The translations under genes were made by a program, and so were the position numbers. From positions 1 through 64,000 of the IMG/VR virus record IMGVR_UViG_3300010430_000017: a stretch of DNA of 64,000 nucleotides. One strand, given 5' to 3'. Numbering within the stretch: position 1 is the stretch's first letter; each line of letters begins with the position of its first letter. This DNA comes from a virus. This document shows positions 1 to 64,000 of this stretch, piece after piece. A model generated the notes under the pieces. That model was given only the letters and a program-made list of their open reading frames with translations, was not told where the DNA came from and made no database searches.

Positions 1-2
1 AT

Positions 3-3000
3 AAAATAGTAAATAGTGTCACAACCCTTGAGAAAAATATCAATATGCTCAGAGAGAGTTTTGAATCCTTTGGAAAACCTCAAAGCTCTCCGAGTAAACC
101 TCTTAAAGATACAGAACAAGCAGCAGCTGCTTTAAATAAAGGTGTCTCCGAGCTTAACAAAGGACTAATTAACTCAACGCAATTTGCTCTCAGGTACGGG
201 AAAGCTCTTAGTGAACTAAAGTCAGAGACTAAAAGTTCATATGGTGAGAATCTCAAGTACGAGAAGAGTATCCTTAGTGCTGCTGAAGCTGTAAAGAAAT
301 CAAATACAGCAATCAGAGAACAAGAAAAAGCCATTAAAGCTTCCGCTACTGCTGCGGATAAGTTGGCAAAGCAACAAGCAACGATTAATACTGCTACTCA
401 GAAACTTAAAAGAGGTGTTTCCGAATTAAATTCTGGGCTTATCAATTCAACACAATTCGCACAAAGGTACGGTGCTGCCCTTAGTACCGTTAAAAAAGCT
501 GTTAGGGACACCACAGGTGAGAATAGATCATATGTTGATTCTTTGGAGAAGACTTCCAAAGCTCTGGATGACGTAAGGAAGAAGGAACAGCAATTAGAGA
601 AACAAACCTCCACTATGGGGAATACATTTAAAACAGTACGTGCCGCTGCGATTGGGTATGCAACTGTACTGGCTACGATGGAACTACAACAGTTTGTTTC
701 AGATACCGTCCAGGCGGGAATAGCACTTGACTCCTTGAATAGAAGTTATGCTGCAATAACAGGAAATAGTAAAGCCGCAAGAGAAGAGATTAGTTTTGTG
801 GCTAATACAGCAGAAACCCTTGGTCTTAGATTAGATACCCTTGAAAACTCATATAAAGGTGTTATCGCAGCGTCTAAAGGGACATCCTTAGAGGGAGAAA
901 ATGCAAGAAAGATATTCTTAGCTATAAACAAAGCTGCTGCTGTTTTAGGAATGTCCGCTGATGACACTGAAGGTTCATTGAGAGCATTAACTCAGATGAT
1001 CTCCAAGGGAAATATTCAAGCAGAAGAATTAAGAGGTCAATTAGGAGAACGCCTTTTTGGAGCCTTTCAGAAAGCTGCTACTGCTATGGGAGTAACAACC
1101 CAGAAGCTAAATGATATGCTTAAAAATGGGGAAGTTATTGCTGAAGATTTTATCCCAAGATTCGCGAATGTATTAGAGAATGATTTTGCTGCTGCCGCTG
1201 TTTTGGCTGGTGATAGAGTAGAAGCATCTTTTAACAGGATGTATAATGCAACAACCGAGTTCCAGAGATTACTTTCGTCCTCTGGTATCATAGCAACCCT
1301 ACAATTAATGGCAGATGAAACAACAAAATTCTTAAGGTCCCTTGATCCAGAGAAGGTAAGAACTACTGTTGTAGTTTCTGTAACCACTATTGCTGATGCT
1401 ATTGCTATCTTGAAGAGGACTGTGGAGGTTGCTTTCAAAGGTATAGACATCCTTTTGCAAGAGATGAATGTGTTGTTTTGGGAATTATCTAATACGATAA
1501 TTAATGGCCCTATAATGGCTTTACAAAGTCTTATAGACCTGTACAACAAAATCCCTTCTCTGCCTGAAATTTCTCTCCCTAAAGGATTAACAGATTTTGG
1601 TGAGGTAGTAACGGAACAAACAAACTTAGCGAGAGAAGCAGCGAGGATTGCGGTTGTAGATTTAGGGGAGATCCTGACAAGGCCCCTCCCAAGCAGTAAA
1701 ATTATAGATTTAGTTACACAAACAGTTGCATCCTTGGACAAAATAACCAAGAAGTCACTAAAGAGTAATCAAGAACAGTCCAAGAAACTCACGGATGCTG
1801 AGAAGATGAGGTTGAAGGAAATTCAGAACTCTTTAACGGATATCTCTCAAGCAGAAAGTTTGCTACTCAAAATAAAAGAATCCGGTCTTGCACTTGATGC
1901 TAAAGGTCTTTCTCTTATGGACCAACTTAAAACTTTAGTAAGTAAGAGAACAAGCCTTGAGGATGAGTATAAAAAGATTAAAGGGGAATCATCTTCCAAA
2001 GAGTTGACTGCAAACGATAAAGTAATCAAGCAATTACAAAGTATCCTAAAACTCTCTAAAGCCGAGGCCGCACAACTTGAAAAGAATCTTAAGTTACAAG
2101 CTTCTCAGGGCAGACAGGCAGCAGATCTTTTAGAAAATATTAAAAAATCAGGTATCACTCCAGTTGGCGAATTGGCTGATCAAGTAAAACAGTTAGAAGG
2201 TTTTATAACCAAAGGACAAGCAGCAGCAGAGAAATTAGCTAAATCAACAGGTGATTCTGCACAAAAATCAAAGAATAATTTTAATGACTTAACCAACGCA
2301 ATAAAAGATAATGTAAAAGAACAAGAAAAAGCTCAGAAAGCATACGAAGACTTCCTCTCTGACATAGAAGATGAAACCTCCGATGTATTCAAAGGAATCT
2401 TCGACGAAACTATAGATGACTTCAGTGATTTCACTGATAGAATGTTTGATATATTCCTCAGCATGCTTGCTGATATGGCAGCTAAAGCTATTGCTGAACC
2501 GATCATTGTGCCTATTGTCCAAGGCATTGGTGGGTATTTTGGGGTATCTACTCCCGCAGCCCCTGGTGGTAGTGCTGTGAGTAGTCTCTCTGCGTTGTCC
2601 AATATCCCCGGATTTGATTCAGTTACTGGGTTCTTGGGGAGTACAGTTCCCGGAACTGGTGTAGCTTACCAAGGGCCTGGTATTGGTGCTGCTGTAACAC
2701 AACAAGGTGGTATTTCTTACGGAGATGTCCTTGGTTATGGTGCAGCAGGAAGTTTAGGTTATTCTTTATTAGGTGGTGCTTTAGGGCTTCCTCAGTCAGA
2801 ATTCTCTGGACTAACTTCAGGAGCAGGTGCAAGTCTTGGTGGGTATTTAGCTGCTGGTACATCAATTGGTGGTCCTGTGGGAGCAATCGCAGGAGCAGTT
2901 ATTGGAGGTGTTCTTGGTGGATTATTAGGTGATGAACCCACACCTCCGAATATCGGTATTGGTGTAACTGGCTCTCAGCAAGGTAATCTTAACCAAGGGC

Positions 3001-6000
3001 AGATCCTCGGTTCCGATGTATTTGATTTTGTAGCGGATATTGGTGGTGTTGGTACACAAGAAGCTAAAGATTCAATATCCAAGATAACTCTTGATTACTT
3101 CAACACAGTATTTGACAATATTAATGATACACTTGAATTGGACGTTAATCAAGCCCTACAGAGCACTTCTCTTAATATTGATGTCAAGGCAAGGGATAGA
3201 TCAGAAGAGGCCATACAGGAAGCATTTGACTTACTTGTGACCCAATCCTTTGAAACCTTAAGAGAGCCTTTACTGGACCAACTTGTATCTCCTGATCTCG
3301 GGGGTGTGTTCAGTGAAGATTTCTTCAAAGGAATCCAAACACAAGGTGAGAATCTTTTTGACACATTTGTTAGATTCGGTTCCATAGTACAAGATACTGA
3401 TGGGTTTGTTGAGGAGTTCACAAAGAGAACTGAGGGGCTTGGTCTTTCTGCTGAGAAAGCATTCGAAGAGATTAATACCATCAACACAGTTCTTGGAACT
3501 ATTGAGCAAAGTGTCGAGGGTTTTGCTAATACTTCAGTTGTTGGTTCGATCAATGCATTAACTGATAATTGGGCAGCATTGGTTGATACTCTTGAGGATG
3601 CTAATGCAAGTACTGAACAATTAACAAGAGCGGAGACTGTAAGGAATGAAGCTCTTGGTGCTTATCTTACTGGTCTTACATCACAGAGTATTTCTCAACA
3701 GTTAACTACAGGTAGTGTTGATTTTGGTACTACTATCAGACAACAATCACTTAATTTATTTGCTGCACAAACAGCGGAGACAATCTACAGTGATTATATT
3801 AGTCAGATCAATGAAGAAGTAGGAAAGATATTTACTGAGTCCGGTAATGATATTCAGACTGTTGTTGATTATTTCAATACACTGGATCTCTCCGCTCTTG
3901 ATGAAGTCGAAGATGAGTTCAATAAAGCTGTTGAAAGCTTTAAGGACTTGAGCAAAGAGATTGATAAGTTCAACGAAGCTCTTGACGAGACTATCTCATC
4001 CAATCTTCTTACTGATTATGAGCAATCTCTTGCATCTCTTAATTCCTGGTACGAAGAACAAAAGAAGACTGCGGAAGATCTTGGTCTTTCTCTTGGTAAA
4101 GTAAATGCTGCTTATGAAGTGCAACTCAGGAATCTTGAGAGACAAAGACAACAGACAATAGCTGGGTCTCAAGTAACTGTTAATGAAGCAACAGGCGCTA
4201 CTACTGATGTTAATACTCTTCTGAAAGCACAAGGCATCTTTGATACTCAGGTATCAAGTCTGTTCTATCAGATCCTGAAGGATGGTATTACAGAAGAAGA
4301 ATTACAAGGTGCTCCTGGGACATTCGGTAATCTTGTAATTAAAGTGGATAAGAGTGCTTTAGAAGATCAATTACAAAGTGCTGAGAGTTCTTTGTCCAGT
4401 GCTTACGAGAGCATTGTTAATGATGCCTTTACTCAGTTATTTGGGAGACAAGCCGCTGCTGAAGGTCTGAAGTATTGGACTGATGCTTTAAGGACTGGTG
4501 AAGTAGATTTCGCCAATCTTGTTCCATCTCTTGTAGCGGGTACTGGTGGAACAGGCACTGATTTTGATGCTTATATAGCTTCCGGTATAGGCAATACAAT
4601 AGACCAAGCTTCTTTGGTCAGTAACCTCAACAGTGCTATAACAGATGTTGAGTCATTATCCGAAGCCCTTAATGCTTTACCTGACACACAGCAATTCGAT
4701 GGTGTAGCAACAGCGGTATCCTTACTTACAAGCCTTTATCAAGAACAAGAAAGTGCTGTTAAGGACTTAGCTGATGAGCAAGACAAGCAGAACCAAGAGA
4801 GTGCTGATAGAGCAGCTGAGATAGCTGCTGAGAGGTACGCTCTTGAAACAGAATTACTTACTCTTGAAGGTGATACTGTAAAACTCAGGCAGAGAGAAGT
4901 TGAAGCTCTTTTTGAATCAAACAGAGAACTAAAACAGCAAATCTTTGCCTTGCAGGATAGACAAGCAATAGAAAGTCTCCTGGAAGCTCCTAAATCCTAT
5001 ATTGAGACACTTGGTCTTACTGAGTACGAGAATGAAGTTAAGTCAATAAGGGATTCCGGTGATACCTTAATTGATAATCTCATGAAGTTGGGGGCTACAG
5101 AAGAAGAAATTGGTATAGCAACTACTTATATTATTCAACAGCTTGATCAGTTGGAGCAGAGTTTTAGGGAATCTGAGTTTAATGAAGCTGCGGAAGCTTA
5201 TAGAGAAGGTTTAATTAAGGAAAGAGATATCCTTGAAGGTAATCTTTCCACAGCAAAAGAGAATTATTTGTCTTTGTTGAATGAAGAACTTTCCTCGCAA
5301 GAAAGCTTAGTCTCTGGTTTGGAATCCGCTGTTGATAGTATTAAGGATTTCAGGGACGAGATTGACTTCGGGAGTTTGTTTGTCGGTACAACCGAACAAT
5401 TACAGAGATCCTTACTTGCTGAAAGAACAAGCCTTTTATCTTCTGTTACAAGTGGTGATACTGACTCCATTTCTGACTTAATATCAGTATCAGAGGATTA
5501 CTTGGGTGTTGCTCAGTCCTCTGCTAAAACGGAACTTGAATATGCTATAGAAGTTGCTAAGACTAATATCCTGATGTCCAATCTGGAAGGAGAACTTAGC
5601 AATCAACTCACTGAAGCTGAACAGCAAGTTTCTTTGATGAAAACTCTTATAGCTGAAGTTGAAGGTACAGATGAGCAATTAAAGGATATTAATACAGCAA
5701 GAACAGCGTACGAGGATGCTAAGACTGACTTTGATAGTACTTGGTACACAGCGGAGATTGAGAAGTTGGATAAACTTCTTGATTCAAGCTTATCCCTTGA
5801 ACAATTGATGGCTAATTTTAACACAGCATCCAAAGAGAAGCTAACTTCTGATCCGTTATTTTCGGGCTTCACGCCTGGCCCTACTACTACAACAGGAAGT
5901 ATTTCAAGCCCGTTGCCGGATGTCTTTGAGTTATCTAAAGCAGTAACAGATAAAGCAAAACTCCAACCCGATGGGACTTATACTTTAGGAACTACAACTG

Positions 6001-6356
6001 GCATTGCTTGGAATGAATTACTACCGGAAGCTACTCAGAATTTTGATCAGTACAAAAGTGTTCTTGGTTTCAGAACCGGTGGTAGTTTTAAAGCCTCTGG
6101 TCCTGCGGGGACTGACAATCTGTACTATCCTCAGATGAGGGTATCCCAAGGCGAGATGGTGAGTATTTCCAAAGAAGATTCTCTTGAAAATGTTGCTTCT
6201 GAAATGACTGAGTTGGTTAATGAAGTGAAAGAACTGAGATCGGAACAAGAAGCACAGGCTATCGCTTTAGTAAAAGTCCTTGTAAATATTGACAATAATA
6301 CGGAATATTTGGAACAATGGGATGTAACAGGACTCCCTGAAGAAAGGACAACATAG
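3..6356 (+). CDS. Tail tape measure protein (5' end outside window)
   Basis: Sets tail length and is threaded through the tail tube; acts in the virion and at genome ejection. The frame is open to the left edge and reads as coding upstream of the ATG at 45, so the true start lies outside. Numbering from that ATG: two related 31-33 residue segments at about 29-59 and 120-152 (both contain GVSELN.GLINSTQFA), a TMP_2-type tape measure core at about 200-400, Gly-rich hydrophobic stretches at about 825-965, a DUF4214-like motif (FGRQAAAEGLKYW) near 1465, long coiled coil, and a C-terminal RTGGSFKASGPAGTDN segment typical of tape measures. At least 2,103 residues. Confidence 0.93.
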   Translation, partial: KIVNSVTTLEKNINMLRESFESFGKPQSSPSKPLKDTEQAAAALNKGVSELNKGLINSTQFALRYGKALSELKSETKSSYGENLKYEKSILSAAEAVKKSNTAIREQEKAIKASATAADKLAKQQATINTATQKLKRGVSELNSGLINSTQFAQRYGAALSTVKKAVRDTTGENRSYVDSLEKTSKALDDVRKKEQQLEKQTSTMGNTFKTVRAAAIGYATVLATMELQQFVSDTVQAGIALDSLNRSYAAITGNSKAAREEISFVANTAETLGLRLDTLENSYKGVIAASKGTSLEGENARKIFLAINKAAAVLGMSADDTEGSLRALTQMISKGNIQAEELRGQLGERLFGAFQKAATAMGVTTQKLNDMLKNGEVIAEDFIPRFANVLENDFAAAAVLAGDRVEASFNRMYNATTEFQRLLSSSGIIATLQLMADETTKFLRSLDPEKVRTTVVVSVTTIADAIAILKRTVEVAFKGIDILLQEMNVLFWELSNTIINGPIMALQSLIDLYNKIPSLPEISLPKGLTDFGEVVTEQTNLAREAARIAVVDLGEILTRPLPSSKIIDLVTQTVASLDKITKKSLKSNQEQSKKLTDAEKMRLKEIQNSLTDISQAESLLLKIKESGLALDAKGLSLMDQLKTLVSKRTSLEDEYKKIKGESSSKELTANDKVIKQLQSILKLSKAEAAQLEKNLKLQASQGRQAADLLENIKKSGITPVGELADQVKQLEGFITKGQAAAEKLAKSTGDSAQKSKNNFNDLTNAIKDNVKEQEKAQKAYEDFLSDIEDETSDVFKGIFDETIDDFSDFTDRMFDIFLSMLADMAAKAIAEPIIVPIVQGIGGYFGVSTPAAPGGSAVSSLSALSNIPGFDSVTGFLGSTVPGTGVAYQGPGIGAAVTQQGGISYGDVLGYGAAGSLGYSLLGGALGLPQSEFSGLTSGAGASLGGYLAAGTSIGGPVGAIAGAVIGGVLGGLLGDEPTPPNIGIGVTGSQQGNLNQGQILGSDVFDFVADIGGVGTQEAKDSISKITLDYFNTVFDNINDTLELDVNQALQSTSLNIDVKARDRSEEAIQEAFDLLVTQSFETLREPLLDQLVSPDLGGVFSEDFFKGIQTQGENLFDTFVRFGSIVQDTDGFVEEFTKRTEGLGLSAEKAFEEINTINTVLGTIEQSVEGFANTSVVGSINALTDNWAALVDTLEDANASTEQLTRAETVRNEALGAYLTGLTSQSISQQLTTGSVDFGTTIRQQSLNLFAAQTAETIYSDYISQINEEVGKIFTESGNDIQTVVDYFNTLDLSALDEVEDEFNKAVESFKDLSKEIDKFNEALDETISSNLLTDYEQSLASLNSWYEEQKKTAEDLGLSLGKVNAAYEVQLRNLERQRQQTIAGSQVTVNEATGATTDVNTLLKAQGIFDTQVSSLFYQILKDGITEEELQGAPGTFGNLVIKVDKSALEDQLQSAESSLSSAYESIVNDAFTQLFGRQAAAEGLKYWTDALRTGEVDFANLVPSLVAGTGGTGTDFDAYIASGIGNTIDQASLVSNLNSAITDVESLSEALNALPDTQQFDGVATAVSLLTSLYQEQESAVKDLADEQDKQNQESADRAAEIAAERYALETELLTLEGDTVKLRQREVEALFESNRELKQQIFALQDRQAIESLLEAPKSYIETLGLTEYENEVKSIRDSGDTLIDNLMKLGATEEEIGIATTYIIQQLDQLEQSFRESEFNEAAEAYREGLIKERDILEGNLSTAKENYLSLLNEELSSQESLVSGLESAVDSIKDFRDEIDFGSLFVGTTEQLQRSLLAERTSLLSSVTSGDTDSISDLISVSEDYLGVAQSSAKTELEYAIEVAKTNILMSNLEGELSNQLTEAEQQVSLMKTLIAEVEGTDEQLKDINTARTAYEDAKTDFDSTWYTAEIEKLDKLLDSSLSLEQLMANFNTASKEKLTSDPLFSGFTPGPTTTTGSISSPLPDVFELSKAVTDKAKLQPDGTYTLGTTTGIAWNELLPEATQNFDQYKSVLGFRTGGSFKASGPAGTDNLYYPQMRVSQGEMVSISKEDSLENVASEMTELVNEVKELRSEQEAQAIALVKVLVNIDNNTEYLEQWDVTGLPEERTT

Positions 6357-7417
6357 TGAAAATAATTCCTCCTACGGATATAACGGATGCTATATTAATA
6401 GAGACAAATATCGATGATGTAGTATCCGTTGTTTGGAACTCAGGGACTACTTATTCCAGTGGTGATGAAGTTTATATTGCCACTGGAACTAAGAGGGATA
6501 TTTATGAATCCCTTCAGGATACAAACCTTAACAAAGATCCCACAACTGAAACTACTTGGTGGAGATTCAGGTCCACTACTTACGAAGAATATAATGCAGG
6601 TACTACTTATGCTCTTGATGATGTAGTAATAGATAATACTACTCACAAGGAGTACCAATCACTGCAAGCAAGTAACACAGGGAATGCCCTTACTGATACT
6701 GCTTGGTGGATAGAAAGAGGCGCTACAAATGCTTGGAGAGTATTTGATGAGAAAGTAGGAAGTCAGACACAAAGAACGGGTTCGATATATTATAAATTGG
6801 AGCCGGGATTACTCGAAGGTGTAGCATTCTTTAATGTAAATGCATCAACTATACAGGTCATTGTAACTGACCCAACGGATGGTGAAGTATATAATAATAC
6901 TCTTGAATTAATCTCCACTGATAATGTGTTCGATGGTTACACTTACTGCTTTAATCCAATCATTAATAATACAAGTGCAGAAACCACGGACTTACCTCCT
7001 TATGGTACTGCTACTGTTGAGATAATCATATCAGGAGCAACTGATACCTCAACAGTCTCTTGTGGGGAGATTGTAGTAGGAAGAGTTCTGACTTTTATGG
7101 AATCAGTTGAAAGAGGTGCTGATTTTGAGATTAAGGATTTCAGTACCAAGACACAGGACATCTTTGGTAATTTCTCCGTAACAGAAAGAGCTTTTTCAAA
7201 TAAGACAAGTTTTGATCTAATGCTTGATAACTCGCTTGTGCAATACTTAAAGAATACTCTTGAGCAATACAGAGCAACACCTCTTGTTTGTATTCCAACA
7301 GAAGGGAATAATTTAGCTGGAGTATTACTTGTTTATGGGTACTACAAAGATGCGAGAGTGACCCTTCAATACCACTCTCGTTCTGTATTAACAATTAGAT
7401 GGGAAGGACTTACATAA
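6356..7417 (+). CDS. Minor tail protein with two carbohydrate-binding-like repeats
   Basis: Starts at GTG overlapping the tape measure stop (TAGTG), with AAAGGA upstream, so it is translationally coupled. The first 120 residues hold two similar modules, each with a Y..GD.V-like strand and ending in WW (TTWWRF, DTAWWIE), the pattern of CBM5/12-type chitin-binding modules. The remaining 230 residues are beta-rich. Position right after the tape measure suggests a distal-tail or tail-tip component that may touch surface glycans. No exact family is recognised for the C-terminal part. Confidence 0.75.
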   Translation: MKIIPPTDITDAILIETNIDDVVSVVWNSGTTYSSGDEVYIATGTKRDIYESLQDTNLNKDPTTETTWWRFRSTTYEEYNAGTTYALDDVVIDNTTHKEYQSLQASNTGNALTDTAWWIERGATNAWRVFDEKVGSQTQRTGSIYYKLEPGLLEGVAFFNVNASTIQVIVTDPTDGEVYNNTLELISTDNVFDGYTYCFNPIINNTSAETTDLPPYGTATVEIIISGATDTSTVSCGEIVVGRVLTFMESVERGADFEIKDFSTKTQDIFGNFSVTERAFSNKTSFDLMLDNSLVQYLKNTLEQYRATPLVCIPTEGNNLAGVLLVYGYYKDARVTLQYHSRSVLTIRWEGLT

Positions 7418-8118
7418 TGCCAATAAATACTGACTTAGAACCCGTACCCTCAAGACAAGACCCAGATAATTTTTCTGCGTATATGGATACTTGGTTATCC
7501 AAGATTAGTACTTGGACAACTGAAGCTAATAGTACTGCTGCTGATGTTAATTCGGATCAGATTGCTGCTTCTACTTCAGCAAGTAATGCTGCTACTTCAG
7601 AAACAAATGCAGAGGCAGCAGCTTCAACAGCATCAAGTGCTGCTAATTTTGTTGGTGCTTGGAGTACACTAACAGGTGCATTAGATATCCCTGCGAGTGT
7701 CCTGCATGAGAATAAGTACTGGAATCTTGTTCAGGATATTGCTGATGTAACAACAATAGAGCCAGGAACTAATAGTGCTTACTGGAAAGTAGATGGCTTC
7801 GAGGATGTTAATGATCTTGGGACTATCAGTACAAATACTACCATTAATGTAGGGGACGGAAATGTAGTTGAATGCACAATTGCAGGGGATCTTACCTTTA
7901 CATTCTCGGGGTTTGTAGCAACAGGCACTGCGGATTATCTTACTATTATTATGGAAGCTGCTGGTGATTACACAATCACTTGGCCAGCAAGTGTTAAATG
8001 GAATGAGGATACTGAACCTACTTGGAGTTCCAGTGGTAATAGAGATATTGCGTTCTTTGTGACTATTGATGGTGGGACAGCACTCATGGGGAGTAAACTC
8101 TACGAAGGAGTTGCATAA
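7417..8118 (+). CDS. Tail fibre-like protein with Ala/Ser repeat region
   Basis: ATG overlaps the previous TAA (TAATG). Residues about 40-75 are an Ala/Ser/Thr-rich helical repeat (SASNAATSETNAEAAAS), the kind that forms trimeric stalks in phage fibres. It is followed by a beta-rich C-terminal domain with a TITWPASVKW motif seen in fibre end domains. 233 residues. Probably an adhesion-apparatus stalk or connector; the receptor cannot be deduced. Confidence 0.75.
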   Translation: MPINTDLEPVPSRQDPDNFSAYMDTWLSKISTWTTEANSTAADVNSDQIAASTSASNAATSETNAEAAASTASSAANFVGAWSTLTGALDIPASVLHENKYWNLVQDIADVTTIEPGTNSAYWKVDGFEDVNDLGTISTNTTINVGDGNVVECTIAGDLTFTFSGFVATGTADYLTIIMEAAGDYTITWPASVKWNEDTEPTWSSSGNRDIAFFVTIDGGTALMGSKLYEGVA

Positions 8119-10196
8119 TGGCCCTTAATGATTGGCTTAAAATGAAGCCCGTAGTTCCTGATCCTGGTGCTGAAGCTACTTCATTCGACGGGAGTAATGA
8201 TTACTTATCTCGTTCCAGTGACTTAACCGGGAATACTGATAGTAAGACTTTTACTTTTAGTTGTTTGGTTTATGTAGGTAATTCCGCTGCTACTGCTTAT
8301 CTTTATAACTCAACGGGAGGGAAAGTTGTTTTTTCATTCACAACATCTCAGTTAGATATAAATTTAAAAAATACTGTAGGAACTACTATTTGTTTACTTC
8401 GCAGTACAAATATATCCACAGGTAAAATATATGGTACATGGGTTAATTTACTTGTATCAGTTGATTTAGCTGCCAGCACAAGTCATGTTTATATCAATGA
8501 TAATAATTTAACATTAACCACAGAGACATTAACGAACGATAATATAGATTTCACTCAATCGGATCATTGGATTGCTGGGCTGCAAGGCATTACTTCTAAT
8601 AAAGGCCGGCTATCCTATCTCTTCCTCGATTACACATACAGGGATCTCTCAATAGAATCCAACCGCAGATTGTTCATTACCGCTGATCTTAAACCCTCCA
8701 TGGATCAGAAATCCCTAAACCCAATCATAGGCATGTCAATGACAGACTACACCACAGCGCATATCAATGATTTCGGTACTGGTGGAGACTTCATACAAAA
8801 TGGTGTTCTTGATCAAGCTCAACGAGGACCCAATCAGAATAACTGTGTTGCGAGTGAGTTTGATAGTACAGACTCACTTTCAAGGAGTGCGAGTTATTCA
8901 TCTAAAGTTTTTACATTCTCCTTTAATTGTATGGCTGTAGGTGCGTCGCCTATAATTTTTTCAACCACAAGTAATCATTCATTTATTCAATACAGGAACG
9001 CAGATAATAAGATAAGAGTATATTTAGCTAACTCATCTAATACAACAATCTTACAGTTAGATATAGTTAGTGATACTTCCTTGGATAGAAACACTTTCAT
9101 TTCTATCTCTATTGATATGGACGCACAAGTTAATTGCAGGGCTTTTGTAAATGGGGTCGATAGGTCGGGCTATATGAGTTTCTCCCTTTTTTCTACTGGT
9201 CAAACTATCGCCCTGGACACTGAATTGTATATCAGAAATGATACAAGCAGTGCAGTGATTGGGGAGTTTTACTTAGACGATTCTTACACAGACCTCTCAA
9301 CAAACAACCCCTTCTGGGACTCGGAGAACAATCTCCCAAAACCAGTCAGACAAGTCCTCGAAGAAACAGGAAGCACACCATTGATCGCTATGCCAATTTC
9401 CGCTGATAACCCAGGTGAGAATCTTGGTACCAGTGGGGATTTTACTTTGAATGGTGGTGGTCTTACTGGTGCGCGAGGTGGTAGTGAGTTTTGGTCAAGG
9501 AGTGCAGCGTTTGATGGTAGCACTGGGTATTTAACTACTCAAACATTAACTAACTTAGCCGACAGTGATACAGTAACAATTGCTTTTGCAATTAAACAAA
9601 CTTTTGTTGCTAATAAACATTATCTAAATTTCTCCTTCAATAACGGTGGTTTTCCAGACAGTTCATTGATCTTTTTTGATGAAGATTTTACTTTATTAAA
9701 TGCCAGTGGAGTTACAAGGTATACATTGACATCATTAGGATTAAACAACACGGATTGGAATATACTTCTTTTTAGCGTCAATGTAGGGACAAGTACGCAA
9801 AATGCTTATCTTAATGGTGCCTCCAAAACAGGGTCTTTCTTGAACTCCGGTACAATACCCTTTGGGAGTACTACAGATATAGGTATTGGTGCTTTAGTTA
9901 CTACAAATAGTGGTTCTGGGGGGACTGTTGCGAATTATGTCAATGGTGATATTGGTTTTGTTTACTTCACTACGGACTACATAGACTTCTCGCAAGAAAC
10001 AAACCGTAATCTCTTTGTCGATCAACTCGGATACCCCAAGGACCTCAGTAAACAGATAGAGAATGAACTAATCCCGGAACCATTAATCTACATGCCATTT
10101 GATGACCCTGATAATCTCGGGAATAACCTCTATGGTTCGAACTTCACTGTCAATGGGACCGTTACCCCAGGTTCCGACGTTGATCCTAACGCATAA
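8118..10196 (+). CDS. LamG-like repeat adhesin, putative receptor-binding protein
   Basis: 692 residues holding three consecutive concanavalin A/LamG-like units. Each opens with a F.GS.xYL strand (SFDGSNDYLS, EFDSTDSLSR, AFDGSTGYLT) and closes with a strand such as FLDYTYRDLS, YLDDSYTDLS or FTTDYIDFSQ, followed by NRRLF/NRNLF. LamG folds bind glycans or proteins. Coupled to the fibre gene upstream by TAATG. Most likely the side or tip adhesin; the three units probably arose by duplication. Confidence 0.75.
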   Translation: MALNDWLKMKPVVPDPGAEATSFDGSNDYLSRSSDLTGNTDSKTFTFSCLVYVGNSAATAYLYNSTGGKVVFSFTTSQLDINLKNTVGTTICLLRSTNISTGKIYGTWVNLLVSVDLAASTSHVYINDNNLTLTTETLTNDNIDFTQSDHWIAGLQGITSNKGRLSYLFLDYTYRDLSIESNRRLFITADLKPSMDQKSLNPIIGMSMTDYTTAHINDFGTGGDFIQNGVLDQAQRGPNQNNCVASEFDSTDSLSRSASYSSKVFTFSFNCMAVGASPIIFSTTSNHSFIQYRNADNKIRVYLANSSNTTILQLDIVSDTSLDRNTFISISIDMDAQVNCRAFVNGVDRSGYMSFSLFSTGQTIALDTELYIRNDTSSAVIGEFYLDDSYTDLSTNNPFWDSENNLPKPVRQVLEETGSTPLIAMPISADNPGENLGTSGDFTLNGGGLTGARGGSEFWSRSAAFDGSTGYLTTQTLTNLADSDTVTIAFAIKQTFVANKHYLNFSFNNGGFPDSSLIFFDEDFTLLNASGVTRYTLTSLGLNNTDWNILLFSVNVGTSTQNAYLNGASKTGSFLNSGTIPFGSTTDIGIGALVTTNSGSGGTVANYVNGDIGFVYFTTDYIDFSQETNRNLFVDQLGYPKDLSKQIENELIPEPLIYMPFDDPDNLGNNLYGSNFTVNGTVTPGSDVDPNA

Positions 10197-10205
10197 GGAA
10201 ATAAT

Positions 10206-10796
10206 ATGAATCAAATATACGCTCATGTAATAAACAATGAAATCAAAGCCTTGAACATCAGGCGAGGAAGTTCTTTTAAAGGAAAGAAACTCGGAGCTAA
10301 ATCTTCCGATGAGACATACGCAAGTATGAACCTCTTTCCTATTGTTGGTGCAGCACCTGAGTACAACTCCAAAACTCATACAGTAAGTGGTCCACAGTAC
10401 ACTTGGGATTCCGATACTAAGCTTGTAACTAAGGATTACACGTTAAGTGAAATCTCTCTTGAGATTCAGAAACAAAATAAACTAAAAGAACTTCATGAAT
10501 ATAGAAAAAAGATTGAGTTCGGCGGATTTACCCTCCCTAATGGTACATTCATTAATACTGATAAAGAAGACCAAAGAAAAATAGATGGGGCTGTATTGGG
10601 ATGCCAGAACAATCCAGATGTTATTATAAATTTTAAAACATCCGTGGGTTATGCCCAATTTGATTCAGTAACTATGATCTCCATTGGTCAAGCTGTCTTC
10701 AATCATATTCAAGCTTGTCATACCAGAGAGATGGAATTGACAACAGCAATAGATAATGATATTAATACGGATATAACAACTGGTTGGCCCGTATAA
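10206..10796 (+). CDS. Tail-associated protein with DUF4376-like C-terminal domain
   Basis: 196 residues with a strong ribosome binding site (AAGGAAATAAT). The C-terminal half (GGFTLPNGTFINTD then DQRKIDGA, ending in F...REMELTTAI) matches the DUF4376 pattern seen at the end of phage tail fibre or tail assembly proteins. The N-terminus begins like small fibre-accessory proteins. Its place after the adhesin supports a fibre-associated or chaperone-like role. Confidence 0.6.
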   Translation: MNQIYAHVINNEIKALNIRRGSSFKGKKLGAKSSDETYASMNLFPIVGAAPEYNSKTHTVSGPQYTWDSDTKLVTKDYTLSEISLEIQKQNKLKELHEYRKKIEFGGFTLPNGTFINTDKEDQRKIDGAVLGCQNNPDVIINFKTSVGYAQFDSVTMISIGQAVFNHIQACHTREMELTTAIDNDINTDITTGWPV

Positions 10797-10814
10797 TATT
10801 AATAAGGAGAGATT

Positions 10815-12200
10815 ATGAAAAGATACATAGTAAGAATAAAGAATCCACAAGTAAGAGATATCCTGGTGAATACTTTTGAGAAAGTGGGTAATCCCAAGTC
10901 TCTCCTTAATTCTATTATTGTTAGTACTGATCTCCCCAAGAACCATATAGAGCAAATACCGGGTGTTGTATCTGTCACAGAGGACTTGCCTATCACTTTC
11001 TCCGGGACTCAAACAAACCCTCCTAATTGGGCTTTACCTGTTGTATGCAATGATCCTTTTGACTACATTTACAACAAAACAGGTAAGGATGTTGATATTT
11101 ATTTTGTGGACAAAGGAATCAAGGAATCTCATATTGAATTTCAAGGTATCAATAGCTCAAGAGTACAAACAATCTATTCCCAAAGCGGGGGTGATGTTTA
11201 TTACACAAATACTCATGGGACTTGTTGTGCATCCCAAGCAGCAGGTAATACTTGCGGAGTAGCTAAAGAAGCTAATATTCTTAATGTTGTTGTCTGGTTG
11301 GATGTAACCTCGTATGTGTTAATAGCTCTTGATAGATTGCTTGATCATCATCTTAATAAAACTAATAACAACCCCAGTATCCTTAGTATGAGTTTTAATT
11401 CCACTGATCCTCTGTTTCTTAAGGATGAGATTAATGATTTAGTCTCTCATGGAATTATATGCGTTGGGAGTGCAGGAAATGAAACACAGTCTTCTGCACA
11501 AGCTCCTGCTTGTCATGATCATGTAATTGGTGTTGGTGCTACTGATAGTAGTAATACTCTTTGTTCTTTCTCCAACTACGGAGCAGATGTGGATATACTT
11601 GCTCCTGGTTATTATAATTGGTGCGCTGACCTTGATGGATATAGTACAACTCATTACGGATCTTATTACGGTACAAGTTTCGCTTGCCCATTAGTCACAG
11701 GAGTTCTTGCTCTTATTGCTGAAGATAGACAGATTAATGATATTACTGATGTTGAGGTTGTAACTTCTATTTTGTTAACTTCAGCAAGACAAGTAGCAGT
11801 AATTCCTTCCAACAAACCAACAACCAATAAACTTTTGTACAGCCTTCCTTCAGTACTCTCAGGGAATATCTATCTTGGTAAGAATAACCAGAATATAGAT
11901 ATCTCAAATAGTGGTGCTTTTGTGTTCGGTAGCGGAGGGTACGAGAGTATTAATATCTTATCCGGTGTTGTAGGAATTACAATTGATGGCCTTGTAGAAC
12001 AAATTAATTTCGTGGGTGATATCTCTGAGTATGCTTTTCTACAGAGAGATGGCAAAGCTCTTATCTACAGAGATACTCTTTTGATTTCTATCATATCAGT
12101 CCAAAGTGATACTAAACTTGTCTTCAATGAGGATCATATCCTTAGTAGAGTTGGTTGGGATTTAGCTTTGGATGGAACTTTATTACCAAAGGAACAATAA
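10815..12200 (+). CDS. Subtilisin-like serine protease (peptidase S8), virion-associated
   Basis: 461 residues. The catalytic triad is visible in family order: Asp99 (YFVDKGI), His134 (NTHGTCCASQAAG) and Ser288 (YGTSFACPLVTG), with oxyanion Asn222 (GSAGNE). Residues 1-60 resemble an inhibitor-I9-like propeptide. Residues about 345-461 form an extra beta-rich domain with no known name. No signal peptide, so secretion is not indicated. Position between adhesin genes and endolysin suggests a tail-borne protease that degrades surface protein or processes the fibre. Confidence 0.85.
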   Translation: MKRYIVRIKNPQVRDILVNTFEKVGNPKSLLNSIIVSTDLPKNHIEQIPGVVSVTEDLPITFSGTQTNPPNWALPVVCNDPFDYIYNKTGKDVDIYFVDKGIKESHIEFQGINSSRVQTIYSQSGGDVYYTNTHGTCCASQAAGNTCGVAKEANILNVVVWLDVTSYVLIALDRLLDHHLNKTNNNPSILSMSFNSTDPLFLKDEINDLVSHGIICVGSAGNETQSSAQAPACHDHVIGVGATDSSNTLCSFSNYGADVDILAPGYYNWCADLDGYSTTHYGSYYGTSFACPLVTGVLALIAEDRQINDITDVEVVTSILLTSARQVAVIPSNKPTTNKLLYSLPSVLSGNIYLGKNNQNIDISNSGAFVFGSGGYESINILSGVVGITIDGLVEQINFVGDISEYAFLQRDGKALIYRDTLLISIISVQSDTKLVFNEDHILSRVGWDLALDGTLLPKEQ

Positions 12201-12547
12201 TGAGATTAGGAGATAAACAACGAGAGTTCACTAAGTGCATTGGCATCTTGATTAATTATGCTACCGCTAAAGGCTATGGATTAACCTTCGGGGATGCATA
12301 CAGAGATAAAAGAGTACATGGTGACTCCGGGATCAAGAAATCCTACAGTAGTGCCAATTCAGTGCATAAATTAAGGCTTGCTGTCGACTTTAATTTGTTT
12401 GTTGATAATAAGTACATCTCCGATGGTAATCACTTAGTATGGAAAGAATTAGGTACTTTCTGGGAGTCCCTTAATAAATATGCAAAATGGGGTGGAAGAT
12501 TCGGTGATGGGAACCACCTGAGCTTTGTACATAACGGATATAAATAG
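12200..12547 (+). CDS. M15-family peptidoglycan peptidase (endolysin)
   Basis: 115 residues, the usual size of a compact phage L-Ala-D-Glu or D-Ala-D-Ala peptidase of the T5 Lys / VanY type. Zinc-ligand motifs are SVHKLRLAVDF (His56, Asp63) and GDGNHLSF (His106). Start chosen at the ATG overlapping the protease stop (TAATG). It would cut peptide stems in the periplasm to release progeny. First gene of the lysis cassette. Confidence 0.85.
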   Translation: MRLGDKQREFTKCIGILINYATAKGYGLTFGDAYRDKRVHGDSGIKKSYSSANSVHKLRLAVDFNLFVDNKYISDGNHLVWKELGTFWESLNKYAKWGGRFGDGNHLSFVHNGYK

Positions 12548-12555
12548 GAGAGAGT

Positions 12556-12720
12556 ATGCAAGATCATTTGTTCGATGATAAAAACTTAGTCATTTTCTCT
12601 ATATTGGTTTTAGGGATTTGTGTTATCTTTGCTCCTTCTCTTACTCCTGCTGCTGCTGAGATTGTACAATCATTCGGTACAGGTCTTTTTGGGATTGCTG
12701 TGGGGAGAGCTACTAAATGA
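12556..12720 (+). CDS. Small membrane protein, candidate holin
   Basis: 54 residues, preceded by TAGGAGAGAGT. A charged N-terminus (MQDHLFDDKN) is followed by a strong hydrophobic segment (residues 11-27) and a weaker second one (about 42-50). It lies directly between endolysin and lipase and overlaps the next ATG (ATGA). Holin is inferred from size, topology and position only. Confidence 0.6.
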   Translation: MQDHLFDDKNLVIFSILVLGICVIFAPSLTPAAAEIVQSFGTGLFGIAVGRATK

Positions 12721-13292
12721 GTAAAGAACTCTATCTCTTAGCAGCTAACAAAGTCCTTGATGTGTATTCAGGCAATTGTAAAAACAACAAAAGCACTGAG
12801 TGGAATTCTTATCTGTCGTATTATAATGATAAACCAATACAAGTATTAGCAATAGCAGGAACTAATGATTTAATGGATTGGTTCTGGAATCTTTGTCTTC
12901 TTTCAAAGAATGGTATCAAATATGGTGCTGTAGTAGCTGCTGAGAGGATCTTAGAGAGCTTTAGGAGAGTCCCTGGTGTCCCACTATTAGTTTGTGGTCA
13001 TTCTAAGTCCACGGGCACAGCAGCATACCTCAGTAGTACCCTCAGTGCTGAACATTGCGTGATGTTCTGCCCCATCAAGTGCTACAGAGAAAGTACTTAT
13101 CTTCCTAATGGAATTATATTTCTCGACAGGGATGACCTTGTTCCTAAAGTCGGATGGAGTAGATTTGTATTACCTTCTTGTAAGACAATCTACTTACCAT
13201 CGGATAAGAAGTGGTACAACATCAAAGGAAAGATACAGGATCATGGTTTAGTTCATATAAAAGAATACATTATCAATAACATGGAGGCTTAG
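12717..13292 (+). CDS. Lipase class 3-like alpha/beta hydrolase
   Basis: 191 residues. It has the lipase-3 landmarks IAGTNDLMDWFWNL (oxyanion-side strand), a nucleophile elbow CGHSKSTG (Ser96; the last position is Ser rather than Gly), an acid-containing loop FLDRDDLVP (Asp137/139/140) and a late His (DHGLVH, His176 or His180). No signal peptide. Coupled by ATGA to the holin-like gene. Probable esterase or phospholipase assisting lysis at the envelope, comparable in role to LysB; substrate unknown. Confidence 0.7.
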   Translation: MSKELYLLAANKVLDVYSGNCKNNKSTEWNSYLSYYNDKPIQVLAIAGTNDLMDWFWNLCLLSKNGIKYGAVVAAERILESFRRVPGVPLLVCGHSKSTGTAAYLSSTLSAEHCVMFCPIKCYRESTYLPNGIIFLDRDDLVPKVGWSRFVLPSCKTIYLPSDKKWYNIKGKIQDHGLVHIKEYIINNMEA

Positions 13293-13293
13293 T

Positions 13294-13896
13294 ATGCGCA
13301 ACATCCTAACTGTAATTTTTATAGTACTCCTCGCGGGATTATTTAGTTGTAGTTCAAAGACTGTGACTATCATGCCCGATGGAACTAAGATTGTTCAGAC
13401 AATCACTAATGAGAAAGCTTTTTATGAACTACAGGAAAAGTTATCCACGGAATCAAACAAAGCTCCTAAACCCATAGCCCTTATTCCCCAGAGTAATGGT
13501 ACTGTTATTACGTTGTATTCACAAATACCACAACAGAAAACTAAAGCTGTACAACACAAGAATCAAATTATTAAACCCCTTGCTGATGTCATAACTAAAG
13601 GTATTATTGGTTACGCTGCTGTCGAAGTTGTTAAAGCTGTAAAATCCGATAACATTAATGTATCAGGTGAAAACAATAAAGTTACAGTTGATAAATCAGA
13701 AAGAATAGATGTACAGACTAATCATGCAGAAGATTCAAGTTCTCTGACTCAGGATAGCGACAATGATTCTTCTACTGATGATCATTCCGATAATAGTGAT
13801 AATAGAACTGATGATAACTCAGTAATAGATCATTCGGACAATAGTGATGATCATTCCACTACTGATGACCATTCAGGAGAAATTACCGAAGAATAA
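13294..13896 (+). CDS. Lipoprotein with acidic Ser/Asp/His-rich tail
   Basis: 200 residues. It has a type II signal peptide with lipobox-like LFSC (Cys19), a middle region with a hydrophobic stretch (about 100-115), and a last 60 residues of low complexity made of D, S, H, N and T (repeats of DDHS and DNSD). Last gene of the lysis cassette. It could be an outer-membrane spanin-like protein or superinfection factor; no family is recognised. The His/Asp tail could bind metal ions. Confidence 0.7.
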   Translation: MRNILTVIFIVLLAGLFSCSSKTVTIMPDGTKIVQTITNEKAFYELQEKLSTESNKAPKPIALIPQSNGTVITLYSQIPQQKTKAVQHKNQIIKPLADVITKGIIGYAAVEVVKAVKSDNINVSGENNKVTVDKSERIDVQTNHAEDSSSLTQDSDNDSSTDDHSDNSDNRTDDNSVIDHSDNSDDHSTTDDHSGEITEE

Positions 13897-13905
13897 AAAT
13901 AGTTC

Positions 13906-13934
13906 TTTACATTCCAATCCGTTTGTTATAGAGT
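13906..13934 (+). promoter_or_regulatory. Sigma70-type promoter TTTACA-17-TAGAGT
   Basis: The -35 TTTACA (13906-13911) and -10 TAGAGT (13929-13934) are separated by 17 bp. Transcription would begin at the foot of the hairpin that follows and read into the KilA-N gene. Confidence 0.55.
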
Positions 13935-13969
13935 CCTCGTAGATCAACAAGGTTTACGGGGACTTTTTT
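13932..13969 (+). terminator. Intrinsic terminator overlapping the promoter -10
   Basis: 10-bp stem AGTCCTCGTA / TACGGGGACT with a 13-nt loop, followed by six T. It ends the tail-lysis transcription unit. Its left arm begins inside the -10 of the promoter, so it would also be the first thing made by that promoter. Confidence 0.8.
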
Positions 13970-13989
13970 ATTTTAACAAGGAGAACATT

Positions 13990-14736
13990 ATGGAATTCAC
14001 TTACAACAACATCACAATCAATTTCAATGACAACAAAATGACTAACCTCACTAATATGTGGAATTCCACAGGGAAGGTTAATCATAAGAAACCTTCTCTT
14101 TGGTTTCAGAAAAGAAGCACAAAGGAACTTATTGAAAAGATTGAAGAAAAAGGAATAGGTCGAAAAAGCGACCTTTTAAAAACAACCAAAGGGCGTTACG
14201 GTGGAACCTTCGCACATTGGCAGATAGCATCAGCATATGCAAAGTATCTCTCTGCTGATCTTCACATTGAATTCAACAAATACATCAAGACTTATATTGT
14301 TGAAGAGGCTTACCCAGAGAAGGGTATTGTAAGGAACATTGAGAATTATAAGAAGAAATACAAAAGACTTGGTAAATCGGATGAGTGGATCAATACAAGA
14401 TTAATTGGTATTACACAGAGGAATGATTTCACAAGTACAATTGGTAAGATTAAAAATCTTGGTAACCATGGTTACGGAATGATTACTGATGATATTAATC
14501 TTATGATCCTTGGGGAGACTGCTAAGAATATCAAAAAGAAAACTGGTGTTAAACAAACAAGAGATGGATTGTCTCCTTCGCAACTCATGTTGATCTCTCT
14601 TGCGGAAGAACTTGCTGCTAAAGCTCTTAACGAAAAAAGTATTGAATGCATCTCGAAAGGAGAGGCTATTGATACTATGCTTGATTCAATCCAGAAACTA
14701 AGTGAAGTTGCTGAACCTCTTAAATTTAGAAATTAA
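13990..14736 (+). CDS. KilA-N domain protein
   Basis: 248 residues. KilA-N core at about 20-100, with the diagnostic GGTFAHWQIASAYAKYLS near residue 72. KilA-N is a DNA-binding fold common in phages and large DNA viruses, typically in regulatory or anti-repressor proteins. The C-terminal half is helical and ends in a segment resembling phage Rha/anti-repressor tails. First gene after the merged terminator/promoter; SD AAGGAG. Likely a cytoplasmic DNA-binding regulator. Confidence 0.8.
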   Translation: MEFTYNNITINFNDNKMTNLTNMWNSTGKVNHKKPSLWFQKRSTKELIEKIEEKGIGRKSDLLKTTKGRYGGTFAHWQIASAYAKYLSADLHIEFNKYIKTYIVEEAYPEKGIVRNIENYKKKYKRLGKSDEWINTRLIGITQRNDFTSTIGKIKNLGNHGYGMITDDINLMILGETAKNIKKKTGVKQTRDGLSPSQLMLISLAEELAAKALNEKSIECISKGEAIDTMLDSIQKLSEVAEPLKFRN

Positions 14737-14739
14737 TAC

Positions 14740-14768
14740 TTGACATTACGATCTGTTTGTAATAGAAT
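14740..14768 (+). promoter_or_regulatory. Strong promoter TTGACA-17-TAGAAT
   Basis: Perfect -35 (14740-14745), 17-bp spacer and TAGAAT (14763-14768). It starts three bases after the KilA-N stop and drives the small-gene/replication operon. Confidence 0.75.
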
Positions 14769-14800
14769 CCCCTTATGGAAATCCATTTGGGGATTTTTGT
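14766..14800 (+). terminator. Hairpin plus T-run at the predicted transcript start
   Basis: Nested perfect stem: AATCCCC / GGGGATT enclosing ATGGA / TCCAT, followed by TTTTTGTTTT. The left arm overlaps the -10 hexamer by three bases, the same arrangement as at 13.93 kb. Confidence 0.75.
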
Positions 14801-14842
14801 TTTGAGGATGTAAAGAGTATAATATATTAAGCGGTGTGACCT

Positions 14843-15049
14843 ATGCATAGACAAAAAACATGCGGCAACTGCATCAATTTTGTGCGGATACAAGGATGGG
14901 GTCGTTGGAGAAATGGCTTATGTGATTGGAATGATTACAACTGCCACACTGATTGCCCCGCCGGAGATTGCAAGGGGTATAGACCAACATTTTATAACAA
15001 GCAGGCCGAAAGGCGTGTAATTCGACAAGAGCTAAAATCAATTTATTAG
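14843..15049 (+). CDS. Small Cys-rich protein
   Basis: 68 residues with seven Cys (TCGNC, LCDW, NCHTDCPAGDCKGY) arranged like one or two zinc knuckles; basic C-terminus. No strong SD is visible before the ATG. Role unknown; presumably a zinc-stabilised cytoplasmic microprotein. Confidence 0.6.
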   Translation: MHRQKTCGNCINFVRIQGWGRWRNGLCDWNDYNCHTDCPAGDCKGYRPTFYNKQAERRVIRQELKSIY

Positions 15050-15073
15050 AATATAAAATATACAGGAGACAAA

Positions 15074-15214
15074 ATGGGGACTACCTGTTACGTGTGCCAA
15101 AAAGAAACTAACGTCAGTATGAAATCAACAGAATTATTCGTCATGTTTGGATATTACTTTTGCTGCGAGGAATGTTTAATGAAATACATTGAATATATTG
15201 AAGAAAATAAATGA
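15074..15214 (+). CDS. 46-residue zinc-finger microprotein
   Basis: SD CAGGAGAC seven bases before ATG. Two cysteine clusters (CYVC and CCEEC) about 30 residues apart suggest a TRASH/MYM-like zinc site. The stop overlaps the next ATG (ATGA). Function unknown. Confidence 0.6.
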   Translation: MGTTCYVCQKETNVSMKSTELFVMFGYYFCCEECLMKYIEYIEENK

Positions 15215-15525
15215 AGCCTGAAGAAAGATCAACAGAACAATTGTGCAGGCACTATGTTACATATTCTTATATGTACTACCAGCTGGATTGCAGTGTCATT
15301 TCCGACACTGATTTTGATATGTATTGCAAAGAACTTCTAAAAAGATACAATGAGATATCCGAGTACTGGAAGAGATTTATCTCAAAAGAATCCTTGACAG
15401 CTGGAAGTGGTTTTGATATAAACTTCATAGAATTACCCACAAGAATTAAAGTAATAGCTTATACTTTGAAAGATAAAATAGATACTTGTGGAAATGAAAT
15501 TAAAATGGAGGATTGGTTGGGATGA
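15211..15525 (+). CDS. Hypothetical protein, 104 aa
   Basis: Coupled to the zinc microprotein upstream by ATGA and to the next gene by ATGA at its own end. Mixed helix with several aromatic residues at the start (HYVTYSYMYYQ). No family recognised. Confidence 0.65.
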   Translation: MKPEERSTEQLCRHYVTYSYMYYQLDCSVISDTDFDMYCKELLKRYNEISEYWKRFISKESLTAGSGFDINFIELPTRIKVIAYTLKDKIDTCGNEIKMEDWLG

Positions 15526-16166
15526 GTAATAAAGATAATAATAAATTAGTATTAGCATTACAAAGCTTGCTTGAGCACTTTAGTTGCCTACCTTGCAAAT
15601 CACACTGTGAAAGTTTTAATCTTAAAGGAAATTGTGAAGGGTGTGGGGCGTTACGGGATGTTGAGCATGCACAAGCATTACTTAATGAACAATTTAATAA
15701 GGAGAAACCTATGGAAGAAGAATATGAAGTAGTTAAGTCTTTTACGATTATGGATCTCTATAGGACGAGACCTTTGGTTGCTGCTATGTACAGACCTTCT
15801 TATAATAGAAACTTTTACGATATCATGGAGAATGTTTTCTCACAAGTTGATAAGGAGTATTGGGAAATGCAAGAATATATCATGTGCATGGAGGATGTTA
15901 GACAAGCTGGTTTTGTAGGGAAAGATGCTGAAGAGATGTTAAAAAGGAGAGGATTCATTAAAGAGAAGATCAAAGATATTGTTCTTGAACCAGGGATGAA
16001 AATAGTAAACAAAAGTAACAATATTGTTTTTAGAGTCTGTGCCAGTTCTGTAAGCGGCATGTTGTGGACTGTGAGTTCAAACTCTAATCAGATATATCCT
16101 TGTCAAGAAACATTACGGGAGCAAATTAAAGAGAGTGGCTGTGATTATGAGGTGATTAATGAGTAA
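15522..16166 (+). CDS. Hypothetical protein with Cys cluster and LEPGM motif (paralogue of 41404-42054)
   Basis: 214 residues; the ATG in the ATGA overlap is chosen over an in-frame TTG at 15513. N-terminal CLPCKSHC / NCEGCG suggests a zinc site. Then come F.IMDLYRTRP, LEPGMKIV and IYPCQ. The same order (Cys cluster, FTLIDLY, LEPGM, LYPC) occurs in the gene at 41404, so the two are paralogues. Function unknown. Confidence 0.65.
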   Translation: MSNKDNNKLVLALQSLLEHFSCLPCKSHCESFNLKGNCEGCGALRDVEHAQALLNEQFNKEKPMEEEYEVVKSFTIMDLYRTRPLVAAMYRPSYNRNFYDIMENVFSQVDKEYWEMQEYIMCMEDVRQAGFVGKDAEEMLKRRGFIKEKIKDIVLEPGMKIVNKSNNIVFRVCASSVSGMLWTVSSNSNQIYPCQETLREQIKESGCDYEVINE

Positions 16167-16524
16167 CTTAAAAAGATCAGCACAAAAGAAACAACTGGAG
16201 ACGAGAAAGACAAAGCTAATAGAAGAAGTTAATGCCCTAAAAACTGATCTCAGGGAGGTAGAGAAAAGATTAAGCAATAGGAAGACCAAGATCAAGAGTA
16301 TTGAAGCTTCTCTGAAAGAATTGAATACAACGCCTTATGTCTCCGAGCATGCTCTTTTAAGATATTTAGAAAGAACATTTAACCTGGATCTTGATGCTAT
16401 CAAAGAAAAGATCTTAACCAAGGAATCCAAGTTATTGATTGAGAAATTAGGGAATGGTAAATATCCAATTGAGAATGGAAGGAAAATTATTGTGAAAAAT
16501 AAGTGCGTGGTGAGTGTTGTATGA
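16159..16524 (+). CDS. Coiled-coil protein with HALLRYLER motif
   Basis: 121 residues. Residues 1-60 are a basic coiled coil; residues about 65-121 carry VSEHALLRYLERTFNLD, a module seen in other phage proteins of unknown function. Overlaps its neighbours by 8 and 4 bases, directly upstream of the exonuclease, so it may be part of the replication module. Confidence 0.6.
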   Translation: MSNLKRSAQKKQLETRKTKLIEEVNALKTDLREVEKRLSNRKTKIKSIEASLKELNTTPYVSEHALLRYLERTFNLDLDAIKEKILTKESKLLIEKLGNGKYPIENGRKIIVKNKCVVSVV

Positions 16525-17459
16525 AATATAATCTATATGTCGATTTTGATACAGTTCTATATAGGCAGATTAAGGGCTTACAAAGGGATTATATTGAGGT
16601 TAAGCATGAACCTTCAGGAAGAACAAAGGACTTCAAGAATATAACTGAGTTCAAGGGCAGGAAGAAGACAGAAGTTGGTGGGTGGTTAGGTGATCTTAAT
16701 AAATCAAGAGATTCTCCCTTCCTTCTTAAAGAATTTGAAATTATTCCTAAATCAGAAATAATTGTTGGGGATAGTATTGCACAGAAGAACGTAAGAAACT
16801 ATATTAAAGAGCTTCAGGAACTTCCTTGGGCAAAGGATATAAAACTCTTGATCGGAGGTGATAACAATTTTCGGTACAGTGTTGCAAAGAGTTATAAGTC
16901 CAATAGAGGGCCTAAACCTCTTAGATTTTTGAACATAAGAAAGTGGTTCATAGACGAGTTCAAAGATATTACGACAGTTTGTGACGGTGCTGAAGCAGAT
17001 GATTTTTTGAGTATAGCTGGATGGTATTATTGGAACAAAGATAAAGAGAATTCTGATTTTGTTGCCTGTCATATAGATAAGGATTGTAATACATTCCCAG
17101 GGAAACACTGGAATTATGATAAAAGAGGAGATATATACGAAGTAGATGAATTCACTGCTCATTATAATCTTGCTATCCAGTGCATTGTTGGAGATGGTAT
17201 CGACGGAATTGATTCTGTCCCAAAAGCTAATGATTGTATGACCTTGAGATACCCAATAGGTAAAGGAGGTATAGGCCCAGTAAAAGCAAAGAGAATACTA
17301 AAAGGCTGCAAAACAATAAAAGAGCTTTACAAAGAAGTCGAAGAGGTATATAAATGTTATTACGATAAGGATTATAAAGAACCTTTGAATTTGACTTATA
17401 AATTAGTTCATCTTTTGATAGAAAAAGACAGGATTGATGATTTCCCATTTAGTGGATAG
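16521..17459 (+). CDS. 5'-3' exonuclease, FEN / T7 gp6-like
   Basis: Start taken at the ATG in the ATGA overlap (an in-frame GTG at 16503 is less likely); 312 residues. Metal-binding acidic motifs are YVDFDTV near the N-terminus (Asp8, Asp10), DGAEADDFLS (about 154-163), ACHIDKDC and GDGIDGIDSVP, followed by a helix-hairpin-helix-like GIGPVKAKRIL. These define the PIN/FEN superfamily. Removes RNA primers and recombines or degrades DNA ends at the fork. Lies with polymerase and helicase genes. Confidence 0.88.
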   Translation: MKYNLYVDFDTVLYRQIKGLQRDYIEVKHEPSGRTKDFKNITEFKGRKKTEVGGWLGDLNKSRDSPFLLKEFEIIPKSEIIVGDSIAQKNVRNYIKELQELPWAKDIKLLIGGDNNFRYSVAKSYKSNRGPKPLRFLNIRKWFIDEFKDITTVCDGAEADDFLSIAGWYYWNKDKENSDFVACHIDKDCNTFPGKHWNYDKRGDIYEVDEFTAHYNLAIQCIVGDGIDGIDSVPKANDCMTLRYPIGKGGIGPVKAKRILKGCKTIKELYKEVEEVYKCYYDKDYKEPLNLTYKLVHLLIEKDRIDDFPFSG

Positions 17460-17468
17460 GAGAAGATA

Positions 17469-17831
17469 ATGAACTTAGAAAAATATAAAAATAAACTTAC
17501 AAGACCTAAACTACCGGAACGTAGTTGTCCTGATTGCAAGAGTGGTTTCGGAGTACAAGATAGCTACTGCTCTCAGTGCGGAAAGAATATAAAGAAATAT
17601 TGGGAGGAAGCGACAGCAACACATTCACAAAGGATGCAAACCTACAATGAACATAGTGATGCACTGTTGACTAATTTCCAAAAAGATGTACTTGAGGATG
17701 TTGGCCTCCTTGGTCATAGAAATGCACAAAGAATTTATGAGTTTGCTTGGGCACATGGGCATAGTGCGGGGTTGCATGAAGTGTATTATTGGTTGTTAGA
17801 ACTCTCCGAGTTGTTTGAGGAAGAAGAATAA
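17469..17831 (+). CDS. Zinc-ribbon protein, 120 aa
   Basis: SD AGGAGAAG. Residues 20-40 form a zinc ribbon (CPDC then CSQCG); the rest is helical and acidic, ending in EEEE. Sits between exonuclease and polymerase and is coupled by TAATG to the next gene. Function unknown; possibly a replisome accessory factor. Confidence 0.65.
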   Translation: MNLEKYKNKLTRPKLPERSCPDCKSGFGVQDSYCSQCGKNIKKYWEEATATHSQRMQTYNEHSDALLTNFQKDVLEDVGLLGHRNAQRIYEFAWAHGHSAGLHEVYYWLLELSELFEEEE

Positions 17832-18013
17832 TGAAATTAATATTCCCAAAGAAAACATGGGTTCAATTAAGAAGAGAGGAATTGGATAAACTAAAACTCC
17901 AATATCTAATAGACTACAAACAAGGGAGTATTTATTGGGAATCTTGGAAACTATGCTGGAGATTACAAAAGAAGATCCCTGGAATGAGAAATAGATATTT
18001 TAGGAGGTATTAA
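17831..18013 (+). CDS. Small basic protein, 60 aa
   Basis: Begins in the TAATG overlap. Rich in Lys, Arg and Trp (KKTWVQLRREEL, MRNRYFRRY), so it could bind nucleic acid. No family recognised. Confidence 0.55.
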   Translation: MKLIFPKKTWVQLRREELDKLKLQYLIDYKQGSIYWESWKLCWRLQKKIPGMRNRYFRRY

Positions 18014-18148
18014 ATGAATAATATTTTTAGAATCATGCTTATTATGTTTCTCTGTCTGTGTCTTTGTTCTTGCACAATAAGAAAACACAAAACTGTGATT
18101 GTTGACGGTAAGGAGTACAGAGTATCTTACAGGAGGGTTTATAATTAA
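18014..18148 (+). CDS. Small lipoprotein, 44 aa
   Basis: SD TAGGAGG. A hydrophobic leader (IMLIMFLCLCLC) ends at a lipobox-like CLCSC, leaving a mature peptide of about 24 basic residues. Probably inserted in the envelope; it could act in exclusion or lysis control. Missed by length filters but well placed. Confidence 0.6.
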   Translation: MNNIFRIMLIMFLCLCLCSCTIRKHKTVIVDGKEYRVSYRRVYN

Positions 18149-18258
18149 TGGGTAAAATATACATTTACTTATACGCAATAAAGTATTATTTTCAAGGTAA
18201 TAGTTGGCAATTTGCAAAAGAGTATGCGGAAAGTGTTGTGAAAGGGTTTATGAGGTGA
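18148..18258 (+). CDS. Microprotein, 36 aa
   Basis: ATG overlaps the previous stop (TAATG) and AGGAGGG lies 12 bases upstream. Aromatic start (IYIYLYAIKYYF) then amphipathic helix. Unknown function. Confidence 0.45.
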   Translation: MGKIYIYLYAIKYYFQGNSWQFAKEYAESVVKGFMR

Positions 18259-18320
18259 CAACTCTCTGGGTATTCTGGATTATGATTTTAATTATTTGGT
18301 TGTATTATGATTTATTGTGA
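18255..18320 (+). CDS. Possible 21-residue single-pass membrane peptide
   Basis: GTG start in a GTGA overlap with the previous stop and a weak GAGG. Almost wholly hydrophobic (LWVFWIMILIIWLYY). Could be real or chance; the remaining bases to the polymerase gene carry only its SD (GGAGGAGG). Confidence 0.3.
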   Translation: MTTLWVFWIMILIIWLYYDLL

Positions 18321-18338
18321 GTATTTGGAGGAGGTGGT

Positions 18339-20891
18339 ATGACTCTATATATTGGGGATTGCGAAACTAACGGGCTTCTGCACGAAGTGACTAAGTTTCA
18401 TTGTATTTGTTTTAGTCCTGTGGGTAATAACAAATTTTACATTTTCTGTGACCTTGAAGATCTTTCTAATTATGATCAAGATCAGTTCAGATCGGAGGAT
18501 GTTGAACCAATCTTTTTCCCGACTAATGATTATCTTAAACTCCTTAACTCCCCAAAAACTACTGGCATTTGTATGCACAATATTTACGGATATGACCTCC
18601 AGGTGTTCGAGAAACTTTCGGGGATTACCTATGATTGGGATAGTATTAATAATAGGAAGGTTAAGATTATTGATAGTCTTGTGATGTCAAGAGTTCTTTG
18701 GCCTGATAGACCCGTGGTGAAAGGAACTAAGTCTCAGCATGGTTTAGAAGCTTTTGGCATTAGGACCGGTATAGCGAAGCCTAAAGTAGAAGATTGGTCC
18801 GATCAATCTTTGGAGGTTTATATAAACAGAGTAATAGAGGATGTAAAGATTAACAAAGCAACTTATTTCATGTTGTTAAAAGAAACAAGAGATGTAGCGT
18901 TTAGTAACGGAGCTAAAAAAGGTTCTTGGACAGAAGCATTACAAATGGGTATGAAGAGTGCCTACCTGATGAGTAAACAAGAGAAAGATGGTGCTGTTTT
19001 TGCGGTGGACGATGCGAAAAGGCTTATCCACAGTATTGACCAACAAATGAAAGAAATCGCCGAAGATGTTGAACCGAAGTTAGGGGAACGTGCTCTGCCT
19101 AAAGCTAAACAACCTAATTTTCCATCACAACCTTGGAAAAAACCCTTTGATTTTAAATCACCCTTCAAAGCAAAAGGAGGGCTAAAAAAACCTGTTAATG
19201 AATATTTGAAAACTACTGGCATACCGGCGCACCAAAGGGAGGACTATATCTGTTCTATGCTGGAGAAAGAAGTGGTCGATGGTCACACCTTAATCCACAA
19301 CTACATAGAAGACGAGTTACCTAAACATCCTACTCTTCTCTCACAAGCTTCAATTAATTACTGCCTTAAGTTTGGTATTAATGAACTCCAAGAACAGTTC
19401 AAGGAGATAAAAACGATATGGGGTCTAAAAATCCAAGGATACTCTCCAGATGAAGAAAGAAAACTCACTGAACCTATGAGGTTAGCCAACCAAAATGATA
19501 TAAAGAATTTTTTTATATCCGAACTCGGGTGGAAACCACAACTATGGAGAACAAAAAACTTACTTGTGGATTTAAAGACAAAGCAAAACTTCCCAAAAGA
19601 TGAGCAAGAAAAAAAGATTCAGAAGTATATAAAAGATATTCAAGAAAGCCCCTATAAATCACTGGTCCTGAAAGAACTTGGATACAAGAAAGACCCCGAC
19701 TTTAAATCCAAAGCCTTTTATAATAGGGTGAAAAGGAACGGGAGGGCTGTTCCTTCTTCACCTCAACTGAAAAATATACGAGGGGATCTTTGTCCAAGTC
19801 TTGAAAAATTAGATGCTGGTATGGCAAAAAAGATAGTGTTGTGGTTAAGTTTAAGAAACAGAAGGACAACAATAAAATCTTTTGATAAAAACACTGGCTG
19901 GCTTAATCACCGTAGATTACAGGTAGATGGTAGGCTGCCAGGGGCAAGTACGGGGTTGACTAACACCAGGAGACAGAAACATCATATTATATGCAACATT
20001 CCTGCTGCATCTGATTCTGTTGTTCTTGGTAAAGAAGTCAGGGATCTTTTTATAAGTCCAAAAAATTACTGTTGTGTTGGGGCGGATGCATCTGGGATTG
20101 AAGGTAGGGCTATGGCAGAAGCTGCTTGGAATTTTGATAATGGAGCTTATGCAGAGATTATTTTAAACGGTGATGTTCACAATGAAAATGCTAAATCCTT
20201 TTCTAAAGCTATCGGGAGAGAGGTCGGCAGGGGAGAAGGAAAATCTCCTTTCTACGCAGGAATTTATGGATGTCAAGCAAAGAAGCAAGCAACTTTGTTA
20301 GGTGTTGAAGAGAGGTTAGGTGATGCTATTAATAAGGCTTTGTGGGAAGTTGCATGGGGATTAGAGAAGTGTAAAAATGCACTTGGTGTTTATTGGGAAA
20401 ATACTGGTAAAAAATATATAATGGCTATAGATGGATCAAAAATATTTACCCGTAGTAAGCACAGCCTCCTCAATGCATATTTACAAAGTGCTGATTCTAT
20501 TCTAATGGATTGGGCTTGTTGTTGGATTCATGATAAAATTAAAGAGGAAAAATTAGATGCTCAACGGTGGATTTATTACCATGACGAGATAAATCATTAT
20601 CATAACTTGAAAGAGGTTCAATACGAGTTATTTCCATTAGATAAGAAGCCAGAGGAGTACAGAGATAAAATTCAATACTCAAAACCTAAACTTTTTAGAG
20701 AAGGAGAGATCCTACACTTTGGTTTACCTAAAGGGGAAGATCCTCTCCCCACGGATCAATGGATACAACACTATTCAAGGGTTGGTGAAATCTGTGTTGA
20801 AGGTATTAAGAATGCTGGGAAGCACTACGGTTTTAGAGTCCCTTTAGATGGGCAATATATTTTAGGGGGGTCATGGGGAAAAACTCACTGA
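18339..20891 (+). CDS. DNA polymerase, family A (T7-like) with 3'-5' exonuclease
   Basis: 850 residues, SD GGAGGAGG. N-terminal DnaQ-like proofreading domain begins GDCETNGL (Asp7, Glu9). Polymerase motif A is GADASGIEGRAMA (about 580-592), motif B GEGKSPFYAGIYG (about 630-640) and motif C YYHDEINH (about 746-753) with the catalytic HDE. Motif B is altered from the usual R..K....YG. It replicates the phage genome with the neighbouring primase-helicase, exonuclease and SSB-like protein. An endonuclease gene follows directly. Confidence 0.93.
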   Translation: MTLYIGDCETNGLLHEVTKFHCICFSPVGNNKFYIFCDLEDLSNYDQDQFRSEDVEPIFFPTNDYLKLLNSPKTTGICMHNIYGYDLQVFEKLSGITYDWDSINNRKVKIIDSLVMSRVLWPDRPVVKGTKSQHGLEAFGIRTGIAKPKVEDWSDQSLEVYINRVIEDVKINKATYFMLLKETRDVAFSNGAKKGSWTEALQMGMKSAYLMSKQEKDGAVFAVDDAKRLIHSIDQQMKEIAEDVEPKLGERALPKAKQPNFPSQPWKKPFDFKSPFKAKGGLKKPVNEYLKTTGIPAHQREDYICSMLEKEVVDGHTLIHNYIEDELPKHPTLLSQASINYCLKFGINELQEQFKEIKTIWGLKIQGYSPDEERKLTEPMRLANQNDIKNFFISELGWKPQLWRTKNLLVDLKTKQNFPKDEQEKKIQKYIKDIQESPYKSLVLKELGYKKDPDFKSKAFYNRVKRNGRAVPSSPQLKNIRGDLCPSLEKLDAGMAKKIVLWLSLRNRRTTIKSFDKNTGWLNHRRLQVDGRLPGASTGLTNTRRQKHHIICNIPAASDSVVLGKEVRDLFISPKNYCCVGADASGIEGRAMAEAAWNFDNGAYAEIILNGDVHNENAKSFSKAIGREVGRGEGKSPFYAGIYGCQAKKQATLLGVEERLGDAINKALWEVAWGLEKCKNALGVYWENTGKKYIMAIDGSKIFTRSKHSLLNAYLQSADSILMDWACCWIHDKIKEEKLDAQRWIYYHDEINHYHNLKEVQYELFPLDKKPEEYRDKIQYSKPKLFREGEILHFGLPKGEDPLPTDQWIQHYSRVGEICVEGIKNAGKHYGFRVPLDGQYILGGSWGKTH

Positions 20892-20916
20892 AGAATTAAT
20901 AATAATAAGGAGTTAT

Positions 20917-21735
20917 ATGAGAGTAGACTTAAGTATTGTTGGGAAGAAGTTCAACAGGTTGAGAGTATTAGAATTTATAGGACAAGACAAGAATAAAAAA
21001 TCTCTATTTAAATGTTTATGTGACTGTGGAAATGAGGGTATTTTTAGAGGTACAGAAGTAAAAAATGGGCATACCAAATCTTGTGGTTGTTTTCAAAAAG
21101 AAAGTAGATTTAAACACGGCTATAATAATACCTCAATTTACCAAGCCTATTGTGACATGAAAGATAGGTGCTATAATCTCAAGAACCCTTATTATAAGGA
21201 CTATGGGGAAAGAAATATAAAAGTCTGTGAAGATTGGTTAGATAAGGAAACGGGTTTTATTAGGTTTTTAAATTCTGTAGGCGAAAAACCTGACGGAAAA
21301 TATTCATTGGGCCGTATAGACAACGATTTAGGTTATTTTCCCGGTAATTGTAGATGGGAAACTGATACTGAGCAGAATCGGAATCTTAGGAGTAACCGTT
21401 TGCTTGAGTATAAAGGAGAGACTAAGTGTGTTGCGGAATGGACTGAGATTTCTGGCCTGAATAAAAGTACCTTTAATCATAGACTACGGGCCGGGTGGAG
21501 TATGGAGAAAATTATGACAACACCAGTACATAGGCCCGAAATATATAGTTACAAAGATATAGAAGATACCTTACCTAATTTAGCAAAGATGTTTAATCTA
21601 AGTGTAGCTGTTTTCAGAAAAAGGCTAAGAAGAGGTTGGGATATAGAAGAAGCATTAGAAACACCGCAATTATACAAAAGAATAACAAAACCCTTGACAA
21701 ACACAATACCAAATGATATTATCCACAAAGATTAA
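20917..21735 (+). CDS. Free-standing homing-type endonuclease with two HTH repeats
   Basis: 272 residues. N-terminal CxCGNEG...SCGC zinc finger (about 36-63), central nuclease-like core (MKDRCYN, YGERNIKVC, SLGRIDNDLGYFPGNCRWET) common in phage intergenic nucleases, then two about 36-residue repeats (AEWTEISGLNKSTFNHRLRA and NLAKMFNLSVAVFRKRLRRG, each followed by a W and ending in TP). Related to genes at 47001 and 61925. Probably a selfish element inserted behind the polymerase. Confidence 0.75.
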   Translation: MRVDLSIVGKKFNRLRVLEFIGQDKNKKSLFKCLCDCGNEGIFRGTEVKNGHTKSCGCFQKESRFKHGYNNTSIYQAYCDMKDRCYNLKNPYYKDYGERNIKVCEDWLDKETGFIRFLNSVGEKPDGKYSLGRIDNDLGYFPGNCRWETDTEQNRNLRSNRLLEYKGETKCVAEWTEISGLNKSTFNHRLRAGWSMEKIMTTPVHRPEIYSYKDIEDTLPNLAKMFNLSVAVFRKRLRRGWDIEEALETPQLYKRITKPLTNTIPNDIIHKD

Positions 21736-21748
21736 AAAGGAGAAACAA

Positions 21749-22003
21749 ATGAATGAAACGAAGTACGAACTTGTAAAAGAGATTACACTAAAGGAGTTTT
21801 CGGAAAAGAATCCTTGGTTTGTGGAAGATAATTCTGATTGGTTACTGAAGCAAGGAATCATCAAAGAAGTTAAAACTTTTAAACCTTTTGAGGTAACTAC
21901 AAAGATTAATACTCAAAGAGATTTAGATAATTTTATGGAGGATCTTGTTGAGATGCGTTCTGCACCAGCATTTAATCTTTATACTAAACTTTGTAACATA
22001 TAA
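21749..22003 (+). CDS. Hypothetical protein, 84 aa
   Basis: Start at ATG 21749 after AAAGGAGAAAC; the frame opens earlier inside the endonuclease. It contains YELVKEITLKEF and WLLKQGIIKEV, resembling short segments of the 15522 and 41404 proteins (a F.E..FTL.DLY-like strand and a short helix). Possibly a truncated relative. Function unknown. Confidence 0.6.
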   Translation: MNETKYELVKEITLKEFSEKNPWFVEDNSDWLLKQGIIKEVKTFKPFEVTTKINTQRDLDNFMEDLVEMRSAPAFNLYTKLCNI

Positions 22004-22015
22004 ATAAGGGGGACA

Positions 22016-22513
22016 ATGCTAACATCTAATGTAATTGCAGCTATCAAGAGGTCATTCTCAAGATCTCAAACAGCTAAGAAATTTAAAAACAAATCAATTG
22101 TACCTCATAAGACAGGTATTAGAGGAGGAAAGATAGGAGAATGTAATGTCTGTAAAGCTCATATCCCTTTGTACAAGCTCCAAATAGATCATTGTGACCC
22201 TATAACCCCTGTAATGATGCCAGCTAAGTATATGAGCTTTGTAATGCTATTCAAGAGGACATTCTGCCCAGAGAAGAATTTACAAGTTATATGCCCTGAG
22301 TGTCATGATAAAAAAAGCAAGAAAGAAAATAAAGAAAGAGTTTATTGGAGGAAACATAAGAAATTTCTTGTATGCAGAAAAGTTTGGGGTTGTAGAATTA
22401 AAACAATTCCTGTAATTAATATGAAAGATTTTGATGAAGAATGGGAAATTATGGGAGTGTTTAAGACGAAGAAAGAAGCTGATAGTTTTTCAAAGAAACT
22501 TAGGAAGTTATAA
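22016..22513 (+). CDS. HNH endonuclease
   Basis: 165 residues with SD AAGGGGGAC. It has CNVCKAHIP, then LQIDHCDPITP, then NLQVICPECHDKK, giving the His, Asn and His of the HNH motif plus two zinc-binding CxxC pairs. The C-terminal MGVFKTKKEADSFSKKLR is a DNA-binding-like tail. DNA nicking or cutting, either homing or in genome processing; it lies in the replication module. Confidence 0.85.
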   Translation: MLTSNVIAAIKRSFSRSQTAKKFKNKSIVPHKTGIRGGKIGECNVCKAHIPLYKLQIDHCDPITPVMMPAKYMSFVMLFKRTFCPEKNLQVICPECHDKKSKKENKERVYWRKHKKFLVCRKVWGCRIKTIPVINMKDFDEEWEIMGVFKTKKEADSFSKKLRKL

Positions 22514-22525
22514 GGAGAATGAATA

Positions 22526-22699
22526 ATGTTATCCTTCCTAAAAACCAAATACAAAATAAGAAAGACAAATACTGGGTATTTCGTCCCAATGCATAAGAAA
22601 TTCTGGATGTGCATTTACAAAGACATTAATAATTGGATGCGCTACCCTACGTACCATAGTGCTTTGAGATTTATTAATAGATCAGGAGGTCATTTGTGA
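22526..22699 (+). CDS. Hypothetical basic microprotein, 57 aa
   Basis: SD AAGGAGAATGA. Rich in Lys, Arg and aromatics (KTKYKIRKTN, MHKKFWMC). The stop overlaps the next GTG. No family recognised. Confidence 0.5.
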   Translation: MLSFLKTKYKIRKTNTGYFVPMHKKFWMCIYKDINNWMRYPTYHSALRFINRSGGHL

Positions 22700-22857
22700 A
22701 ACCACACATAACACAAAGAATACACCATCAAATATTTCTTCTACAAGAATTATTATCATATCAAGCTTTGGATGATAATGGGTTTGATGAATATGAACAA
22801 AAGATTGTAAAACAAAGTATTGAGTTATTTGAGGAATTAATTGAGTTGTTGAAGTAA
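22696..22857 (+). CDS. Acidic microprotein, 53 aa (GTG start)
   Basis: GTG within a GTGA overlap, preceded by a perfect AGGAGG at good spacing. Starts basic (KPHITQRIHHQ) and ends with an acidic amphipathic helix (ELFEELIELLK). Unknown function. Confidence 0.55.
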   Translation: MKPHITQRIHHQIFLLQELLSYQALDDNGFDEYEQKIVKQSIELFEELIELLK

Positions 22858-22874
22858 ACTTTATAATATATAAT
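22846..22874 (+). promoter_or_regulatory. Candidate promoter TTGTTG-17-TATAAT
   Basis: -35 TTGTTG lies in the end of the upstream gene; consensus TATAAT at 22869-22874. It is followed by a small CTGGT/ACCAG hairpin and the gene at 22901. Confidence 0.45.
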
Positions 22875-22900
22875 CTGGTTTTACCAGCTTGGAGAAAATC

Positions 22901-23158
22901 ATGAATAAAGTTCAGAGATGTGAAAAGTTTTTGGTGGAGAATGGTTGGGCGTTGGAGCCTGAATCTACATTCGGGAGTGACTATACAGCCTTTTATAAAG
23001 AAGGACTCGTAACCGTTGATATCAATAGCTCTGAGATAGTTCTTGTTGGAGAGATTGGCGACTTTTGCCACCTGCCGGTTGACTATTATACTCTCATTGG
23101 GGCCTTGATGGAGTACCGGCAAATCGCAGTCAATTATGTTCCTGTAAAAGCGGTTTAG
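22901..23158 (+). CDS. Hypothetical protein, 85 aa
   Basis: ATG at 22901 chosen because GGAG lies six bases upstream; an in-frame TTG at 22889 is less likely. It has a two-layer alpha/beta look (VTVDINSSEIVLVGE). GC content is slightly higher than its neighbours. No family recognised. Confidence 0.6.
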   Translation: MNKVQRCEKFLVENGWALEPESTFGSDYTAFYKEGLVTVDINSSEIVLVGEIGDFCHLPVDYYTLIGALMEYRQIAVNYVPVKAV

Positions 23159-23210
23159 GCAAGGCTTATTCAGGAAATTATATAGAATATAACCTTTACA
23201 AAGGATGATT

Positions 23211-23429
23211 ATGAAAAACGAAAAAGACTTAGAAAATATTGGTAATAATATCTACCAAAGTGCAACATTGGGTAATATTGTAAGAACATTTAAACAAAAT
23301 CTTGAGAGTTATATAGAATTTCAGACTATTAATGCTAAACTTATGAGAGCTAAGTACGATGCATTGATTGCTGAAGGTTTTGATAAGGATCAGGCTGAGA
23401 GGATTATTAAAGAGACTAAATTGATTTAG
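23211..23429 (+). CDS. Hypothetical helical protein, 72 aa
   Basis: ATG at 23211 with AAGGATGATT upstream (another ATG six bases earlier is too close to the SD). Entirely helical and charged, ending in GFDKDQAERIIKETKLI, a pattern seen in many small phage proteins of unknown role. Confidence 0.55.
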   Translation: MKNEKDLENIGNNIYQSATLGNIVRTFKQNLESYIEFQTINAKLMRAKYDALIAEGFDKDQAERIIKETKLI

Positions 23430-23438
23430 GGGGTTTCA

Positions 23439-23615
23439 ATGAGATACAAAGTAGAGCACAACAGGTGTAGGTGCCACCCGGAGACTTGTAACTGCGATGA
23501 TTATATGATTACTAAAGATGGTGAAAAATGGGTAACTATCTTTGACAAAGGTAAGGCTTTTGAGGTTATGACTGCGATGAATTTTTATGACCTGAAAGTT
23601 TTACTTGATGAGTGA
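23439..23615 (+). CDS. Cys-rich microprotein, 58 aa
   Basis: The N-terminus holds CRCHPETCNCDDY, a compact Cys/His cluster likely to bind zinc; a beta-rich remainder follows. It overlaps the helicase start by eight bases. Adjacent to a primase-helicase without its own zinc finger, but there is no evidence it supplies one. Confidence 0.6.
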   Translation: MRYKVEHNRCRCHPETCNCDDYMITKDGEKWVTIFDKGKAFEVMTAMNFYDLKVLLDE

Positions 23616-25329
23616 TTTTTGGGAGAATGAAAGGAGATCTTGGAAAGTGACTAAGAAGAAATATGATTCTGAATATAAACCAAAAGAGACAGTGAAAGAT
23701 ATTCTCCAATACCCACAGAAAGCCATCCCGGAAAGAGGGCTTAAAGAAAGTACAATAAAGCGATTTGGGGTAAGAACTAAACTTAATACCCTAACACAAG
23801 AAATTGATGCGGTATATTTTCCATACAAAGACGAAAGCGGTAAAGTCACTGGTTATAAGAAAAGAGATTTGACTCTCCATAAGAAAGAGAAGTATCATTT
23901 CTCAGTCATTGGTTACGTTGGGGTTGAATCTCAGTTATTTGGTCAAGATAAGTGTAGATCAAAAGCTAAGAAGCTTTATATCACTGAAGGTGAATACGAC
24001 CAAATGTCATGCTACCAAGCATACATGGAGAATGTTGGTAAGGATTATAAACAGTACGGGGTCAATGTCGTGAGTATTGGTTGCGGGACCCCAAACGCTG
24101 TTGATCACATAACAGAAAATGAACATTTTATATCCGGGTTTGAGCAGGTAGTTTTGTGCTTTGATAATGATTCTTTGAGTGAGAGAGATCTGAAAAAGAA
24201 GAATCCGGGAATGAAAGGTGCAGAAGCAACTAATGCAGTGGGGGCATTCCTTAGAGATCATACTGTCCTTAAGATTAAATGGGAGAAATGCAATAAACTC
24301 CCTAATGGAAAATTCCCCAATGATCCTTCTGACTATCTAAAACCAGAAAATAATAAAGCGGATTGGCTCTACAGGGTAATGCTCTTCAATACAGAGGAGT
24401 ACAGAAATAAGAAGATTGTTGGCATACATGATGTGTTTGAAAAAGGTGAAGTCCTGGAGCCTCTTGATAAAGGTGTGTACCTTGAGTCTTTTCCTAAATT
24501 AATGGATCTATTGCTGGGGATCAGGAAGAAAGAAGATACTTTACTTTTAGCCCCTTCAGGTACCGGAAAAACAAGTGTTTGTTGTGCATTAGCTGCTGAT
24601 ATGGCCGAAGGCGGGGAGAAGGTAGGTGGGATACTATTAGAAGAAGGTATGAAGAGGACAGGACAAAGGTTTATTGCACAAAGACTTAGAATTCATCCTA
24701 ATAAGTTTCAATTCGGGGAAAGACTTGGGAAGACTGATGACGAGGTGAGTAATGCGGAGGATTGGGTAGCAGAAAAGTATTTGTTTCTCGATCACCACGG
24801 GGCAATTTCAATAAACGAGCTTGTGGATTTATGCAAATTGTTCATTTATAAGTACAATAGAACCTTTATTATCTTCGATCATATTTCTCTTGCTTGTGCT
24901 TCCGATGGTACTATTGAAGAAAGAGCAGAACTCACAGTAGCTATGAATGCTATCACTGCTTTGTGCGAGAGTTGTGATGTTCATATTGTTGTAGTAGCGC
25001 ATATTAATCGTAATGCTACTACTGTATCGAGTAAAGAGAGAGAGATCACGGAGCCTAAGTGGAAGAGAACTTTTATCACTGATGGTAAAGGTACTCAGGC
25101 ATTAGAAGCTCTTGCTCACAATATTATCACTATTGACAAAGAGAGACTGCCGGATGGGACCAGAGGAAGAATTAGATTATTTCTTGGAAAGAACAGGGGC
25201 GCTGATACACTGGGCTTTGCTGATATCACACGCATGCATCCTGATACAGGGGTGTTCTACGATGCTTCTGATGAGAGATGGACACCTAATGGTTGGACTA
25301 CTGATGAAGATAATACTACAGGTTACTAA
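23608..25329 (+). CDS. Primase-helicase, T7 gp4 / Twinkle-like
   Basis: 573 residues; ATG 23608 preferred over TTG 23605. TOPRIM primase domain: YITEGEYDQ (about 124) and VVLCFDNDS. RecA-like DnaB helicase domain: Walker A LAPSGTGKT (about 312-320), Walker B FIIFDHISLA and VVVVAHINR. No N-terminal CxxC zinc domain, so it resembles the short T7 gp4B form or mitochondrial Twinkle; priming ability is uncertain. It unwinds DNA for the family A polymerase. Confidence 0.9.
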   Translation: MSDFWENERRSWKVTKKKYDSEYKPKETVKDILQYPQKAIPERGLKESTIKRFGVRTKLNTLTQEIDAVYFPYKDESGKVTGYKKRDLTLHKKEKYHFSVIGYVGVESQLFGQDKCRSKAKKLYITEGEYDQMSCYQAYMENVGKDYKQYGVNVVSIGCGTPNAVDHITENEHFISGFEQVVLCFDNDSLSERDLKKKNPGMKGAEATNAVGAFLRDHTVLKIKWEKCNKLPNGKFPNDPSDYLKPENNKADWLYRVMLFNTEEYRNKKIVGIHDVFEKGEVLEPLDKGVYLESFPKLMDLLLGIRKKEDTLLLAPSGTGKTSVCCALAADMAEGGEKVGGILLEEGMKRTGQRFIAQRLRIHPNKFQFGERLGKTDDEVSNAEDWVAEKYLFLDHHGAISINELVDLCKLFIYKYNRTFIIFDHISLACASDGTIEERAELTVAMNAITALCESCDVHIVVVAHINRNATTVSSKEREITEPKWKRTFITDGKGTQALEALAHNIITIDKERLPDGTRGRIRLFLGKNRGADTLGFADITRMHPDTGVFYDASDERWTPNGWTTDEDNTTGY

Positions 25330-25336
25330 ATAACTC

Positions 25337-25365
25337 TTGACAAGCACCATGAGATGATGTAGATT
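25337..25365 (+). promoter_or_regulatory. Promoter TTGACA-17-TAGATT
   Basis: Perfect -35 at 25337-25342, 17-bp spacer, TAGATT at 25360-25365. It lies just after the helicase stop and drives the genes at 25392 and the SSB-like gene. Confidence 0.7.
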
Positions 25366-25391
25366 ACATTAAACTAAAACAAGGAGGCTTA

Positions 25392-25610
25392 ATGGCATTA
25401 GCGCTGCACATCAAAACAAATACTGAAGATTATCTGAATGTATGGGATGAATGGAGTCTTGAAAATATTGAAACTTGGATTAAATCATTAAATATTATCT
25501 CGGATGGTTGGGAAATTGCCTTGACAGGCCCTGACGAATTTGGTATAAAGAGAAAGATTAATCGTGTGATTAATCAAATTAATAGAGAAAATAACAAGGA
25601 GAATGATTAA
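25392..25610 (+). CDS. Hypothetical acidic protein, 72 aa
   Basis: SD AAGGAGG. Trp-rich (YLNVWDEWSLENIETW) with a helical C-terminus. Stop overlaps the next ATG (TAATG), so it is co-translated with the SSB-like protein. Unknown. Confidence 0.6.
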   Translation: MALALHIKTNTEDYLNVWDEWSLENIETWIKSLNIISDGWEIALTGPDEFGIKRKINRVINQINRENNKEND

Positions 25611-26593
25611 TGAGTAGGCTTGATGAATTGAAAAAGAAAGTAATTGAAGAAACCCCTGTCACAAATAATAGTGATGGACCTTCTGTTGATTATGAAGCTT
25701 TAAACAAATACATGGTTGAGACAGTTGGCCTTGAACAAGAAGAGACTGTTATTGGTATTATCTCAGGAGTAGTGAACCTTGGCCTTCAGGAGCAGCAGGA
25801 TGGTAGAGTAGAATGGAATGGCTCCCCGGAAGATGAGCAAGCTGAGATTGACAAAAACCCAAACACTTATTTTGAGACTGATTATGAAGGTAAGAGATGG
25901 AAAAGATGGCCCACTAAACCTGCTAAATCAGTAGCCCTTGTTATCGACTTCCCTGAGATTATTGTGGATAAAGCTCCTTTCTTTGGTGCTGAATCCAACC
26001 CTGCACCCCTCAGAATCTGCATGAATGGCTCTTTCTGGAGAACTGAGCTTGGTATGATGACTCTTGGTAGACCCTATCCAATGAATCTTAGAAAGAATGA
26101 GAAGACTAATAATCAGTGGTCAATGCTTCCTAATAATACGCTTTGTAAAGCTGCTGTAATGACAAAGACAATTACCAAAGGGGATGCTTTTCTTCCTCAA
26201 AACGTTATTGATTTGCTTGGTAAGTCAATGTTATTCAGTGTAAGTGTATTCTTTAATGCTAAGGGATATTACACAGAAAGAGTTAAGTTGGCTGGGGGAT
26301 TAATGAGAGGACAGCAAGTTCCTGAATATGATGAAGACCTCTTATTCTATACTGATATGAATATTACTAATGATCCTGTGAGTATTAAGTATTTGACAGC
26401 GCCTATTATTAACACAATGAAACTTAGTCCTGAATATGAAGATTCAAAGATTAAACAGCAGATTGAGGATATTCATAGTTACCAGAAGAATAATAGTAAG
26501 CCCGATGAAGGTCTTCCTGATAATACAGAATACGGTGTGGATCATACTCAGGAGAGTGTACCTCCTATTTCAGACGATGATATCCCCTTTTGA
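25610..26593 (+). CDS. Single-stranded-DNA-binding protein with bacterial SSB tail
   Basis: 327 residues. The core shows no standard OB-fold signature by eye, but the last six residues are DDDIPF, identical to the conserved tip of bacterial SSB, after a flexible acidic linker (about 285-321). In bacteria this tip recruits polymerase, helicase and repair partners. Position after polymerase and helicase matches the slot for the T7 gp2.5-type protein. DNA-binding function is inferred. Confidence 0.75.
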   Translation: MSRLDELKKKVIEETPVTNNSDGPSVDYEALNKYMVETVGLEQEETVIGIISGVVNLGLQEQQDGRVEWNGSPEDEQAEIDKNPNTYFETDYEGKRWKRWPTKPAKSVALVIDFPEIIVDKAPFFGAESNPAPLRICMNGSFWRTELGMMTLGRPYPMNLRKNEKTNNQWSMLPNNTLCKAAVMTKTITKGDAFLPQNVIDLLGKSMLFSVSVFFNAKGYYTERVKLAGGLMRGQQVPEYDEDLLFYTDMNITNDPVSIKYLTAPIINTMKLSPEYEDSKIKQQIEDIHSYQKNNSKPDEGLPDNTEYGVDHTQESVPPISDDDIPF

Positions 26594-26633
26594 TATCTTC
26601 AATGATTACAGTAACTTAGGGTAAATAACTAAA

Positions 26634-26663
26634 AGGTGTGCCTTTGTTTCAAGAGGCACACCT
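26634..26663 (+). other. Perfect inverted repeat (10-bp stem)
   Basis: AGGTGTGCCT / AGGCACACCT with a 10-nt loop, in the gap after the SSB-like gene. No T-run follows on the + strand, so it may be an RNA processing or stability hairpin rather than a terminator. Confidence 0.6.
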
Positions 26664-26682
26664 AAACAAAACAGGAGGTAGT

Positions 26683-26877
26683 ATGAGTAATAACACGAAC
26701 AATAACTATGGAATTGGATTCTCAGGACTTCTTACAGTTCTTTTTATTGGCCTTAAATTAACAGGTTATATTACTTGGAGTTGGTTGTGGGTTCTCTCTC
26801 CTTTGTGGATCTCTTTTTTGATTGCTTTATTGATTGTCGGTATGGTTGTAGGTGTTGCAATTATAGCGGACAAATAG
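26683..26877 (+). CDS. Small two-pass membrane protein (Fragile-X-F-like)
   Basis: 64 residues starting after AGGAGGTAGT. Two membrane segments (about 12-27 and 33-58) around WSWLWVLSPLWI, a motif of a widespread phage family often annotated 'transmembrane Fragile-X-F protein'. Inner membrane; function unknown in that family. Confidence 0.7.
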   Translation: MSNNTNNNYGIGFSGLLTVLFIGLKLTGYITWSWLWVLSPLWISFLIALLIVGMVVGVAIIADK

Positions 26878-26888
26878 GGGGGCTTACA

Positions 26889-27236
26889 ATGGACAAAAAA
26901 GAAATTCAAAGAAGAATGACTGCACTTGAAGGTAAAGAAATCTTCATGATTAATAATGGACAGAAAGAAATAGGAGTTATTTCAGGTTGTGATTACTACG
27001 TAGGTATTTCTATTCAGAACACATATAATAAAGACAGATACATTTATTGTTATAATGGACCTTATTCTCCACACAAAGTAATAGGAGGTGATTACTCGGT
27101 ACATGATGATGAGATGGAGATATTTCTCTCCTATGCAGAAGCAGAAGTCTTTGATCAGGACAAATATATAAATGAAATAAACATAACGTCTGGTCTTGGA
27201 GGTACTCCTTCTTACGCTACATGCGCATTTGTATAA
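26889..27236 (+). CDS. Hypothetical protein, 115 aa
   Basis: ATG 26889 after GGGGGGCTTAC. Tyr-rich beta segments (GCDYYVGISIQ, YIYCYNGPYSP), acidic C-terminal half. Ends just before the merged terminator/promoter. No family recognised. Confidence 0.65.
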   Translation: MDKKEIQRRMTALEGKEIFMINNGQKEIGVISGCDYYVGISIQNTYNKDRYIYCYNGPYSPHKVIGGDYSVHDDEMEIFLSYAEAEVFDQDKYINEINITSGLGGTPSYATCAFV

Positions 27237-27243
27237 ATAACTC

Positions 27244-27272
27244 TTGACAATCCCCCTGATCCGTAGTATATA
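27244..27272 (+). promoter_or_regulatory. Promoter TTGACA-17-TATATA inside a terminator hairpin
   Basis: -35 at 27244-27249 and -10 at 27267-27272. The spacer is the left arm of the hairpin, the -10 is in its loop, and the transcript would start near the right arm. Confidence 0.75.
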
Positions 27273-27293
27273 CACAGGATCAGGGGGATTTTT
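27249..27293 (+). terminator. Intrinsic terminator with 14-bp perfect stem
   Basis: AATCCCCCTGATCC / GGATCAGGGGGATT, 14-nt loop, then TTTTT. It would stop transcription from upstream, while RNA started at the embedded promoter contains only the right arm. Confidence 0.85.
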
Positions 27294-27309
27294 AATTTAA
27301 GGAGATCAT

Positions 27310-27603
27310 ATGAAGGACCTAACAAGAAATGAAGAGCATTACTATCTGTTCCAGAAAGCTGATCAATGGTGCGGTAGAAGGACAGGAAGAGGGTTCAGGC
27401 TTAATAGCAACCTAAAAGAGTCCTGGTTCTATCCAGAAAAGGAATTCAGTATCTGGTGCTATGATAAAACTATAGATGAAGGATTCCATATTTATACAAA
27501 ACAGGATAAGTTCTTGACATATGATGAAATGCTTGTTATAAAGAAAAAGAACTTGGATGAGGACTATAAAGAAGAGATAAAGGGGTTGAGTAATGAGAAT
27601 TAA
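27310..27603 (+). CDS. Hypothetical protein, 97 aa
   Basis: SD AAGGAGATCAT. Basic, aromatic-rich N-terminus (CGRRTGRGFRL) and charged helical C-terminus. Overlaps the RlmN-like gene by 11 bases, so the pair is co-translated. Function unknown. Confidence 0.6.
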   Translation: MKDLTRNEEHYYLFQKADQWCGRRTGRGFRLNSNLKESWFYPEKEFSIWCYDKTIDEGFHIYTKQDKFLTYDEMLVIKKKNLDEDYKEEIKGLSNEN

Positions 27604-28603
27604 AAGAAATATCGAGGTGCCCACAGGAAATATTTGTATTGCAAAAGGAGAGAAAGGTAAAGATTTAGAATTTCTTTCTATTGGAGATTATGGTCGGACT
27701 AAAAATGTCAAAGCTGACTTCCTTGGACTCACGGAAGATATTAATGGTGTTCCTCATGGGGAAGTAATGTCTTTGGAGGAGAAATGGGTTTTAACTATTT
27801 CATCGCAATATGGTTGCAGTATGGGATGTAAGTTCTGTGATGTCCCTAAAGTCGGCCCTGGAGTTAATGCAACACTCAAGGACTTAACTGATCAAATCGT
27901 AACAGGGATAAATCTACACCCTGAAGTTGCAGCTACGAAAAGACTTAATGTACATTATGCAAGAATGGGAGAGCCTACCTGGAATAATAACGTACTTATC
28001 CATGCCAGAGGTTTATTAAAAGAGATCAGACCTTACGTTGGTAGAAGTCTTTGTCATCCTGTTGTATCAACAATGCTTCCTAAGAACAATAAACATTTAA
28101 TGCATTTCCTTCAGGAATGGTGTGAAATTAAGAACTATACCTTCAGAGGTTGTGCTGGACTACAATTTAGTGTAAATTCAACATCTAACGTACAAAGACT
28201 TAATATGTTTTCTGGGAGTTCCTTGTCACTCACTGAGATATCAGAGATAGGTAAGAATCTTCCTATGCCTGTTGGCAGAAAATATGCGTTAAATTTTGCT
28301 CTTGCTGATGACTATGAAGTTAACGCAAGAAAGTTAATAAAGCTGTTTCATCCCTCTAAATTCATGGTGAAAATTACACCCCTTCATAAGACAAACTCCT
28401 GTGTAGATAATAATATTAAAACCTCCGGCGGTTACGAAGAATTTACACCTTATAAAGAAATAGAAAAAGACCTTAAAGATGTTGGATTGGATGTTTTAGT
28501 ATTCATACCTTCTTATGAAGAAGATCTTGGAAGGATAACCTGCGGGAATGCTATTCTCTCTGGTACACTCCCGGAGGTTGATTATAAGGAGATTAACTCA
28601 TGA
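27593..28603 (+). CDS. RlmN-like radical SAM enzyme
   Basis: 336 residues. The 4Fe-4S motif GCSMGCKFC (Cys75, Cys79, Cys82) is preceded by SSQ as in RlmN/Cfr. Further landmarks are YARMGEPTWNN (the GEP SAM-binding motif), LQFSVNSTSNVQR (the SLHA-like strand), MVKITPLHKTNS and a late RITCGNAIL (Cys317), matching the C-terminal methyl-transfer cysteine region (ACGQL in RlmN). It would methylate C2 of an adenine in rRNA or tRNA, or a different substrate. The core is diverged from host RlmN, and a phage copy is unusual. Confidence 0.8.
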   Translation: MRIKRNIEVPTGNICIAKGEKGKDLEFLSIGDYGRTKNVKADFLGLTEDINGVPHGEVMSLEEKWVLTISSQYGCSMGCKFCDVPKVGPGVNATLKDLTDQIVTGINLHPEVAATKRLNVHYARMGEPTWNNNVLIHARGLLKEIRPYVGRSLCHPVVSTMLPKNNKHLMHFLQEWCEIKNYTFRGCAGLQFSVNSTSNVQRLNMFSGSSLSLTEISEIGKNLPMPVGRKYALNFALADDYEVNARKLIKLFHPSKFMVKITPLHKTNSCVDNNIKTSGGYEEFTPYKEIEKDLKDVGLDVLVFIPSYEEDLGRITCGNAILSGTLPEVDYKEINS

Positions 28604-28800
28604 AAACACGTAAAGTACTACTACCAATAGACGTTCCAGATTCTAACTACTGTTGGAACCAGAAACAAAATATAAGATGCAAATATTTCCTATATTACAA
28701 ATGCGTACTGGGATTTGAGATGGAATACGATAAAGATAATATTTGTTGTTTAAAGGACCAAGCTTGCAGGAATTTACTTTGGCTTGAGAATATAAGATAA
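28600..28800 (+). CDS. Cys-rich protein, 66 aa
   Basis: ATGA overlap with the radical SAM gene. Six Cys (YCWNQ, IRCKYF, KCVLG, NICCLKDQAC) that could bind metal. Co-translated with the RlmN-like enzyme; could be a partner or substrate adaptor, but nothing proves it. Confidence 0.6.
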   Translation: MKTRKVLLPIDVPDSNYCWNQKQNIRCKYFLYYKCVLGFEMEYDKDNICCLKDQACRNLLWLENIR

Positions 28801-28818
28801 AATAAAGGAAATAGAATT

Positions 28819-29664
28819 ATGAACTACGAAGAAAATAAGATTTATTTTGCTAAGTGCAAGAAAGATACAGTATCTAAGCATAGCAAGGGGCAGATTATTC
28901 CATGTATTAAAAAAGTTTTTCAAGGGACTGGCGATATAGTCTGGCACACGGACGGCCCTGGTTACGATAGTTTAGGGTTTTCTTGGTCTGATTTTATGTT
29001 TAAAGATGAATTTGAAGAACCTTTTGAACTTAAACCAGGGATGAAAGTTAAACTTAAGTCTTATGATGATTGCAAGGGCAAAGAGAAACTCGGGTTCGGT
29101 TGGCGAGGAGATTTTTTTGGTTTTGGTACTACGATGTTGGTTAATCTTTGTGATGAAGTCAACGGTACCTTCAGAGGAGAAAATGGGTTCTTCTACTCAA
29201 ATGAATGGATTGAAGAAGTTGTGGAGCTTTCTGAAGAAAACACCAAGAGTCTTGCTGATGTTCTTCAGGAAGAATTCTTATGGCACCCAGAACAAGGTAT
29301 GATTGAAAAACCTTCTTGGTCATTCACCAGTGATAAAATCAATTGGGAGTTGGTTTGTATGGATCTAATGGAAGAGGATACACCTCTTGCTTTTATTACT
29401 AATAATGATAAACATTATATTATTGGCATATGGAGTGATGTTTTTGACTGGCAAGAGATCTTCTCTAAATATATGATCAATGATTTTCTTGATTGTCACA
29501 ATACACACGATATCTTTGAAGTCTCTGATCCAGAAGAATGCAAGAAGCTTGTAAAGGAATTTACTAAAAGATATAAACAAGCTCATAAGAACAAGAGAAG
29601 AAAGGTATTAAATAGGACCAAGAAACTAAAGACAACTAAAAGCTTTAATGTATTTACATATTAA
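28819..29664 (+). CDS. Hypothetical protein, 281 aa
   Basis: SD AAAGGAAATAG. Two halves: residues 1-140 are beta-rich with FELKPGMKVKL (compare LEPGM in the 15522 and 41404 proteins); residues 140-281 are mixed, with a Lys/Arg-rich C-terminus (HKNKRRKVLNRTKKLK). No known family. Confidence 0.65.
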   Translation: MNYEENKIYFAKCKKDTVSKHSKGQIIPCIKKVFQGTGDIVWHTDGPGYDSLGFSWSDFMFKDEFEEPFELKPGMKVKLKSYDDCKGKEKLGFGWRGDFFGFGTTMLVNLCDEVNGTFRGENGFFYSNEWIEEVVELSEENTKSLADVLQEEFLWHPEQGMIEKPSWSFTSDKINWELVCMDLMEEDTPLAFITNNDKHYIIGIWSDVFDWQEIFSKYMINDFLDCHNTHDIFEVSDPEECKKLVKEFTKRYKQAHKNKRRKVLNRTKKLKTTKSFNVFTY

Positions 29665-29670
29665 TAAAAC

Positions 29671-29712
29671 AAACCCCTTGTTAATTATTCTTGACAAGGG
29701 GTTTTTCTTTTT
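29671..29712 (+). terminator. Intrinsic terminator overlapping a promoter -35
   Basis: AAACCCCTTGT / ACAAGGGGTTT (11 bp) followed by TTTTTCTTTTT. The right arm contains the end of the -35 hexamer of the next promoter and the T-run is its spacer. Confidence 0.85.
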
Positions 29713-29719
29713 GTATGAT
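29691..29719 (+). promoter_or_regulatory. Promoter TTGACA-17-TATGAT
   Basis: -35 29691-29696, -10 29714-29719. Built on the 3' half of the preceding terminator; drives 29747-30437. Confidence 0.75.
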
Positions 29720-29746
29720 ACTCCAGACTTTAACAAGAAGATTGAT

Positions 29747-30274
29747 ATGAATATATTCTTTACAGATTCTGATTTAGCAAAGTGCGCCAGGGACCATGAT
29801 GACAAGAGACTTAATAAAATGATTATAGAAACCGCTCAGATAGCTTCTACAGCTTTGTGGATTAACAATTGTGACTTGGCTGAGACTCTGTACTCACAAC
29901 ACAAAATCTACCTCCCGAGCCATGAAAATCATCCAATAACTAAGTGGTGCTCTTCTCATGTAGAGAATTTCTTTCATACAATCTCATTTCTTGTGGAATT
30001 ATTGTTTGAATATACTCTTAGATTTAGTAAGACTCATGGTACATACAGGATATTTGATTCATTGTGTGATGATAATGTACTTTGGAGTATTAACACTACA
30101 GGTAACTCCTCTCGGCAACCTAACTGCACAACACACCACAAACACATCAAAGATATCCATGAAGCTTACAGACAAGAGCTTGTACTAAAATGGAGTAAAC
30201 TTGATAAACATACCCCGAAATGGACTAATAGAAACGTACCTGATTTTTACCAAGAATACTTAAATAGGAGATAA
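29747..30274 (+). CDS. Conserved phage protein with DDKRLNKM..ETAQ motif
   Basis: 175 residues; start at ATG 29747 (frame opens earlier). DDKRLNKMIIETAQIASTAL near residue 18 and HENHPITKW..SHVEN near 60 form a pattern shared by a widespread phage family I know only as uncharacterised. A link to pyrimidine-dimer glycosylases is sometimes suggested but I cannot support it here. Confidence 0.65.
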   Translation: MNIFFTDSDLAKCARDHDDKRLNKMIIETAQIASTALWINNCDLAETLYSQHKIYLPSHENHPITKWCSSHVENFFHTISFLVELLFEYTLRFSKTHGTYRIFDSLCDDNVLWSINTTGNSSRQPNCTTHHKHIKDIHEAYRQELVLKWSKLDKHTPKWTNRNVPDFYQEYLNRR

Positions 30275-30275
30275 A

Positions 30276-30437
30276 ATGATAACAATTACATACGCACAAT
30301 TCTTATTCCCAATAATCTTCTTACTGATCATAATCTTTGTACTATTATACACAGGAAATACGCTATTGCAAAATGCTATTTACTGGCAAGAAGAATACTA
30401 CAAAGAAAAGAATAAAAGTATTGACATACGTATCTGA
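30276..30437 (+). CDS. Small membrane protein, 53 aa
   Basis: SD TAGGAGAT. One strong membrane helix (residues 9-27, FLFPIIFLLIIIFVLLY) then a charged cytoplasmic tail. Its 3' end contains the -35 of the following promoter. Function unknown. Confidence 0.6.
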   Translation: MITITYAQFLFPIIFLLIIIFVLLYTGNTLLQNAIYWQEEYYKEKNKSIDIRI

Positions 30438-30449
30438 TTGATGTATATA
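30421..30449 (+). promoter_or_regulatory. Promoter TTGACA-17-TATATA
   Basis: -35 30421-30426 inside the upstream gene, -10 30444-30449. Heads the operon 30487-32308. Confidence 0.7.
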
Positions 30450-30486
30450 TTAGTCATTAACTAACTTAAAGCTAAAGGAAATAGTC

Positions 30487-30747
30487 ATGAAACTCATAAC
30501 ACACGAAAAGATAGTCGAACTCGACAATGAAGAATACAACCTTGTATTTTATCTTGATGATCTTGAAGAAAATCCCAGAATCTATAAAGTAGAAGTAGAG
30601 CACGAAGATGCAATCTTTGTACAGATATTTGCTGAAGAATATGCAGAGAAATACGAGCAGGATATCATTGATGAGTACTTCAGTAGTCTTAAGGACTACA
30701 ATGATGATATGTTGTATGATATTTATATTGACAGAAATTATTTGTAA
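30487..30747 (+). CDS. Acidic hypothetical protein, 86 aa
   Basis: SD AAAGGAAATAGT. Strongly acidic (about 30% D/E), alpha/beta. Possibly a DNA-mimic-like protein by charge alone. No family recognised. Confidence 0.6.
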   Translation: MKLITHEKIVELDNEEYNLVFYLDDLEENPRIYKVEVEHEDAIFVQIFAEEYAEKYEQDIIDEYFSSLKDYNDDMLYDIYIDRNYL

Positions 30748-30756
30748 GGAGGTAGT

Positions 30757-31029
30757 ATGAGATTGATAGCAGAACTTTCAATGCCAAGTAATAGTGCTTG
30801 GAATGGTAGATGGTCAGGGGAAGATACTAAATATACAAAAGTATTCACCAACTCAAATGCTAAAAAGTGGCGGGAATACATCGGAAGTTATCGGTATGAT
30901 TTTGGGGATGGGTGGTGTGCGAGGGTGGTGATAAGGGAAGCTGAACATAGAGAGAAAGTTACGAATAAGTTTTGTGGGTATGAGTGGATGATTAGTTCAA
31001 TTAAAGTATACAAAAAGATTAAATGTTAA
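30757..31029 (+). CDS. Conserved phage protein, 90 aa
   Basis: SD AAGGAGGTAGT. LSMPSNSAWNGRWSGE and YRYDFGDGWCARVVI match a small phage family of unknown function with the pattern SMP...W.GKW and Y.F.DGW.A. Basic C-terminus. Confidence 0.65.
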   Translation: MRLIAELSMPSNSAWNGRWSGEDTKYTKVFTNSNAKKWREYIGSYRYDFGDGWCARVVIREAEHREKVTNKFCGYEWMISSIKVYKKIKC

Positions 31030-31057
31030 AATTAAAAGATTCCAAGTAGGAGGTAGT

Positions 31058-31336
31058 ATGAAACTTGAAAATGTATTTAAAAAGAATGGAGAATTCATTA
31101 GGTCGGATTTTGATCCTTACAGAGACAGAGATAGTGATGATAAATTCAAAAAGATATGTTGGGATTTTTTATTTGACGAAGATGGTTGTTTGAATTATAA
31201 TATACACCTCTCGGAGTTTATAAACAAGAACAAAAAGTACATTTCCCCTTACTCTGATATTATTGCATTATATCATGCGGATATCCACGGAAGTAGTACA
31301 AAAGGTGCTTACCCAGCAATCTATTATTGGAGGTAG
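31058..31336 (+). CDS. Hypothetical protein, 92 aa
   Basis: SD TAGGAGGTAGT. Charged N-terminal half (RSDFDPYRDRDSDD), aromatic C-terminus. No family recognised. Confidence 0.6.
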   Translation: MKLENVFKKNGEFIRSDFDPYRDRDSDDKFKKICWDFLFDEDGCLNYNIHLSEFINKNKKYISPYSDIIALYHADIHGSSTKGAYPAIYYWR

Positions 31337-31337
31337 T

Positions 31338-31556
31338 ATGAGATCATTAGAACAAAGACTAAACGATAAAGGCTATAAAACATCCCCGGAGAAAGAGAAA
31401 GAAATTATCATGGATAATGAACTTCTTTTGAGGAGCAATACAAAAGACAAAGCAGAGAAAGCTATTAAGAATCTTTGTAAGTTGTATTATGAGGACTTCT
31501 GGGATGATAATCAAGAAATCAGACAAATTGTTGAATTATTTGTGAGGAGTTTATAA
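31338..31556 (+). CDS. Hypothetical helical protein, 72 aa
   Basis: ATG 31338 after TGGAGGTAGT; the frame opens earlier inside the previous gene. Highly charged helices. Stop overlaps the next ATG (TAATG). Unknown. Confidence 0.55.
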   Translation: MRSLEQRLNDKGYKTSPEKEKEIIMDNELLLRSNTKDKAEKAIKNLCKLYYEDFWDDNQEIRQIVELFVRSL

Positions 31557-31705
31557 TGGAAATCTTTTGGCCTTTGGTATGCGTAGTCCTGAACTTTATA
31601 CTCTCGATTTGGCACTTCTTGGACGATAATAAAGATGCAGGTATTGGGTGGTTTGTAGCTACATTATGGTGTCTTTGGTACTTTATTTTAAGAGGGAGTA
31701 TGTAA
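31556..31705 (+). CDS. Two-pass membrane microprotein, 49 aa
   Basis: TAATG overlaps on both sides. Two hydrophobic helices (FWPLVCVVLNFILSIWHF and IGWFVATLWCLWYFIL) joined by a short acidic loop. Inner membrane; unknown role. Confidence 0.6.
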   Translation: MEIFWPLVCVVLNFILSIWHFLDDNKDAGIGWFVATLWCLWYFILRGSM

Positions 31706-31941
31706 TGAAATGTAAATACTGCAATAAACAAGTAGATGTACTATCTGTATATGTCAATTATTGCTCAGGAGAATGCAGGAAGAAAGATCTTAATTATATG
31801 GAATTTAATAAGGACTTTAGGGATTTAATCTTCCATTGTAATACAGAATACGGCCTTCACAAGGTTCTGGTGAGCAATAAACAAAGACTCTGGACGGAGT
31901 TCTCTCAGAATCAATACAATAATAAATATAAAGGAGAATAA
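31705..31941 (+). CDS. Zinc-finger protein, 78 aa
   Basis: Starts in a TAATG overlap. CKYC and YCSGEC 15 residues apart form a treble-clef-like zinc site at the N-terminus; the rest is charged helix. Unknown. Confidence 0.6.
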   Translation: MKCKYCNKQVDVLSVYVNYCSGECRKKDLNYMEFNKDFRDLIFHCNTEYGLHKVLVSNKQRLWTEFSQNQYNNKYKGE

Positions 31942-31942
31942 A

Positions 31943-32308
31943 ATGAAAAATCAATTTATTTACTGGGTAGCAATTTTGTGTGTGATTTGTGGGGTAGGAA
32001 CAAGTTTCAGTATAGATAGAATTGTTGGCTATACTAAAACAATTGAGGAGTTATCACAGAGAATCGATAAGCTCGAAGAAGAAAACAAACAATATAAAAA
32101 TCAACAACAAAGATTAACTAAATTAGAAGAATATAACGGCGAATTTTATACAAAGATTGAACAGAGAATATCAGCAAATGAGAGAAAAGCGGAGTCCATT
32201 CTTAAGTCCTCGAAGACTATGGTTGATATCCTTCAAAGGATTTCAGATGACCATACAATACTGAGAAGTAATAATGAATTGATTTTTAAATACTTTGATA
32301 TAAAATAA
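31943..32308 (+). CDS. Membrane-anchored coiled-coil protein, 121 aa
   Basis: SD AAAGGAGAAT. One N-terminal membrane segment (residues 6-24) followed by about 90 residues of coiled coil. Topology resembles an i-spanin or a membrane-anchored lysis/exclusion regulator, but it is far from the lysis cassette. Function unknown. Confidence 0.6.
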   Translation: MKNQFIYWVAILCVICGVGTSFSIDRIVGYTKTIEELSQRIDKLEEENKQYKNQQQRLTKLEEYNGEFYTKIEQRISANERKAESILKSSKTMVDILQRISDDHTILRSNNELIFKYFDIK

Positions 32309-32311
32309 CTG

Positions 32312-32340
32312 TTGACTTGTTCAATATAAGATGATATATC
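32312..32340 (+). promoter_or_regulatory. Promoter TTGACT-17-TATATC
   Basis: -35 32312-32317, -10 32335-32340; precedes the operon 32370-33091. Confidence 0.6.
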
Positions 32341-32369
32341 TTTTACAGAATTAATAAAAGGAGATTGAA

Positions 32370-32639
32370 ATGACTGACATTAAAAAGACATACAACAAGA
32401 TTCAGGAAGTATCCAAGAATGGTAAGATGTTCGGTGTTACCTTTACTAAGAAAGATGGTAGCAAACGCAAGATGAATTGTAGGCTTGGTGTAAAGAAACA
32501 TCTTCGGGGTGGTAAATCCACTACAGCACATATTCCTGAGCTTCTTACTGTATATAGTCTGGATGCAGAAGGATACAGGAATGTTAGGCTTGATACTGTG
32601 CATGAAGTTCGTGGTAATGGTAAAATTTGGAGGTTTTAA
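32370..32639 (+). CDS. Conserved phage protein, 89 aa
   Basis: SD AAGGAGATTGA. Strongly basic beta-barrel-like small protein: VTFTKKDGSKRKMNCRLGVK then YRNVRLDTVHEVRG, a pattern recurring in many phages ('MNCR.GV' and 'R.I.LD.V'). Possibly binds nucleic acid; function not established. Confidence 0.65.
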   Translation: MTDIKKTYNKIQEVSKNGKMFGVTFTKKDGSKRKMNCRLGVKKHLRGGKSTTAHIPELLTVYSLDAEGYRNVRLDTVHEVRGNGKIWRF

Positions 32640-32640
32640 G

Positions 32641-32841
32641 ATGAAAATACTAACATCTAAATACAACACAGATATCAATATCTGTAGGATAAGAGGTTTC
32701 TGTCTGAACAAGATACAAATAGAAATCTACAAGTACAAAAGAGGACATTATACGGAGTTTATTAAGAAGATTTGTAGTAATCAGGATGAACTTCAAGAGT
32801 TTTTGGATAATGAATTTTATATAGGAGATAATAATGAATAA
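32641..32841 (+). CDS. Hypothetical protein, 66 aa
   Basis: ATG directly after the previous stop; GGAGG 8 bases upstream lies inside the upstream gene. Basic N-terminus, acidic C-terminus; no family. Confidence 0.55.
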   Translation: MKILTSKYNTDINICRIRGFCLNKIQIEIYKYKRGHYTEFIKKICSNQDELQEFLDNEFYIGDNNE

Positions 32842-33091
32842 CGAAGAATTTAAAGAAATTATGCGTAGAGAAACAACTGTTTTGTGGGATGGAGATAATG
32901 CACTCCAGGGGCTTAATATTATCTCCAAGTATCTTCCAGGTAAAAAACTATTGCAAGGGGCTGCACACGATATTATTTACTCTGTTGATGTTAACGATTT
33001 AATTTCTGCTGGTATAACAACAAAAGATGTCGAGGAATTACAACGGCTGAATTGGATGGTTGAAGATGATTACCTTGCTTGTTTTGTATAG
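32834..33091 (+). CDS. Hypothetical protein, 85 aa
   Basis: Overlaps the previous gene by eight bases; SD TAGGAGATAAT. Acidic mixed alpha/beta, with LINWMVEDDYLACFV-like hydrophobic end. Unknown. Confidence 0.55.
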   Translation: MNNEEFKEIMRRETTVLWDGDNALQGLNIISKYLPGKKLLQGAAHDIIYSVDVNDLISAGITTKDVEELQRLNWMVEDDYLACFV

Positions 33092-33143
33092 TAAGAGATT
33101 CAAGCTGCATGAGACAAATACTGAGATTCATAGTAAGTAATTG

Positions 33144-33172
33144 TTGACAAAGGAAAATATTAGTGGTAATCT
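33144..33172 (+). promoter_or_regulatory. Promoter TTGACA-17-TAATCT
   Basis: -35 33144-33149, -10 33167-33172, directly followed by a terminator-like hairpin. It would drive the HNH-AP2 gene at 33232. Confidence 0.6.
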
Positions 33173-33214
33173 AAGAATGCTTTCAAGTGAATACTTGTTA
33201 GCATTCTTTTTTAT
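33173..33214 (+). terminator. Hairpin plus T-run at the transcript start
   Basis: AAGAATGCT / AGCATTCTT enclosing CAAGT / ACTTG, then TTTTTTATTTT. Same promoter-then-hairpin order as at 13.93 and 14.77 kb. Confidence 0.8.
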
Positions 33215-33231
33215 TTTAATCAAGGAGAAAT

Positions 33232-33786
33232 ATGAAGCAGAACATGTACAAAGAATTGACGTATGAGAAGGTGCGAGAATTGTTTGATTATGATCCTGAA
33301 ACTGGAATTCTTCTGTGGAAGAAACCTAAGTATGGTAGGAGGAAGAACGGAGTTGCTGGAGGGTTAGATAATAAAGGGTATACACAGGTTACGTATAATA
33401 AGAAGAAATACCTTGTCCATAGATTAGCTTTTTTATGGATGAAAGGTTATAATCCTGAAAATAACATAGATCATATTGACAGAAACCCTTCTAATAATAA
33501 ATGGAATAATTTAAGAGAAGTTTCTCATCAATGTAACATGCAAAACAAAACCTGTGCCTATACTAATAAGTCGGGTGTTTGCGGAGTACAAAAGAGTGGT
33601 AAGTATGGGTGGGCCGCTTTTATCCGTGAAAATGGTAAATTAATTTATATTGGGTACAGCGCTAACTTAGATAAAGCAGTTATGCTTAGATGGAAAGCTG
33701 AAGTAGCATATAATTATAATGGCTGTAATGAATTCTCAGAAGCTTATTTGTATCTTAAAGAAAGAAAATTATTACCGAAACAGTAG
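33232..33786 (+). CDS. HNH homing endonuclease with AP2-like domain
   Basis: 184 residues, SD AAGGAGAAAT. HNH core VHRLAFLWM..NNIDHIDRNPSNNKWNNLREV (His of IDH, Asn of NNKWNNL) and a C-terminal AP2-like DNA-binding segment SGVCGVQKSGKYGWAAFI. This is the standard free-standing phage homing nuclease. It sits between a merged promoter/terminator and a repeat-rich noncoding region, consistent with a mobile insert. Confidence 0.88.
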   Translation: MKQNMYKELTYEKVRELFDYDPETGILLWKKPKYGRRKNGVAGGLDNKGYTQVTYNKKKYLVHRLAFLWMKGYNPENNIDHIDRNPSNNKWNNLREVSHQCNMQNKTCAYTNKSGVCGVQKSGKYGWAAFIRENGKLIYIGYSANLDKAVMLRWKAEVAYNYNGCNEFSEAYLYLKERKLLPKQ

Positions 33787-34032
33787 GGTTTTTGTAAAGG
33801 CTACTTTTCTATTACTCTCTACAAATTCTTTTACTTTTAATGAGATGGTAGTTTTTAGTAGCCTATTACTCACTCCTTATTTTTCTGAAGGGTATCCATT
33901 ATTAATCAATTTATTTTCTTAGAGACAGGGTGTAAAAAGAGGTCTTATTTTCTGTAGAGATCTCAGGGTTTTTGTAATTTCTTATTTTTCTGGAGCATAG
34001 GGTGTAAACAGGTCCTACTTTTTCTGTGAAGC
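33785..34032 (+). repeat. Degenerate direct repeats in a noncoding AT-rich region
   Basis: Four imperfect copies begin AGGGT near 33785, 33927, 33964 and 33999. The clearest pair (33927 and 33999, 72 bp apart) share AGGGTGTAAA..AG..GGTC.TA.TTT.TCTGT. Separate phrases CTTATTTTTCTG recur. No credible gene from 33787 to 34604. Possible origin, partition-like site or remnant of a decayed insert. Confidence 0.5.
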
Positions 34033-34146
34033 CATAAAAATCTCACACAATAGATCTTTTAATAAGTATTCATTTATTTATAATTAATTGAACACTTATT
34101 AATTTATTTATAAAAGTACCCACTAATTTAAAATAATATCGTTACT

Positions 34147-34314
34147 GGTACAATTCTTGCAAATCCCTAAAATAATCATAAAAACTTTCCTGAAACAATG
34201 TTCATGGTACAATTCTTGCAATTCCCATAAACTAAACAATGTTTCACCTCCAGGTATCATTTCTCGCCTTATATCTTCAATTCTAACAGCGTTTCAGTCA
34301 CCCCCTGGTATCAT
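34147..34314 (+). repeat. Short direct repeats (GGTACAATTCTTGCAA twice; GTTTCA...GGTATCAT twice)
   Basis: The exact 16-mer occurs at 34147-34162 and 34206-34221 (59 bp apart). A second pair, GTTTCA then GGTATCAT, starts at 34241 and 34291. The remaining sequence to 34546 is AT-rich with no supported gene. Confidence 0.55.
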
Positions 34315-34546
34315 CATATCAACTCCATCAAAACGTGTCTTAAATTACTTGTTTTAATAGCAGAATTAAAAATCATGTTAGATAGTCTGTCACATCCTCT
34401 TAGTAATATCCAATTGTTTAACCTGATATATATTCAGTCAATCTCTTGGAATAATCCTACCTTATTATAATAGCTATAATTCTCTGTATAAAATCCCCAA
34501 TGATTATAATGATTTAAAATAGTATGAAGAAATATTAAAAATTCCC

Positions 34547-34575
34547 TTGACGTATAGTCCCTGGCTATGTATAAA
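34547..34575 (+). promoter_or_regulatory. Promoter TTGACG-17-TATAAA
   Basis: -35 34547-34552, -10 34570-34575. First promoter after the repeat region; drives 34605 and 34742. Confidence 0.6.
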
Positions 34576-34604
34576 TAATCATCGTTAACAAAAAAGGAAA
34601 GATC

Positions 34605-34730
34605 ATGGAAAGAAGAAAAACAAACAGGCAACACAAAAGAACAAAATGCAAAAACCGTATAGTCCATGCTTGTGTTAATATGCTGAAACAACGAATGATT
34701 AATGATGTTAAATATAAAACCATTAAATAA
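34605..34730 (+). CDS. Highly basic microprotein, 41 aa
   Basis: SD AAAAGGAAAGATC and its own promoter upstream. Starts MERRKTNRQHKRTKCKNR; about 40% Lys/Arg/His. Likely nucleic-acid-binding, perhaps like small host-takeover peptides of other phages. No family recognised. Confidence 0.55.
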   Translation: MERRKTNRQHKRTKCKNRIVHACVNMLKQRMINDVKYKTIK

Positions 34731-34741
34731 AAAGGCATAGA

Positions 34742-35158
34742 ATGAAAGTATATCAACAAATAGCAAGTAAAATCCAGGCTATCGCTAATTGTGAAAAATC
34801 AAATAATGTTGAATGGTTTAACAGACACACAGGCGATCTATCAAGACTTGAGAAAGAATATTTCCCCCATGGTTCAGGCTTTGACAGTATAGTAGGGACA
34901 ATTATAGAAAAATCAAGCCGGGATAAACTATATATCTTCTTCAACTGGCATTGCATGAATGATGGTGGTTATTATGATGGATGGCTTAATCTTGATTTAA
35001 TTGTAACCCCAGCTTTTCACGGATTTGATCTGAAAATTAAATGGTACACTAAATCAAATGATAATGATAAGAATAAGGTTCAGAAATATAAACCTTTGAT
35101 TGAAGAATTCCTGTATGATGAATGGCAGCATACATTAAGTCAAGAAATTATGGATTAA
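34742..35158 (+). CDS. Conserved phage protein, 138 aa
   Basis: FPHGSGFDS and MNDGGYYDGWLNLDLIVTPAF match an uncharacterised phage family with the pattern GSGFD..., GYYDGW, F.L.I. Alpha/beta, neutral. Function unknown. Confidence 0.65.
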   Translation: MKVYQQIASKIQAIANCEKSNNVEWFNRHTGDLSRLEKEYFPHGSGFDSIVGTIIEKSSRDKLYIFFNWHCMNDGGYYDGWLNLDLIVTPAFHGFDLKIKWYTKSNDNDKNKVQKYKPLIEEFLYDEWQHTLSQEIMD

Positions 35159-35161
35159 GTG

Positions 35162-35190
35162 TTGACATAACGTAAACACAATATTATAAA
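35162..35190 (+). promoter_or_regulatory. Promoter TTGACA-17-TATAAA
   Basis: -35 35162-35167, -10 35185-35190; drives 35226-35831. Confidence 0.7.
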
Positions 35191-35225
35191 AGACCATCGT
35201 TAACAATATAACAAAGGAAAATAAA

Positions 35226-35831
35226 ATGAGAACAGAAACAACTAACATCTATAAGTTTGAAGAATTGTCAAAAGACTCACAGAACAAAGCTATTAATGGT
35301 TTTCGGAATAGTGAACACTACCTTTCATATGACTGGTGGGAATACACAATTGATTATTGGAAGGCAAGCCTTAACCTTCTGGGGTTCAAAAATACTGAGG
35401 TCCGTTTTTCTGGTTTTTGGTCGCAAGGGGATGGCGCAAGTTTTACTTGTGATTATATAAACAAAGAAGAAATAATTAACACAATTATTATGTCCGATTT
35501 GTGCAGCGTATCAACGGCTGAAAATTATCTGAAGAAATTTAACAATGCTGAATCATTTTTGTTTGAATTTCATTTTTGTATAGAGAAAAGCAGTTCAAGA
35601 TATGTACATGAAAATACTTGCTTTGTGAACTATGAAAATGGCGGCTCAGAATATTGGTCAAACATAGCGGACGAACTAACTATTTCTATAGAGTCTCTGC
35701 GCCTTATACTTTGTGATAAAATCTATAAAGATTTAAAAAATGAGTATGAATATTTAATGTCAAGGGCTGCTATTATAGAACATATCGGGGCCAATGATTA
35801 TGAGTTTACCAGTGACGGGGAGCTTCATTAA
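35226..35831 (+). CDS. Conserved phage protein with FSGFWSQGDGASF motif
   Basis: 201 residues, SD AAGGAAAATAA. YKFEELSKDSQNKAI at the start and RFSGFWSQGDGASFTC near residue 62 are signatures of a phage/plasmid family of unknown function. Single-gene unit with its own promoter. Confidence 0.7.
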   Translation: MRTETTNIYKFEELSKDSQNKAINGFRNSEHYLSYDWWEYTIDYWKASLNLLGFKNTEVRFSGFWSQGDGASFTCDYINKEEIINTIIMSDLCSVSTAENYLKKFNNAESFLFEFHFCIEKSSSRYVHENTCFVNYENGGSEYWSNIADELTISIESLRLILCDKIYKDLKNEYEYLMSRAAIIEHIGANDYEFTSDGELH

Positions 35832-35834
35832 TAC

Positions 35835-35863
35835 TTGACATTGGCTACCAAACACGATAAAGA
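35835..35863 (+). promoter_or_regulatory. Promoter TTGACA-17-TAAAGA (weak -10)
   Basis: -35 35835-35840; the -10 is poor. Precedes the operon 35899-36822. Confidence 0.45.
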
Positions 35864-35898
35864 ACAAGGAAACAATAATTAATATAAAGGAGATAAAG

Positions 35899-36066
35899 AT
35901 GGCGACATACATTAACATAAAAGAAAATGGACAGACAGAAACACTTGATGAATTCGAAACATACAGTGAAGCAAAGAAAATGCTTGTTGAGTATAAAATA
36001 GCGTCATCTTATTACTCCGGGGCTTATCTGTCGTCAAGATCAACTAAAGAGTGGAAGGAAAACTAA
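35899..36066 (+). CDS. Hypothetical microprotein, 55 aa
   Basis: SD AAAGGAGATAA. Begins like a small beta-hairpin (YINIKENGQTE) then a helix EFETYSEAKKMLVEY, the layout of small phage DUF-type proteins that modulate host factors. TAATG to the next gene. Confidence 0.55.
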   Translation: MATYINIKENGQTETLDEFETYSEAKKMLVEYKIASSYYSGAYLSSRSTKEWKEN

Positions 36067-36209
36067 TGCAAAACCTTACATACAAAAATATATCAAGATT
36101 AGCTGAAGATTGTGAAAAGAAAGCACTTGCTAAGAAGAAAGCAAAGCTCGAGAAGAACAAAAGACAATTTGAGAAACTTTATCGGTTGTTTAATAAAGGA
36201 GGTAAATAA
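36066..36209 (+). CDS. Basic helical microprotein, 47 aa
   Basis: Start and stop both in TAATG overlaps. Lys-rich helix (KKALAKKKAKLEKNKRQ). Possibly binds nucleic acid; unknown. Confidence 0.55.
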   Translation: MQNLTYKNISRLAEDCEKKALAKKKAKLEKNKRQFEKLYRLFNKGGK

Positions 36210-36409
36210 TGCAAGGAATTAATAAAAAAGGTCTGGATATAATATGCAACAAATCAATACAACTTTATAAACTCCAATTATCAACAAAACTTAAAGCTCA
36301 ACGCCGGGTATTAGTCACACAGTTGATTAGCACAGGTAATGAAAAATATACTGTAGCTATTGAAACCCTGGACGCTGAATTGAATGAAATTATGGAGGTT
36401 GAGGTATGA
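36209..36409 (+). CDS. Hypothetical helical protein, 66 aa
   Basis: SD AAAGGAGGTAAAT in the previous gene; TAATG and ATGA junctions. Helical, charged. Unknown. Confidence 0.55.
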   Translation: MQGINKKGLDIICNKSIQLYKLQLSTKLKAQRRVLVTQLISTGNEKYTVAIETLDAELNEIMEVEV

Positions 36410-36822
36410 AAGTAAATGAATACGGAAAACAATTCTTTCTTTATGCTAAAGGTTGGTATTATAAATCGGAGAATATCTGGGATGATCTTTTGAAACTTTA
36501 CGCAATGCATCATTTTGTTGCTGAAGACTGTCATTATAAACCAGAAATTTTCCACAAGGTTACTAAATGTGCACTTGAATGCGTTATGAATAATTCCAGG
36601 GATAGAAGTATTAGTCTTATTCAAAAACTATTAGAAGAATTATCCCCTAATCATTGGTTAAGGGGGTTTAATAATGAAGATTATGTATATAAATATGAAG
36701 AGGAAGTATTAAACCTTTGTTTTAGTATCATGAGTATTGAAACTATAGAGAATCTTAACCCTGAAAAAGATTGTGATTTTAATGTCTTGCCTAAAAGGAA
36801 AAATAAAACACAGGATTTTTAA
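36406..36822 (+). CDS. Hypothetical protein, 138 aa
   Basis: ATGA overlap. Mostly helical with scattered Cys and aromatic residues; C-terminal basic tail (PKRKNKTQDF). No family recognised. Confidence 0.6.
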   Translation: MKVNEYGKQFFLYAKGWYYKSENIWDDLLKLYAMHHFVAEDCHYKPEIFHKVTKCALECVMNNSRDRSISLIQKLLEELSPNHWLRGFNNEDYVYKYEEEVLNLCFSIMSIETIENLNPEKDCDFNVLPKRKNKTQDF

Positions 36823-36830
36823 AATAACCA

Positions 36831-36859
36831 TTGACAAGCTGATAATGGTTTAGTATATC
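36831..36859 (+). promoter_or_regulatory. Promoter TTGACA-17-TATATC
   Basis: -35 36831-36836, -10 36854-36859; drives 36902-39867. Confidence 0.7.
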
Positions 36860-36901
36860 TTACCCATCAACGAAGTTAACTGAATAGCAAAGAGGCACAA
36901 A

Positions 36902-38212
36902 ATGAAATACGAAGAATTAAACGAGAAAGTAGTCACAATGGTAGGTTCAGGAAGTTTTTGTGATGGGCTAACTATCTTGAGAGAAAAAAACAGACTTTAC
37001 GCTGCCCCGGCGGTATCTAATCCCAAAAAGATAGGGTATTTTACAGAGCAGAAAATTGATAAATGCAATGATTCAGGCTATTTTTTTCTACCTTACACAG
37101 AACTAATCCGTGAAAAATTCGGTATCATGACTAAGCCCGGTAAATTCTTTAAACATTGTCTGCCTGATTCAACTGATAAAGATATTCAAAAAATGGTGGC
37201 TGAATATTACACAATGATAAATGAATTTACTGATATCTCTAAGTCTGATTTCCATTTATCAAATGATATTAAAAAGTATTACCATTCTAATATTTATGAA
37301 GGTTACGGCGGCAGTTTAGGGAATAGCTGCATGAAACATACAGAATGTCAAGATTATCTTACATTCTATGAAAATTATAATGTCAAAATCTTAGTATTAA
37401 AATCAGGTGATAAGATAAAAGGACGGGCCTTGATATGGGAAAATGTAAATTTCCCTGGATTGTGTAAAACTTTGGATTTTATGGATAGGATTTATGTCAA
37501 TAACGATAACGATATTGAATTATTTAAATCCTATGCTGACAAACACAATATAGTTCATAAATATAAACAAAGCTATAATGACAAAGAAACATTTGTTTAC
37601 CAACAACAACAATTTGAAGATCATATTATAATTGAACAAACAAATAGTCTTGATATTGATTCATGGCCCTATGTTGATACCATGGCAAATATGGATGATA
37701 ATGGCAATCTCTGTAATATTTCTACGTCCGAATATTATATCAATTTAGAAGAAACAGACGGGAGTAACTCAGAGACTATAGGAAGGGCAATTTGTGAAGA
37801 TTGCGGTAATAGATTTGACTCAGAAAATGAAGGAATTTATGTAGAAAACCATGGCCATGTTTGTGATAATTGCCAAGAGGAATATAGTTATTGTGAAGAT
37901 TGCGACACCTATTCGCACTATGATAATGGTTCGTATGTTGAGGATGAACAACGGTTTATTTGTGATAGTTGTTTGAGTGAAGATTATTATTGTTGTGAAG
38001 CATGTAACAACTATCACAAATATGATAAAGACTTTGAACATGATTATAGTCATTACTGCCGGGAGTGTTTTGATGAGTTATCTGAGCAATGCGAAGATTG
38101 TAATTGTATAGTTGATAAAGACGATATCAAGTGTTATGATGATAACGAATACTTGTGTAGTGATTGTTATAATGATAGAGTTGACGCTGAAGAAACTGAA
38201 GAGGTGGCATAA
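36902..38212 (+). CDS. Phage protein with C-terminal array of zinc ribbons
   Basis: 436 residues. Residues about 130-185 (YGGSLGNSCMKH, VKILVLKSGDKIKGRALIW) belong to an uncharacterised phage family. Residues 295-430 contain at least eight CxxC pairs (CEDCG, CDNCQ, CEDCD, CDSC, CCEAC, CREC, CEDCNC, CSDC) in an extended zinc-ribbon array in a strongly acidic background. Probably a protein- or nucleic-acid-binding scaffold. Coupled to the peptidase gene by TAATG. Confidence 0.75.
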   Translation: MKYEELNEKVVTMVGSGSFCDGLTILREKNRLYAAPAVSNPKKIGYFTEQKIDKCNDSGYFFLPYTELIREKFGIMTKPGKFFKHCLPDSTDKDIQKMVAEYYTMINEFTDISKSDFHLSNDIKKYYHSNIYEGYGGSLGNSCMKHTECQDYLTFYENYNVKILVLKSGDKIKGRALIWENVNFPGLCKTLDFMDRIYVNNDNDIELFKSYADKHNIVHKYKQSYNDKETFVYQQQQFEDHIIIEQTNSLDIDSWPYVDTMANMDDNGNLCNISTSEYYINLEETDGSNSETIGRAICEDCGNRFDSENEGIYVENHGHVCDNCQEEYSYCEDCDTYSHYDNGSYVEDEQRFICDSCLSEDYYCCEACNNYHKYDKDFEHDYSHYCRECFDELSEQCEDCNCIVDKDDIKCYDDNEYLCSDCYNDRVDAEETEEVA

Positions 38213-39105
38213 TGAAGATTCTCAAAGAAATGTACATGATTAACAGCGCTTCAGGTAATGAAAATGAACTCCAAATCTATATCAGAAAACAACTGGATAG
38301 TATTGGTATTGAATATTATATTGACAAATACAATCAAACATACAATTTGAATCACAAGCACAAGCCATTAGTTTCTGCCCATGCTGATCAGGTGGGAACA
38401 AAACCCCTAAGATGGATTAAAGAATCAAACGATAAAATATACAGTCATGATAACCTTGGCGCTGATGATAAAAATGGTGTATTTATTGTCCTTGAGTTGT
38501 TAAAGAAGTATCCCAATTTGAATTTCATTCTATCGAATCAAGAGGAAGTCGGTGGACTATGTGATAAATTATTGGAGCAAAACAAGGATAAATTAAAATC
38601 AATACCTTACGGGCTTATATTTGACAGAAAAGGTAACGGTGATATCATTGGAACAGGTAATCAATATTGCTGTGAAGAATTCGAGCAGGATTTGGAGGCA
38701 GTAGGTGAAGATTTTGGTTATAAAGCAAATATCGGTGTTTGGAGTGATGCGGATACTATATCGGATTATATCAGTTGTGTGAACCTTAGTTGTGGATATT
38801 ATAACGCTCATACAGCTAACGAGTACACAATAAAATCCGAAGTCATTAATTGCTTTGATTTTAGTTGTGAGATAATCAATAAGATTACTAAACGATACCC
38901 AGCGCCGGATAAAACTTTCGATTATTACATGGATGAATGGACAGCGCAGGAAATGGATAGTTTTAATCATGGTTGCTGCCCATGTTGCGGAGTTGATTTT
39001 GAATATAATCTATCGCATGATTGTTATTGTGATAATTGCGGCCTTGACCTAATTGACTTTGAAAATGAAATATACTTTGAATCCGAAGATTATTTATACG
39101 ATTAA
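38212..39105 (+). CDS. Zinc aminopeptidase-like protein (M20/M28/M42 fold) with zinc ribbon
   Basis: 297 residues. Metal-site motifs appear in family order: VSAHADQVG (His57, Asp59), NLGADDKNG (Asp85), SNQEEVGG (Glu111/112), IFDRK (Asp138) or WSDADT (Asp179/181), and NAHTANEY (His200). A four-to-six-Cys zinc ribbon (CCPCCG, CYCDNCG; about 255-276) is fused at the C-terminus. Family members cleave N-terminal residues or peptides with two zinc ions. No signal peptide, so cytoplasmic. A phage copy is rare; substrate unknown. Confidence 0.75.
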   Translation: MKILKEMYMINSASGNENELQIYIRKQLDSIGIEYYIDKYNQTYNLNHKHKPLVSAHADQVGTKPLRWIKESNDKIYSHDNLGADDKNGVFIVLELLKKYPNLNFILSNQEEVGGLCDKLLEQNKDKLKSIPYGLIFDRKGNGDIIGTGNQYCCEEFEQDLEAVGEDFGYKANIGVWSDADTISDYISCVNLSCGYYNAHTANEYTIKSEVINCFDFSCEIINKITKRYPAPDKTFDYYMDEWTAQEMDSFNHGCCPCCGVDFEYNLSHDCYCDNCGLDLIDFENEIYFESEDYLYD

Positions 39106-39114
39106 GGACATACT

Positions 39115-39249
39115 ATGAAAAATCACTACATGTTTATCTGCAAAGGCACAAAACAAAAACAACCAGGAAAGAAATTTGACAATCTCAACAATATAAAACA
39201 ACATCAAAAAAGAATCATTGAGAGTAATAGGTACAGAAATGGAAGATAA
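39115..39249 (+). CDS. Basic microprotein, 44 aa
   Basis: SD AAGGACATACT. Lys/Gln/Asn-rich (KGTKQKQPGKKF, QHQKRIIESNRYRN). Overlaps the next gene by 11 bases. Unknown. Confidence 0.5.
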   Translation: MKNHYMFICKGTKQKQPGKKFDNLNNIKQHQKRIIESNRYRNGR

Positions 39250-39403
39250 ACTATCCGAAAGAATTGTTGAACTATCTAAGCAACGAAGGCTTGCAAGAAA
39301 GAAACTTCAAACAACTAAAACTATAGAGATATCCGGGCAGATTAAAGAATGTAAGATAATGTTAAATTTCTTGTTGACAGACAAACATTATCTTGATATG
39401 TAA
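39239..39403 (+). CDS. Helical microprotein, 54 aa
   Basis: ATG 39239 chosen because the frame opens inside the upstream gene. Charged helix (ELSKQRRLARKKLQ). Unknown. Confidence 0.45.
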   Translation: MEDKLSERIVELSKQRRLARKKLQTTKTIEISGQIKECKIMLNFLLTDKHYLDM

Positions 39404-39439
39404 TAACTATGAATAATACTAATAAAAAAGGGGAGTGCA

Positions 39440-39610
39440 ATGATTGAAAATTTCACAGATATGGTAGGAAAAACAATTAAATCAGTTGACGAGTCTTCAC
39501 AAAATTGTGTGGTAATTACATTCACCGACGATACAAAAGTGTCTGTTTATGCTGAAAGTCACTCGTCGCCTTATAGTTTTCCATACTTTGAGTTCGAAAC
39601 AGAAGACTAA
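39440..39610 (+). CDS. Hypothetical beta-rich microprotein, 56 aa
   Basis: SD GGGGAGTGC. Contains VGKTIKSVDESSQNCVVITF.DD, a small SH3/beta-barrel-like pattern common in phage microproteins. TAATG junction to the next gene. Confidence 0.55.
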   Translation: MIENFTDMVGKTIKSVDESSQNCVVITFTDDTKVSVYAESHSSPYSFPYFEFETED

Positions 39611-39867
39611 TGAGCAAACTTACCGCATACGACCACGAAAGCATATTGTTGCATTTCTCGGGGAGATTATACCAAAGATATAATATCTTTAAGAATGCCA
39701 GAATACTACAACAGGATTTCAAGCGTCTGGTCAGTAGTGGTGAGGCTGTTAAGATGTGGGATTATGATAAGACAAAGGCGGCTTATGTTACACGGTATGA
39801 ACAAGCTAAGGTGCTGTTTGTGTGGTCCCATGAACATAAGATGGCTAAAACAGCACTAACTTTGTAA
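39610..39867 (+). CDS. Hypothetical protein, 85 aa
   Basis: Starts in TAATG. Basic, helical, aromatic-rich. Last gene before the direct-repeat-bracketed noncoding segment. Unknown. Confidence 0.6.
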   Translation: MSKLTAYDHESILLHFSGRLYQRYNIFKNARILQQDFKRLVSSGEAVKMWDYDKTKAAYVTRYEQAKVLFVWSHEHKMAKTALTL

Positions 39868-39877
39868 CTTTCTAAAT

Positions 39878-39896
39878 GATAATGATTATCATTATG
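39878..39896 (+). promoter_or_regulatory. Fur-box-like palindrome
   Basis: The 19-mer GATAATGATTATCATTATG matches the E. coli Fur consensus GATAATGATAATCATTATC at 17 of 19 positions. It lies 11 bases past the gene at 39610 and overlaps the first copy of the 20-bp direct repeat by two bases. No promoter directly overlaps it. Confidence 0.5.
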
Positions 39897-40547
39897 ACAG
39901 GAATAGGCAAGTTTTTGGTTTTGGTTGATAATAAAACATAAGATTATTCTGCATAATACCTGCTATTAGCTTAGGCTTTAAAAATAGTGCTTTAAATTGA
40001 CGTTTAGGTAAGGGTTGATACGATGGTATAGACCAATGTCTAAAACGCTCTTAAAAAGGCAATTTATACGCACTGAGCTAATACTTTTGCAATAGAATAA
40101 TCCTTAGTTGATCTCCAGGATTACACAAAACTCATTGGCATCTATTTTGCAGAATGATTTGCAAAAGAAAAAACAAAGAAAAGAAAAAGAAAAAAAGAAA
40201 AGAACCAAAAGAAAAAAAGAAAAAGAAAAGAAAATAAAAAGAAAATATTTATAGGGTATAAAAGAACATTATTCGCTTCGCTCATTGTAGCCTTTCACTG
40301 CGTTAGCTTTTCTTTTATTCTTTTTACAACACTAAACCTTCCTATCTCTTGGCTGATTATGGGTTGTTTAAGGCTTAAGTTATTAAAATCTTTGTCTTTT
40401 GGACAAGTATTAAGACTTTTAGTAGTTACTTTTAAGTCTTGTGCAGTTAAAGCATTGTTGTGGGCAAAGAATGTAAATTCTGACAAGTGTATCTGGTGTT
40501 CTTTTGTATAGAAACAAATAGGTAATTTGACAGGAATAGGCAAGTTT
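39895..40547 (+). repeat. Noncoding segment bracketed by an exact 20-bp direct repeat
   Basis: TGACAGGAATAGGCAAGTTT occurs at 39895-39914 and 40528-40547, 633 bp apart, same orientation. Between them are an AT-rich stretch with a possible promoter (TTGACG-16-TACGAT, 39997-40024), a nearly pure purine tract (about 40162-40247) and GC-containing words (CGCTTCGCTC). No + strand gene; one 82-codon - strand frame is unsupported. Looks like an insertion or a cis-acting site. Confidence 0.6.
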
Positions 40548-40587
40548 CTACAATAGTCGAAATAACATTATTAACTTAAAATAATCG

Positions 40588-40616
40588 TTGACTTAGTTTC
40601 TGGTATGAGATAAGAA
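40588..40616 (+). promoter_or_regulatory. Promoter TTGACT-17-TAAGAA (weak -10)
   Basis: -35 40588-40593; precedes the membrane-protein operon at 40646. Confidence 0.45.
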
Positions 40617-40645
40617 ATATCTTAAATAAATAAAGGAGAAAACAA

Positions 40646-40804
40646 ATGCTTATACTTTGGATTATTACAGGTTGTTTTATTGGGTTTATGGGTGTAGAGG
40701 TTATAGCTTCAATTACTAAAACTCAATGGCCAGTTTTATTAAATTTAATGGCGTCTTTTGTTGGAGGGTTTTTAGCTTACAATTGGGCTATCGGGGTTTT
40801 CTAA
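40646..40804 (+). CDS. Two-pass membrane microprotein, 52 aa
   Basis: SD AAAGGAGAAAAC. Hydrophobic segments at about 1-20 and 29-50 with a short polar link. TAATG junction to the next gene. Small inner-membrane protein of unknown function. Confidence 0.6.
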   Translation: MLILWIITGCFIGFMGVEVIASITKTQWPVLLNLMASFVGGFLAYNWAIGVF

Positions 40805-41040
40805 TGAAGTACATAACGTTTAACATAATCGGATTTTTACTGGTTTTATTATTAGCTGAAATTGATGGTAGTTCAATGAGAGAAAAAGAAATCTATGTGC
40901 CGCCTGTATTATCAATAGCTATTGACAAAACAAACATACCTATTCATTGTCTGGGGATTCAATCCGATACAAGAAAGAAATTTAGTACAAAAACATTGAC
41001 AAGGAATGGTCGTAGGGTTTATAATAATTGTAAGTATTAA
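40804..41040 (+). CDS. Exported or membrane-anchored protein, 78 aa
   Basis: ATG in the TAATG overlap. N-terminal signal-anchor (FNIIGFLLVLLLA), then a periplasmic-looking basic domain with two Cys and a C-terminal KTLTRNGRRVYNNCKY. Unknown. Confidence 0.55.
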   Translation: MKYITFNIIGFLLVLLLAEIDGSSMREKEIYVPPVLSIAIDKTNIPIHCLGIQSDTRKKFSTKTLTRNGRRVYNNCKY

Positions 41041-41055
41041 TATAAAGGATATAAT

Positions 41056-41361
41056 ATGAAAGTATTAGTGATTTTCGATCTAATCCCAGAAGAAACAAAA
41101 AAGGCTATCGTGGATATGACTCAAGAGGAATATGATTACTTCAAACAAGGTGACGGCTGTATCATCGGCACGATGGGGAATACAGATGAACAAGAGGTAA
41201 TTGTGAATGTGATAAATAATGCTTTTTGTGAGGATGAAAAATGCAAAGAATATTGCGAAAATGACCAAGAGCTTAAGTATTTCGGTAAATTCGAACATCA
41301 AGAGAATACTTCGGATCTACGTGGTGTTGATTATATGATTTATTGCGGGTGCTTTCTTTAA
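41056..41361 (+). CDS. Conserved phage protein, 101 aa
   Basis: SD AAAGGATATA. Starts VLVIFDLIPEETKKAIVDM, a motif of a small phage family of unknown function (pattern LVIFDLIPEE). Central Cys cluster CEDEKCKEYC is acidic. Confidence 0.65.
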   Translation: MKVLVIFDLIPEETKKAIVDMTQEEYDYFKQGDGCIIGTMGNTDEQEVIVNVINNAFCEDEKCKEYCENDQELKYFGKFEHQENTSDLRGVDYMIYCGCFL

Positions 41362-41403
41362 GCTGAGGGGATGTAAAGCGATAAAATAAAAAAGGGGAAT
41401 CAG

Positions 41404-42054
41404 ATGAAGACTTTTGAATATGATGGTAAACAGTTTGAAGCGGTAATAATGAATGATCCTGGTACTTGTAGGTCATGCTCTTTCAGAGAAATGGATAGTT
41501 GCCCAAGAGACTTAACGAATTATTGTGACGATCATCCTATTGTATTCCATGAGATCAAGAAAAAAGAATTTGATGCAGTTAAGGTTGAAGAAAACAAAGA
41601 AAGTTTTGTAGTAAAACATAACAACAAAGAATACGAATTCAGGGCTTTTACTTTGATTGATCTATATAAAAAGAAATTTCATAGAAGAGAATTTATCAAG
41701 CTAATGGAAAGAATGGAGGAAATTAACTTTGGTCCGGGAGAAGAAGTTATCTCAGAAACTGAATTTCTGCACCTTCGTGTTTTGTCAAAAAATATTAGTT
41801 GGCTTATTGATAATGGCTTCGGGAAACAAATTGTCAAAGAAACGATGTTGGAACCGGGGATGGTGCTTGTGAGTGATAAACCGGAGAAAGAGGAACTTGT
41901 GTATATTAATAAGGATAAACTTATAATGGGTAAGGGCTGGATTCTTAATCGGTCCTGGTACGATAAAGGGCAGGCAAAACTTTACCCATGTAGGACACTT
42001 GAGAAATTAAATAAGTATTCTTTGTTTACATGGAAAATTAAACCCACTGACTAA
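41404..42054 (+). CDS. Hypothetical protein, paralogue of 15522-16166
   Basis: 216 residues, SD AAGGGGAAT. N-terminal Cys cluster CRSCSFREMDSC..YC, then EFRAFTLIDLYKKK, LEPGMVLV and KLYPCRTLEKL in the same order as the gene at 15522. The shared layout suggests duplication of a phage-specific family. Function unknown. Confidence 0.65.
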   Translation: MKTFEYDGKQFEAVIMNDPGTCRSCSFREMDSCPRDLTNYCDDHPIVFHEIKKKEFDAVKVEENKESFVVKHNNKEYEFRAFTLIDLYKKKFHRREFIKLMERMEEINFGPGEEVISETEFLHLRVLSKNISWLIDNGFGKQIVKETMLEPGMVLVSDKPEKEELVYINKDKLIMGKGWILNRSWYDKGQAKLYPCRTLEKLNKYSLFTWKIKPTD

Positions 42055-42073
42055 GTAAACTTATTTACTGTTT

Positions 42074-42122
42074 AAATCCCAGTATGTTATTTCTGATAGT
42101 AACATACTGGGATTTATTATTT
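42074..42122 (+). terminator. Strong hairpin terminator (16-bp stem)
   Basis: AAATCCCAGTATGTTA / TAACATACTGGGATTT, 10-nt loop, then ATTATTTG. A second palindrome, GTGCTTTAAAAGCAC, follows. It ends the 40.6-42.05 kb operon. Confidence 0.75.
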
Positions 42123-42414
42123 GTGCTTTAAAAGCACAGTATTTCTTTACTGAGGCACTACTAAACGGTAGTTTATGAAGTATCTGAATAGCAATTACTT
42201 GTAATTGAATGTGAAAATATACCAGGGAATATAATATACAATGATCTTCGGATACTGTGGTATTAGCGGGTTTGATGGGGGTATATATTGTGTGATACTA
42301 TATATTGTGGTTTGTTTTTATTAAGCTATTAATTTTTTATTTAATTTGTATTTGTTTTTTATGAAACTGTTTGTTTGTTTTAAGCCCTCAATGCAATCTC
42401 CGTGCCACTAAGTT

Positions 42415-42480
42415 GATATATCAGTAATATACTTAAGATATATCAAAAGAATACTATAGATATATCACTGGTATACCAAA
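42415..42480 (+). repeat. Three-copy 22-bp iteron array
   Basis: GATATATCA begins at 42415, 42437 and 42459, exactly 22 bp apart. Each repeat is GATATATCA, five variable bases, ATAC(T/C), three bases ending in A. A degenerate fourth start (GAAATACCA) falls in register at 42481. GATATATC is itself a palindrome. The whole 42123-42546 region has no gene and is AT-rich. Candidate replication-initiator or repressor binding array. Confidence 0.7.
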
Positions 42481-42546
42481 GAAATACCATGCAATAATCC
42501 TACCAATTAATCCCACAACAAAATAAATAAAAATACAAAATAACCA

Positions 42547-42575
42547 TTGACAAGTATAATTTTGTTTGATATATA
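42547..42575 (+). promoter_or_regulatory. Promoter TTGACA-17-TATATA (copy 1)
   Basis: -35 42547-42552, -10 42570-42575. Spacer AGTATAATTTTGTTTGA is identical to the promoter at 43032. It starts 67 bp after the iteron array and drives 42621. Confidence 0.75.
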
Positions 42576-42620
42576 GGATCTATGATAAACAATAAATCAA
42601 ATATCAATCAGGAGGACACT

Positions 42621-43019
42621 ATGTCAAAAGATTATGCTCTTATAAATTCAATGCCGGATTCGTCTTATGATTATTCCGCTGGATACTGCCATAGAATGGT
42701 ATCTTACTTTAAACTGAATCACCCCAATATGGTAAACAGTATTAAAGCCTGGGAAGATGAAGCAATAGTTAGAGCAGAACAACGGGAGAGTATCTGGGGG
42801 GAGGATCTTTCCGAGACTGAAACTACCGAAGAAACCACAACGGATCAAACAAGTACTGAATACCCCAACCTTGATAACTCCATCCCTGAAGACAGCACAC
42901 CGGTTGAGATACTCACAGGACCCTTTACAGGAATAACAGCGTACACAAGAGATAATAGGCTGTTTGGTATGGTGTTTGGTCTTGCCCTTGAGATTAATCC
43001 TACAACAAAACAATATTAA
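42621..43019 (+). CDS. Hypothetical acidic protein, 132 aa
   Basis: ATG 42621 after AGGAGGACACT (frame opens at 42582). Middle is Glu/Thr-rich and probably disordered (SETETTEETTTDQTST); C-terminal strand-rich segment GPFTGITAY. Somewhat higher GC than neighbours. No family recognised. Confidence 0.6.
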   Translation: MSKDYALINSMPDSSYDYSAGYCHRMVSYFKLNHPNMVNSIKAWEDEAIVRAEQRESIWGEDLSETETTEETTTDQTSTEYPNLDNSIPEDSTPVEILTGPFTGITAYTRDNRLFGMVFGLALEINPTTKQY

Positions 43020-43031
43020 TTAAAATAATCA

Positions 43032-43060
43032 TTGACAAGTATAATTTTGTTTGATATATA
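43032..43060 (+). promoter_or_regulatory. Promoter TTGACA-17-TATATA (copy 2)
   Basis: -35 43032-43037, -10 43055-43060; same 17-bp spacer as copy 1. Drives 43095-43637. Confidence 0.75.
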
Positions 43061-43094
43061 TGATCCATCAAACAAAAACTAAGGAGCTAACGAC

Positions 43095-43238
43095 ATGAGA
43101 CATTTAATCACCGCCAGCATTATAGAACTAACAATCATGGGTTTACTGGTAATGGATATGAACAATCACGGTATCGTCTCCCAGTTGTTGTTTGCAGCAA
43201 TCAAGACTTACATCAACCCCGAATTGACCTGGAGTTAA
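43095..43238 (+). CDS. Membrane microprotein, 47 aa
   Basis: SD AAGGAGCTAAC. One hydrophobic helix (ITASIIELTIMGLLVM) plus an amphipathic helix. Unknown. Confidence 0.55.
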   Translation: MRHLITASIIELTIMGLLVMDMNNHGIVSQLLFAAIKTYINPELTWS

Positions 43239-43240
43239 TA

Positions 43241-43321
43241 ATGAAAAGACTAATCAACATATACATCATTGCACCGATTGTAGCTAATACAATCATAATA
43301 TTGATAATTAATAGCTTATAG
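43241..43321 (+). CDS. Single-pass membrane peptide, 26 aa
   Basis: GGAG nine bases before ATG. Almost all hydrophobic (IYIIAPIVANTIIILII) after a basic start (MKRL), the positive-inside pattern. Very short but well placed. Confidence 0.45.
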   Translation: MKRLINIYIIAPIVANTIIILIINSL

Positions 43322-43334
43322 GAAAGGAATTGAG

Positions 43335-43637
43335 ATGAGAAATACAATCAAGAATAAAACAGAGTTAAGATACACAATCAAGAACGCCATAGGCAACACA
43401 GATAGTCTTGACTACGTAGAATTTTATCAGGACTGGACATGGGATATCATGGGATGCAATACCTGGACTACTAACGATGTATGCTATAGGTGTCAGCTGT
43501 CCGAGCTTGCATGGGCAATGGATTGGGAAAGCTCAGTGGATGAGACTATAACAGAGAAATTCCGTGATTTAGAATCACATATTATTTCTTGGAACCAAGC
43601 TACCAAGGAACACCGGCGGGAGCTTTGTCCTTGGTAA
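43335..43637 (+). CDS. Hypothetical protein, 100 aa
   Basis: SD AGGAAAGGAATTGAG. Trp-rich (YQDWTWDIMGCNTW, MDWESSVDE) with helical C-terminus. Last gene of the rightward arm. Confidence 0.6.
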   Translation: MRNTIKNKTELRYTIKNAIGNTDSLDYVEFYQDWTWDIMGCNTWTTNDVCYRCQLSELAWAMDWESSVDETITEKFRDLESHIISWNQATKEHRRELCPW

Positions 43638-43651
43638 TATAACCAACAATT

Positions 43652-43688
43652 AAACCCCTGGAGTTAATTCCCCAGGGGTTTTGTTTGT
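43652..43688 (+). terminator. Terminator between converging gene arms
   Basis: AAACCCCTGG / CCAGGGGTTT, 10-nt loop, T-rich 3' side. It resembles the 29.67 kb terminator but lacks a -35. The rest of 43689-43912 is AT-rich with no supported gene. Confidence 0.8.
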
Positions 43689-43912
43689 CTTGTATGATAA
43701 CAATGTTCACAAGAATTAACTTGCAATTCTTATGCCAGTAACAATGTTAATATTATTTATCAAGATATTTTCGATTTACCATCGTTCTTGGTATGGTTAT
43801 TGCTTGTGTGTTAAACACCTAACTCTCTATTTTTATTATATATCCTAATTCTCTCTATGAAGTCTTTTATATCTTTGGTATTTTACTAATAAATAGTTCT
43901 CTTTTGCATAAT

Positions 43913-44899
43913 TTACATTGTCTCTCCATTCCTCCATAGCCGTAGAGACTCTTGTATTCTCTTGCTGTTTTTATGTCTCTTATTTAAGAACGCCTCAAAA
44001 CTCAACTTCTTAAACAAATGAACTTGGTTACACCAAGAAGCAAGATCAACATAAAACTCATGATACCGAGCACCCCAGCAACTAATATCTCTCATTACAT
44101 AAGGAAGACACTTCCTCCCCCTGAGATATTTTATTCTATATATAGTTTCCCTGAGTTCCATTACAGGGTGAACATACACAAAGAATTTTAGCTTCCAATC
44201 ATTAACCCATTGAAGCAATGGGAGTTTTTCGTCTAAATATTTCTTGTACTTAATATCATCAAAAGCAAAGACGTACTCTTTCCAATAATTAAGCTTCCTC
44301 AAAGCCTTTGAGTTTTCTTTATTAACTAACCTAATATCAAGACCTTGGTTGAATTGGCATTTAACCCCTATCTCCGCTATCTTATTCAGTTCCCAAAGAT
44401 GCCTTTTGTACCCAAGAATATTATTATCCATGAACTTCACTTTATCATGCTGAATAATATCCTCTACTTCAGATACTTTATGAATCCTCCCTTCTTTCTT
44501 GGGGACTTTACAAAACCAACAACTCCTTACGCATCCCCTTGTAATAAAACCATAAGAAGTATCATTATAAGGGTAAATAGAGTAATCAGGTTTACATCTT
44601 TCTACCTCCTCCCCTAATGTAGTCGTTAGATCTACGCCAGTACCTCCGAAAAAGATACCATCTCCGTGGATATGTTGGATATTATTTTCAAAGATAACAC
44701 TACAAAATACTTCATTGTATTTTTCTGTGGCTATCTGATAGTCCTTTTTATTTCTATTAGGAAAATAGGGGAGATGTAGCTGTTGTATTCTAACTTCGTG
44801 ACCTTTTTCTTTGTAATAAGTACTTAACTTCATAAGAGCGAGATTTGGAATTGTACTGTCAGCATCAATCAAAAGAACCTTCTTGGAATCAGTATTCAT
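43913..44899 (-). CDS. Radical SAM protein of unknown substrate
   Basis: 328 residues, SD GGAGGCAAATA. CxxxCxxC is CVRSCWFC (Cys123, Cys127, Cys130). Residues 1-45 resemble the Rossmann start of a B12-binding domain (VLLIDADSTIPNLALMKL), followed by GFITRGCV, FMDNN and FNQGLDIRLV, the order found in COG1032-type radical SAM proteins. It would generate a 5'-deoxyadenosyl radical; substrate unknown. Last gene of the leftward arm. Confidence 0.8.
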   Translation of the reverse strand: MNTDSKKVLLIDADSTIPNLALMKLSTYYKEKGHEVRIQQLHLPYFPNRNKKDYQIATEKYNEVFCSVIFENNIQHIHGDGIFFGGTGVDLTTTLGEEVERCKPDYSIYPYNDTSYGFITRGCVRSCWFCKVPKKEGRIHKVSEVEDIIQHDKVKFMDNNILGYKRHLWELNKIAEIGVKCQFNQGLDIRLVNKENSKALRKLNYWKEYVFAFDDIKYKKYLDEKLPLLQWVNDWKLKFFVYVHPVMELRETIYRIKYLRGRKCLPYVMRDISCWGARYHEFYVDLASWCNQVHLFKKLSFEAFLNKRHKNSKRIQESLRLWRNGETM

Positions 44900-44953
44900 T
44901 TTATTTGCCTCCTTATTTTAAAAGATTTTCCCTGTATTCCTCAGTATTATCCA

Positions 44954-45097
44954 TTAAATAACCTTCCAAGTAATCAAAGCAAGGTAGTATAAGGTAATAC
45001 AATCAATTGTTGTGATATTCTGGTCTTTGAAGTAATAAGCATAGCATAATACAACACACGAGGTCAATGAGATAATTAAGTGCTCGTACCATTTCAT
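44954..45097 (-). CDS. Membrane microprotein, 47 aa
   Basis: SD AGGAG 9 bases upstream. Hydrophobic segment LIISLTSCVVLCYAYYF then a second weaker one (ITLYYLALITWKVI). Unknown. Confidence 0.5.
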   Translation of the reverse strand: MKWYEHLIISLTSCVVLCYAYYFKDQNITTIDCITLYYLALITWKVI

Positions 45098-45126
45098 ATT
45101 AATATTCTCCTGTAGTCCTATAGTTA

Positions 45127-45285
45127 TCAACTAACATAACCCCGGGGTTTATACCAATCATGATTACACTTTTTAATCTCTTCTTCTTCTTTTTTAATCG
45201 CTTCTTGATATTCCAAATAAAGATCCTGTTGCAGATTATTAATTTTTTCTTTATTGTCAGTACTAAATTTCTTAAATATCTTCAT
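45127..45285 (-). CDS. Charged helical microprotein, 52 aa
   Basis: SD AAGGATAATA. Alternating Lys/Glu helix (EAIKKEEEEIKKC) ending NHDWYKPRGYVS. Unknown. Confidence 0.5.
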   Translation of the reverse strand: MKIFKKFSTDNKEKINNLQQDLYLEYQEAIKKEEEEIKKCNHDWYKPRGYVS

Positions 45286-45322
45286 TATTATCCTTCAGTT
45301 TGATTACCTTTGGTAAGGCTTA

Positions 45323-45970
45323 CTATCTCTGATAGGGCCTGACATGCCAGAGTCCACAAGAAGTTATAGCACAATTAATAATCTCTGGCCTTTGTTCCTC
45401 TTTACACATCTTACAATATCTCTTTATAGCATTTTTGTATATCTTTTGTATTGTTCTCGATTCTACACCTGCATGACAATGTTTACAAAGGGTTATTAAA
45501 TTCCCTTCTTCGTCTTCACCTCCATACCTCCAAGGAAGAATATGATGCACATGTAAAGGTGTTTCTTTTGAGCCACATTTCTTACATCTATGATTATCTC
45601 TTGCTAAAATAATATCTCTTAACTTATACCACTTTGCTGTTGTTAATCTGGATCTATGTTTAGGTGTTAAACCGCCTCTCCAGCTGGGACTATTTTCTCC
45701 TGTCCTTGGGTTTGTTTTTTGAGACGCTTTTTGTGCTTCGCTTACCATTTTTCTACCTTCTTCAGATGTTGTCCAGCACTCACAGGAACAGTACCTATGA
45801 GTTTCTATTTTATATGGGGTTACATAAAACTTTTTACCACAAGTAAGACATTTTTTATATGCACCTCTTCTTACTGAAGTATTTGAAAGTTTTCTATTAT
45901 AATAACAACTTCGTGAACAATACTTCTTACCTTCTTTTACTTCATTACCACAAACCAGGCATACACTCAT
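45323..45970 (-). CDS. HNH endonuclease with zinc fingers and NUMOD3-like motif
   Basis: 215 residues. Two N-terminal zinc fingers (CLVCG..YCSRSC, CLTCG..YCSCEC), NUMOD3-like ENSPSWRGG, then HNH core LHVHHILPWRYGG and NLITLCKHCH. Typical homing endonuclease with DNA-binding modules. It has its own promoter about 150 bases upstream, implying a long leader. Confidence 0.85.
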   Translation of the reverse strand: MSVCLVCGNEVKEGKKYCSRSCYYNRKLSNTSVRRGAYKKCLTCGKKFYVTPYKIETHRYCSCECWTTSEEGRKMVSEAQKASQKTNPRTGENSPSWRGGLTPKHRSRLTTAKWYKLRDIILARDNHRCKKCGSKETPLHVHHILPWRYGGEDEEGNLITLCKHCHAGVESRTIQKIYKNAIKRYCKMCKEEQRPEIINCAITSCGLWHVRPYQR

Positions 45971-46121
45971 AATTTCCCTTTCTAACGTACGTTTACATTC
46001 TCTCAGTAAGGCTATATACCCAAAACCATAAAAAGCTCTCTAAGAGGCTAAAAACAACCTTAGAATTGATTTCTGAATAACAATCAGATCAATATCTTCT
46101 TAACATCATTCTTTTATGCTC

Positions 46122-46150
46122 AATATACACCATGAGCTATTTCTTGTCAA
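46122..46150 (-). promoter_or_regulatory. Promoter TTGACA-17-TATATT (leftward)
   Basis: -35 at 46145-46150 and -10 at 46122-46127. It lies in the end of the upstream gene and drives the HNH gene. The 45971-46121 leader holds small hairpins and the palindrome AACGTACGTT but no gene. Confidence 0.65.
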
Positions 46151-46460
46151 GACTATCCTTCTCCATACTCATAAAAGTCCCATCCGAGAAATCTCTATCA
46201 TCAATACTGAATATTTCTTCTTTACCACAAATAGTACATACTTTTTGTATATCATATTCGTTCCAAATCTCATCCTCGTACCCTCTTGTAGCAGGACAGG
46301 AGTAACATATTTCATCATCCCTTGTTACTCTTAAATTTTGGTTTCTCCCGATAACTGCATACCTGTATTTATGCTCACAATGGGAGTCCTCACAAGCCCC
46401 GCATTCTTCCTTTGTACTCCAAGTATCCAAACACACTTCGCATTCGTAGTAAGTTTTCAT
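46137..46460 (-). CDS. Zinc-ribbon protein, 107 aa
   Basis: SD AAAGGAGCTAT. Cys pairs CEVC, CGACEDSHC, CYSC and CTICG suggest two zinc sites. Acidic C-terminus. First of four zinc-type microproteins in a row (46.1-47.0 kb). Unknown. Confidence 0.65.
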   Translation of the reverse strand: MKTYYECEVCLDTWSTKEECGACEDSHCEHKYRYAVIGRNQNLRVTRDDEICYSCPATRGYEDEIWNEYDIQKVCTICGKEEIFSIDDRDFSDGTFMSMEKDSLDKK

Positions 46461-46639
46461 CTAATAGCTCCTTTGTATTCTTTTCTTGTAATACTGTCAT
46501 ATTTTCTTCCACAAGCAGGACAACACATATCCTTGGGCCTTCCTCTTCCTGTTTGAACTAACTCAGGAGCAAAAATACTCGCAGGAGAGAAGCACTTACC
46601 GCAATATAATTTATTATTTCTAAGTATAGCTTTAGTCAC
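46457..46639 (-). CDS. Zinc-ribbon microprotein, 60 aa
   Basis: GTG start with AAGGAG upstream. CGKC then CCPACG 30 residues apart with a basic GRGRPKDM loop between, a compact ribbon likely to bind nucleic acid. Overlaps both neighbours. Confidence 0.6.
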   Translation of the reverse strand: MTKAILRNNKLYCGKCFSPASIFAPELVQTGRGRPKDMCCPACGRKYDSITRKEYKGAIR

Positions 46640-46829
46640 TTTTCAACTCCTTATAGTTAATAATTACAACTGTGTCATAGTTACTTTGTCTTTTAATATC
46701 CTCAGCCATTCCTACTATCTGTGTATACGTTTCTAATTTTTTATCAGAGGTATACTCGCACATCCCGGTCCCAGAATGTGACGGCGACCAATATCCGTAA
46801 GAGATAAAGTATTTATATTCTTTAGTCAT
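46632..46829 (-). CDS. Hypothetical protein, 65 aa
   Basis: ATG 46829 chosen after AAGGAGCTTAAGA (frame opens at 46901). Starts YKYFISYGYWSPSHSGTGMC. Alpha/beta; unknown. Confidence 0.55.
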   Translation of the reverse strand: MTKEYKYFISYGYWSPSHSGTGMCEYTSDKKLETYTQIVGMAEDIKRQSNYDTVVIINYKELKSD

Positions 46830-47004
46830 TCTTAAGCTCCTTCCTTGAGTACATATTAAATACCCTGTTGCATCCTCTGCACATGAGGTAATCTTCACCA
46901 ACCCATGATTTAGTTAATACCACATTAGTGTTAGAGATGTTAGAGCGACAGAAAGGGCATCTAAGCTTCCCTCCCTTGTCTGTAAGTGCTTTTTTCTTTT
47001 TCAC
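46822..47004 (-). CDS. Zinc-ribbon microprotein, 60 aa
   Basis: GTG start with GGAGAAGTAA. CPFCRSNIS and CRGCNRVFN form a ribbon; basic at both ends. Related in layout to the gene at 46457. Unknown. Confidence 0.6.
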   Translation of the reverse strand: MKKKKALTDKGGKLRCPFCRSNISNTNVVLTKSWVGEDYLMCRGCNRVFNMYSRKELKND

Positions 47005-47783
47005 TTACTTCTCCTCTTTACGGGTATTTCCAAAGCATCCTTTATCTCCCACCCTTTTCTAAGCCTTTCTTTCAGTGTTGTGTATTTGATGCCCTTTTTT
47101 CTTGCCCACGCAGCCATAGACATAGACTCTCCTTCAAAACGGATTATTTTACAATTCCTCTTATTTTGAGCTTGTTCGACAGGAGAACTCCATTTAACAT
47201 TCCAAGGGCCATATGGCCCATTATTATCTATCCTATCTATGGAATACTTTCTATTAGGTCTATGACCCACATCCTTCAAAAAATTTTCAAATGAATTCCT
47301 CCATCTTCTGCATACATAAATACCTCTTCCTCCATAATGATGATAATGTTTATGTTTGAAGAAGTAACACCTCTGTTTCATAGACAACCAAATGGTATAC
47401 TCCTCTGTTTTTGTTTTTCCGTGTGTGGTCTGTATTCCGCTTATGTATTCTTTAAAACATAATTTGCACATAGGGATAATAGATCCTCGTAGACTTTTAA
47501 TACTTTTAACAACATAATCTCCGCAATCGCACTTGCATAACCATTCAGTATCCCAAGTAGTTTTTACACCCATAGCGAAGATCGGAAGGAGCTTCCCAAA
47601 CCTTTTTAACAATATATTTTGTGTTCCCTTATTGTTTACTGGCCTTTCGAAAGCATCTTCTATTTCCCACCCAATACGTATTCTTTGCCTTAAGGTAGAG
47701 AGATTAATACCTAAAGACCTTGACCATTCTTTTAAACTCTGTGTTTTTCCGTTGTACGTTATATATTTAGTTGGCAGCCCCAT
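47001..47783 (-). CDS. Homing-type endonuclease with HTH repeats at both ends
   Basis: 260 residues. N-terminal repeat SLKEWSRSLGINLSTLRQRI..GW, zinc finger CKCDCGDYV..MCKLC, nuclease-like core MKQRCYF, HHYGGRGIYVCRRW, SIDRIDNNGPYGPWNVKW, then a second repeat MAAWARKKGIKYTTLKERLR..GW. Same family as 20917 and 61925 with a different domain order. Probably mobile. Confidence 0.75.
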   Translation of the reverse strand: MGLPTKYITYNGKTQSLKEWSRSLGINLSTLRQRIRIGWEIEDAFERPVNNKGTQNILLKRFGKLLPIFAMGVKTTWDTEWLCKCDCGDYVVKSIKSLRGSIIPMCKLCFKEYISGIQTTHGKTKTEEYTIWLSMKQRCYFFKHKHYHHYGGRGIYVCRRWRNSFENFLKDVGHRPNRKYSIDRIDNNGPYGPWNVKWSSPVEQAQNKRNCKIIRFEGESMSMAAWARKKGIKYTTLKERLRKGWEIKDALEIPVKRRSK

Positions 47784-47792
47784 ACTTTATAT

Positions 47793-47939
47793 TTAACCTT
47801 TCTCCTTATCTCCTAAAAGGCTCACAAAATCACAAAGATTCCCAAACACTTTGTCTGATTTGTGGTACAATTCTTTATCATTGTAAACAACAGGATATTC
47901 CATAACTCTATCATAGAATAATTCCTGAATCAAGTCCAT
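47793..47939 (-). CDS. Hypothetical microprotein, 48 aa
   Basis: ATG 47939, poor SD. Acidic helices (MDLIQELFYDRVMEY). The SD of the endonuclease lies at its 3' end. Unknown. Confidence 0.4.
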   Translation of the reverse strand: MDLIQELFYDRVMEYPVVYNDKELYHKSDKVFGNLCDFVSLLGDKEKG

Positions 47940-47967
47940 TCTGTCGAATATTTCATGTCAATGGTAT

Positions 47968-48141
47968 TTATCTGTCTTTTGATTCATTCTTCGACTCCTC
48001 ACAAGATTCCAACCTAAAGATCTCGTTCCCCGTGTCAGGCCCACAATCAAGGCAAGGGCAAACATCTTCATTCTCGAAGAAACATCCCTGGCACCCACCA
48101 AAACCCTCCACAAGCTCTACTTCAACTATGAATTTTTTCAT
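47968..48141 (-). CDS. Cys-rich acidic microprotein, 57 aa
   Basis: ATGA overlap with the gene upstream. GGCQGCFF, DVCPCLDCGP give five Cys in 17 residues, a likely zinc or iron site, in an acidic context. Unknown. Confidence 0.55.
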   Translation of the reverse strand: MKKFIVEVELVEGFGGCQGCFFENEDVCPCLDCGPDTGNEIFRLESCEESKNESKDR

Positions 48142-48356
48142 GTTAACCTATTTAAACATTCTCTCTTAACCTTATCAATAAAATCAAGTAGAGACAACCT
48201 ACCAACAGTGCACTCAGTACCTCCACATTTATAACTCTGATAGTACTCATCCGATAACATGTAACAATATGTGTGCGCAACAAATATCTGTTCTTTGGTT
48301 TCACAACTCTTAAATACTCTTTGTATTTTTTCCAATACTTGACTATAAGTCATCAA
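48138..48356 (-). CDS. Hypothetical protein, 72 aa
   Basis: ATGA overlaps on both sides. Helical with three Cys and many Tyr (CYMLSDEYYQSYKC). Unknown. Confidence 0.6.
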   Translation of the reverse strand: MMTYSQVLEKIQRVFKSCETKEQIFVAHTYCYMLSDEYYQSYKCGGTECTVGRLSLLDFIDKVKRECLNRLT

Positions 48357-48532
48357 AATTTACTCCATGTCCAAAGTTTAATCCTAAGAATTCCTTTTCT
48401 CAATATCTCAAATAACACAATAACACAAGCACCGAAGAAAAGAAACAAAATATTTATAAACATGAAAAATAGCATGATGATGTTGTGAATATATTTTTCT
48501 ATTGTATTAAGAATGTTCTGTAGTTTAGTCAT
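48353..48532 (-). CDS. Membrane microprotein, 59 aa
   Basis: ATGA overlaps with the methyltransferase-like gene upstream and the 72-aa gene downstream. Strong hydrophobic helix (MLFFMFINILFLFFGACVIV) then a basic tail. Unknown. Confidence 0.6.
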   Translation of the reverse strand: MTKLQNILNTIEKYIHNIIMLFFMFINILFLFFGACVIVLFEILRKGILRIKLWTWSKF

Positions 48533-49134
48533 TTAAGTATTCCCCACTGTTTTGCCATTGCTTCCGCGATACCTCTAAAAAACATAGATCTTCTCTTACT
48601 TCTATCTTTCCCAGGACTCATATACCAAATTCTTTGTTGTTCTTTAAGTGGTAGAGACTGCATTTCAATGAATACATTATTTGTTCCAATAAGGTTCGGT
48701 AAATTATAATTCCATAATCCTGTTTTCTTCTTCTCAGGGTGTCCAAACATATATGGCTGAATATATTGGGAAGGCTTCTTAAGATTACTTTGTGTGGATA
48801 AAACACCCACAGGATTTTCGAAACAAACCCTGTTTCCTTTCTTCTTACATAGATTCCATAACTGTTCTGTCCATTCTATACTCTCCTGTCTCTTTTTTGT
48901 ATTAGAATAATATCTATTCCCAGCAACACACAGGTATGTGCAGGGAGGGTGGCAGATAATTAAGTCATAGAACCCATCTTCTGTATTTTCTAAGATTTCC
49001 ACTACATCGTGCATTATATGGTCGCCGTAAAGCGACTCACTTGGTAAAATATCACAACTTATGGCATAATGGCCTTCTCGGATAAATTCATCCCTTACTA
49101 TCCCAGAATACTCACACCCAACAAAAACCCTCAT
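48529..49134 (-). CDS. DNA cytosine methyltransferase-like protein
   Basis: 201 residues; ATG 49134 (a TTG one codon earlier is less likely), SD AGGAGTATT. Rossmann start MRVFVGCEYSG, an acidic strand end CDIL (Asp28), motif IV-like CHPPCTYL (Cys65 in the PPC loop) and motif VI-like CFENPVG (ENP at 106-108). These match C5-cytosine methyltransferase motifs, but the protein is about half the usual length and lacks a clear target-recognition domain. May modify the phage genome against restriction. Confidence 0.7.
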   Translation of the reverse strand: MRVFVGCEYSGIVRDEFIREGHYAISCDILPSESLYGDHIMHDVVEILENTEDGFYDLIICHPPCTYLCVAGNRYYSNTKKRQESIEWTEQLWNLCKKKGNRVCFENPVGVLSTQSNLKKPSQYIQPYMFGHPEKKKTGLWNYNLPNLIGTNNVFIEMQSLPLKEQQRIWYMSPGKDRSKRRSMFFRGIAEAMAKQWGILK

Positions 49135-49691
49135 CAAATACTCCTAATATGAATAGGTGCAGTAACACCACTACAAAGACCAATAGAAGCTTCCAGGGCT
49201 TTTGTTATTGTACTTTCGGGATCAATAATTTCTTGGTTATTATAAATATGATGCAGAACACCATAAGCATAGGAACTCCCGGAACCAATTGCGTAGTACG
49301 GTTCTGTTGTCTCGACTACTTGGAAAGCTGGATCAATTAGAAATAGTCTTCCATGAATTCCGACAAGATAATTATCGGAATGTTCTTCTACTCCGAGATC
49401 ATTAGCTGAATAACCGCATTGCTTAAACAAATCCATGAGGTTAATACTGAATGTTCTGCACATATAATTCTCAAGAGTTTGTTTCTCTGTATCAAATACA
49501 GGAAGCCAGTCATCAACATGCTTCATTAACTGACTTCCTCTGATCATACCAGCGTATCCGACAAGCATTTGATCATTGAGTTTAATTACCTTGGGTCCAG
49601 TGAGTTTTCTTTCAAGATCCCCGAAAGTAGCACAGCTGTCTGATCCGAAGTACGTCTTGTTCTTGTGTTTCAAAGCAATCACGCAGGTCAT
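49134..49691 (-). CDS. Proteasome-beta / HslV-like Ntn hydrolase
   Basis: 185 residues. After Met removal Thr is the first residue; Asp17 (GSDSCAT) and Lys33 (GPKVIKL) in mature numbering fall exactly where proteasome beta and HslV have them. AIGSGSSYAYGVLHH (135-149) matches the conserved GSG..YA.G segment. The usual late Asp (D..SG) is replaced (IGLCSGVT). It would form a ring protease. No HslU- or ATPase-like partner is in the window. Overlaps the methyltransferase-like gene by one base. Confidence 0.8.
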   Translation of the reverse strand: MTCVIALKHKNKTYFGSDSCATFGDLERKLTGPKVIKLNDQMLVGYAGMIRGSQLMKHVDDWLPVFDTEKQTLENYMCRTFSINLMDLFKQCGYSANDLGVEEHSDNYLVGIHGRLFLIDPAFQVVETTEPYYAIGSGSSYAYGVLHHIYNNQEIIDPESTITKALEASIGLCSGVTAPIHIRSI

Positions 49692-49707
49692 AGATTCTCC
49701 TTAATTA

Positions 49708-49750
49708 TAATAAAAATGTCCTTAAACTTATCTCTAAATCTAAGGACATT
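49708..49750 (-). terminator. Leftward hairpin plus T-run at the transcript start
   Basis: AATGTCCTTA / TAAGGACATT (49741-49750 and 49715-49724) followed on the - strand by TTTTTATT. The first arm overlaps the -10 of the promoter, the same design as at 13.9, 14.77 and 33.17 kb. Confidence 0.75.
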
Positions 49751-49776
49751 CTATACTAAAACTATTTGTGTGTCAA
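49748..49776 (-). promoter_or_regulatory. Promoter TTGACA-17-TAGAAT (leftward)
   Basis: -35 49771-49776, -10 49748-49753. Drives the Ntn hydrolase and methyltransferase-like genes. Confidence 0.7.
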
Positions 49777-49798
49777 GTGCTAATGTAAATTAACAATG

Positions 49799-50146
49799 TT
49801 ATTTCTTATCTTCAAGTTTCTTGATCTTGGCCTTGAGTTTAGTCACTTGTGACTTAGTGGTTCTTAGAGTATCAGTAACTTTCTTATTTTTGTCCGTTAG
49901 AACTTGTAATTGTTCTTTGAGATCAACAATATCCGCAGTTTCTTCTGTCTCGGAAATTTCCTTTCCGATTGTAGGGACAATATAAACATTCCCCATAGCC
50001 TTGATTGCATCCCAATTAAATTCATAGCCCTTCTTTGTATATTTCTCAATACCAGCGAAGATACCAAACAACAGATTCGAACTAATCTCCAAGCAATGCC
50101 CCATATCCGTTACTTGGTAGTGCTGCCCTTCCGCTGCTTTAATCAT
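49799..50146 (-). CDS. Coiled-coil protein, 115 aa
   Basis: SD AAAGGAGAGGTAA. Residues 1-60 are alpha/beta; residues 75-115 form a Lys-rich coiled coil (TKSQVTKLKAKIKKLE). Unknown. Confidence 0.6.
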   Translation of the reverse strand: MIKAAEGQHYQVTDMGHCLEISSNLLFGIFAGIEKYTKKGYEFNWDAIKAMGNVYIVPTIGKEISETEETADIVDLKEQLQVLTDKNKKVTDTLRTTKSQVTKLKAKIKKLEDKK

Positions 50147-50435
50147 TTACCTCTCCTTTTTGTAATTGCCCCCAAGGATTTGGGACAGAATTTACTTCAG
50201 TAATACACTCCAACCCAGTATCATGGTGTAAATTCTTAGTACACCAGTCCTTGAAATCATCAATTGTTTCTTCATCATCATAACAATTGATGATGAGTTT
50301 GGCACAACTTTTTCTGTCCTTTCCAGCTTCGAAAGAAAAATTATCGATCTCTAATTTTTCGAGTATATTTTCACCGTTATCTGTCTCTAACTCCACACCC
50401 ATAACTGCATTTAAATTATTAAATGTTATCCTCAT
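50139..50435 (-). CDS. Acidic hypothetical protein, 98 aa
   Basis: Overlaps both neighbours by a few bases. Beta strands then an acidic helix (NCYDDEETIDDFKDW). Unknown. Confidence 0.6.
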   Translation of the reverse strand: MRITFNNLNAVMGVELETDNGENILEKLEIDNFSFEAGKDRKSCAKLIINCYDDEETIDDFKDWCTKNLHHDTGLECITEVNSVPNPWGQLQKGEVND

Positions 50436-50818
50436 ATATTATTATCCTGGTTATTCAAAGCAAGTAAACAATACCCCATAATATCACCGTAGGGACTCTC
50501 CCCAAGAGCATCCTTATCTGTAGCAATTCTCATTAGTTTATCGAATATACGAACAATAGTCAACATGTCTTGGTAGGAACTTACAGGAACTCCCTCTGGG
50601 TAAAGAATTTGAAGGAACTCTTCTGATTTACCCCAAGAATTGCCATAAAATTTTTGTTTTTCTGCCACAAGATTAGCTATCTCTTTCGCTATTTCTTTGT
50701 AGTTATTAGGTTTTGGTGGTGTATCTTTGTTAGGTTTTGGTGTTTTACATAAAGGCATAGGCGTACGAGCACTTACCTCCGGCAAATTCCAATAAACAAA
50801 ATCTTTTCTATCTATCAT
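50432..50818 (-). CDS. MazG-like / nucleotide-modification-associated helical protein
   Basis: 128 residues. EKQKFYGNSWGKSEEF near residue 55 and FDKLMRIATDKDALGESPYGDIMGYCLLAL at the end match a phage family related to all-alpha NTP pyrophosphohydrolases (MazG/DUF1599-like). The family probably tunes nucleotide pools. Coupled (ATGA) to dUTPase, which supports that role. Confidence 0.65.
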   Translation of the reverse strand: MIDRKDFVYWNLPEVSARTPMPLCKTPKPNKDTPPKPNNYKEIAKEIANLVAEKQKFYGNSWGKSEEFLQILYPEGVPVSSYQDMLTIVRIFDKLMRIATDKDALGESPYGDIMGYCLLALNNQDNNI

Positions 50819-51243
50819 TATTTCCTCCCTGTACTCCCATATCCACCTCTGTCTTTATTACCAAGACATTCTACTTCTATTAATTCAAATACCGGTTGTT
50901 TCTTTCTAATCCTGAACTGGCAAATTTTATCTCCTTCATTTATAAAACCATCTCTGGTGGCATAATAAGGCATGAACCAGATATCATTATCTCCGCAGTA
51001 TGAATTATCAATAGCGCCTACTGAATTGGTTTGTAGAATGCCCCAGGTCTTAAAAGTACTACTTCTTGGTTTTACTTCTGCTTCGTAGCCTTCGGGGAGT
51101 TCCATTGCAATACCAAGACTAATTTTACCCCAGGTTCTCCTTTTCAAGAATGTGTCATCGTAAGAATAAAGATCAATCCAATCCCCTTTGGATATTTTCT
51201 TTAGTTTAGTAGCTCCGGGGAGATATTTAATTTTAATTTCCAC
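50818..51243 (-). CDS. dut: dUTPase
   Basis: 141 residues, the standard trimeric dUTPase length. Five motifs visible: SLGIAMELP (42-50), PRSS (59-62), GAIDNSYCG (76-84), GDKICQF (104-110) and the C-terminal RGGYGSTG (132-139). Hydrolyses dUTP to dUMP, keeping uracil out of DNA and feeding thymidylate synthesis. ATGA-coupled on both sides. Confidence 0.93.
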
Positions 51244-51491
51244 TAATATTTAATCCTTGTCTCAATTAATTCTTTAGAAAAACTTTGAGCTTCAATCATA
51301 GGGATTATAATGCAGTCCATATATTCATCAAAGTCCTCTATATTTCTTTTTATGTAGATCTCTCCTCCGTTTTCTTCTCCATCCTGAATATTGTACCACA
51401 CAACATTGGAAATATCTTGCTCAGGTGCAATCTCTCTGCATGTGTCACAACAACTGCAAGCTTCTTCGTACAGATCTTCTGGAATTTGCAT
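51243..51491 (-). CDS. Acidic Cys-containing protein, 82 aa
   Basis: CSCCDTC near the N-terminus in a strongly acidic protein. Co-translated with dUTPase. Unknown. Confidence 0.6.
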
Positions 51492-51739
51492 CAGTTACCC
51501 TCCATAATGGATTCATATTCTTTGTAGAATTCAAGTTCTTTCTCTTTCTTTTCCTGGTACTCATTCGTGTAGTGCAACTTTACCATTCTCTTTACAACAG
51601 CTGCCTTAACTCCGTATTTCTCTTCTGCTGCTTTAGCTACTACATTGAGATCATTCTTAGCTGTGTCAAGATCATCAAAAAGATTAGACAATTCACCTTC
51701 GATAAGTTCCTTAAGTTCTTGCTTCTGTTCTTCTGTCAT
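51491..51739 (-). CDS. DsbA-like dsDNA-binding helical protein
   Basis: 82 residues, SD AGGAGAGAATA. AKAAEEKYGVKAAVVKRMVKLHY then a charged helix resembles T4 DsbA (pattern AK..LGV....FNRL..LYHK), a small dsDNA-binding late-transcription modulator. Assignment is by pattern only. Confidence 0.5.
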   Translation of the reverse strand: MTEEQKQELKELIEGELSNLFDDLDTAKNDLNVVAKAAEEKYGVKAAVVKRMVKLHYTNEYQEKKEKELEFYKEYESIMEGN

Positions 51740-51753
51740 ATTCTCTCCTCTTT

Positions 51754-51945
51754 TTATCGGACTTCCTCGAAAGCAATGCCCTTGTAATAAAGCTTCTTCA
51801 TTTGTTGATAGAATGTGCGTCTATCCCCGCACTCAATTGCTCCAGTAGAAATTCCTTTCCTGGTTTGTGTTGTGTATTGCTTATCCTTTGGGGAATAGTC
51901 TTTGTATACAGCTTTCTTAATTCTTTTGGCTTTGGATTGTCTCAT
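51754..51945 (-). CDS. Small basic protein, 63 aa
   Basis: Very basic (MRQSKAKRIKKAVYKDYS). The pattern KAKR.K..VY.D.S ... RR.FYQ.MKKLY recurs in phages. TAATG with the upstream gene. Probably binds nucleic acid; unknown. Confidence 0.6.
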   Translation of the reverse strand: MRQSKAKRIKKAVYKDYSPKDKQYTTQTRKGISTGAIECGDRRTFYQQMKKLYYKGIAFEEVR

Positions 51946-52163
51946 TATTCCTCCTCAAAGTAATGCTTAATATTCTCAGTATCAATCTCAAAATCACTCA
52001 ACTCAAGAGTTGCACACTGATGACAAAGTGTTGGGGAATCATACCCCTGTGACTCCCATAAATCATCAGCTTTCTTTTCGAAGTCTTCTTCATTCTTTGC
52101 AAGAACACTACCAATACACGTAAACCCGTACGTTTTAATATAGACTGGTATCTCTTTTGCCAT
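51945..52163 (-). CDS. Hypothetical protein, 72 aa
   Basis: SD AGGAGGAATAATG. Beta-alpha with a CxxC-like pair (CHQCATLE). Acidic C-terminus. Unknown. Confidence 0.6.
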   Translation of the reverse strand: MAKEIPVYIKTYGFTCIGSVLAKNEEDFEKKADDLWESQGYDSPTLCHQCATLELSDFEIDTENIKHYFEEE

Positions 52164-52705
52164 TATTCCTCCTGTTTAAAATTACCATAATATAGTCGTT
52201 TTTTATCTTCTTTATTAAGATCTCGTAAAAACCACGCATATCTTGTATTATCAAGATAGGGATTATCTATTACATTAAAACCAGAAATAATTGTATATTG
52301 TCCTTTTAGATTGTTAGCGAATTTCTCTACAAAATCCACACCATTAGTACAGACAATTATTCTTTTGTTGGGGATCAAAGATAAAATAAGATCTGGATCT
52401 ATATGATTCTCAAAAGCAACTTCCTCGTATCCTTGGGGGAATTTTCCAGAGTTCAAATTTAAAGGTATCCCATCCCGAGAGAACAAACCACACATTGCCC
52501 AAAAATTGGGATGATAATACAGAAAGCCAATATATTTAGCTCTCTCATTCAAAGCAAAAGTTACACCTGAACCTCGACCACTAAGAATGAACACCGGTTT
52601 GTTCATTTCTGGTTTACAATTCACAATAAGCTTTTGGAATTCTGTTAGAACTACTTGCTCTGGTCTACTCGGTTTAAAATTCATACAGTTTTTACAATCG
52701 CACAT
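52163..52705 (-). CDS. Protein with CxxC zinc motif and degenerate P-loop-like segment, 180 aa
   Basis: ATG 52705 after AGGAGGGATC; the frame opens at 52765 inside the leader. N-terminal MCDCKNCMNF, then FILSGRGSGVTFALNERA (a GxGxG loop lacking the Walker Lys) and NKRIIVCTNGVDF. It could be a degenerate P-loop or Rossmann protein. Preceded by a structured leader and its own promoter. Function unknown. Confidence 0.6.
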   Translation of the reverse strand: MCDCKNCMNFKPSRPEQVVLTEFQKLIVNCKPEMNKPVFILSGRGSGVTFALNERAKYIGFLYYHPNFWAMCGLFSRDGIPLNLNSGKFPQGYEEVAFENHIDPDLILSLIPNKRIIVCTNGVDFVEKFANNLKGQYTIISGFNVIDNPYLDNTRYAWFLRDLNKEDKKRLYYGNFKQEE

Positions 52706-52722
52706 GATCCCTCCTAAGTTAA

Positions 52723-52813
52723 TGATTATACATCCTTGCAGCCCCTCAAGGATTAAGGTATCCACCGTCTATAGCCAGATTCGTTATTCGCAGGAGCAAC
52801 CTTTGTATAATCA
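52723..52813 (-). ncRNA. Structured 5' leader (three-way-junction-like)
   Basis: In the predicted leader (start near 52824), TGATTATACA (52804-52813) pairs perfectly with TGTATAATCA (52723-52732). Inside are CCTTG/CAAGG and an AGGT..CTCC / GG.GG..ACCT stem, giving a junction that ends about ten bases before the SD. No known riboswitch class is recognised. Confidence 0.45.
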
Positions 52814-52830
52814 AGATTCATTCTTTTTAT

Positions 52831-52859
52831 ATTCTATACTAATTGTTTGTTGTTGTCAA
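52831..52859 (-). promoter_or_regulatory. Promoter TTGACA-17-TAGAAT (leftward)
   Basis: -35 52854-52859, right after the NrdJ stop; -10 52831-52836. Drives 52705 and downstream genes through the structured leader. Confidence 0.75.
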
Positions 52860-52864
52860 GGGAT

Positions 52865-55177
52865 TTATCCACATTTACTAAATCCGCACTCCTTGCAAAT
52901 CAGACATCCACCCTCATTGACATATGATGCTAAGCCGCATTCAGGACAGATTTTTCCAACAGATACTTCAGGATCTTCAATAGGAAGATACTTAGAAAGA
53001 ATCCTCTTAAGAATTCCAGCAGCATCTACCATGGAATACGTACTCTTATTTAACTGATCTATAATCTCCTCCACAGGAATCCCGTATCTAAGGGACATTG
53101 AGCATACTCTGCATAGCGAATCCCATAGACTATTACGCTCCTGGAATAGAACAGGATTAAAAGTGCCATCTCCATTATGCCCACCCTCTTTAGGTAATTT
53201 AACAAATACCTCTATTGGATTCCCTTCCTGATCAATACTTACATTAATGTAAATTTTACTTCCTTTCCAAGAAACTCTATGCCTCACTGCTGTCTCTTCA
53301 TCAAGAAGCTCTTTCTCGTATAGTTCCGGCATTACGCATTCAGCTACTTCTTCAGTATCCGTACTTGAAAGAACACCTTCCTTGCAACCATCTCGAAAAA
53401 CAGTGACACCTTTGAGACCCTTGGACCAAGCGTACTTATAAATCTCTTGGATAGTCTCCTTTTTGGTATCATTCGAAAGATTAATAGTAGAACTGATCGA
53501 GGCATCAATATTCTTCTGTAAAGCGGCTTGCACATTAATCCTATCTTTCCAATGAATCTCATTAGCTTCAACGTAGCCCATCTTGTTCTTTGCTTGCTCA
53601 AGAGTAAGTCCTTTGAATTCATCTAAGTTATCAAGCATATGCTGTGCAGCCGGGAGATGGATGAAGGAGTATTCTTTATTATCAATTCTATTCTTTCTTT
53701 TATAGGAAAACTTAAATATAGGTTCAATTCCTGACGAACAATTCCCAGAAACAATACTAATACTACCACAAGGACCAATTGTGTTGAGAGATGTATTAGC
53801 AAGACCATAATCTAAGATATTCTCTTTTAATGCACCTTCTATCTTATACCATGGGTTATCAACAAAATTATTCCTTGCTGCTGTTGAACTCATAGCCTCA
53901 CAGCATTTACCTTGGACAGCAAGATCATTGGATGCAACTAATTGTGAATACATTATAGAATCAGTGATATCATTAGCAAGATCTATGGAATCTTCATCTC
54001 CGTAAGTAAAACCTAATTTTTGACATAGATCTCCAAACCCTGTTAACTCAACACCAATCCTTTTACCAAATTTATCCACTGATCTTTGCTCAGCTAATGG
54101 GTGCAAGTCCTCATTCATATCAGAAAACAAGTTCATCAAGCGTGTAGCTACTTCTGCGTCCTCTTCTAAGGAAACAATATCAAGTCTCCCATGCAAAAGA
54201 TAAAAAGGGAGCACAAACGCGCCAAGCAGGCAGTTTGAATCTCCAGCCATGGGTTGTTCAGAACATGCATTGTATCCAAACGGCTTCAAAGATTTATCAA
54301 TATAAGTCCCAAAAGTATTTTTCTGTACTGTTGTGATGTATGAAGTTCCTGGATCTCCACAAATCCAAGCTGCCTCCGACAATTGACTCAAAACATCTCT
54401 TGCTTTGATAGTTTTATACTCTTTAAATTTACCTCCTATTTCAAACCACTCATCATAATCACCATCCCAGCAAGAGTTATATAATTCTTTATCAGCCTCT
54501 ATATCAGGAAAACAAAACGTCCAGTCCTCATCATTCTCTACAGCAGTCATAAATGAGTCAGTAAGTTTTAATGTTATATTAGCATTATTAATGGCCGGCA
54601 GTTCTTTTGTAAAAACATCTTCTTCAAAAACTTTCTCTGGCTTTGCTTTACTCCAAATAAAATCAAGTGTATCTGGGTGCCGACAATCAAGAGAGATCAG
54701 CAATGCTCCACGTCTACCAAACTGGCAGATTGTTTTAGTTAACTCAGAAAAACTTGGCATAAAACTAACAGCGCCGGATGAAGTTCTTGCTGCATTCTCT
54801 ACGGAATGTCCTTTTGGTCTTAGAATGGATATATCTGTACCAACGCCTCCTCTATAAGAGAAGGTTCTCGCAATCTGTTTATGTGCTTCATATATCCCTT
54901 CAATACTGTCATGCCTGATAGGAACATAATAGCAGTTACTAAAGCTGCTGGTTGCGCCTGAATTACAGGCACTCAGAATACTCCCAGCGGGAATGAACTT
55001 ACCACTTCTTAGAAGTTCTTTCTGATCCTTGTCCGTGATGTTACAACAATCAATAACTCCTTCAATTACATCTTTGATATCTTCATGCCCATATTTATTC
55101 TTTGTGACCATGGCCACGAAATCTTCATGCTCTGCAATACTCGTCTCCAACAACTCCTTTGTAATAACCTCAGTCAA
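52865..55177 (-). CDS. nrdJ: Class II (B12-dependent) ribonucleotide reductase
   Basis: 770 residues; TTG start supported by GGAGGAATAAA and by the lack of an ATG nearby. Active-site landmarks: SACNSGATSSFSNCYY (about 70-84), NACSEQPM (Asn-Cys-Glu, about 300-305), GPCGSISIVSGNCSSG (about 470-485) and a C-terminal zinc ribbon CPECG..CKECG. Reduces ribonucleotides to deoxyribonucleotides using adenosylcobalamin and needs no oxygen. Class II is inferred from the NrdJ-type layout and the absence of a small subunit nearby. Core of the nucleotide cluster. Confidence 0.9.
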   Translation of the reverse strand: MTEVITKELLETSIAEHEDFVAMVTKNKYGHEDIKDVIEGVIDCCNITDKDQKELLRSGKFIPAGSILSACNSGATSSFSNCYYVPIRHDSIEGIYEAHKQIARTFSYRGGVGTDISILRPKGHSVENAARTSSGAVSFMPSFSELTKTICQFGRRGALLISLDCRHPDTLDFIWSKAKPEKVFEEDVFTKELPAINNANITLKLTDSFMTAVENDEDWTFCFPDIEADKELYNSCWDGDYDEWFEIGGKFKEYKTIKARDVLSQLSEAAWICGDPGTSYITTVQKNTFGTYIDKSLKPFGYNACSEQPMAGDSNCLLGAFVLPFYLLHGRLDIVSLEEDAEVATRLMNLFSDMNEDLHPLAEQRSVDKFGKRIGVELTGFGDLCQKLGFTYGDEDSIDLANDITDSIMYSQLVASNDLAVQGKCCEAMSSTAARNNFVDNPWYKIEGALKENILDYGLANTSLNTIGPCGSISIVSGNCSSGIEPIFKFSYKRKNRIDNKEYSFIHLPAAQHMLDNLDEFKGLTLEQAKNKMGYVEANEIHWKDRINVQAALQKNIDASISSTINLSNDTKKETIQEIYKYAWSKGLKGVTVFRDGCKEGVLSSTDTEEVAECVMPELYEKELLDEETAVRHRVSWKGSKIYINVSIDQEGNPIEVFVKLPKEGGHNGDGTFNPVLFQERNSLWDSLCRVCSMSLRYGIPVEEIIDQLNKSTYSMVDAAGILKRILSKYLPIEDPEVSVGKICPECGLASYVNEGGCLICKECGFSKCG

Positions 55178-55178
55178 T

Positions 55179-55454
55179 TTATTCCTCCAATACCTTCAAA
55201 ATATTATCAATTCTTGTTTTTATATTCTTGAATTCATAGATGATCTGTTCTTTCTCGTTTCTGAGATAATCATCTTCCTCGTCATCCCATCCTCGATCAG
55301 AGTCTCCATGTAGTAAGCAGAAATCCATCCAATAAACTGCTTCTAAATATCCATTAGTAGTTCTGTAAAAGTGGTCACATTCAAGACCCCAATCATCAGT
55401 TCCAACTCCAGATTCAGCTAATAGGTCTACTATTTCATGAGTTACTTCCTTCAT
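55179..55454 (-). CDS. Acidic hypothetical protein, 91 aa
   Basis: Stop one base before the nrdJ start, and its last codons contain the nrdJ SD, so the two are coupled. Acidic (SDRGWDDEEDDY). Unknown. Confidence 0.6.
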   Translation of the reverse strand: MKEVTHEIVDLLAESGVGTDDWGLECDHFYRTTNGYLEAVYWMDFCLLHGDSDRGWDDEEDDYLRNEKEQIIYEFKNIKTRIDNILKVLEE

Positions 55455-55462
55455 AACCTCTC

Positions 55463-55678
55463 CTATATAATAAAATTAACTTCTCCAACACAACCACTCT
55501 GATACTTTGTCTGAAATTTATAGCACCATCCACAATCTTTGTCAAGACATTTGTTTGGTTTAGTAGATAATCCCTCACCTATCTTCCACGCTCTATAAAC
55601 AGAATTATTCTGTATAATAGCTTCTTCGTATACATAATCACTGTAAATATCAATACAAGCTTGTTCTGCTTTACTCAT
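55463..55678 (-). CDS. Cys-containing protein, 71 aa
   Basis: SD AAGGGATAAAA. NKCLDKDCGWCYKF suggests a metal site. Tyr-rich N-terminus. Unknown. Confidence 0.6.
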   Translation of the reverse strand: MSKAEQACIDIYSDYVYEEAIIQNNSVYRAWKIGEGLSTKPNKCLDKDCGWCYKFQTKYQSGCVGEVNFII

Positions 55679-55883
55679 TTTTATCCCTTTCCAAAGTACT
55701 TAAGAGATCCCCGCACAAGTTAATTTCAGACGGAATACACTTAAGCACTACTTTTACTCCTTCGTTGAATGGAAATTCAATATGAAGTTTTGAGATACAC
55801 AAGTCCCCTGTAATATCCTCTCCTTTTGAGTTTAGTATACGAGTATCATTAGTTGCTCCTGTTTCATTTATAACCTTAATCAT
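55671..55883 (-). CDS. Hypothetical beta-rich protein, 70 aa
   Basis: The strand pattern KVINETGATNDTRIL ... GEDITGDLCISKLHIEF resembles many small phage proteins with an 'I...DIT...I..I.I' pattern, function unknown. ATGA overlap with the membrane peptide upstream. Confidence 0.6.
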   Translation of the reverse strand: MIKVINETGATNDTRILNSKGEDITGDLCISKLHIEFPFNEGVKVVLKCIPSEINLCGDLLSTLERDKNE

Positions 55884-56002
55884 TTCAGTTTATTCACCTT
55901 TCTTTTTATATAATCCTTAAAATAAAAATCCCTGTTATAATGCCAAGTAAGTACAGCCCAACAACAAAGTCCTCCGAAGATGTAACCAATTAAGAAATCC
56001 AT
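55880..56002 (-). CDS. Membrane microprotein, 40 aa
   Basis: Overlaps the stop of the upstream gene (TAATG) and the start of the next (ATGA). Hydrophobic FLIGYIFGGLCCWAVLTW then a basic tail. Unknown. Confidence 0.55.
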   Translation of the reverse strand: MDFLIGYIFGGLCCWAVLTWHYNRDFYFKDYIKRKVNKLK

Positions 56003-56577
56003 TATTCAAGGAATTCCTTATATTTTGCATTCTCTTTAAGATAAGCGCAAAACACCACCCATTCATTCAACTTATGGTTCTTTCTTTGTCCGATAATATG
56101 TCTAATTGTTTTATAGTTTGTGCAGACAATACGTCTCTGGAGAAATCCTTCCGGGAGGTTCTTTTTTATCTGAGTAAATAGAGTACCTAAATCACCCTCA
56201 TATTTATCACCTTTGTTTCCGTTCTTGACCCAATTATAAGCTTTAATTTTGAAATTTAATGCTTCAAGTGTTGATTGGAATATAGGTCCTTCAAAATCAT
56301 CTTGTGTTAATTGTCTCTTGAGCAATGTATGCATTGTGCTACCTGATTGCTTAGTAACTCCAATTCGGTATGTATCTGCCTGTACCCACCAATCTCTGCT
56401 TGCAGTGATATCCAACCACAGACAGATACTTTCAAGAAATTTACCATGAGAACCATTCTTATAAATCTTCCTTGCTACATTCCCCATTTCATGTACTGGT
56501 CGGTTGTACGATAGACTCAAGCCAAGCATGGCCTGTTCGTATCCTGACTCGTTTAAAATTTCAATGTTATACTTCAT
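56002..56577 (-). CDS. Conserved phage protein, possible ThyX-like relative
   Basis: 191 residues. SRDWWVQADTYRIGVTKQSG (about 61-80) then STMHTL, and TNYKTIRHIIGQRKNHKLNEW near the end. The R..(Q)..TYR, S.STMH and QR..H.L.EW elements faintly recall thymidylate synthase ThyX, but the RHR..S.NE..RY signature is absent. Treated as an uncharacterised family in a nucleotide-metabolism cluster. Confidence 0.55.
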   Translation of the reverse strand: MKYNIEILNESGYEQAMLGLSLSYNRPVHEMGNVARKIYKNGSHGKFLESICLWLDITASRDWWVQADTYRIGVTKQSGSTMHTLLKRQLTQDDFEGPIFQSTLEALNFKIKAYNWVKNGNKGDKYEGDLGTLFTQIKKNLPEGFLQRRIVCTNYKTIRHIIGQRKNHKLNEWVVFCAYLKENAKYKEFLE

Positions 56578-56758
56578 CTTCTTGTTCGAACTCCTTCTCT
56601 ATATAATTACCGCATTCAGTACAAACATAGCACCACATATCCCATATATCAAGGTATTCTTCCAAGAATTCCCCTATATACCCGCATACTTCGCACTCAG
56701 GAGGATCTTCTTCGTAGTGATCTATTTCAATATCCGAATTATAGACATCATTGTTCAT
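56567..56758 (-). CDS. Acidic zinc-ribbon protein, 63 aa
   Basis: ATG 56758 after AAGGGAATAAT (frame opens at 56815). CEVCG and CTECG about 30 residues apart; very acidic. Unknown. Confidence 0.6.
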   Translation of the reverse strand: MNNDVYNSDIEIDHYEEDPPECEVCGYIGEFLEEYLDIWDMWCYVCTECGNYIEKEFEQEDEV

Positions 56759-56759
56759 A

Positions 56760-56960
56760 TTATTCCCTTCGTCGAGTACCATGAGAAGGTTTCTCGAAAC
56801 CACCGCATCCAGCAATCAGCTTTGCCGGTGAACACAACTCAATACCAATTCTTTTAGATATCTTCCCACATAATTTGCAGTATGTAAAATTAGTTCCTAT
56901 TTTCTCGATACTATCGAATTCTACTCCACATGTTAAACATTCATATGTATAAATACTCAT
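56760..56960 (-). CDS. FmdB-like zinc-ribbon protein, 66 aa
   Basis: YTYECLTCGVEFDSI, YCKLCGKISKR, then GCGGFEKPS: the layout of the FmdB regulatory zinc-ribbon family (CxxC_CxxC with a late GGF). Putative transcription- or translation-associated zinc protein. Confidence 0.65.
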   Translation of the reverse strand: MSIYTYECLTCGVEFDSIEKIGTNFTYCKLCGKISKRIGIELCSPAKLIAGCGGFEKPSHGTRRRE

Positions 56961-56961
56961 A

Positions 56962-57864
56962 TTATAACTCCATCATCTCAATAACCGGTAAACGCCCATT
57001 CTCTAACAGCACAGCGCATCCAATTGCTTGTTTGGGGAATTCTTTAGCATACGCCATTGCATAACTTTCTCTATCAACACCGACAGGGACTTGCATCCCG
57101 AAGACTTTCTTTCCTCGTCCTACATGCCAATCAATGCTTGCTTTTGTATGAAAATGCCCCTGGCAAACATTCATCATCTCACTACCTGATTTTACACTTG
57201 CGGCCATATTCATTCCGTGTCTGAAAAGACACCCATTGTATTCAAAACTTGGTTGGAAGTTCCAATTGACACCAAGTACCTCAGCAAAGTCTTTAATCCA
57301 CCTTTTTGAAACGCCCTCTTTATAAGCCTTACGAAGCAAAATCAAATCATGATTCCCGTGACATACATCGGCCTCGGGGAACGCTTTACTCCACTTCTGG
57401 AGTTCTTTAATAGCAAAATCAAGTTCATCTCCAGCACTCAAACCATCAGGATCAGTTGCATGGAATGATGAGAAGTGGTTATCAATCAAGTCCCCCATGA
57501 AGATTACATGGTCACAATTATATTTATCATAAATTTCCGTACAAAAATCCAGATAATTTTTTAAAGTAAATGGCAAATGTAAATCCCCGATTAAGAGGAT
57601 ATTAGTAGGATGAATTTTCAATGGTACTTTTGATGTATTGGAGAATTCTTTTAGATCTTGATCTATTGTAAACCAATCAGGCGCTTTGTCATCTTCAATA
57701 TTGTACTCCGTGATTCTGCCCTTTTCATTTTCGTATAAAATATTAACTGGTTTTCTTTTACTCATGCACTGAAAACAATAATAATCCACCTTATTACTAT
57801 TCTTGCGTCTATACTCAGCGCCGCACTTCCCCCATTCTCCACTGCATACTGGACATTTCAACAA
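56962..57864 (-). CDS. Metallophosphoesterase with N-terminal zinc ribbon
   Basis: 300 residues; TTG start nine bases after AGGAGG. N-terminal ribbon CPVCSGEW..CFQC. Calcineurin-like motifs: GDLHLP (93-98), GDLIDN (124-129), GNHD (170-173), GHFH (about 239-242). Hydrolyses phosphodiesters or monoesters with two metals, perhaps DNA ends or nucleotides. Phage members are known; substrate unknown here. Confidence 0.88.
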   Translation of the reverse strand: MLKCPVCSGEWGKCGAEYRRKNSNKVDYYCFQCMSKRKPVNILYENEKGRITEYNIEDDKAPDWFTIDQDLKEFSNTSKVPLKIHPTNILLIGDLHLPFTLKNYLDFCTEIYDKYNCDHVIFMGDLIDNHFSSFHATDPDGLSAGDELDFAIKELQKWSKAFPEADVCHGNHDLILLRKAYKEGVSKRWIKDFAEVLGVNWNFQPSFEYNGCLFRHGMNMAASVKSGSEMMNVCQGHFHTKASIDWHVGRGKKVFGMQVPVGVDRESYAMAYAKEFPKQAIGCAVLLENGRLPVIEMMEL

Positions 57865-57865
57865 A

Positions 57866-58039
57866 TTATTTTACCTCCTTAATATTTTCAATAGCATCTG
57901 CTATACTCCTGCAATCTTCTGCTATACAATAACCATCACAAACAGAGTCATCATAACAGTACTTTGCATCTGGCCAATAATCCTCAATGTATTCCGCTGC
58001 AATCCTCAACATTTTTACTGCTCTCTCGATTTCTTCCAT
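57866..58039 (-). CDS. Acidic microprotein, 57 aa
   Basis: SD TAGGAGCAAC. Helical with Cys (KYCYDDSVCDGYCIAEDC). The metallophosphoesterase SD lies in its last codons. Unknown. Confidence 0.55.
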   Translation of the reverse strand: MEEIERAVKMLRIAAEYIEDYWPDAKYCYDDSVCDGYCIAEDCRSIADAIENIKEVK

Positions 58040-58064
58040 GTTGCTCCTAAAGTTTATATTTGAT

Positions 58065-58214
58065 GGGTCAAGAGAGGAATTGAACCTCTAACATGTATAC
58101 TGTACCAGCAATCTTTATAAATCCCGGTTAAATATAAAGATTAGTCTTAACGGTTTTCGATTCCTATTCACCTGGACCACCTACGCTGTGCCTTACCAAT
58201 TCAGCCACTTGACC
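58065..58214 (-). tRNA. tRNA-like element with oversized middle (anticodon uncertain)
   Basis: Perfect 7-bp acceptor GGTCAAG / CTTGACC, a D-arm GGCTGAATTGGTAAGGC of tRNA-Ser type, and a perfect T-arm AGAGG TTCAATT CCTCT, but about 97 nt between D- and T-arms where 30-50 are expected. That interior holds a 10-bp hairpin (AATCTTTATA / TATAAAGATT) and a loop-like ATCGAAA (CGA, Ser) without a proper stem. No encoded CCA. Promoter TATAAT directly upstream. Either intron-bearing, aberrant or a pseudogene. Confidence 0.5.
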
Positions 58215-58229
58215 TTAATTTCTAAACAC

Positions 58230-58257
58230 ATTATACCACAAATAAATATAATGTCAA
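58230..58257 (-). promoter_or_regulatory. Promoter TTGACA-16-TATAAT for the tRNA-like element
   Basis: Both hexamers are perfect consensus: -35 at 58252-58257, -10 at 58230-58235. The transcript would begin about ten bases before the acceptor stem. Confidence 0.75.
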
Positions 58258-58263
58258 TGATTA

Positions 58264-58626
58264 TTATTCACCGAACTCCTGTTTAATAAAGTTTCCGCTC
58301 AGATCGAAATAAATTACTGAGTAAAACCCAGGGTACCCACAAAACTTGTCTGATCTTGTCTCTTTATCAAATCTATCATAATCAAATTCTTGGACTAATT
58401 CAATTTCCATGTATTCATCTTCCTCATTAACTTTACACTCAATACCGAAACTCCTATACAAATCCACAAACCTCTCAAGATCAGTTCTTGAATCTTCTAC
58501 TAAAAAAGGATTAAATTTTTGTTTATGCTCCACAAAATAATTACAATTATTGCATTTAATCTTCCCAGTGGGATCTTCTTTCCATTCTTGGAGCCATGTT
58601 GATTTACATCTCGGGCATTTTTTCAT
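58264..58626 (-). CDS. Zinc-ribbon protein, 120 aa
   Basis: SD AGGAGAATAAT. N-terminal CPRCKSTW and CNNCNYF, then a mixed domain. Resembles transcription-factor-like ribbons. Unknown. Confidence 0.65.
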   Translation of the reverse strand: MKKCPRCKSTWLQEWKEDPTGKIKCNNCNYFVEHKQKFNPFLVEDSRTDLERFVDLYRSFGIECKVNEEDEYMEIELVQEFDYDRFDKETRSDKFCGYPGFYSVIYFDLSGNFIKQEFGE

Positions 58627-58627
58627 A

Positions 58628-58765
58628 TTATTCTCCTTTCTTGCATGTAAATATTTTCAATATAGTTTCCCACATAAAATAGTCAGCAAATAGTGTTGCA
58701 AAATATACAGCAACAAAACTACCTCTGTACTTTGCCTCTATAAGTGCTAATAGGACAGTGAACAC
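58628..58765 (-). CDS. Membrane microprotein, 45 aa (GTG start)
   Basis: SD AAGGAGAGTACA before GTG; stop adjoins the next SD. Hydrophobic FVAVYFATLFADYFMW and a short tail. Unknown. Confidence 0.5.
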   Translation of the reverse strand: MFTVLLALIEAKYRGSFVAVYFATLFADYFMWETILKIFTCKKGE

Positions 58766-58820
58766 TGTACTCTCCTTTTCTATTTAATATTCTATTTAAT
58801 GTTCAGTTGCCCGGGCCTAA

Positions 58821-59246
58821 CTATGCCTGTTTTTCGTGGCTTTCAGGCGTAGTCGAGAACCACCTAACCTGTCTTAAAGGAATGTGCCGGTTACTGCCAT
58901 TTTTGAGCCGCATCCAAAGCAAGTCAGACCCAAACCGGACCTCAGAGCAATCAAAGGTTTCAAGGTATCCATCATTCCACCGGACATTAACAACGGGACC
59001 TTTGGTTTTTTGAGGGTCTGGACGAACAGTGTCAACTACCTCATCCAGCATACGACATTGTTCGTGATGAAAAAATTTACCGTTATGCTTCGTTACATTG
59101 GTGCCGCCTGGGTTATTTTTAAAAAACTTAACAGCGTATGCCCCATCCTTCTCTGATATGTCTATGATTTGACCCTTCACAGGTACGGCAAAAAGATATC
59201 TGTCATAGACTATTACTTCTGTACCAATAGAAACGGTTTGTACCAC
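58821..59246 (-). CDS. Hypothetical protein in a GC-richer segment, 141 aa
   Basis: GTG start after GAGGGAGCT. Beta-barrel-like (VQTVSIGTEVIVYDR, VKGQIIDISEKDGAYAVKFF) with two similar halves, like SH3/Tudor repeats. The 180 bases at 58801-58980 are about 49% GC, well above the surrounding roughly one third, suggesting recent transfer. Unknown function. Confidence 0.6.
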   Translation of the reverse strand: MVQTVSIGTEVIVYDRYLFAVPVKGQIIDISEKDGAYAVKFFKNNPGGTNVTKHNGKFFHHEQCRMLDEVVDTVRPDPQKTKGPVVNVRWNDGYLETFDCSEVRFGSDLLWMRLKNGSNRHIPLRQVRWFSTTPESHEKQA

Positions 59247-59306
59247 AGCTCCCTCACTTTCTTAGTTCCCTGAAACAGGAAACAATATATATTATACAGT
59301 TGACTA

Positions 59307-59507
59307 TCAATAAAGCCAAGAATCTTCTTTCCTGTACTTCGGAAGACAATCATAATTCCCCTCTCTCATTTTCTGCTTGATTTGATTCCTCCGTCTTTTT
59401 CTCTGAGCTTTCTTAAATCCAGAAGGGGCTGGTAAGTCCAAATGATTAAAAAGCAGATTGAATTCTTTCTCGAACCATCTCTTCCTGTCTTTCCATGTTC
59501 CGCTCAT
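59307..59507 (-). CDS. Very basic protein, 66 aa
   Basis: ATG 59507 after AGGAGGACAATT. Arg/Lys-rich (KAQRKRRRNQIKQKMR), likely nucleic-acid-binding. Unknown. Confidence 0.55.
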   Translation of the reverse strand: MSGTWKDRKRWFEKEFNLLFNHLDLPAPSGFKKAQRKRRRNQIKQKMREGNYDCLPKYRKEDSWLY

Positions 59508-59517
59508 AATTGTCCTC

Positions 59518-59739
59518 CTATAAATTTCTTTTAGCACCTCTTCTCGGGCCTTTTGTTACGACAACTTGTTTTTCACCTCCCCTGTAACGCTCAAGGCTTT
59601 TATATTCTTCCTCAGTCCAAGTTACTTGGAAAGATTTCTTTTTGTTAAGCTCAAGTTCAGCTTGTTCAAAGAAATAATCCATATAATCATGAGAACTTGA
59701 TAATGTTGGTTTTATCGTATTAACCCCAGCAACGCTCAT
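59518..59739 (-). CDS. Hypothetical protein, 73 aa
   Basis: ATG 59739 after AAGGATTGAATATT (an in-frame TTG lies upstream). Basic C-terminus KGPRRGAKRN. A perfect 8-bp hairpin ACTATATC/GATATAGT lies in its leader (59775-59797). Unknown. Confidence 0.55.
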   Translation of the reverse strand: MSVAGVNTIKPTLSSSHDYMDYFFEQAELELNKKKSFQVTWTEEEYKSLERYRGGEKQVVVTKGPRRGAKRNL

Positions 59740-59864
59740 AATATTCAATCCTTATCAATTCCTACAGTACTTTTACTATATCTAAGAGTGATATAGTCCG
59801 TTGGGTATACTAATGTACCAGTTAATACTAAATGGCTCTTAAATAGGCTATTTTGTATTGTAAA

Positions 59865-60212
59865 TTAGACTCTCTTGTTCCAAGCTTCAATTGCTTCTTT
59901 CTTCGTCTTAAATGAGTATTGGATTTGTTCCCATACCATATCAAACCCAAATCTTAAATCACAGCTGTTACAAACCACACACCACTTCTTATTACCACCC
60001 CACACATCAGCCGACCCACCACACATTGGACAAAACTTCAACCCATTTTCATCATACTCCTCCTGGTATTCCTTAAACAACCAAGCATCAATCTCAGCCA
60101 ATAATCTCTGTGACTTATGTGTAAGATTATAATGCGGAGGTCTGTCCATCAAAGGAGTAGATTGAGAGATTGTGTGCATTAATGCTTTTAGATATTCTTT
60201 ATGTGTTTTCAT
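59865..60212 (-). CDS. Lar-like restriction-alleviation zinc protein
   Basis: 115 residues, SD AAGGAGAAGT. C-terminal half LKFCPMCGGSADV, CVVCNSCDLRF, then KTKKEAIEAWNKR matches the Lar family pattern (CPFCGG ... EAI.AWN.R). Lar lets phage DNA escape type I restriction by helping host methylation. The N-terminal 60 residues are extra. Family assignment is by motif only. Confidence 0.65.
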   Translation of the reverse strand: MKTHKEYLKALMHTISQSTPLMDRPPHYNLTHKSQRLLAEIDAWLFKEYQEEYDENGLKFCPMCGGSADVWGGNKKWCVVCNSCDLRFGFDMVWEQIQYSFKTKKEAIEAWNKRV

Positions 60213-60630
60213 ACTTCTCCTTAAGCCTTTTAAGTTCAGCTAATTCTTTCTCTTTTGTTTCGATCTTTCTTCTTTGTCTATCACATTTTTCCTGGTCCTG
60301 CAACCTTTTTGTTTCTTGTTTAACAAATTCTTTGAATTCTATTGTATCCTTTAATTTAAAAGCAATTGTATCTTTGATTTCCCAACACCCATGTATTGTA
60401 AGATATGGCTCATTTAATTTGTATTCTTTGTGATTAATATAATGTAATTCATTCTGAAGAACTTCATTATCCGAGTATGTATAGGTATCTTTGTAGATTT
60501 TTTCTATAAGTTCTTCTTTAGTTTTACCAAAAATGACAATACTCTCCCCTTCGCAATACTCAGGCTGAGGAATATCTCTTTCCCAGGAATCATATGAATC
60601 GTAATCTATGCTGTATTGCAGTAGGTACAT
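60199..60630 (-). CDS. Coiled-coil protein, 143 aa
   Basis: SD GGAGGTGAATA. Alpha/beta N-terminus (residues 1-85) and a charged coiled coil (100-140). Overlaps the Lar-like gene by 14 bases. Unknown. Confidence 0.6.
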   Translation of the reverse strand: MYLLQYSIDYDSYDSWERDIPQPEYCEGESIVIFGKTKEELIEKIYKDTYTYSDNEVLQNELHYINHKEYKLNEPYLTIHGCWEIKDTIAFKLKDTIEFKEFVKQETKRLQDQEKCDRQRRKIETKEKELAELKRLKEKYENT

Positions 60631-60800
60631 TATTCACCTCCAGTAAATAACCATTTAAAGAACCAATGCACAACCACCACTGGGGATATGACACAGATCA
60701 TAATTGCCACAAAGACTGCAAACAGGCACATGAACCCAATGGATGCTCCAACTAATAGCAATCTATCTGTGAATGTCTCTTTCTGTTGTTGGATATTCAT
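60630..60800 (-). CDS. Membrane microprotein, 56 aa
   Basis: Overlaps both neighbours by one base (TAATG). Hydrophobic GFMCLFAVFVAIMICVIS then WFFKWLF. Carries the SD for the next gene. Unknown. Confidence 0.6.
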   Translation of the reverse strand: MNIQQQKETFTDRLLLVGASIGFMCLFAVFVAIMICVISPVVVVHWFFKWLFTGGE

Positions 60801-61318
60801 TATTTAACTTCCATCCAATATTCACAATCTTCTTTGTTTGCGATACCTTCGTCTAAGTGCATTGTACAAAATAACCCTGAATCAATACAGCAATCCAAAT
60901 GTGGTCCATCTGCTTCATCATATTCAAGATGACATCCACAGCCATCTTCGTACTTAGATGTATCCTGTTTAATAAACTTAACAGGGATACCATTCTCTTC
61001 AGCGAACTCAATTTCCTTTGCAATACCATAACTCCTATCCCAACCAGGGAGCATGTACACCCACAGTTCATCACATCTTTTAATAATATCAAAGTCCAAT
61101 CTCAACCAAAAATCATGACTAACTCTATTTTCTTCTGAAATGAAATCAGCAATTGGGCAACTGTGTGTTAAAGGAGAGAATACGTTATAACCTTGTTGCA
61201 TAATCTCCGCTGCTTTCTCTGTAACTTTTCTTGTTCTTGCTTTCATTTCAGCAAGAGTTGGTGCTGTTCCATCTTCTTTATCCACTGAGTAGATGCTTGC
61301 TAAGTAGATGAGTTTCAT
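60800..61318 (-). CDS. DUF4406-like (nucleoside deoxyribosyltransferase-related) protein
   Basis: 172 residues. KLIYLASIYS, NVFSPLTHS, DFWLRLDFDIIKRCDELWVYMLPGWDRSYG and GIAKEIEFAEENGIPV give the Rossmann layout of DUF4406/DUF1937, relatives of nucleoside 2-deoxyribosyltransferases. C-terminal Cys-rich extension (CGCHLEYD..CCIDS). May act on nucleotides or as a sensor; fits the cluster. Confidence 0.75.
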   Translation of the reverse strand: MKLIYLASIYSVDKEDGTAPTLAEMKARTRKVTEKAAEIMQQGYNVFSPLTHSCPIADFISEENRVSHDFWLRLDFDIIKRCDELWVYMLPGWDRSYGIAKEIEFAEENGIPVKFIKQDTSKYEDGCGCHLEYDEADGPHLDCCIDSGLFCTMHLDEGIANKEDCEYWMEVK

Positions 61319-61329
61319 GTGTTCTCCTA

Positions 61330-61563
61330 TTATGTTGATTTGTAGTAATAATATATCATGTCTTTGGTTGTGTCAAGGTTTTTCTTTGGACGCAACTCAT
61401 CTATGACCGTAGTGTCACCCCCTAAAGTGTGCTGTACGAGAACTTGCTTGTTCATGTTGGCTGTGGTGTTATTATTATCTTTATCAGTAAGAGTTATTTC
61501 CCCGGAATACTCCATCCTCCGTCCCAGTGCTTTTTGGAGGGTACCACCAAACCCATCATACAT
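61330..61563 (-). CDS. Hypothetical protein, 77 aa
   Basis: SD AGGAAACT. Polar, with a Thr/Asn-rich centre (KDNNNTTANMNKQV). First gene leftward from the divergent control region. Unknown. Confidence 0.55.
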   Translation of the reverse strand: MYDGFGGTLQKALGRRMEYSGEITLTDKDNNNTTANMNKQVLVQHTLGGDTTVIDELRPKKNLDTTKDMIYYYYKST

Positions 61564-61760
61564 AGTTTCCTATGCATGTACTGCCTGGCCTGATTCTTAA
61601 CCTTGAGAACTTAGGCCAAATTAAAAGGAAGTTGTGACATAATTACTGTTTAATCTCGGGACATCCGCAACCAACAGAACCCGAACCCCCGGTCCAAGGA
61701 GGATAATAATAAAAAATAGTTTGTTGTTGGATCAAGAGGACAACTCCCCTTATTACTACT

Positions 61761-61789
61761 ACTCTACACTAAAAAATACTACTTGTCAA
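61761..61789 (-). promoter_or_regulatory. Leftward promoter TTGACA-17-TAGAGT
   Basis: -35 61784-61789, -10 61761-61766. It would produce a leader of about 190 nt before 61563. Confidence 0.65.
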
Positions 61790-61889
61790 GAACTTTATTA
61801 CAAAAGATAAATAAAACTTCTTCTTTGAAAGAAGACAGCATTTATACTACGTATTATTATTATAGTCAATAGAAAAATTAAAATAATTA

Positions 61890-61918
61890 TTGATTTTATT
61901 TATATATTGTGGTATACT
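61890..61918 (+). promoter_or_regulatory. Rightward promoter TTGATT-17-TATACT
   Basis: -35 61890-61895, -10 61913-61918. The expected start, about seven bases on, coincides with the ATG at 61925. Confidence 0.6.
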
Positions 61919-61924
61919 GTTTGC

Positions 61925-62482
61925 ATGAATAAAAAAAGAAAACAAGATTACCCCGAGTACGCACATTGGAGGGCGATGATTTATAGGTGCTATCCTTCGG
62001 ATAATATCTCTACATCGTGTGAAAGAAAGGGGGTAGGTGTCTGTGACCGGTGGAGAGGGTGGGATGGGTTTTGGAATTTCTTAAAAGATCTTGGGGAGAA
62101 GCCATCAAAAAAATACAGGCTGAAAAGAAAAGACAAAAACAGTGACTTTAGTAAGAGAAATTGCACTTGGAGTAAGAAAAAAACATACAAAGTAAAATCC
62201 AATGAGATCAAAACTAATGTTAAGACGCTCTTTTATAAGAACAAAGAGTACACTGTGAGAATGGTGTGCGAGAAATTTAATTTAAAAGCTTGTACTGTGT
62301 ACTACAGAATAAAGGCAGGGTGGTTAGATAGCGATATAGTAGAAACCCCAGTGAATGAGATACCAATTTCATTAAGGACAGAGGAGAACATGAAATATGG
62401 AAGATACTCCTATTTCTTAAAATTTGGTATCTATAAAAATAGTAAAAGTAACAATTTTGTAACTTTTACTCAAGATAATTGA
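61925..62482 (+). CDS. Homing-type endonuclease (short form), possibly leaderless mRNA
   Basis: 185 residues from ATG 61925; no SD precedes it and the promoter places transcription start at the ATG itself. Core Y..W..MIYRCY, VGVCDRW, GFWNFLKDLGEKPSKKYRL and FSKRNCTW, then one HTH repeat TVRMVCEKFNLKACTVYYRI..GW. Same family as 20917 and 47001, but the RID of the core is replaced by RKDKN, so it may be inactive. Confidence 0.6.
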   Translation: MNKKRKQDYPEYAHWRAMIYRCYPSDNISTSCERKGVGVCDRWRGWDGFWNFLKDLGEKPSKKYRLKRKDKNSDFSKRNCTWSKKKTYKVKSNEIKTNVKTLFYKNKEYTVRMVCEKFNLKACTVYYRIKAGWLDSDIVETPVNEIPISLRTEENMKYGRYSYFLKFGIYKNSKSNNFVTFTQDN

Positions 62483-62514
62483 TTGCATACTGCTTTTTTA
62501 AAAATAGGAGAGAT

Positions 62515-63180
62515 ATGGAAGTTGATTACTCATTTTTAACACAAGAGCAATTAGAGGAATATGGCCTGGATGATGTGAATTTACCCTCAGTCCAGTTCCT
62601 TGATGACTATGGCTTAAACCATCATAATTATGGTGAAGATGTTCTGTCGGATATAGATTATGACTTAGCTCAGGAGAGGCTACTAGAGGGTAAAACGCTC
62701 CTATTTAATAGGTACGCTAAACAACTAACCGTAGATGATGATCCAATTAAAGGCAAGAATGGGATTCTTCTTGTTAAGTGTAAGTACTGTAATAAGCATT
62801 TTTATCCAACGAAACCGCAACTCACACAAAGAATTGCTTATCTGAATAATTTGGATTATGGCCAAAGACATTTGTATTGCTCGGACAACTGCAAAAGTGC
62901 ATGTCCTTTGTTTGGTACTCTTAGTAAGAGAGATTATGAGTATTCCAAACAAGCAAGAGAGATAGCTTTAGAGATGGCTGATTATAAGTGTGAGATTTGC
63001 GGAACTACTGAAAGGTTACAGGTTCACCATATCAAACCTTTTAAGACTGATCCTGTCGAGGCTTATGATATAGATAATTTGGTTGTCCTTTGTTCTGGAG
63101 ATGACGGGTGCCATATAAAGTACGGCCACTCAGACAGGAATTGTACACTCAGTAATCTTAAGAGTTGCAAATCTCCATAA
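62515..63180 (+). CDS. HNH endonuclease with Cys-rich fingers
   Basis: 221 residues; ATG 62515 after AGGAGAGAT. CKYCNKHF..YCSDNC finger, then CEICGTTERLQVHHIKPF and NLVVLCSGDDGCH (HNH). N-terminal 70 residues are acidic. Sits at the entry to virion genes; possibly homing. Confidence 0.8.
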   Translation: MEVDYSFLTQEQLEEYGLDDVNLPSVQFLDDYGLNHHNYGEDVLSDIDYDLAQERLLEGKTLLFNRYAKQLTVDDDPIKGKNGILLVKCKYCNKHFYPTKPQLTQRIAYLNNLDYGQRHLYCSDNCKSACPLFGTLSKRDYEYSKQAREIALEMADYKCEICGTTERLQVHHIKPFKTDPVEAYDIDNLVVLCSGDDGCHIKYGHSDRNCTLSNLKSCKSP

Positions 63181-63210
63181 ATTTAAGGACAAAAATATAG
63201 AGTTACAAAA

Positions 63211-63387
63211 ATGAAATATAAAGATTACAAAAACTTCACTCCCTGTAGATGCAAAGCATGTGATTCAATAATCGATGAGGATATCCATGACAGTTTATGT
63301 CTAAGATGCCTTGAGGAGATTTTTGATGTTGAACTAAATGAAGATGATTATAGATTGCTTGAGGGTTTTGTTGAAGATTTTGTGTAA
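63211..63387 (+). CDS. Acidic zinc-finger microprotein, 58 aa
   Basis: CRCKACDSII and CLRCLEEI give a four-Cys zinc site of DksA-like spacing; the rest is acidic helix. No clear SD. Unknown. Confidence 0.55.
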   Translation: MKYKDYKNFTPCRCKACDSIIDEDIHDSLCLRCLEEIFDVELNEDDYRLLEGFVEDFV

Positions 63388-63405
63388 ACTACTTAAGGGG
63401 ATACT

Positions 63406-63705
63406 ATGAAGCTTCTTTTAGAAGACCAGACAACAAATACTACTGGTAATCAAGAGACATTAGTACTTGCTAATTCTTTGTTATTTGGCAAGTACATTAC
63501 TGTGGTTGTTTACGGTACTTGGTATGGTGCTACTACCACTTTAGAATTTAGCCCGGATGGAGGCACAACCTGGATAACTGCTGGTGTTAACACAACCTTT
63601 ACAGCGGACGGTGGTGGTAATTTTTGGTCCAACTATGGAATGATGGTTAGATTCTCTGTTACGGGTGCTGGAGCAGGTACATCTCTCTCAGCAGGTGTAG
63701 TATAA
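63406..63705 (+). CDS. Small beta-rich virion-type protein, 99 aa
   Basis: SD AAGGGGATACT. Repeated Gly/Thr strands (TTTLEFSPDGGTTWITAG), like BNR/Asp-box or decoration-type phage proteins (SPDGG..W). Probably structural. TAATG junction to the next gene. Confidence 0.6.
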   Translation: MKLLLEDQTTNTTGNQETLVLANSLLFGKYITVVVYGTWYGATTTLEFSPDGGTTWITAGVNTTFTADGGGNFWSNYGMMVRFSVTGAGAGTSLSAGVV

Positions 63706-63860
63706 TGAGTGAGAGCGGAGAGATTGTACAAGTCATAACTTTCAAATTGGACCAAGAATTAACTTCTGATTTAAATGGCTCCGTTACTACAGTTGATGGT
63801 GACACTGTTACTTTTCAAGGAGATGACGTAACATTCGGTGGGGAGGATGTAGTATGGTAA
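63705..63860 (+). CDS. Small Thr/Asp-rich virion-type protein, 51 aa
   Basis: Starts in TAATG. Two short repeats (TVDGDTVTFQGDDVTFGG) of beta-strand type. Overlaps the next gene by seven bases. Unknown. Confidence 0.5.
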   Translation: MSESGEIVQVITFKLDQELTSDLNGSVTTVDGDTVTFQGDDVTFGGEDVVW

Positions 63861-64000
63861 GAAATATAATTATGAGTATGATGTTGGTGTTCTTATTATC
63901 AACTCCTTCGTTTGCTGTTGTTGAATTAGACGTAGACGCTAACGGTGCTATTGATGTGGACAAAGGTGGAACTAATGGTCAAACATCCGCTGCTGCAAGA
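63854..64000 (+). CDS. Exported protein with fibre-like GGT motif (3' end outside window)
   Basis: First 49 codons only. Cleavable signal peptide (IIMSMMLVFLLSTPSFA, then VVELD). The next residues, DVDKGGTNGQTSAAAR, match the GGTG.T.A..A(R) repeat of phage tail fibres and stalks. A signal peptide on a fibre-like phage protein is unusual. Truncated by the window end. Confidence 0.6.
   Translation, partial: MVRNIIMSMMLVFLLSTPSFAVVELDVDANGAIDVDKGGTNGQTSAAAR

What the first reader, a model, noticed from the sequence alone, without database searches (positions are those of the whole stretch)
42415..42502. Precisely spaced 22-bp iterons upstream of twin promoters
GATATATCA repeats at exactly 22-bp intervals with shared ATAC(T/C) in the second half, a degenerate fourth copy in phase, and a strong promoter 67 bp downstream. 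Two helical turns put every site on the same DNA face, as in initiator iterons or cooperative repressor arrays.
Basis: partly seen in the sequence, partly recalled or inferred. Interest (0 to 1): 0.7.

Follow-up and report, generated by a model that had tools for sequence, protein, structure and literature searches.

The report
Phased binding-site array, phage control region
A virus of bacteria carries a row of seven short, partly mirror-symmetric DNA sites, one per helix turn, squeezed between two promoter-like signals, most likely a landing strip for a protein that controls them; the protein is not known.

Summary
The array is real and unique in this 82.4-kb phage genome. The "22-bp iterons" are really seven 11-bp units (42414-42490; right half ATAYYW; best copies are the palindromes TGATATATCA and TGGTATACCA) in the longest called intergenic gap of the window (42055-42620). 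The near-consensus sigma70 promoter (42547-42575) and its copy 485 bp on are confirmed.

The genome has six such matches; 0.14-0.17 are expected. In a Pakpunavirus an unbiased repeat scan found one noncoding two-turn array, of a different palindrome, also upstream of an exact sigma54-like site: about -60/-81/-101 from the inferred start, against -59.5/-81.5/-103.5 here.

Best reading: a cooperative protein-binding (enhancer/operator-type) array, most likely serving the sigma54-like element. Rivals: operator of the rightward sigma70 promoter; replication iterons. Against it: no activator, initiator, RHH or HTH_3 gene found in the phage, no sense gene behind the leftward site, and no relative except a near-identical contig shares this array. 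All is computed; nothing was measured.

The parts
42414..42490 (+). array of seven 11-bp units (10-bp sites TGRTATAYCA-like); strong units start at 42414, 42436, 42458, 42469; weaker ones at 42425, 42447, 42480
42392..42407 (-). exact sigma54-type -24/-12 element TGGCACGGAGATTGCA, pointing left; inferred start about 42381
   Evidence: promoter activity is inferred
42490..42505 (-). one-mismatch sigma54-like element TGGTAGGATTATTGCA at the other end of the array
42547..42575 (+). sigma70-type promoter TTGACA-17-TATATA, extended -10 TGA
43032..43060 (+). second copy of that promoter, 485 bp on, without array
42073..42116 (+). terminator-like hairpin with 17-bp perfect arms, closing the upstream gene
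42055..42620 (.). noncoding gap that holds the array, longest between called genes of the window (566 bp)
42621..43019 (+). 132-aa protein of unknown function behind the rightward promoter
41404..42054 (+). 216-aa protein of unknown function upstream; antisense to any long leftward transcript
43722..43737 (-). exact sigma54-like element in the gap 43638-43912
43789..43804 (+). exact sigma54-like element in the gap 43638-43912
34146..34161 (+). exact sigma54-like element, first of a repeated pair
34205..34220 (+). exact sigma54-like element, second of the pair

Best explanation
The array is a cis-acting landing strip for a dimeric sequence-specific DNA-binding protein in a phage control region. 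Strong palindromic sites in a 22-bp series, with weaker sites between them at 11 bp, put bound dimers on one helix face so that they can assemble cooperatively. Most likely it works as an enhancer-type (upstream activation) array for the leftward sigma54-like element at 42407-42392: the protein, probably host-encoded, would contact sigma54-RNA polymerase and drive a leftward, probably non-coding or antisense, RNA from about 42381. Shown by computation: the array, its phasing and uniqueness, the exact sigma54-like match, its over-representation, and the similar geometry in a Pakpunavirus. Inferred: binding, promoter activity, activation, the RNA. The broader claim 'regulatory protein-binding array' I would put at about 0.7; the number below is for the sigma54 enhancer form.
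For: Array and phasing. Exact sigma54-type element 6 bp away; six exact matches in the genome against 0.17 expected, at most 2 of 200 Markov genomes, and 0.14 for permuted patterns, at most 2 of 300; five share an upstream extension, GTT in four and CTT in the one by the array. Barba1A has 4 against 0.16 and 20Sep418 6 against 0.20. In 20Sep418 the only noncoding triple repeat with 9-24 bp spacing (54657, spacings 21/20) lies upstream of an exact sigma54-like site, and so does the matching array of PAK_P1. Site centres relative to the inferred starts: -59.5/-81.5/-103.5 here, about -60/-81/-101 in PAK_P1.
Against: The sigma54 scan was post hoc: two of the six sites prompted it. No sigma54-activator domain in the phage. 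No ORF of 15 or more codons with a Shine-Dalgarno-like signal on the minus strand in 41301-42500, so the leftward RNA would have no sense gene; 43737- and 43789+ also point at the 3' ends of opposite genes. The array is unique, so the other five sigma54-like sites lack it. Many sites in relatives lie inside ORFs, and PAK_P1 has two that face each other 2 bp apart. Enhancer sites usually lie further upstream than -60 (recalled). No relative but a near-identical contig has array plus element: 1 of 16 stretches. Host unknown.
Confidence: 0.35

Rival explanations
1. Operator array for the rightward sigma70 promoter: a phage or host repressor or activator bound at about -98 to -165 controls the 132-aa gene, directly or by looping.
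For: The promoter is strong and lies on the same side of the terminator; its -10 region TGATATATAG resembles the site (the sequence; score 8 of 10 by my count on the consensus).
Against: The array ends 57 bp before the -35; the duplicated promoter copy has none; 8 of 10 matches are common (199 places at 8 or better in the genome); a TTGACA-17-TATATA promoter needs little help. No HTH_3 or RHH_1 domain in the phage.
Confidence: 0.27
2. Replication origin iterons: an initiator binds the two-turn repeats and melts the flanking AT-rich DNA.
For: Two-turn palindromic repeats in an AT-rich noncoding gap, like the semi-palindromic RepA_N and PLE iterons (PMC7145576 and PMC8263062, passages).
Against: No RepA_N or Rep_3 domain, no DnaA box in 42000-43100, cumulative GC skew maximum rather than minimum, convergence of transcription nearby.
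Confidence: 0.2
3. Partition (centromere-like) site bound by a ribbon-helix-helix adaptor.
For: 11-bp direct repeats upstream of a promoter, as in plasmid R1 parC (recalled).
Against: No RHH_1 domain in six frames; no partition family among the hits shown; no sign of plasmid maintenance.
Confidence: 0.03
4. Functionless AT-rich repeat.
Against: Simulation controls; the units differ from each other yet keep phase and core, unlike a fresh tandem duplication.
Confidence: 0.05

Closest known systems
sigma54 promoters with upstream activation sequences for enhancer-binding proteins (NtrC type; recalled)
   Same: exact -24/-12 element, tandem dyad sites on its upstream side in helical phase
   Different: sites start closer (-37); no activator in the phage; no sense gene downstream; activity untested
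Pakpunavirus gap array (PAK_P1 55356-55407, 20Sep418 54657; found here)
   Same: noncoding gap, dyad sites at about two turns, upstream of an exact sigma54-like site, similar distances, sigma70-like promoter further on
   Different: different site sequence (GTTAG-N4-CTAAC), 20-21 bp spacing, three sites, no 11-bp intermediates seen
Plasmid and phage origin iterons (RepA_N, PLE; PMC7145576, passages)
   Same: tandem semi-palindromic repeats, AT-rich flanks, noncoding region
   Different: no initiator gene of the families tested, no DnaA box, skew maximum
11-bp direct-repeat arrays of OmpR/PhoB-type regulators and of ParR (recalled)
   Same: 11-bp head-to-tail repeats with a conserved hexamer
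   Different: no such domain encoded by the phage; strong units are palindromes

Membership tests
sigma54-dependent promoter with UAS | -24/-12 consensus (TGGYAYR-N4-TTGCW) | tested here: met
   exact at 42407-42392 minus
sigma54-dependent promoter with UAS | tandem dyad activator sites upstream of -24 | tested here: met
   array at -37.5 to -103.5; that they bind an activator is untested
sigma54-dependent promoter with UAS | enhancer-binding protein (PF00158) | tested here: inconclusive
   none in the phage; a host one is possible, host unknown
sigma54-dependent promoter with UAS | gene in sense downstream | tested here: not met
   no ORF of 15 or more codons with Shine-Dalgarno-like signal on minus in 41301-42500
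sigma54-dependent promoter with UAS | rpoN-dependent transcription | not testable with these tools
   needs RNA data
iteron-controlled replication origin | tandem iterons about two turns apart | tested here: met
iteron-controlled replication origin | cognate initiator gene | tested here: not met
   RepA_N and Rep_3 absent; initiators of unknown family not excluded
iteron-controlled replication origin | DnaA boxes beside the iterons | tested here: not met
   none in 42000-43100
iteron-controlled replication origin | replication starts here | not testable with these tools
   skew maximum speaks against
ParR/parC-type centromere | RHH adaptor and motor genes | tested here: not met
   PF01402 absent; no partition family among the hits shown
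OmpR/PhoB-type regulator array | 11-bp direct repeats | tested here: met
OmpR/PhoB-type regulator array | Trans_reg_C protein | tested here: inconclusive
   absent from the phage; host unknown

The most novel reading that the evidence does not exclude
Some apparently virulent myophages (this one, Barba1A, Pakpunaviruses, perhaps PAK_P3) carry clusters of host sigma54 promoter elements in noncoding gaps, at least two of them with helically phased enhancer arrays, and so couple control-region transcription, partly of non-coding or antisense RNAs, to a host enhancer-binding protein that reports the state of the cell.
Probability: 0.3. Interest if true: 0.75.

Novelty: new variant of a known kind. 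Interest (0 to 1): 0.5.

Why it matters
If right, tailed phages use the enhancer-dependent sigma54 machinery, which cannot fire without an activator and is wired to nutrient and envelope stress (recalled). That would be a direct molecular link between host physiology and phage gene control, testable in laboratory Pseudomonas with Pakpunaviruses. Five literature searches on this point (listings only) showed no title or abstract start that reports it, and in the PAK_P3 transcriptome paper (PMC4933390, passages) 'rpon' occurs 0 times. Most subscription journals were not searched.

Tried and rejected
Relatives of the array: the pair pattern GATATATCA-N10-16-GATATATCA in viral contigs gave 59 stretches. 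Read, they look like coding or simple repeats, chance pairs or other spacings, except the near-identical contig L027/L062 and L039. L039 has four copies at 22 bp with an 11-bp half-period (TGATATATCAAGTGATACACAG) but no BLAST match to the window; I judged it an independent array. BLAST of the gap against phages matched the promoter and its upstream A-rich stretch (best: phage XG4, E 1e-3; eight others E 0.6), and against plasmids AT-rich stretches of Staphylococcus and Sporosarcina plasmids at E 0.01-0.6, judged chance.

RNA hypothesis: the leftward RNA 42381-42060 folds with z -4.6, but the terminator hairpin lies in it and the plus strand folds nearly as well (z -4.0); 34232-34540 shows nothing (z +0.7). 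Rfam gave three matches, all under their cut-offs.

Relatives by flanking, polymerase and terminase proteins in viral contigs: only the near-identical contig. Structure prediction was not used: no alignment depth and no candidate binder.

Full report
WHAT THE WINDOW IS. The window is bases 1-64000 of a virus record of 82,544 bp. Its first and last 123 bases are identical, so the record closes to 82,421 bp. It encodes a tape measure protein, large terminase, portal, PolA-type DNA polymerase, primase-helicase and ribonucleotide reductase: a tailed phage. Named phages are distant: terminase 43% to Rheinheimera Barba phages, polymerase 36-37% to Vibrio phages of the ICP1/PWH3a kind, one protein (25610-26593) 33% to Pakpunaviruses. 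The only close relative found is a contig 99.94% identical over 8,252 bases, whose 5 differences all lie outside the gap. It adds no evolutionary evidence.

THE ARRAY. Three exact GATATATCA copies 22 bp apart, the in-phase fourth copy and the shared ATAC(T/C) are confirmed. The finer structure is an 11-bp repeat of seven units, 42414-42490. The right half of each unit reads ATATCA, ATACTT, ATATCA, ATACTA, ATATCA, ATACCA, ATACCA. Two units are perfect 10-bp palindromes, TGATATATCA and TGGTATACCA, and these are the only two full matches to TGRTATAYCA in the genome. Four weaker or intermediate units (1, 3, 5, 6), summed apart, exceed all 100,000 random draws from the neighbourhood. The period-11 score is 59 (genome mean 22.9, sd 3.7); the best at periods 8-10 and 12-14 is 41. 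The consensus was derived from the array, so these scores favour it; the motif-free measure ranks the place second at period 11, behind a low-complexity A/G tract at 40167.

THE SURROUNDINGS. The array lies in the longest gap between called genes of the window (42055-42620, 566 bp), after a terminator-like hairpin (42073-42116) and before a promoter TTGACA-17-TATATA (42547-42575). A second copy of that promoter stands at 43032-43060 (88% over 56 bp), and two looser relatives (63%) at 32302 and 36821. The downstream 132-aa and upstream 216-aa proteins match no Pfam or PHROG family and no phage record. The gap turns from T/G-rich to A-rich close to the array.

THE SIGMA54-LIKE ELEMENT. While reading other gaps I saw TGGTACAATTCTTGCA twice, a form of the sigma54 -24/-12 consensus (consensus recalled). 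A scan for TGGYAYRNNNNTTGCW found six exact matches in the whole genome: 34146+, 34205+, 42407-, 43737-, 43789+, 61910+. Expected: 0.17, at most 2 in 200 first-order Markov genomes; permuted patterns average 0.14, at most 2 of 300. Caveats: two of the six prompted the search; those two overlap a doubtful 45-aa ORF of my own gene caller, and 61910 can equally be read as an extended -10. Five of the six share an extension: GTT at five to three bases before TGG in four, CTT at 42407-. The 42407- element is six bases from unit 0. A one-mismatch element (42505-42490, minus) touches the other end of the array.

RELATIVES. Twelve records, this phage included: 27 matches against 3 for the reversed pattern (6, 4, 6, 0, 0, 0, 1, 3, 0, 0, 6, 1 in the order; PAK_P1 and 20Sep418 are close kin, so their six sites are largely the same). 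Six further distant relatives: 12 against 2. The excess is clear here, in Barba1A and in the Pakpunaviruses, weaker in the second set, and absent in ICP1, PWH3a-P1, 277E43-1, T4 and phiKZ. Of the 39 sites read in context many lie in ORFs of 60 aa or more. A scan for 7-mers repeated three times at near-equal spacing of 9-24 bp gave, in all 91 kb of 20Sep418, a 12-bp repeat inside a gene and one other place, 54657 with spacings 21/20; in the window, only the present array; in Barba1A, only 221 entries of which the first 40 listed belong to one tandem-repeat region at 10.8-10.9 kb. The 20Sep418/PAK_P1 array is the near-palindrome GTTAG-N4-CTAAC, three times, in the gap 55193-55816 of PAK_P1, upstream of an exact sigma54-like site. 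Measured from the inferred starts, sites are centred at about -101, -81, -60 in PAK_P1 and at -103.5, -81.5, -59.5, -37.5 (the 22-bp series) here. With a spacing of about 21 bp such agreement has, by my estimate, a chance of the order of one in ten, so it is suggestive only. The same Pakpunavirus gap holds two sigma54-like sites facing each other 2 bp apart (55588+, 55606-), which is odd for promoters; a non-promoter role of the element therefore stays possible. PAK_P3 has two sites in a 510-bp gap before an annotated promoter but no comparable array by the scan.

WHAT BINDS IT. Six-frame searches of the phage found no RHH_1, OmpR-type C-terminal, RepA_N, HTH_3, Rep_3 or sigma54-activator domain. 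One KilA-N match (assigned to 13990-14736) is the only recognised DNA-binding regulator; nothing ties it to the array. Among the hits shown for the other scanned proteins there is no further candidate (two Pfam and sixteen PHROG families of the joint scans were not shown; phrog_129 'transcriptional regulator' is one of those shown and may be the same protein). A host protein, or a phage protein of unknown family, is therefore the likelier ligand.

WEIGHING. A regulatory protein-binding array is well supported; which promoter it serves is not. The sigma54 reading is favoured by the exactness of the element, its over-representation, adjacency and comparative geometry. It is weakened by the lack of a sense gene to the left (no ORF of 15 or more codons with a Shine-Dalgarno-like signal on minus in 41301-42500), by the odd directions of other sites, and by the post-hoc route. 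The origin reading keeps some weight for its two-turn palindromic repeats, as in RepA_N and PLE origins (PMC7145576 and PMC8263062, passages), but lacks a recognised initiator and sits at a skew maximum; the PaP1 paper takes the skew minimum as the usual origin (PMC3652863, passages). A pattern scan for 'GATATAYCA, then a sigma54-like site 3-9 bp on' gave 16 viral stretches; only the near-identical contig has an array, so this exact module is not widespread in that collection.

PAPERS. Seen as passages only: PMC7145576, PMC8263062, PMC4933390, PMC3652863. All other papers: search listings only.

Noticed in passing
window 34141-34231: A 32-bp direct repeat (84%) 59 bp apart, each copy holding TGGTACAATTCTTGCA, a sigma54-type element; it led to the genome-wide scan.
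   Followed up: yes
window 43638-43912: Gap between converging genes with two sigma54-like elements back to back (43737 minus, 43789 plus), both pointing at the 3' ends of opposite-strand genes.
   Followed up: partly
L237 (PAK_P1 55588-55621) and L199 (20Sep418 54438-54471): Two sigma54-like sites face each other 2 bp apart and form one long palindrome TGGCAC-N5-TTGCAATTGCAA-N5-GTGCCA; a similar half (TTTAGGTTGGCATGGGATTTGCAATTGCA) is in phage XD2 (L249).
   Followed up: partly
L039 11725-11799: Unrelated viral contig with four GATATATCA copies at exactly 22 bp and an 11-bp half-period, just before a 216-aa ORF that by eye has membrane segments and a helix-turn-helix-like end (not tested).
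   Followed up: partly
window 40162-40253: Long A/G-rich tract (AAAAGAAAA repeats), with strong strand asymmetry, in a noncoding stretch.
   Followed up: no
window 33787-34090: Noncoding gap with loosely repeated GGTTTTTGTAA / GGGTGTAAACAGGTCC / TTTTTCTGTGAAG-like segments, which recall TTTTCACAGA repeats in the PAK_P1 and PAK_P3 gaps.
   Followed up: no
record G000 (window 1-123 equals its last 123 bases): Identical 123-bp ends: the assembly closes, although the record is grouped with 'linear' wording in the tool's header.
   Followed up: partly
Genome-contig loci L106, L108, L122, L128, L137, L146, L171: Yersinia and Serratia share GATATATC sites at 19 bp with an extra one about 36 bp away, in some directly before a small gene starting MFGFSKRGHRH-like: probably an operator of its own regulator (by eye).
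   Followed up: no

What the first reader, a model, noticed from the sequence alone, without database searches (positions are those of the whole stretch)
48353..49691. Orphan proteasome/HslV-like protease beside a methyltransferase-like gene
Thr1, Asp17 and Lys33 fall at exactly the proteasome positions and the GSG..YA.G strand is present, yet no unfoldase gene is visible. It shares a transcription unit with a short cytosine-methyltransferase-like protein and a membrane microprotein, behind a promoter-hairpin module. It might use host HslU, replace host HslV, or degrade peptides or host defence proteins.
Basis: partly seen in the sequence, partly recalled or inferred. Interest (0 to 1): 0.76.

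Follow-up and report, generated by a model that had tools for sequence, protein, structure and literature searches.

The report
Phage copy of a proteasome-like protease
A bacterial virus carries a gene for a small protease of the proteasome family; hundreds of other phages carry relatives of it, and none has a known unfolding-motor partner, so it is a new member of a described but untested family rather than a new kind of system.

Summary
ORF 49134-49691 (-), 185 aa, is a true proteasome-fold Ntn hydrolase: Pfam Proteasome 3e-11, phrog_1040 "peptidase HslV family" 7e-14, and an AlphaFold2 model (pLDDT 94.7, pTM 0.90) matching BPH and HslV crystal structures. Thr1, Asp17 and Lys33 are in place; in 96 aligned relatives Asp17 and Lys33 never vary and position 1 is Thr in 95. 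No ClpX/HslU-type gene was found in the 82.5-kb phage record. But it is no isolated oddity: relatives occur in 138 GenBank phages, at least 386 IMG/VR loci and 191 bacterial loci, and Fuchs, Alva and Lupas (2021) already described phage proteasome homologues (PPH, AAH, CPH) without AAA+ partners. Size, four helices and bacterial spread fit AAH best; PPH and true HslV are excluded. The pore loop is long and acidic as in BPH and lacks HslV's basic cluster, so use of host HslU or replacement of HslV is not supported. Most likely: a stand-alone, ATP-independent chamber peptidase activated by Met1 removal, made with the phage's early/nucleotide genes; substrates unknown. The methyltransferase link is local to this phage.

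The parts
49134..49691 (-). Proteasome-fold Ntn hydrolase, 185 aa (phrog_1040; AAH-like)
   Evidence: Pfam PF00227 3e-11, phrog_1040 7e-14, AlphaFold2 pLDDT 94.7, PDB fold matches to BPH/HslV
49686..49688 (-). Codon of Thr2 = catalytic Thr1
   Evidence: Thr in 95 and Ser in 1 of 96 relatives
49638..49640 (-). Codon of Asp18 = Asp17
   Evidence: invariant in 96 relatives
49590..49592 (-). Codon of Lys34 = Lys33
   Evidence: invariant in 96 relatives
49371..49418 (-). Pore loop between helix 2 and the next core strand (residues 92-107), acidic, no basic residue
   Evidence: model strands 96-98 and 101-103; composition of residues 91-108; aligned with BPH and HslV
49748..49776 (-). Sigma-70-type promoter TTGACA-17-TAGAAT
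   Evidence: 11 of 12 consensus matches; the pattern is enriched in the window, 6 found against 0.59 expected
49713..49752 (-). Hairpin followed by T run, overlapping the -10 box; probable terminator of the upstream unit
   Evidence: folding z -3.85
48529..49134 (-). DNA methyltransferase-like protein, 201 aa from ATG 49134
   Evidence: phrog_757 3e-58; no Pfam, NCBIfam or PDB sequence match; PPC and ENP motifs
48353..48532 (-). 59-aa hydrophobic (membrane-like) microprotein
   Evidence: long hydrophobic stretch in the translation; no family match above cut-off
48138..48356 (-). 72-aa ORF (71 aa from ATG 48353) continuing the coupled gene string
   Evidence: overlaps the preceding stop

Best explanation
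The gene encodes a proteasome-family peptidase of the phage/bacterial phrog_1040 group, most likely the AAH cluster of Fuchs et al. 2021. There is no propeptide; host methionine aminopeptidase would remove Met1 and expose Thr1 (inferred). Subunits would assemble into a ring-shaped chamber like that of BPH, with Thr1-Asp17-Lys33 inside and an acidic pore loop, rather than an unfoldase, controlling entry (inferred). It would work without ATP on peptides and on unfolded or partly unfolded proteins. It is expressed from a host-type promoter near nucleotide-metabolism genes, so probably early, to remove particular or surplus host or phage proteins (inferred). Shown: family, conserved triad, monomer fold, absence of a phage ClpX/HslU-type partner, gene coupling. 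Not shown: assembly, activity, substrate, timing.
For: Family and triad. Fold. Closest solved relative by sequence profile and by TM-score is BPH (4.9e-10; TM 0.81), a double-ring peptidase without a known unfoldase whose start Met is removed and whose Thr1 is labelled by epoxomicin (PMC5777263). Acidic pore loop without basic residues. No AAA_2 gene in the record. The published family has no co-occurring AAA+ (PMC8665760). Promoter and coupling.
Against: No member of the phage group has a reported activity in the papers found. BPH itself showed no activity on standard substrates in the cited work, so a cofactor may be needed. The Asp166/Ser169-type residues of the proteasome are not clearly conserved. 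Oligomerisation was not modelled. Early expression is inferred from the promoter and neighbours only.
Confidence: 0.5

Rival explanations
1. It docks host HslU (or another host AAA+ unfoldase) and redirects it, acting as a viral HslV.
For: Same fold as HslV and no phage unfoldase; Fuchs et al. allow interaction with housekeeping proteins.
Against: Scores far below HslV cut-offs; HslV basic pore cluster replaced by an acidic loop. Five of six bacterial genomes with a relative clearly keep HslV or the actinobacterial proteasome, which argues against replacement. The host of this phage is unknown.
Confidence: 0.12
2. It is a specific processing enzyme (protease or protein ligase, like connectase) for phage head assembly or another single target rather than a general degrader.
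For: In 16 of 68 related loci it lies within three genes of terminase, portal or prohead protease genes. Connectase shows that a family member can be a specific ligase (PMC8665760).
Against: In this phage, T5-like phages and Geobacillus E3 it lies with nucleotide-metabolism genes. A dedicated prohead protease is present beside several of the head-module copies. No null model was run for the association.
Confidence: 0.2
3. It counters host defence by degrading defence proteins.
For: Neighbouring methyltransferase-like gene could be a counter-defence gene (phrog_757).
Against: The methyltransferase is not found beside other homologues examined; homologues are also chromosomal in many bacteria.
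Confidence: 0.1
4. It is catalytically dead or a decayed relic.
For: No activity is known for any phage member; neighbours vary between phages.
Against: The triad is conserved across 96 divergent relatives; the frame is intact, with a good ribosome site and a strong promoter.
Confidence: 0.08

Closest known systems
phrog_1040 'peptidase HslV family' / AAH cluster of Fuchs, Alva and Lupas 2021 (PMC8665760)
   Same: Start MTC, triad, R51 and Q54 signature, 175-195 aa, compact, phage and bacterial (Frankia, Streptomyces, Azospirillum, Bacillaceae) spread.
   Different: Only 28-34% identical to the others in A2. Has Ala-Gly at the oxyanion position and Ser in GSG, where most relatives have Thr-Ser/Thr and Cys. 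Identity with AAH itself is inferred; the published alignment was not at hand.
BPH (betaproteobacterial proteasome homologue; PDB 5OVS, 5OVU)
   Same: Best TM-score (0.81) and best profile hit; Gly47, long acidic pore loop, no known unfoldase.
   Different: About 20% identity; BPH lacks the R51/Q54 signature and keeps an Asp where this protein has Cys173; separate branch in the tree.
HslV (ClpQ)
   Same: Ntn fold, Thr1-Asp17-Lys33, AG and GSG motifs.
   Different: Below HslV cut-offs; no basic pore cluster; no HslU partner gene.
[quoted passage not shown]
   Same: Phage-borne, same triad.
   Different: PPH is ~140 aa and lacks helix H2; this protein has 185 aa and four helices. Short phage homologues of 131-146 aa (Caulobacter phages) match at TM 0.53-0.58 only.

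Membership tests
Proteasome-like Ntn hydrolases (PF00227) | Significant match to the family model | tested here: met
   43.7 bits against a cut-off of 22.4
Proteasome-like Ntn hydrolases (PF00227) | Thr1, Asp17, Lys33, Gly47 | tested here: met
Proteasome-like Ntn hydrolases (PF00227) | Ntn fold | tested here: met
Proteasome-like Ntn hydrolases (PF00227) | Threonine peptidase activity | not testable with these tools
   needs the protein
HslV | Passes the HslV equivalog cut-off | tested here: not met
   34-35 bits against 137-158
HslV | Short pore linker with basic cluster (Arg86, Arg89, Lys90) | tested here: not met
   residues 91-108 hold four acidic and no basic residues
HslV | HslU partner gene | tested here: not met
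   no AAA_2 match in the 82.5-kb record; a host HslU cannot be excluded
PPH | About 140 aa, lacking helix H2 | tested here: not met
   185 aa, helices at 50-58, 73-91, 139-151, 158-172
BPH | Long acidic pore loop | tested here: met
BPH | Groups with BPH sequences in a tree | tested here: not met
   the two BPH sequences form their own branch (0.998); the window protein falls with phage members, though support for the whole group is only 0.71
phrog_1040 | Match to the PHROG profile over the whole length | tested here: met
   6.9e-14, residues 1-182; all 65 members of A2 match it too
AAH | Compact subunit without insertions and without C-terminal helix H5 | tested here: met
   model ends with strand 181-184 after helix 4
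AAH | Spread over alphaproteobacteria, Actinobacteria and phages | tested here: met
   relatives in Azospirillum, Frankia, Streptomyces and many phages
AAH | Position inside the published AAH sequence cluster | not testable with these tools
   the published alignments are not held here

The most novel reading that the evidence does not exclude
A viral self-compartmentalising protease that needs no unfoldase and is used early in infection to destroy defined host or defence proteins, with the acidic pore loop as the selector.
Probability: 0.15. Interest if true: 0.7.

Novelty: new member of a known kind. Interest (0 to 1): 0.3.

Why it matters
What the widespread proteasome homologues of phages do is open, as is whether a proteasome-type chamber can work without an AAA+ motor. 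This member keeps the canonical Gly47 and GSG residues that most of its relatives have changed, so it may be a convenient one to test at the bench.

Tried and rejected
HslV identity: rejected on cut-offs and pore loop. PPH identity: rejected on length and helix H2. A phage unfoldase: AAA_2 and AAA searched in the whole record, only a helicase P-loop below cut-off. A conserved operon with the methyltransferase: found beside the protease only in a near-identical contig; the methyltransferase loci L094 and L095 hold no protease homologue. A conserved neighbour that would give the function: Pfam counts over 124 upstream and 117 downstream neighbours are scattered; the head-module association (16 of 68) is a lead only. 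Bacterial neighbours mainly showed synteny within Azospirillum and Frankia. IQ-TREE timed out, so FastTree was used. DNA-level relatives among GenBank phages: none. Rfam families: none. Papers on phage members with an assayed function: none found.

Full report
What was checked. ORF 49134-49691 (-) is 185 aa. It matches Pfam Proteasome (43.7 bits, cut-off 22.4) and phrog_1040 'peptidase HslV family' over its whole length. By sequence, its best match in the PDB is the proteasome homologue BPH (7e-6; 4.9e-10 with the family profile). Thr1, Asp17, Lys33, Gly47 and the GSG strand are where the proteasome has them.

Fold. An alignment of 65 window and viral sequences gave an AlphaFold2 model with pLDDT 94.7 and pTM 0.90: a strand-rich Ntn core with four helices (50-58, 73-91, 139-151, 158-172) and no C-terminal helix H5. 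Foldseek finds HslV and BPH crystal structures at E near 1e-12, with the best TM-score for BPH (0.81), and phage proteins at TM 0.90-0.92. Oligomers could not be modelled.

How common it is. tblastn found relatives in 138 GenBank phages, among them many T5-like phages, Geobacillus virus E3, Moorella phage MTATph1 and Vibrio phages, many already annotated 'peptidase HslV family' or 'proteasome subunit'. The viral collection gave 386 loci and the bacterial collection 191, with many Frankia, Streptomyces and Azospirillum among the best 80. These are lower bounds, because only loci with a chosen peptide pattern are seen.

Literature. Fuchs, Alva and Lupas (PMC8665760) described 22 new proteasome homologues. 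PPH (~140 aa, no helix H2) and AAH occur in many phages, and CPH is also listed for phages. They found no co-occurring AAA+ protein and no informative context. The name AAH (alpha-proteobacterial and Actinobacterial) matches what one search shows, so phrog_1040 and the window protein are probably AAH (inference); their alignment was not available for a direct test.

Active-site comparison. In 96 relatives Asp17 and Lys33 are invariant and position 1 is Thr (95) or Ser (1). R51 and Q54 mark the family and are absent from the HslV, BPH and PrcB sequences compared. The Gly47 position is Ser in 61, Thr in 21 and Gly in only 8, and the middle residue of GSG is Cys in 71 and Ser in 15. The window protein has the proteasome-like residue at both. 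A FastTree tree places it with T5-like, Vibrio and Pseudoalteromonas phage proteins (0.78), but support for the family apart from HslV, BPH and PrcB is weak (0.71).

Unfoldase question. HslV works with HslU and has a short pore linker with basic residues nearby; BPH has a long acidic pore loop and no known unfoldase (PMC5777263). The window protein has QCGYSANDLGVEEHSDNY here, with four acidic and no basic residues and two short strands in the model. No AAA_2 match exists in the 82.5-kb record; the single AAA match is below cut-off and lies in the DnaB-like primase/helicase. Of six bacterial genomes with a relative, four clearly hold HslV and one the actinobacterial proteasome; the sixth holds BPH and a fragmentary hit. 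This argues against replacement of HslV in bacteria. The host of this phage is unknown.

Operon. The protease, methyltransferase, microprotein and following ORF overlap by a few bases and follow a near-consensus promoter. Such promoters are enriched in the window (6 against 0.59 expected). The hairpin overlaps the -10 box, so RNA started at this promoter would lack part of the 5' arm; it is more likely the terminator of the genes upstream (inference). The methyltransferase belongs to phrog_757 and has relatives in 159 phage records, but a relative lies beside the protease only here and in a near-identical contig.

Neighbours elsewhere. A T5-like phage (STG2) and Geobacillus E3 carry the gene next to thymidylate synthase and dihydrofolate reductase, and STG2 also near ribonucleotide reductase; the window phage has dUTPase and ribonucleotide reductase upstream. 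In 16 of 68 related loci the gene lies within three genes of terminase, portal, capsid or prohead protease genes. No single context is shared, and no null model was run.

Judgement. It is a new member of a described but uncharacterised family. The best mechanism is a motor-free chamber peptidase; assembly, activity and substrates are inferred.

Noticed in passing
L096:5943-7463 (record 68943-70463, +), outside the window: The terminase large subunit gene has an in-frame TGA (LIAANYLD-TGA-PNYRATFIRR) between the Walker A motif and the rest. The same TGA is in the near-identical contig 3300006467_000457. Phage rV5's terminase, 44% identical, has Asp there. TGA ends other genes of this phage, so it is not a general recoding; readthrough or decay is open.
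   Followed up: partly
58130-58257 (-): A perfect promoter (TTGACA-16-TATAAT) is followed by a tRNA-like stretch (GGTCAAGTGGCTGAATTGGTAAGGCACAGCG...) that ARAGORN and Rfam do not call.
   Followed up: no
L009:2633-3130 and L012:2283-2771: In two Vibrio phages a peptide deformylase gene lies two or three genes upstream of the proteasome homologue, which needs its N-terminal Met removed.
   Followed up: no
27593-28603 (+): A 336-aa protein is 66% identical to a radical SAM domain protein of Bacteroides phage Versailles, far closer than the other phage matches seen.
   Followed up: no
phrog_1040 relatives, window residues 48 and 137: Most relatives have Ser or Thr at the oxyanion Gly47 position and Cys in the middle of GSG, unlike the HslV, BPH and PrcB sequences compared.
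   Followed up: partly
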